Source: an uncultured Candidatus Saccharibacteria bacterium
Lineage (GTDB): Bacteria > Patescibacteriota > Saccharimonadia > Saccharimonadales > UBA4665
Length of the DNA: 8,087 nucleotides
Direction of reading: 5' to 3'
NCBI GenBank assembly: GCA_937988795.1
Contig: CALKHY010000199.1
Span: 1 to 8,087, forward strand
Under the pieces are notes generated by a model that was given only the letters and a program-made list of their open reading frames with translations, was not told where the DNA came from and ran no database searches. Shown here piece by piece: positions 1-8,087 of this stretch (position 1 is its first letter; each line of letters opens with the position of its first letter). A program made the position numbers and the translations under genes.

Positions 1-1876
<1,876 letters not shown>

Positions 1877-1880
1877 CGTA

Positions 1881-1915
1881 CTCTTATCCGGCCAGCTTGC
1901 TGGCAAGGGTGAGAG
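1881..1915 (+). other. Long hairpin just after the 23S 3' end (processing-type stem)
   Basis: CTCTTATCC (1881-1889) pairs with GGGTGAGAG (1907-1915), including G-U pairs. Inside it GCCAGC (1891-1896) pairs perfectly with GCTGGC (1899-1904). The stem sits about 5 bases beyond the expected mature 23S end, where precursor rRNA is usually cut. A role in 23S maturation or release is inferred. There is no T-tract after it, so it is not a standard terminator. Confidence 0.6.
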
Positions 1916-1921
1916 GTGTGC

Positions 1922-1951
1922 TTGACTAGTTATTGGTGTTCGTCATATAGT
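1922..1951 (+). promoter_or_regulatory. Candidate sigma70-type promoter inside the 23S-5S spacer
   Basis: TTGACT (1922-1927) and TATAGT (1946-1951) are each one base from consensus and are separated by 18 bases. The predicted start is near 1958, about 95 bases upstream of the 5S gene. An inverted repeat TGGTGTT (1934-1940) / AACACCA (1961-1967) flanks the -10 element. This could be a spacer RNA stem or an operator. If active, the promoter would give 5S its own transcript. A chance match in an A/T-rich spacer cannot be excluded. Confidence 0.45.
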
Positions 1952-2002
1952 TTTTTACACAACACCACGTTTGTTTTAGTGCTTTCACAATTTTAAGTAG
2001 CA

Positions 2003-2053
2003 CCGGCTATGGACGCCGGAGCAGCGCTTATCACCTTACGAGGTGGCGCTGCT
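2003..2053 (+). other. Two tandem hairpins abutting the 5' end of 5S rRNA
   Basis: Hairpin A pairs CCGGC (2003-2007) with GCCGG (2015-2019). Hairpin B pairs AGCAGCGC (2020-2027) with GCGCTGCT (2046-2053), an uninterrupted 8-bp stem. Above a TTAT bulge it carries an inner stem CACCT (2032-2036) / AGGTG (2041-2045) closed by a TACG loop. Hairpin B ends on the first base of the 5S acceptor-type stem. A second option is that GCACCG (2000-2005) pairs with CGGTGC (2055-2060) inside the 5' strand of 5S. A role in 5S processing is inferred from position only. Confidence 0.55.
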
Positions 2054-2166
2054 TCGGTGCCCATGGCGCGAGGGAAACACCTGTTCCCATGCCGAACACA
2101 GAAGTTAAGCCTCGCAGCGGTTACAATACTGGGGGTTCACCCCTGGGAAAATAGCACGGTGCCGAA
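2053..2166 (+). rRNA. rrf: 5S ribosomal RNA
   Basis: The sequence has the 5S core: CCATGGCG near the start, GGGAAACACC, then TTCCCATGCCGAACACAGAAGTTAAGC-type sequence at about 2083-2110. The ends were set by the closing helix: TTCGGTGCC (2053-2061) pairs along its whole length with GGTGCCGAA (2158-2166), allowing two G-U pairs. The length is about 114 bases, within the normal 5S range. The helix IV/loop E arm at about 2120-2153 is divergent, with a compact GGGG/CCCC hairpin and GAAAATAG in place of the common GAGAGTAG. It follows 23S on the same strand after a spacer without tRNA, and an intrinsic terminator lies 5 bases downstream. Confidence 0.95.
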
Positions 2167-2171
2167 TTATA

Positions 2172-2205
2172 GAAAACCTCTCCGAATAGGAGAGGTTTTC
2201 TTTTG
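2172..2205 (+). terminator. Intrinsic terminator of the rRNA unit
   Basis: GAAAACCTCTCC (2172-2183) pairs perfectly with GGAGAGGTTTTC (2189-2200) across a GAATA loop, followed by TTTTGTGTTT. This is a 12-bp rho-independent terminator directly after 5S. The next 95 bases (2206-2300) hold nothing recognisable before the next promoter. Confidence 0.93.
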
Positions 2206-2300
2206 TGTTTACCGCATTCTCGGCCGTGCCAAAGTATTTCTGTTTCTTGTTTCGCCCTCAAAACGATGGATTTTTATCTGAAAAACGGTTATTTTTACTA

Positions 2301-2329
2301 TTGACATTAGCACAATACCATGATAACAT
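2301..2329 (+). promoter_or_regulatory. Promoter of the KGG-protein gene, extended -10 type
   Basis: A perfect -35 box TTGACA (2301-2306) is followed after 17 bases by TAACAT (2324-2329, four of six consensus bases). The -10 box is preceded by TGA (2321-2323), which supplies the extended -10 TG. The predicted start is near 2336, leaving a leader of about 95 bases before the ATG at 2431. The combination suggests strong expression. Confidence 0.75.
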
Positions 2330-2334
2330 AAGCA

Positions 2335-2353
2335 TAGTTTCGTGAGGAAACTA
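2335..2353 (+). other. 5'-terminal hairpin of the KGG mRNA leader
   Basis: TAGTTTC (2335-2341) pairs perfectly with GAAACTA (2347-2353) around a GTGAG loop. It begins at or next to the predicted transcription start, so it would cap the transcript. Protection of the 5' end, or part of a regulatory fold with the following hairpin, is inferred. Confidence 0.5.
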
Positions 2354-2355
2354 GA

Positions 2356-2386
2356 GGGTTTCGGATAATGATTCCGAGCCCTTTTT
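2356..2386 (+). terminator. Terminator-like hairpin inside the KGG leader (candidate attenuator)
   Basis: GGG (2356-2358) plus TCGGA (2361-2365) pair with TCCGA (2373-2377) plus CCC (2379-2381), with a small internal loop, and TTTTTG follows from 2382. It lies after the promoter and 44 bases before the start codon, so it would stop transcription before the gene unless prevented. A second TCCGA at 2390-2394 could pair with the same TCGGA strand and open the terminator. It may be an attenuator, or the end of a short (about 50-nt) RNA. It matches no named riboswitch that I recognise. Confidence 0.5.
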
Positions 2387-2430
2387 GTTTCCGAGGACGA
2401 ATGCGGAGTTAAGACAAGGGAGAAAAAACC

Positions 2431-2628
2431 ATGGCTGGAACCAAGGCTGGCGGCAAGGCTGCCGCTGCAACCAACAAGGCTAAGTACGGCGCTGATTTCT
2501 ACGCCAAGATCGGTGCCCTCGGCGGCAAGGCTAGCCGCACTGGCGGTTTCTACGCTAACCGCGAGTTGGCCCGCATTGCTGGCCAGAAAGGCGGTCGCAT
2601 TTCCCGCCGCACCAAGAAGGCTGCTTAG
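2431..2628 (+). CDS. KGG-motif small basic protein (GsiB/con-10-like stress protein family)
   Basis: A 65-residue, strongly basic, glycine- and alanine-rich protein. Two copies of the KGG-type motif are visible: G-A-L-G-G-K-A-S at residues 28-35 and G-Q-K-G-G-R-I-S at 51-58. A G-G-K near residue 8 may be a remnant of a third. The rest is lysine- and arginine-rich with a basic end (SRRTKKAA). There is no signal peptide or membrane segment, so it should be cytoplasmic. The family includes bacterial general stress protein GsiB and fungal con-10, whose molecular role is poorly defined. Nucleic acid binding would fit the charge but is inferred. The start ATG has an AAGGGAGA ribosome-binding site 8 bases upstream. 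It is a single-gene unit between its own promoter and a strong terminator, with a structured leader. The codons are GC-rich and regular (mostly GGC, GCT, AAG), consistent with high expression. Confidence 0.85.
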   Translation: MAGTKAGGKAAAATNKAKYGADFYAKIGALGGKASRTGGFYANRELARIAGQKGGRISRRTKKAA

Positions 2629-2642
2629 TAAAGCGCCTCTCT

Positions 2643-2675
2643 AAAATAAGGGCCTTATAAGGCCCTTATTTTTTT
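2643..2675. terminator. Bidirectional intrinsic terminator between convergent genes
   Basis: AAAATAAGGGCC (2643-2654) pairs perfectly with GGCCCTTATTTT (2661-2672) around TTATAA. On the plus strand a run of seven T ends the structure at 2675, terminating the KGG gene. Read on the minus strand the same stem ends in TTTT and serves the convergent peptidase gene, whose TAA stop (2666-2668) lies inside the stem. Confidence 0.92.
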
Positions 2676-3118
2676 GACCTGCGATACGGGCGACGGAACC
2701 TAGACGCCGTAACGCCCCATATATGAGAGCAATTTAGGCAATGGTAGTGGTGTTCGTCTTTCTGTATACCAGTGCTTAAACATTGAGGGCAGGTGCTTCG
2801 CTTATAGATCCAATCGCGGTACGTGTCCAAGCAGTCTTGCATGTGGTCTTCGCTAAAGGGGACGTCATACATATTGGCCAAACGCTTGGCCTCCTCCCAG
2901 GCGTCTACTTCTTTTTGTAGAAGCTCCAGGTCACTCACGTAGCCCTTGTGTTCAAGGCGGGCATGACCCAGTTCGTGGAGCAGGCCCTCAATACTGTGCG
3001 CCTTTCCGGAGTTTTCGTACAGGATTTCGCCATATTCGGGCGACCAGCAGCATGCCAAGCCAGGCTTGAAAACTAGATCTGGATAGTCGGCACGCAGCTT
3101 TTTAATCAGCTTTTCCAT
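2666..3118 (-). CDS. Small HExxH zinc metallopeptidase with C-terminal zinc ribbon (ImmA/IrrE-like)
   Basis: 150 residues from the chosen start. H-E-L-G-H at residues 48-52, within L-L-H-E-L-G-H-A-R-L-E-H, is a zincin catalytic site: two zinc-binding His and the general base Glu. E-V-D-A-W-E-E-A-K (70-78) is where ImmA/IrrE-type peptidases carry the third ligand Glu, followed by a helical region. A zinc ribbon follows, with C-P-Q-C (110-113) and C-L-N-C (127-130), then a basic tail ending in RRPYRRSKK. No signal peptide or membrane segment is seen. ImmA/IrrE proteins often cleave repressors, but no repressor gene is beside this one, so its substrate is unknown. The ATG at 3118 was preferred because AAAGAG precedes it and it limits the overlap with the upstream ROK gene to 17 bases, which suggests translational coupling. 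Upstream in-frame ATGs at 3139 and 3160 are possible. Catalytic assignment is fairly sure; the family name is less so. Confidence 0.75.
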   Translation of the reverse strand: MEKLIKKLRADYPDLVFKPGLACCWSPEYGEILYENSGKAHSIEGLLHELGHARLEHKGYVSDLELLQKEVDAWEEAKRLANMYDVPFSEDHMQDCLDTYRDWIYKRSTCPQCLSTGIQKDEHHYHCLNCSHIWGVTASRFRRPYRRSKK

Positions 3119-3920
3119 AGACACTCTTTGCCAGGTCATAACAACCATACAGTACTGCATCGTCAGGCCTCTGGGCTGGCCGTATGGGTGGTATCGGGAT
3201 TAATGGTGTTTCGAACTTCTTGAGTTCTTCCTCGAGGAAGCTCTTAAAACGATCCAGATGACTGCCTACACTGCCTCCGAGGACGACAACTTCAGGTTGT
3301 ACTGTTGCAATTAAGTCAATGAGTCCTATGGCTATATCGTGGGCGATGATCTTCCAGGTTGCTTCGTCATGGATGTCGGCGGCCCGTTTGCCGAACCGAT
3401 TGACGATGGCTCGGCCAGAGGCAAAATCCTCCCAGGGCACCATTTTGTCACCGCGCAGTATTGGCGCTTTGCCAGCCTCCGCATCGGCCAAGGCGGGGTC
3501 GATAGTCTGATTAGTAATTAGGCTGACACCGATGCCGGTGCTGATCGTTGCAAATAATACACGACTATACTCGTTTTTGAGCAGCATTGCCTCTGAGAGG
3601 CCGGCAAGTTTGGCGTCATTGTGAATGACGACCGGGCAGTGAGCTATATTTTGCACGTCTTGCATAATGGGCACATTGTGCCAGGGTAAATTGCCCATCG
3701 CGATTCCAATGCCTTTTTCGCGATCCAGTCGACCGGGCACGCCGACACCACACGCAACGAATTCTTTTGTTGTTAGTTGATCAACAACCCTAGTTAGATT
3801 TGCGATAAATTCACTGTAGTCTTTAGGGGTCTCGAACCTGAGCCGTTCAATGATAACCCCCTCGTCTGTGAGGCTCGCAACAAGCGTTTTTGTACCCCCA
3901 ATATCTATAGCTAGATACAT
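3102..3920 (-). CDS. ROK-family protein (sugar kinase-like), lacking the ROK zinc motif
   Basis: A 272-residue ASKHA-fold protein, slightly short for the ROK family (usually about 290-320). Visible motifs are D-I-G-G-T-K-T at residues 6-12 (phosphate-binding loop), G-V-G-V-P-G at 58-63, H-N-D-A-K-L-A at 100-106 with D102 in the place of the catalytic base, S-T-G-I-G-V at 127-132, and V-V-V-L-G-G-S-V-G at 211-219 (adenosine side). The family zinc cluster (His of E-x-G-H plus CxCGxxGCxE) is absent: the first element reads E-A-G-K (148-151) and W-E-D-F-A-S-G follows at 163 without any cysteine. The substrate could be glucose, another hexose or an amino sugar, and cannot be told. There is no N-terminal helix-turn-helix, so it is the kinase-type rather than the NagC/XylR repressor-type. 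GGAGG lies 4 bases before the ATG. It heads a two-gene minus-strand unit with the overlapping metallopeptidase and diverges from rpsA. Confidence 0.85.
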   Translation of the reverse strand: MYLAIDIGGTKTLVASLTDEGVIIERLRFETPKDYSEFIANLTRVVDQLTTKEFVACGVGVPGRLDREKGIGIAMGNLPWHNVPIMQDVQNIAHCPVVIHNDAKLAGLSEAMLLKNEYSRVLFATISTGIGVSLITNQTIDPALADAEAGKAPILRGDKMVPWEDFASGRAIVNRFGKRAADIHDEATWKIIAHDIAIGLIDLIATVQPEVVVLGGSVGSHLDRFKSFLEEELKKFETPLIPIPPIRPAQRPDDAVLYGCYDLAKSVYGKAD

Positions 3921-3968
3921 ATTGCCTCCAGTTTACCATGTTACCGCCGAGCGTTTCTACGTTCACCT

Positions 3969-3997
3969 TTGACCATAGGTGTTAAAAGAGGTATAAT
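3969..3997 (+). promoter_or_regulatory. Near-consensus sigma70 promoter of rpsA-infB
   Basis: TTGACC (3969-3974), a 17-base spacer and a perfect TATAAT (3992-3997). The predicted start is near 4004, giving a leader of about 64 bases. This is the strongest promoter match in the window and fits the high demand for S1. It lies in the 147-base divergent gap shared with the ROK gene, for which no clear minus-strand promoter could be assigned. Confidence 0.88.
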
Positions 3998-4009
3998 GAG
4001 AATAATCTA

Positions 4010-4035
4010 GCGGTGGCCTGACGATGGTCGCCCGC
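4010..4035 (+). other. Hairpin in the rpsA mRNA leader
   Basis: GC + GGTGGCC (4010-4018) pairs with GGTCGCC + C + GC (4026-4035) across TGACGAT, with two G-U pairs and one bulged C. It starts about 6 bases after the predicted transcription start and ends about 15 bases before the GGAGG ribosome-binding site. A role in mRNA stability or in autoregulation by S1 is inferred. Confidence 0.5.
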
Positions 4036-4067
4036 AGAAATACATCAGAAGGAGGCATGCAAGAGAC

Positions 4068-5135
4068 ATGTCAAAGAATACTACTGTCACAATGGATGAA
4101 CTGCTAGCGAGCAGTGACATCGAGAAACTGGAGACGGGTGACGTTCTCGAGGGCGTCGTTAGCTCCGTCAAAAAGCACGAGGTTTGGGTTGACCTGGGCG
4201 CTCGCGGTGTAGGCGTTGTATTGCGCCGCGAGATTGGCCACGGCCAGCAGTTTGAGCCAGGTCAGACGGTGACCGTGAGCGTCATCGACCCCGAGCTGGA
4301 CGAGGGGTATGCGCTGCTTAGCACCAAGCGTGCTGCTAAGGATCGGGGTTGGGACGAGCTGAAGCGCATGTTTGACGCTCAGGAAATCATTGAGGTAACC
4401 CCGTACGACGCCAACCGTGGCGGCTTGCTCGTGGAGCTGGAGAGCATCCGCGGCTTCTTGCCGGTCTCGCAGCTAGCTGCCGGCCACTATCCGCGCGTTT
4501 CTGGCGCTGATAAGGACGAAATTCTACAGAAGTTGAATGCATTGGTTGGTAAGCCGATTCGCGTCCGCATTTTGGATGTAAGCCGGAAGGACAATAAGCT
4601 GATCTTCTCCGAAAAGGAGGCCGTCAAGGACGACGTACAGGCTCTGTTTGAAAAGCTCAAGGTCGGCGACGTAGTAGAGGGTGTTGTAACAGGCGTGATT
4701 GACTACGGTGCCTTTGTTAACGTTCAGGGCATCGAAGGCCTGATTCACATCTCGGAGATCTCCTGGGAACGCGTCGAGGACCCGCGCGACTACGTCAAGG
4801 TTGGCGAGACGATCAGGGCTAAGATTATTGCTATTGACAAGGATCGCTTGAGCCTCAGTCTTAAGCAAATGACCGAGGATCCGTGGCTCAAGGAAGTTAA
4901 GGCGTTCAAGAAGGGTGACATTGTTGAGGGCAAGATCACTCGTATCACCCCGTTTGGCGCATTCGTGCAGCTGAGCCCGAGCGTTGAGGCGCTGGTGCAC
5001 GTGTCTGAGATGAGCGACGACGAGACTGTTGATCCTCAGCAGATCTTCAAACTCAACGAAAAGAAGCAGTTCAAGGTTTTGGACATCGACACCGAGGCCC
5101 GCAAGATTGCTTTAAGTCTTAAAAGCGCTAAATAG
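4068..5135 (+). CDS. rpsA: 30S ribosomal protein S1-like, four S1 domains
   Basis: 355 residues with four S1 (OB-fold) RNA-binding repeats at about 22-87, 103-183, 198-266 and 282-352. Repeats 3 and 4 are the most canonical: G-D-V-V-E-G-V-V then Y-G-A-F-V-N-V and G-L-I-H-I-S-E (repeat 3), and G-D-I-V-E-G-K-I, F-G-A-F-V-Q-L and A-L-V-H-V-S-E (repeat 4). The first two are diverged, as in other S1 proteins where the N-terminal repeats contact the ribosome. E. coli S1 has six repeats; four is the form seen in many Gram-positive and CPR bacteria. The protein should bind mRNA on the small subunit and help initiation. The GGAGG at 4051-4055 is 12 bases before the ATG, longer than usual, with a weaker AAGAG closer in. 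An out-of-frame ATG at 4057 is too near the GGAGG. infB follows after 48 bases without a terminator, so the two are probably co-transcribed. Confidence 0.93.
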   Translation: MSKNTTVTMDELLASSDIEKLETGDVLEGVVSSVKKHEVWVDLGARGVGVVLRREIGHGQQFEPGQTVTVSVIDPELDEGYALLSTKRAAKDRGWDELKRMFDAQEIIEVTPYDANRGGLLVELESIRGFLPVSQLAAGHYPRVSGADKDEILQKLNALVGKPIRVRILDVSRKDNKLIFSEKEAVKDDVQALFEKLKVGDVVEGVVTGVIDYGAFVNVQGIEGLIHISEISWERVEDPRDYVKVGETIRAKIIAIDKDRLSLSLKQMTEDPWLKEVKAFKKGDIVEGKITRITPFGAFVQLSPSVEALVHVSEMSDDETVDPQQIFKLNEKKQFKVLDIDTEARKIALSLKSAK

Positions 5136-5183
5136 CATGTAATCGTTAAAGGCCGCGAAAGGGCGGCAGAAAGGAGTGTCGAC

Positions 5184-6944
5184 GTGAGCAGAATAATCGA
5201 AATCGAAGACATGATTACCGTCGGCACCCTTGCCGACAAGCTGGGCATCCCAGTTACTCGCCTGATAACTGAGCTGTTTAAGAATGGTGTCATGGCGACA
5301 GTGAATGAGCGCATCGATTTTGATACAGCCCAGATTATTGTCGATGAGCTCGGACTGGATGTGCAGCTGACCAAAAAGCCGCAATCGGTGCCCCTGCCAG
5401 TACGCGAAAAACGCGTCGCTGGGGACGGCGCCGAGCCGCGTCCGCCGGTAGTGGCCGTTATGGGCCATGTAGACCACGGCAAAACTACCCTTCTGGATGC
5501 TATCAGGGGCTCTCAGGTTGCAAAAGGTGAGGCTGGCGGCATTACACAGCACATTTCGGCCTATCAGGTTGCGCATAATGATCGCAAGATTACATTCCTG
5601 GATACACCTGGCCACGAAGCCTTTGCGGCCATACGTGAGCACGGGGCGCATTTGACCGACATTGCTGTTATTGTGGTGGCGGCCGACGATGGCGTGAAAC
5701 CACAAACGATTGAGGCTATTCGTTTTGCGCGCAAGGCCGGCACGAAGATCATTGTTGCCATCAACAAGATCGACAAAGAAGACGCCGACCCTAACCGCGT
5801 CAAACAGCAGCTGGCCGAACAGGACCTTTTAGTGGAAGAGTGGGGCGGTGATACTGTTGCGGTAGAGGTATCCGCCAAGACAAAGGTAGGCATCAATAAT
5901 TTACTCGACATGATTCTGCTTGTGAGCGATGTAGAGGACTTCCGGGCAGTCTCGAAGGGTGACGCTGTCGGGCTTATTATCGAGGCGCACGTACAGCAAG
6001 GTAAAGGCCCGATCGCGAACGCGCTCGTAGAGGAAGGGACCTTAAAACTCGGCGATTTTGTGGTAGCAGGCGCAACATATGCCAAAGTGCGAACACTTGA
6101 AACGACAGACGGTAAGCCGATTCAGTCGGCCGGTCCGTCAACGCCCGTGATCATTTCGGGCTTTAAGGCGTTGCCTGAGTTTGGAGATGAATTTAGTGTT
6201 GTAAAGGATGAAAAGACAGCACGAGCCCAGGCAGAAAAGGTGGCGCTGCGAAAACAAAGCAACGGAGCACAGGGTACTATAACCGGCAGTGATCTCATCC
6301 ATATCATCAATCGCAGCAAGAAAGTAAAAGAGCTAAATGTTGTAATTAAAGCAGACGTGCAAGGTTCGCTGACTACCGTGACCGATAGTCTCAAGGCGCT
6401 CGATACCGAAGAGGTGGCTGTACGTATTGTTAGCTCCGGTGCTGGCGCTGTCAGCGAGAATGACGTGCGTACTGCTGCCAGCAGCGGGTCTATTATTTAC
6501 GGCTTTAACGTCACTGCGCCGACGAACGTTAAGCGCCTGGCGGCTCGTGACAAGGTTCCGATCCGTTTGTACAACGTAATTTATGAGTTGATCGACGATG
6601 TTAAGGAGGAGCTGAGTAAATTATTAGCTCCTGAAGTGGTCGAGACTGAAGCTGGTCGTTTGGTTGTTCGTGCTGTATTTAGAACAACGAAGACGGAAAT
6701 TATATGTGGAGGCGAGGTCACAAAAGGGCGGTTGGTAGTGCCGGCATTTGCCAAAATCGTACGCGGTGATGAAGTGCTCGCCGAAGCGGAAGTAACTAAC
6801 TTAAAGCGCGGGCCCCAAGACGCCAAGGAGGTGCTGGAGGGCGAAATGTGTGGCGTAGAATTGAAACTTTCCTCTAGGGTGGAGTTACAGGAAGGAGACC
6901 GCTTAGAGGTCTTTACTCGCGAGATTGTTACCCGTCAGCTCTAG
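5184..6944 (+). CDS. infB: Translation initiation factor IF-2
   Basis: 586 residues: a translational GTPase that carries fMet-tRNA to the 30S subunit and promotes subunit joining. An IF2_N-type helical domain spans about 10-62 (V-G-T-L-A-D-K-L-G-I-P...). After a short linker comes the G domain: G1 G-H-V-D-H-G-K-T (94-101), G2 G-G-I-T-Q-H-I (118-124), G3 D-T-P-G-H (140-144), G4 N-K-I-D (194-197) and G5 S-A-K (230-232). Domain II (about 260-345), the C1 domain (about 365-475) and the fMet-tRNA-binding C2 domain (about 485-586) follow, so the core is complete. The long charged N-terminal region of E. coli IF-2 (890 residues) is missing, typical of reduced genomes. The start is GTG, with AAAGGAG 7 bases upstream. 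In the usual arrangement infB sits between nusA and rbfA; here it follows rpsA and precedes a gene of unknown function. Confidence 0.97.
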   Translation: MSRIIEIEDMITVGTLADKLGIPVTRLITELFKNGVMATVNERIDFDTAQIIVDELGLDVQLTKKPQSVPLPVREKRVAGDGAEPRPPVVAVMGHVDHGKTTLLDAIRGSQVAKGEAGGITQHISAYQVAHNDRKITFLDTPGHEAFAAIREHGAHLTDIAVIVVAADDGVKPQTIEAIRFARKAGTKIIVAINKIDKEDADPNRVKQQLAEQDLLVEEWGGDTVAVEVSAKTKVGINNLLDMILLVSDVEDFRAVSKGDAVGLIIEAHVQQGKGPIANALVEEGTLKLGDFVVAGATYAKVRTLETTDGKPIQSAGPSTPVIISGFKALPEFGDEFSVVKDEKTARAQAEKVALRKQSNGAQGTITGSDLIHIINRSKKVKELNVVIKADVQGSLTTVTDSLKALDTEEVAVRIVSSGAGAVSENDVRTAASSGSIIYGFNVTAPTNVKRLAARDKVPIRLYNVIYELIDDVKEELSKLLAPEVVETEAGRLVVRAVFRTTKTEIICGGEVTKGRLVVPAFAKIVRGDEVLAEAEVTNLKRGPQDAKEVLEGEMCGVELKLSSRVELQEGDRLEVFTREIVTRQL

Positions 6945-6960
6945 AAATCAAACCTCGACG

Positions 6961-6969
6961 TGCTACAAT
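6961..6969 (+). promoter_or_regulatory. Extended -10 promoter for the DUF5663-like gene
   Basis: TGC-TACAAT: TG at 6961-6962 followed by TACAAT (6964-6969, five of six consensus bases). No convincing -35 box lies 16-18 bases upstream, as is allowed for extended -10 promoters. The predicted start near 6976 gives a leader of only about 18 bases, which still contains GAAGG 10 bases before the ATG. Read-through from infB may also contribute because no terminator separates them. Confidence 0.5.
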
Positions 6970-6993
6970 GGTGTGGTAAGAAGGTAATATTTT

Positions 6994-7593
6994 ATGATTA
7001 AACTCGACGACGATCTACTACAAGAACTGGGCTTGGCATCACTTCCGGCCGAAGAAAAGAAGAAGCTTCTCGCACATATCTACGAAACGCTCGAAATGCG
7101 CGTGGGCATGAAACTGGCAGAGCAGATGAGTGACGCCCAGCTCACGGAGTTTGAGCAGTTTATCGACAGGAGTGACGAGGCTGGTGCACTGAAATGGCTC
7201 GAGACCAATTTCCCCAACTACAAAGACGTCGTCGCTCAGGAGTTTGAGAATCTTAAGAAAGAAATTCGCGAAGTAGCGCCGCAGATATTGGCAGCGAGCA
7301 ACCAACAACAGGCCCAGGCACAAGCTCAATCAGATGTTCAGGCAGCAGATGCTGGCGCAGACCCCGTCGGACAGCCTATACAGCCGCAGCAGGCGGGAGT
7401 GACGCAGCCACCTGCATGGCAGGGTGTCAATGACACTATGATGCAGCCGCAGCCACAGATGCCGTCGAGCCAGCCTGCGCAACAGTTTGAGCAGTTCGGC
7501 CAGCCGCAGACTCCCCAGCCCCCCAGTGATCCTTGGGGCGGGCAGGCTGCGTCGCCACCACCACCTCCGCCCCCGCCGCCCGCATTCAATTAG
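6994..7593 (+). CDS. DUF5663-like protein with disordered Q/P-rich tail
   Basis: 199 residues in two parts. Residues 1-98 are charged and predicted helical (L-D-D-D-L-L-Q-E-L-G-L, then L-P-A-E-E-K-K-K-L-L and a third helix near 78-95). They resemble the CPR-enriched family DUF5663, a match made from memory. Residues 99-199 are low complexity: Q/A repeats at about 103-118, then P/Q-rich sequence with W142 and W181, ending in nine consecutive prolines (188-196) and A-F-N. There is no signal peptide or membrane segment, so the protein should be cytoplasmic unless tethered through a partner. Its function is unknown. The layout, an acidic helical head with a flexible sticky tail, suggests a scaffold or interaction protein, which is inference. 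It follows infB by 49 bases with its own putative promoter. Its last 8 bases overlap the 3' end of the convergent fmt gene. Confidence 0.85.
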   Translation: MIKLDDDLLQELGLASLPAEEKKKLLAHIYETLEMRVGMKLAEQMSDAQLTEFEQFIDRSDEAGALKWLETNFPNYKDVVAQEFENLKKEIREVAPQILAASNQQQAQAQAQSDVQAADAGADPVGQPIQPQQAGVTQPPAWQGVNDTMMQPQPQMPSSQPAQQFEQFGQPQTPQPPSDPWGGQAASPPPPPPPPPAFN

Positions 7594-8063
7594 CCTGCAG
7601 TAATTGGTTTTTGTAGCCGGCAAGGAAAGCCTTGCCGGTCATTTCTGGTTTGCCGGCCGGTTTAAGTGCATCAATGCATAGTCTGCCGTCTGTTGTTTCT
7701 ACCATTAAAATGCCGTCGTTAATGACCGATTCTTCTATATCGCCGGGTTTCTTGCCCGGTGTGTTGCCCGGTACGGCATGAGCCTTTGTGATAATTACAT
7801 CTTTGCCGGTCAGCACTGTTCTGCTCTTTGGCCATGCACTAAAAGCGCGGACTTCTCTAGAGAGAACTTCAGCAGATTTTGACCAGTTGATAACTCCGTC
7901 TTGTTTTGTAAGTTTCCTCGAATATGATACGTCGCGACCGGTTACGCTTTGTGGTACGGGCCGAATTTCTCCCTCAATGTATTGGGGAAGTTTGTCACTA
8001 AGCAGGGAGTTGCTAAGCTGAATTAGGTTTTCTGTAAGTGTAATTGTTGTTTCATTTTCATCG
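7586..8063 (-). CDS. fmt: Methionyl-tRNA formyltransferase, C-terminal part (5' end lost at sequence end)
   Basis: About 158 C-terminal residues in an open frame that runs off the right edge. The signature of the Fmt linker and C-terminal OB-like domain is visible: a D-G-V-I-N-W-S-K-S-A-E-V-L segment, R-E-V-R-A-F-S-A-W-P (compare R-A-F-N-P-W-P in E. coli), then P-G-N-T-P-G, D-G-I-L-M-V, and the closing L-K-P-A-G-K-P-E-M-T-G-K-A-F-L-A-G. Fmt formylates the Met on initiator tRNA, the substrate that IF-2 recognises. The N-terminal catalytic domain (Asn, His and Asp of the active site) is missing, because the sequence turns into adapter at 8064. Codons read upstream of 8063 are therefore artificial. 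The TGA stop at 7586-7588 overlaps the convergent upstream gene. A GTG at 7814-7816 is an internal Val, not a start. The gene is probably intact in the genome. Confidence 0.93.
7617..7638. other. Perfect 9-bp hairpin within the 3' coding end of fmt
   Basis: CCGGCAAGG (7617-7625) and CCTTGCCGG (7630-7638) form a perfect stem with an AAAG loop, 24 bases beyond the stop of the convergent DUF5663-like gene. No T-run follows on the plus strand (TCATTTCTGG), so it is not a standard intrinsic terminator. It may still serve as a 3' end stabiliser for the plus-strand mRNA. It encodes a K-A-F-L-A-G segment of Fmt and could be chance. Confidence 0.4.
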
Positions 8064-8087
8064 ATCTCGTATGCCGTCTTCTGCTTG
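8064..8087. other. Illumina P7 adapter sequence (artefact, not genomic)
   Basis: The last 24 bases, starting ATCTCGTATGCC and ending TTCTGCTTG, are the full-length exact reverse complement of the 24-base Illumina P7 flow-cell oligo as I know it. No index or read-2 primer segment lies between it and the genomic sequence. This suggests a mis-primed or chimeric fragment at the end of an assembled contig. Confidence 0.97.

Follow-up and report, generated by a model that had tools for sequence, protein, structure and literature searches.

A full-length Illumina P7 oligo sequence interrupts fmt at the end of a stretch of Saccharibacteria DNA and probably arose by mispriming of a bare P7 primer

The analysed stretch of DNA (8,087 nucleotides, hereafter the window) starts inside a 23S rRNA gene (1-1878, model position 992 onward), also contains a 5S rRNA gene, and closes on a fragment of the methionyl-tRNA formyltransferase gene fmt that is cut off by sequence of almost certainly laboratory origin. 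Four features are distinguished in its last part:

6994..7593, plus strand: DUF5663 gene (PF18908) converging on fmt, a frequent neighbour in relatives (71/80 fmt loci).
7586..8063, minus strand: genuine 3' part of fmt (C-terminal region of the protein; PF02911, 74 homologous proteins, 80 related loci), truncated on its 5' side by the artefact.
8064..8087, minus strand (5' to 3' on that strand): full-length Illumina P7 oligo sequence, a library artefact (24/24 identity, single match, none in shuffles, absent from the 80 fmt loci).
8064..8071, minus strand: 3'-terminal octamer of P7 (TACGAGAT), expected to be common to the adapter and native fmt, and the putative priming site (octamer in register in 3/79 relatives).

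The minus-strand frame 7586-8086 matches PF02911 with an E value of 7.9e-21 and a score of 74.6 bits (cut-off 21.1); the N-terminal catalytic domain of Fmt (PF00551) would be encoded past the window's end. A protein search with this frame, adapter-coded residues included, recovered 74 Fmt homologues that are 39-58% identical to it; among the few that carry a source taxon name, four are assigned to Saccharimonadales or Saccharibacteria. A profile scan of genome contigs yielded 116 confirmed fmt loci, 80 of which were kept, all at most 60% identical to the window in Fmt. Saccharibacteria, Saccharimonadia, or Saccharimonas is named in the records of 59 of these 80 loci, two of which (L181 and L190) come from one isolate record. 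Other genes of the window recur within flanks of up to 6 kb, some of them cut by contig ends: DUF5663 near 71 loci, IF-2 near 65, the S1-domain protein near 56, and the ROK kinase near 40. Since the window's other genes are also found at fmt loci, the fragment up to 8063 is genuine fmt in its usual place, and the gene interrupted by P7 is a real fmt of the Saccharibacteria type. The closest neighbouring proteins among the 80 loci belong to Saccharibacteria YM_S32_TM7_50_20 (L188), with 89% identity for the S1-domain protein, 88% over 99 residues for DUF5663, and 76% for IF-2; its Fmt is only 46% identical to that of the window, whereas other loci reach 60%, and fmt may have evolved fast or been exchanged.

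The terminal 24 bases are the exact reverse complement of CAAGCAGAAGACGGCATACGAGAT, the full-length Illumina P7 oligo. This string is printed in published papers, among them PMC4858895. The match (24/24, 8064-8087) is the only one in the window when both strands are searched with up to three mismatches, and it runs to the last base, 8087. No P7 match occurred in 200 dinucleotide-preserving shuffles of the window, and the composition-weighted chance of the exact 24-mer at one given position is about 2e-15. The first-pass annotation, made from the letters of this DNA, had described these bases as an exact, full-length P7 reverse complement with a negligible probability of chance occurrence, and both statements hold. 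The 24 bases are almost certainly a laboratory leftover, that is, an ordinary artefact.

Up to 8063 the sequence can be read as fmt codons, and it aligns with homologous proteins and loci from the first adapter-free residues onward, so that genomic DNA directly adjoins the 3' end of P7. A search after base 7950 for four stem motifs of TruSeq, Nextera, or index sites found none of them, and six other Illumina oligos (TruSeq, Nextera, and P5) match the window over 9 bases at most. These screens agree with the first-pass remark that no index or primer-site bases precede P7. Standard adapter read-through, whether of TruSeq or Nextera type, would place the read-2 primer site and an index of 6-8 bases ahead of P7; it was ruled out, because there is neither an index nor an adapter stem in that position.

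On the minus strand, translation from 8086 gives KQKTAYEI followed by DENETT..., so that the fmt frame stays open through the 24-mer, as the first reading had stated. Seven codons lie wholly within the 24-mer and one (ATC, 8065-8063) is shared with the sequence next to it. An open frame is what native fmt coding sequence with a coincidental P7 match would also show, and a KQKT motif is native to this region in 9 of the 74 homologous proteins, which makes KQKTAYEI look superficially native. These nine proteins (P0012, P0021, P0023, P0025, P0028, P0048, P0055, P0064, and P0067) carry YKQKT, as in GPLYKQKTAHL (YKQKTAHL in P0021), and by eye they form a separate, sister subfamily. The register was determined by pairwise projection of the 74 homologues onto the window, 8 of them being too short to reach the junction, and columns were tallied over the 50 rows in which the alignment begins no later than the fourth residue. 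In 9/9 proteins, however, KQKT stands one residue nearer the conserved block than it does in the window. Six residues ahead of the first clean one, 47 of 79 relatives have Gln and none has Lys. The best relative agrees with the 24-mer at 13/24 bases at the junction, and no relative exceeds 16/24 within 60 bases of it. Together with the chance figure above and the position of the 24-mer at the very end of the window, these observations reduce the probability of a native coincidence to about nil: it is excluded for practical purposes by the register shift, the residue at -6, the relatives' bases, and the chance figure. The resemblance of native YKQKT to P7-coded KQKTAYEI is a trap for homology-based checks for artefacts. 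The peptide KQKTAYEI itself was not found in the literature searched, a body of text that leaves most subscription papers outside its scope.

None of the 80 related fmt loci carries the P7 24-mer anywhere, nor do any of six genomes of fmt relatives. The first-pass annotation had proposed the presence of this 24-mer at the same place in close relatives as evidence that would overturn its reading; the 24-mer is indeed absent, but the relatives at hand, at most 60% identical in Fmt, are not close ones. The junction could be read in 79 of the 80 loci, L187 being cut before it; in loci whose local alignment started a few residues late, it was projected without gaps over up to 8 residues.

The octamer TACGAGAT, which forms the 3' terminus of P7, lies exactly in register at the junction in three of the 79 readable relatives (L134, L170, and L173), where it encodes Tyr, Glu, and the first bases of an Ile or Met codon; on the gene strand of the window, 8064..8071 likewise makes up codons for Tyr and Glu and the start of Ile. 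Tyr-Glu-Ile is native at the homologous place in L134 and L173. Among the 79 relatives, none of them more than 60% identical in Fmt, the match to the 3' end of P7 at the junction spans 8 bases in three, 6 in one, 5 in one, and 4 or fewer in 74. The 68,439 bases that span positions -400 to +470 of the 79 junctions hold three copies of the octamer, all of them at offset 0. The shorter suffix GAGAT is not special to the junction, with 5 occurrences at offset 0 versus 6 at another column. In L188 the junction reads TACGACCT, which has TACGA in common with P7, but its 3'-terminal run is a single base. Some members of the fmt family thus offer a landing site for the P7 3' end exactly at the junction, as priming by bare P7 needs. 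Since the octamer occurs at the junction in 3/79 relatives and nowhere else in the 68,439 bases, mispriming of the P7 3' end on Tyr-Glu-Ile codons is supported, and the native bases under the primer are likely to have been close to TACGAGAT.

These comparisons modify two details of the first reading. It had suggested that a few bases at the junction are common to genome and adapter, which is likely, but had placed them around 8060-8068; because three of the 79 readable relatives carry exactly this octamer in register, the shared bases more likely occupy 8064-8071. It had also counted about eight false Fmt residues. False residues are indeed present, but their number is likely about five (KQKTA, some 16 bases), since the octamer, found in register in 3/79 relatives, is likely native and Tyr-Glu-Ile may be so as well. 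With a native octamer, only 8072-8087 and five residues (KQKTA) would be false; without one, the false part would comprise the whole 24-mer and as many as eight residues. The last 16-24 bases of the window and the five to eight residues with which the Fmt fragment starts are therefore unreliable, and no biological boundary lies at the window's end. The P7 scar should be trimmed, a cautious trimming point being 8063.

We consider that the 24 bases are almost certainly a sequencing-library artefact, likely due to a bare P7 primer that bound with its 3' end to a P7-like site within fmt and was then elongated, and we give this reading a probability of roughly 0.87. The first-pass annotation had likewise explained the end of the window as a library artefact, probably due to P7 priming on genomic DNA, and our analysis lends support to it, with mispriming rated as likely. 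The priming step could have taken place either on a flow-cell oligo or, with short P7 primers, during library PCR. Extension of the annealed primer would give molecules in which genomic DNA directly abuts P7, and the assembly would come to a dead end at any read that crosses the joint; this last step is proposed as the reason why the contig stops at the last P7 base. P7 might also have been joined without any priming, through ligation, chimera formation, or assembly of a read that had lost its index and stem bases. Adapter contamination at contig ends is documented in one published survey (PMC11536531), 78 of 122 P7 sites among the viral-contig matches listed below are no more than 15 bases away from the end of the stretch that carries them, and priming at the window is deduced from the bases of relatives and not from the window's own native ones. 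Such joining, however, predicts no homology to the 3' end of P7, against which stand the octamer exactly in register in 3/79 fmt relatives and runs of 6-13 contiguous matching bases at all three bare sites that could be compared with close relatives; in addition, some 40 bases of index and stem would presumably have had to be lost cleanly. We regard joining without priming as unlikely, at about one-eighth of the weight given to mispriming.

The comparison of bare sites rests on a scan of viral contigs for P7, which returned at least 120 stretches holding at least 122 P7 sites. Among the 122 sites listed, a script rule assigned 63 to P7 after a TruSeq index, 50 to P7 after a Nextera index (113 indexed sites in total), and 9 to neither category. 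Four of these nine (L072, L092, L097, and L101) are, by eye, altered TruSeq stems, and the remaining five (L006, L014, L049, L065, and L074) are bare, L049 being Klebsiella phage Marfa. A P7-like place was present in 63 phage records, and Marfa and 12 others were examined; two further bare sites were found among the 12, in Vibrio phage D65 and Proteus phage Saba. Exact P7 also occurred in one of 379 genomes from the phylum of a relative (G230, contig C56, 15522-15545), where it is followed by eight A and shows no stem in the 23 bases to the contig end. The total is eight bare sites, three of which (L006, Marfa, and D65) were compared with close relatives; G230 stands outside this comparison, and no close relatives were found for L014, L065, L074, or Proteus phage Saba when they were sought.

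In L006, the undisturbed sequence of its relative L201 matches the 3' end of P7 over 7 contiguous bases. For Marfa, three relatives show matches of 13, 13, and 12 contiguous bases in ungapped comparison and 13 in all three when gaps are allowed in the alignment. For D65, three relatives match 6 contiguous bases of the P7 3' end, with 14 of the first 15 bases identical. Over all positions of both strands, the sites themselves included, matches of 7 or more bases to the P7 3' end number 0/2,012 in L220, 1/4,354 in L204, and 2/22,722 in L201. The three testable sites all agree with 3'-end mispriming, in what is a small sample.

L006 (IMG/VR), Marfa, D65, and Saba resemble the window in that index-less P7 is joined directly to genomic DNA, and in L006, Marfa, and D65, the ones with close relatives, the native bases agree with the 3' end of P7. 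They differ in that their sites are interior and are followed by 8 to 11 A, after which the sequence continues, whereas the scar of the window has no A run and its sequence stops at the last P7 base. Exactly ten A follow P7 at 41 of the 122 viral sites among the matches listed. A possible source of such a run is the spacer of ten T that flow-cell oligos presumably carry, a hint that does not distinguish between the priming steps for the window, whose scar lacks the run; the T10-P7 oligo string was not found in the literature searched, which excludes most subscription papers.

Two published situations bear on the window. Moeller et al. (2024; PMC11536531) report Illumina adapter bases at contig ends of published microbial assemblies, which they interrupt, as the adapter bases of the window do at its own end. 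Their screen targets the TruSeq stem AGATCGGAAGAG, whereas the window carries the outer P7 oligo and no stem, so that its scar would be missed by that screen. In HITS-CLIP libraries (PMC4858895), short stretches of non-adapter sequence that matched an adapter primer allowed its extension, and the resulting molecules had no ligated adapter, which is comparable to what we suppose for P7 here; the difference is that a reverse-transcription primer acted on RNA there, whereas in the window P7 would have acted on DNA and left its scar in an assembly. The available part of PMC3163567 contains nothing on P7 priming of genomic DNA.

With somewhat better than even confidence, we suggest that index-less P7 scars form a distinct and predictable class of assembly errors. 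Bare P7 would prime at places where about 6-13 bases happen to match its 3' end, and the scars would appear both at contig ends and inside 'complete' genomes, unseen by stem-based trimmers and adding adapter-coded residues to real proteins. Such scars would escape adapter-stem screens, and they can sit in genes of records labelled complete, e.g., in the portal-gene region of Marfa. In that genome, labelled complete (MN044033.1, 99162-99196; L203, 1393-1427), P7 is followed by eleven A; no CDS is annotated across the site, a portal CDS is present there in three relatives, and the RefSeq copy (NC_048798.1) also has P7 at this place. P7 lies at one coordinate (30016-30045; L207) in eleven D-series records, Vibrio phage D65 and ten more, inside a gene for a hypothetical protein; in D65 it was read as index-less, and three sister phages used for comparison are without P7 there; a coordinate common to eleven records and missing from the sister phages suggests a shared assembly or reference step. 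Ten other phage genomes (L208-L212 and L214-L218; MK327937, MK327945, MK327946, MK373781, MN106245, LR597651, MH973725, OU343167, LR597652, and PP582185) carry P7 behind a TruSeq or Nextera stem.
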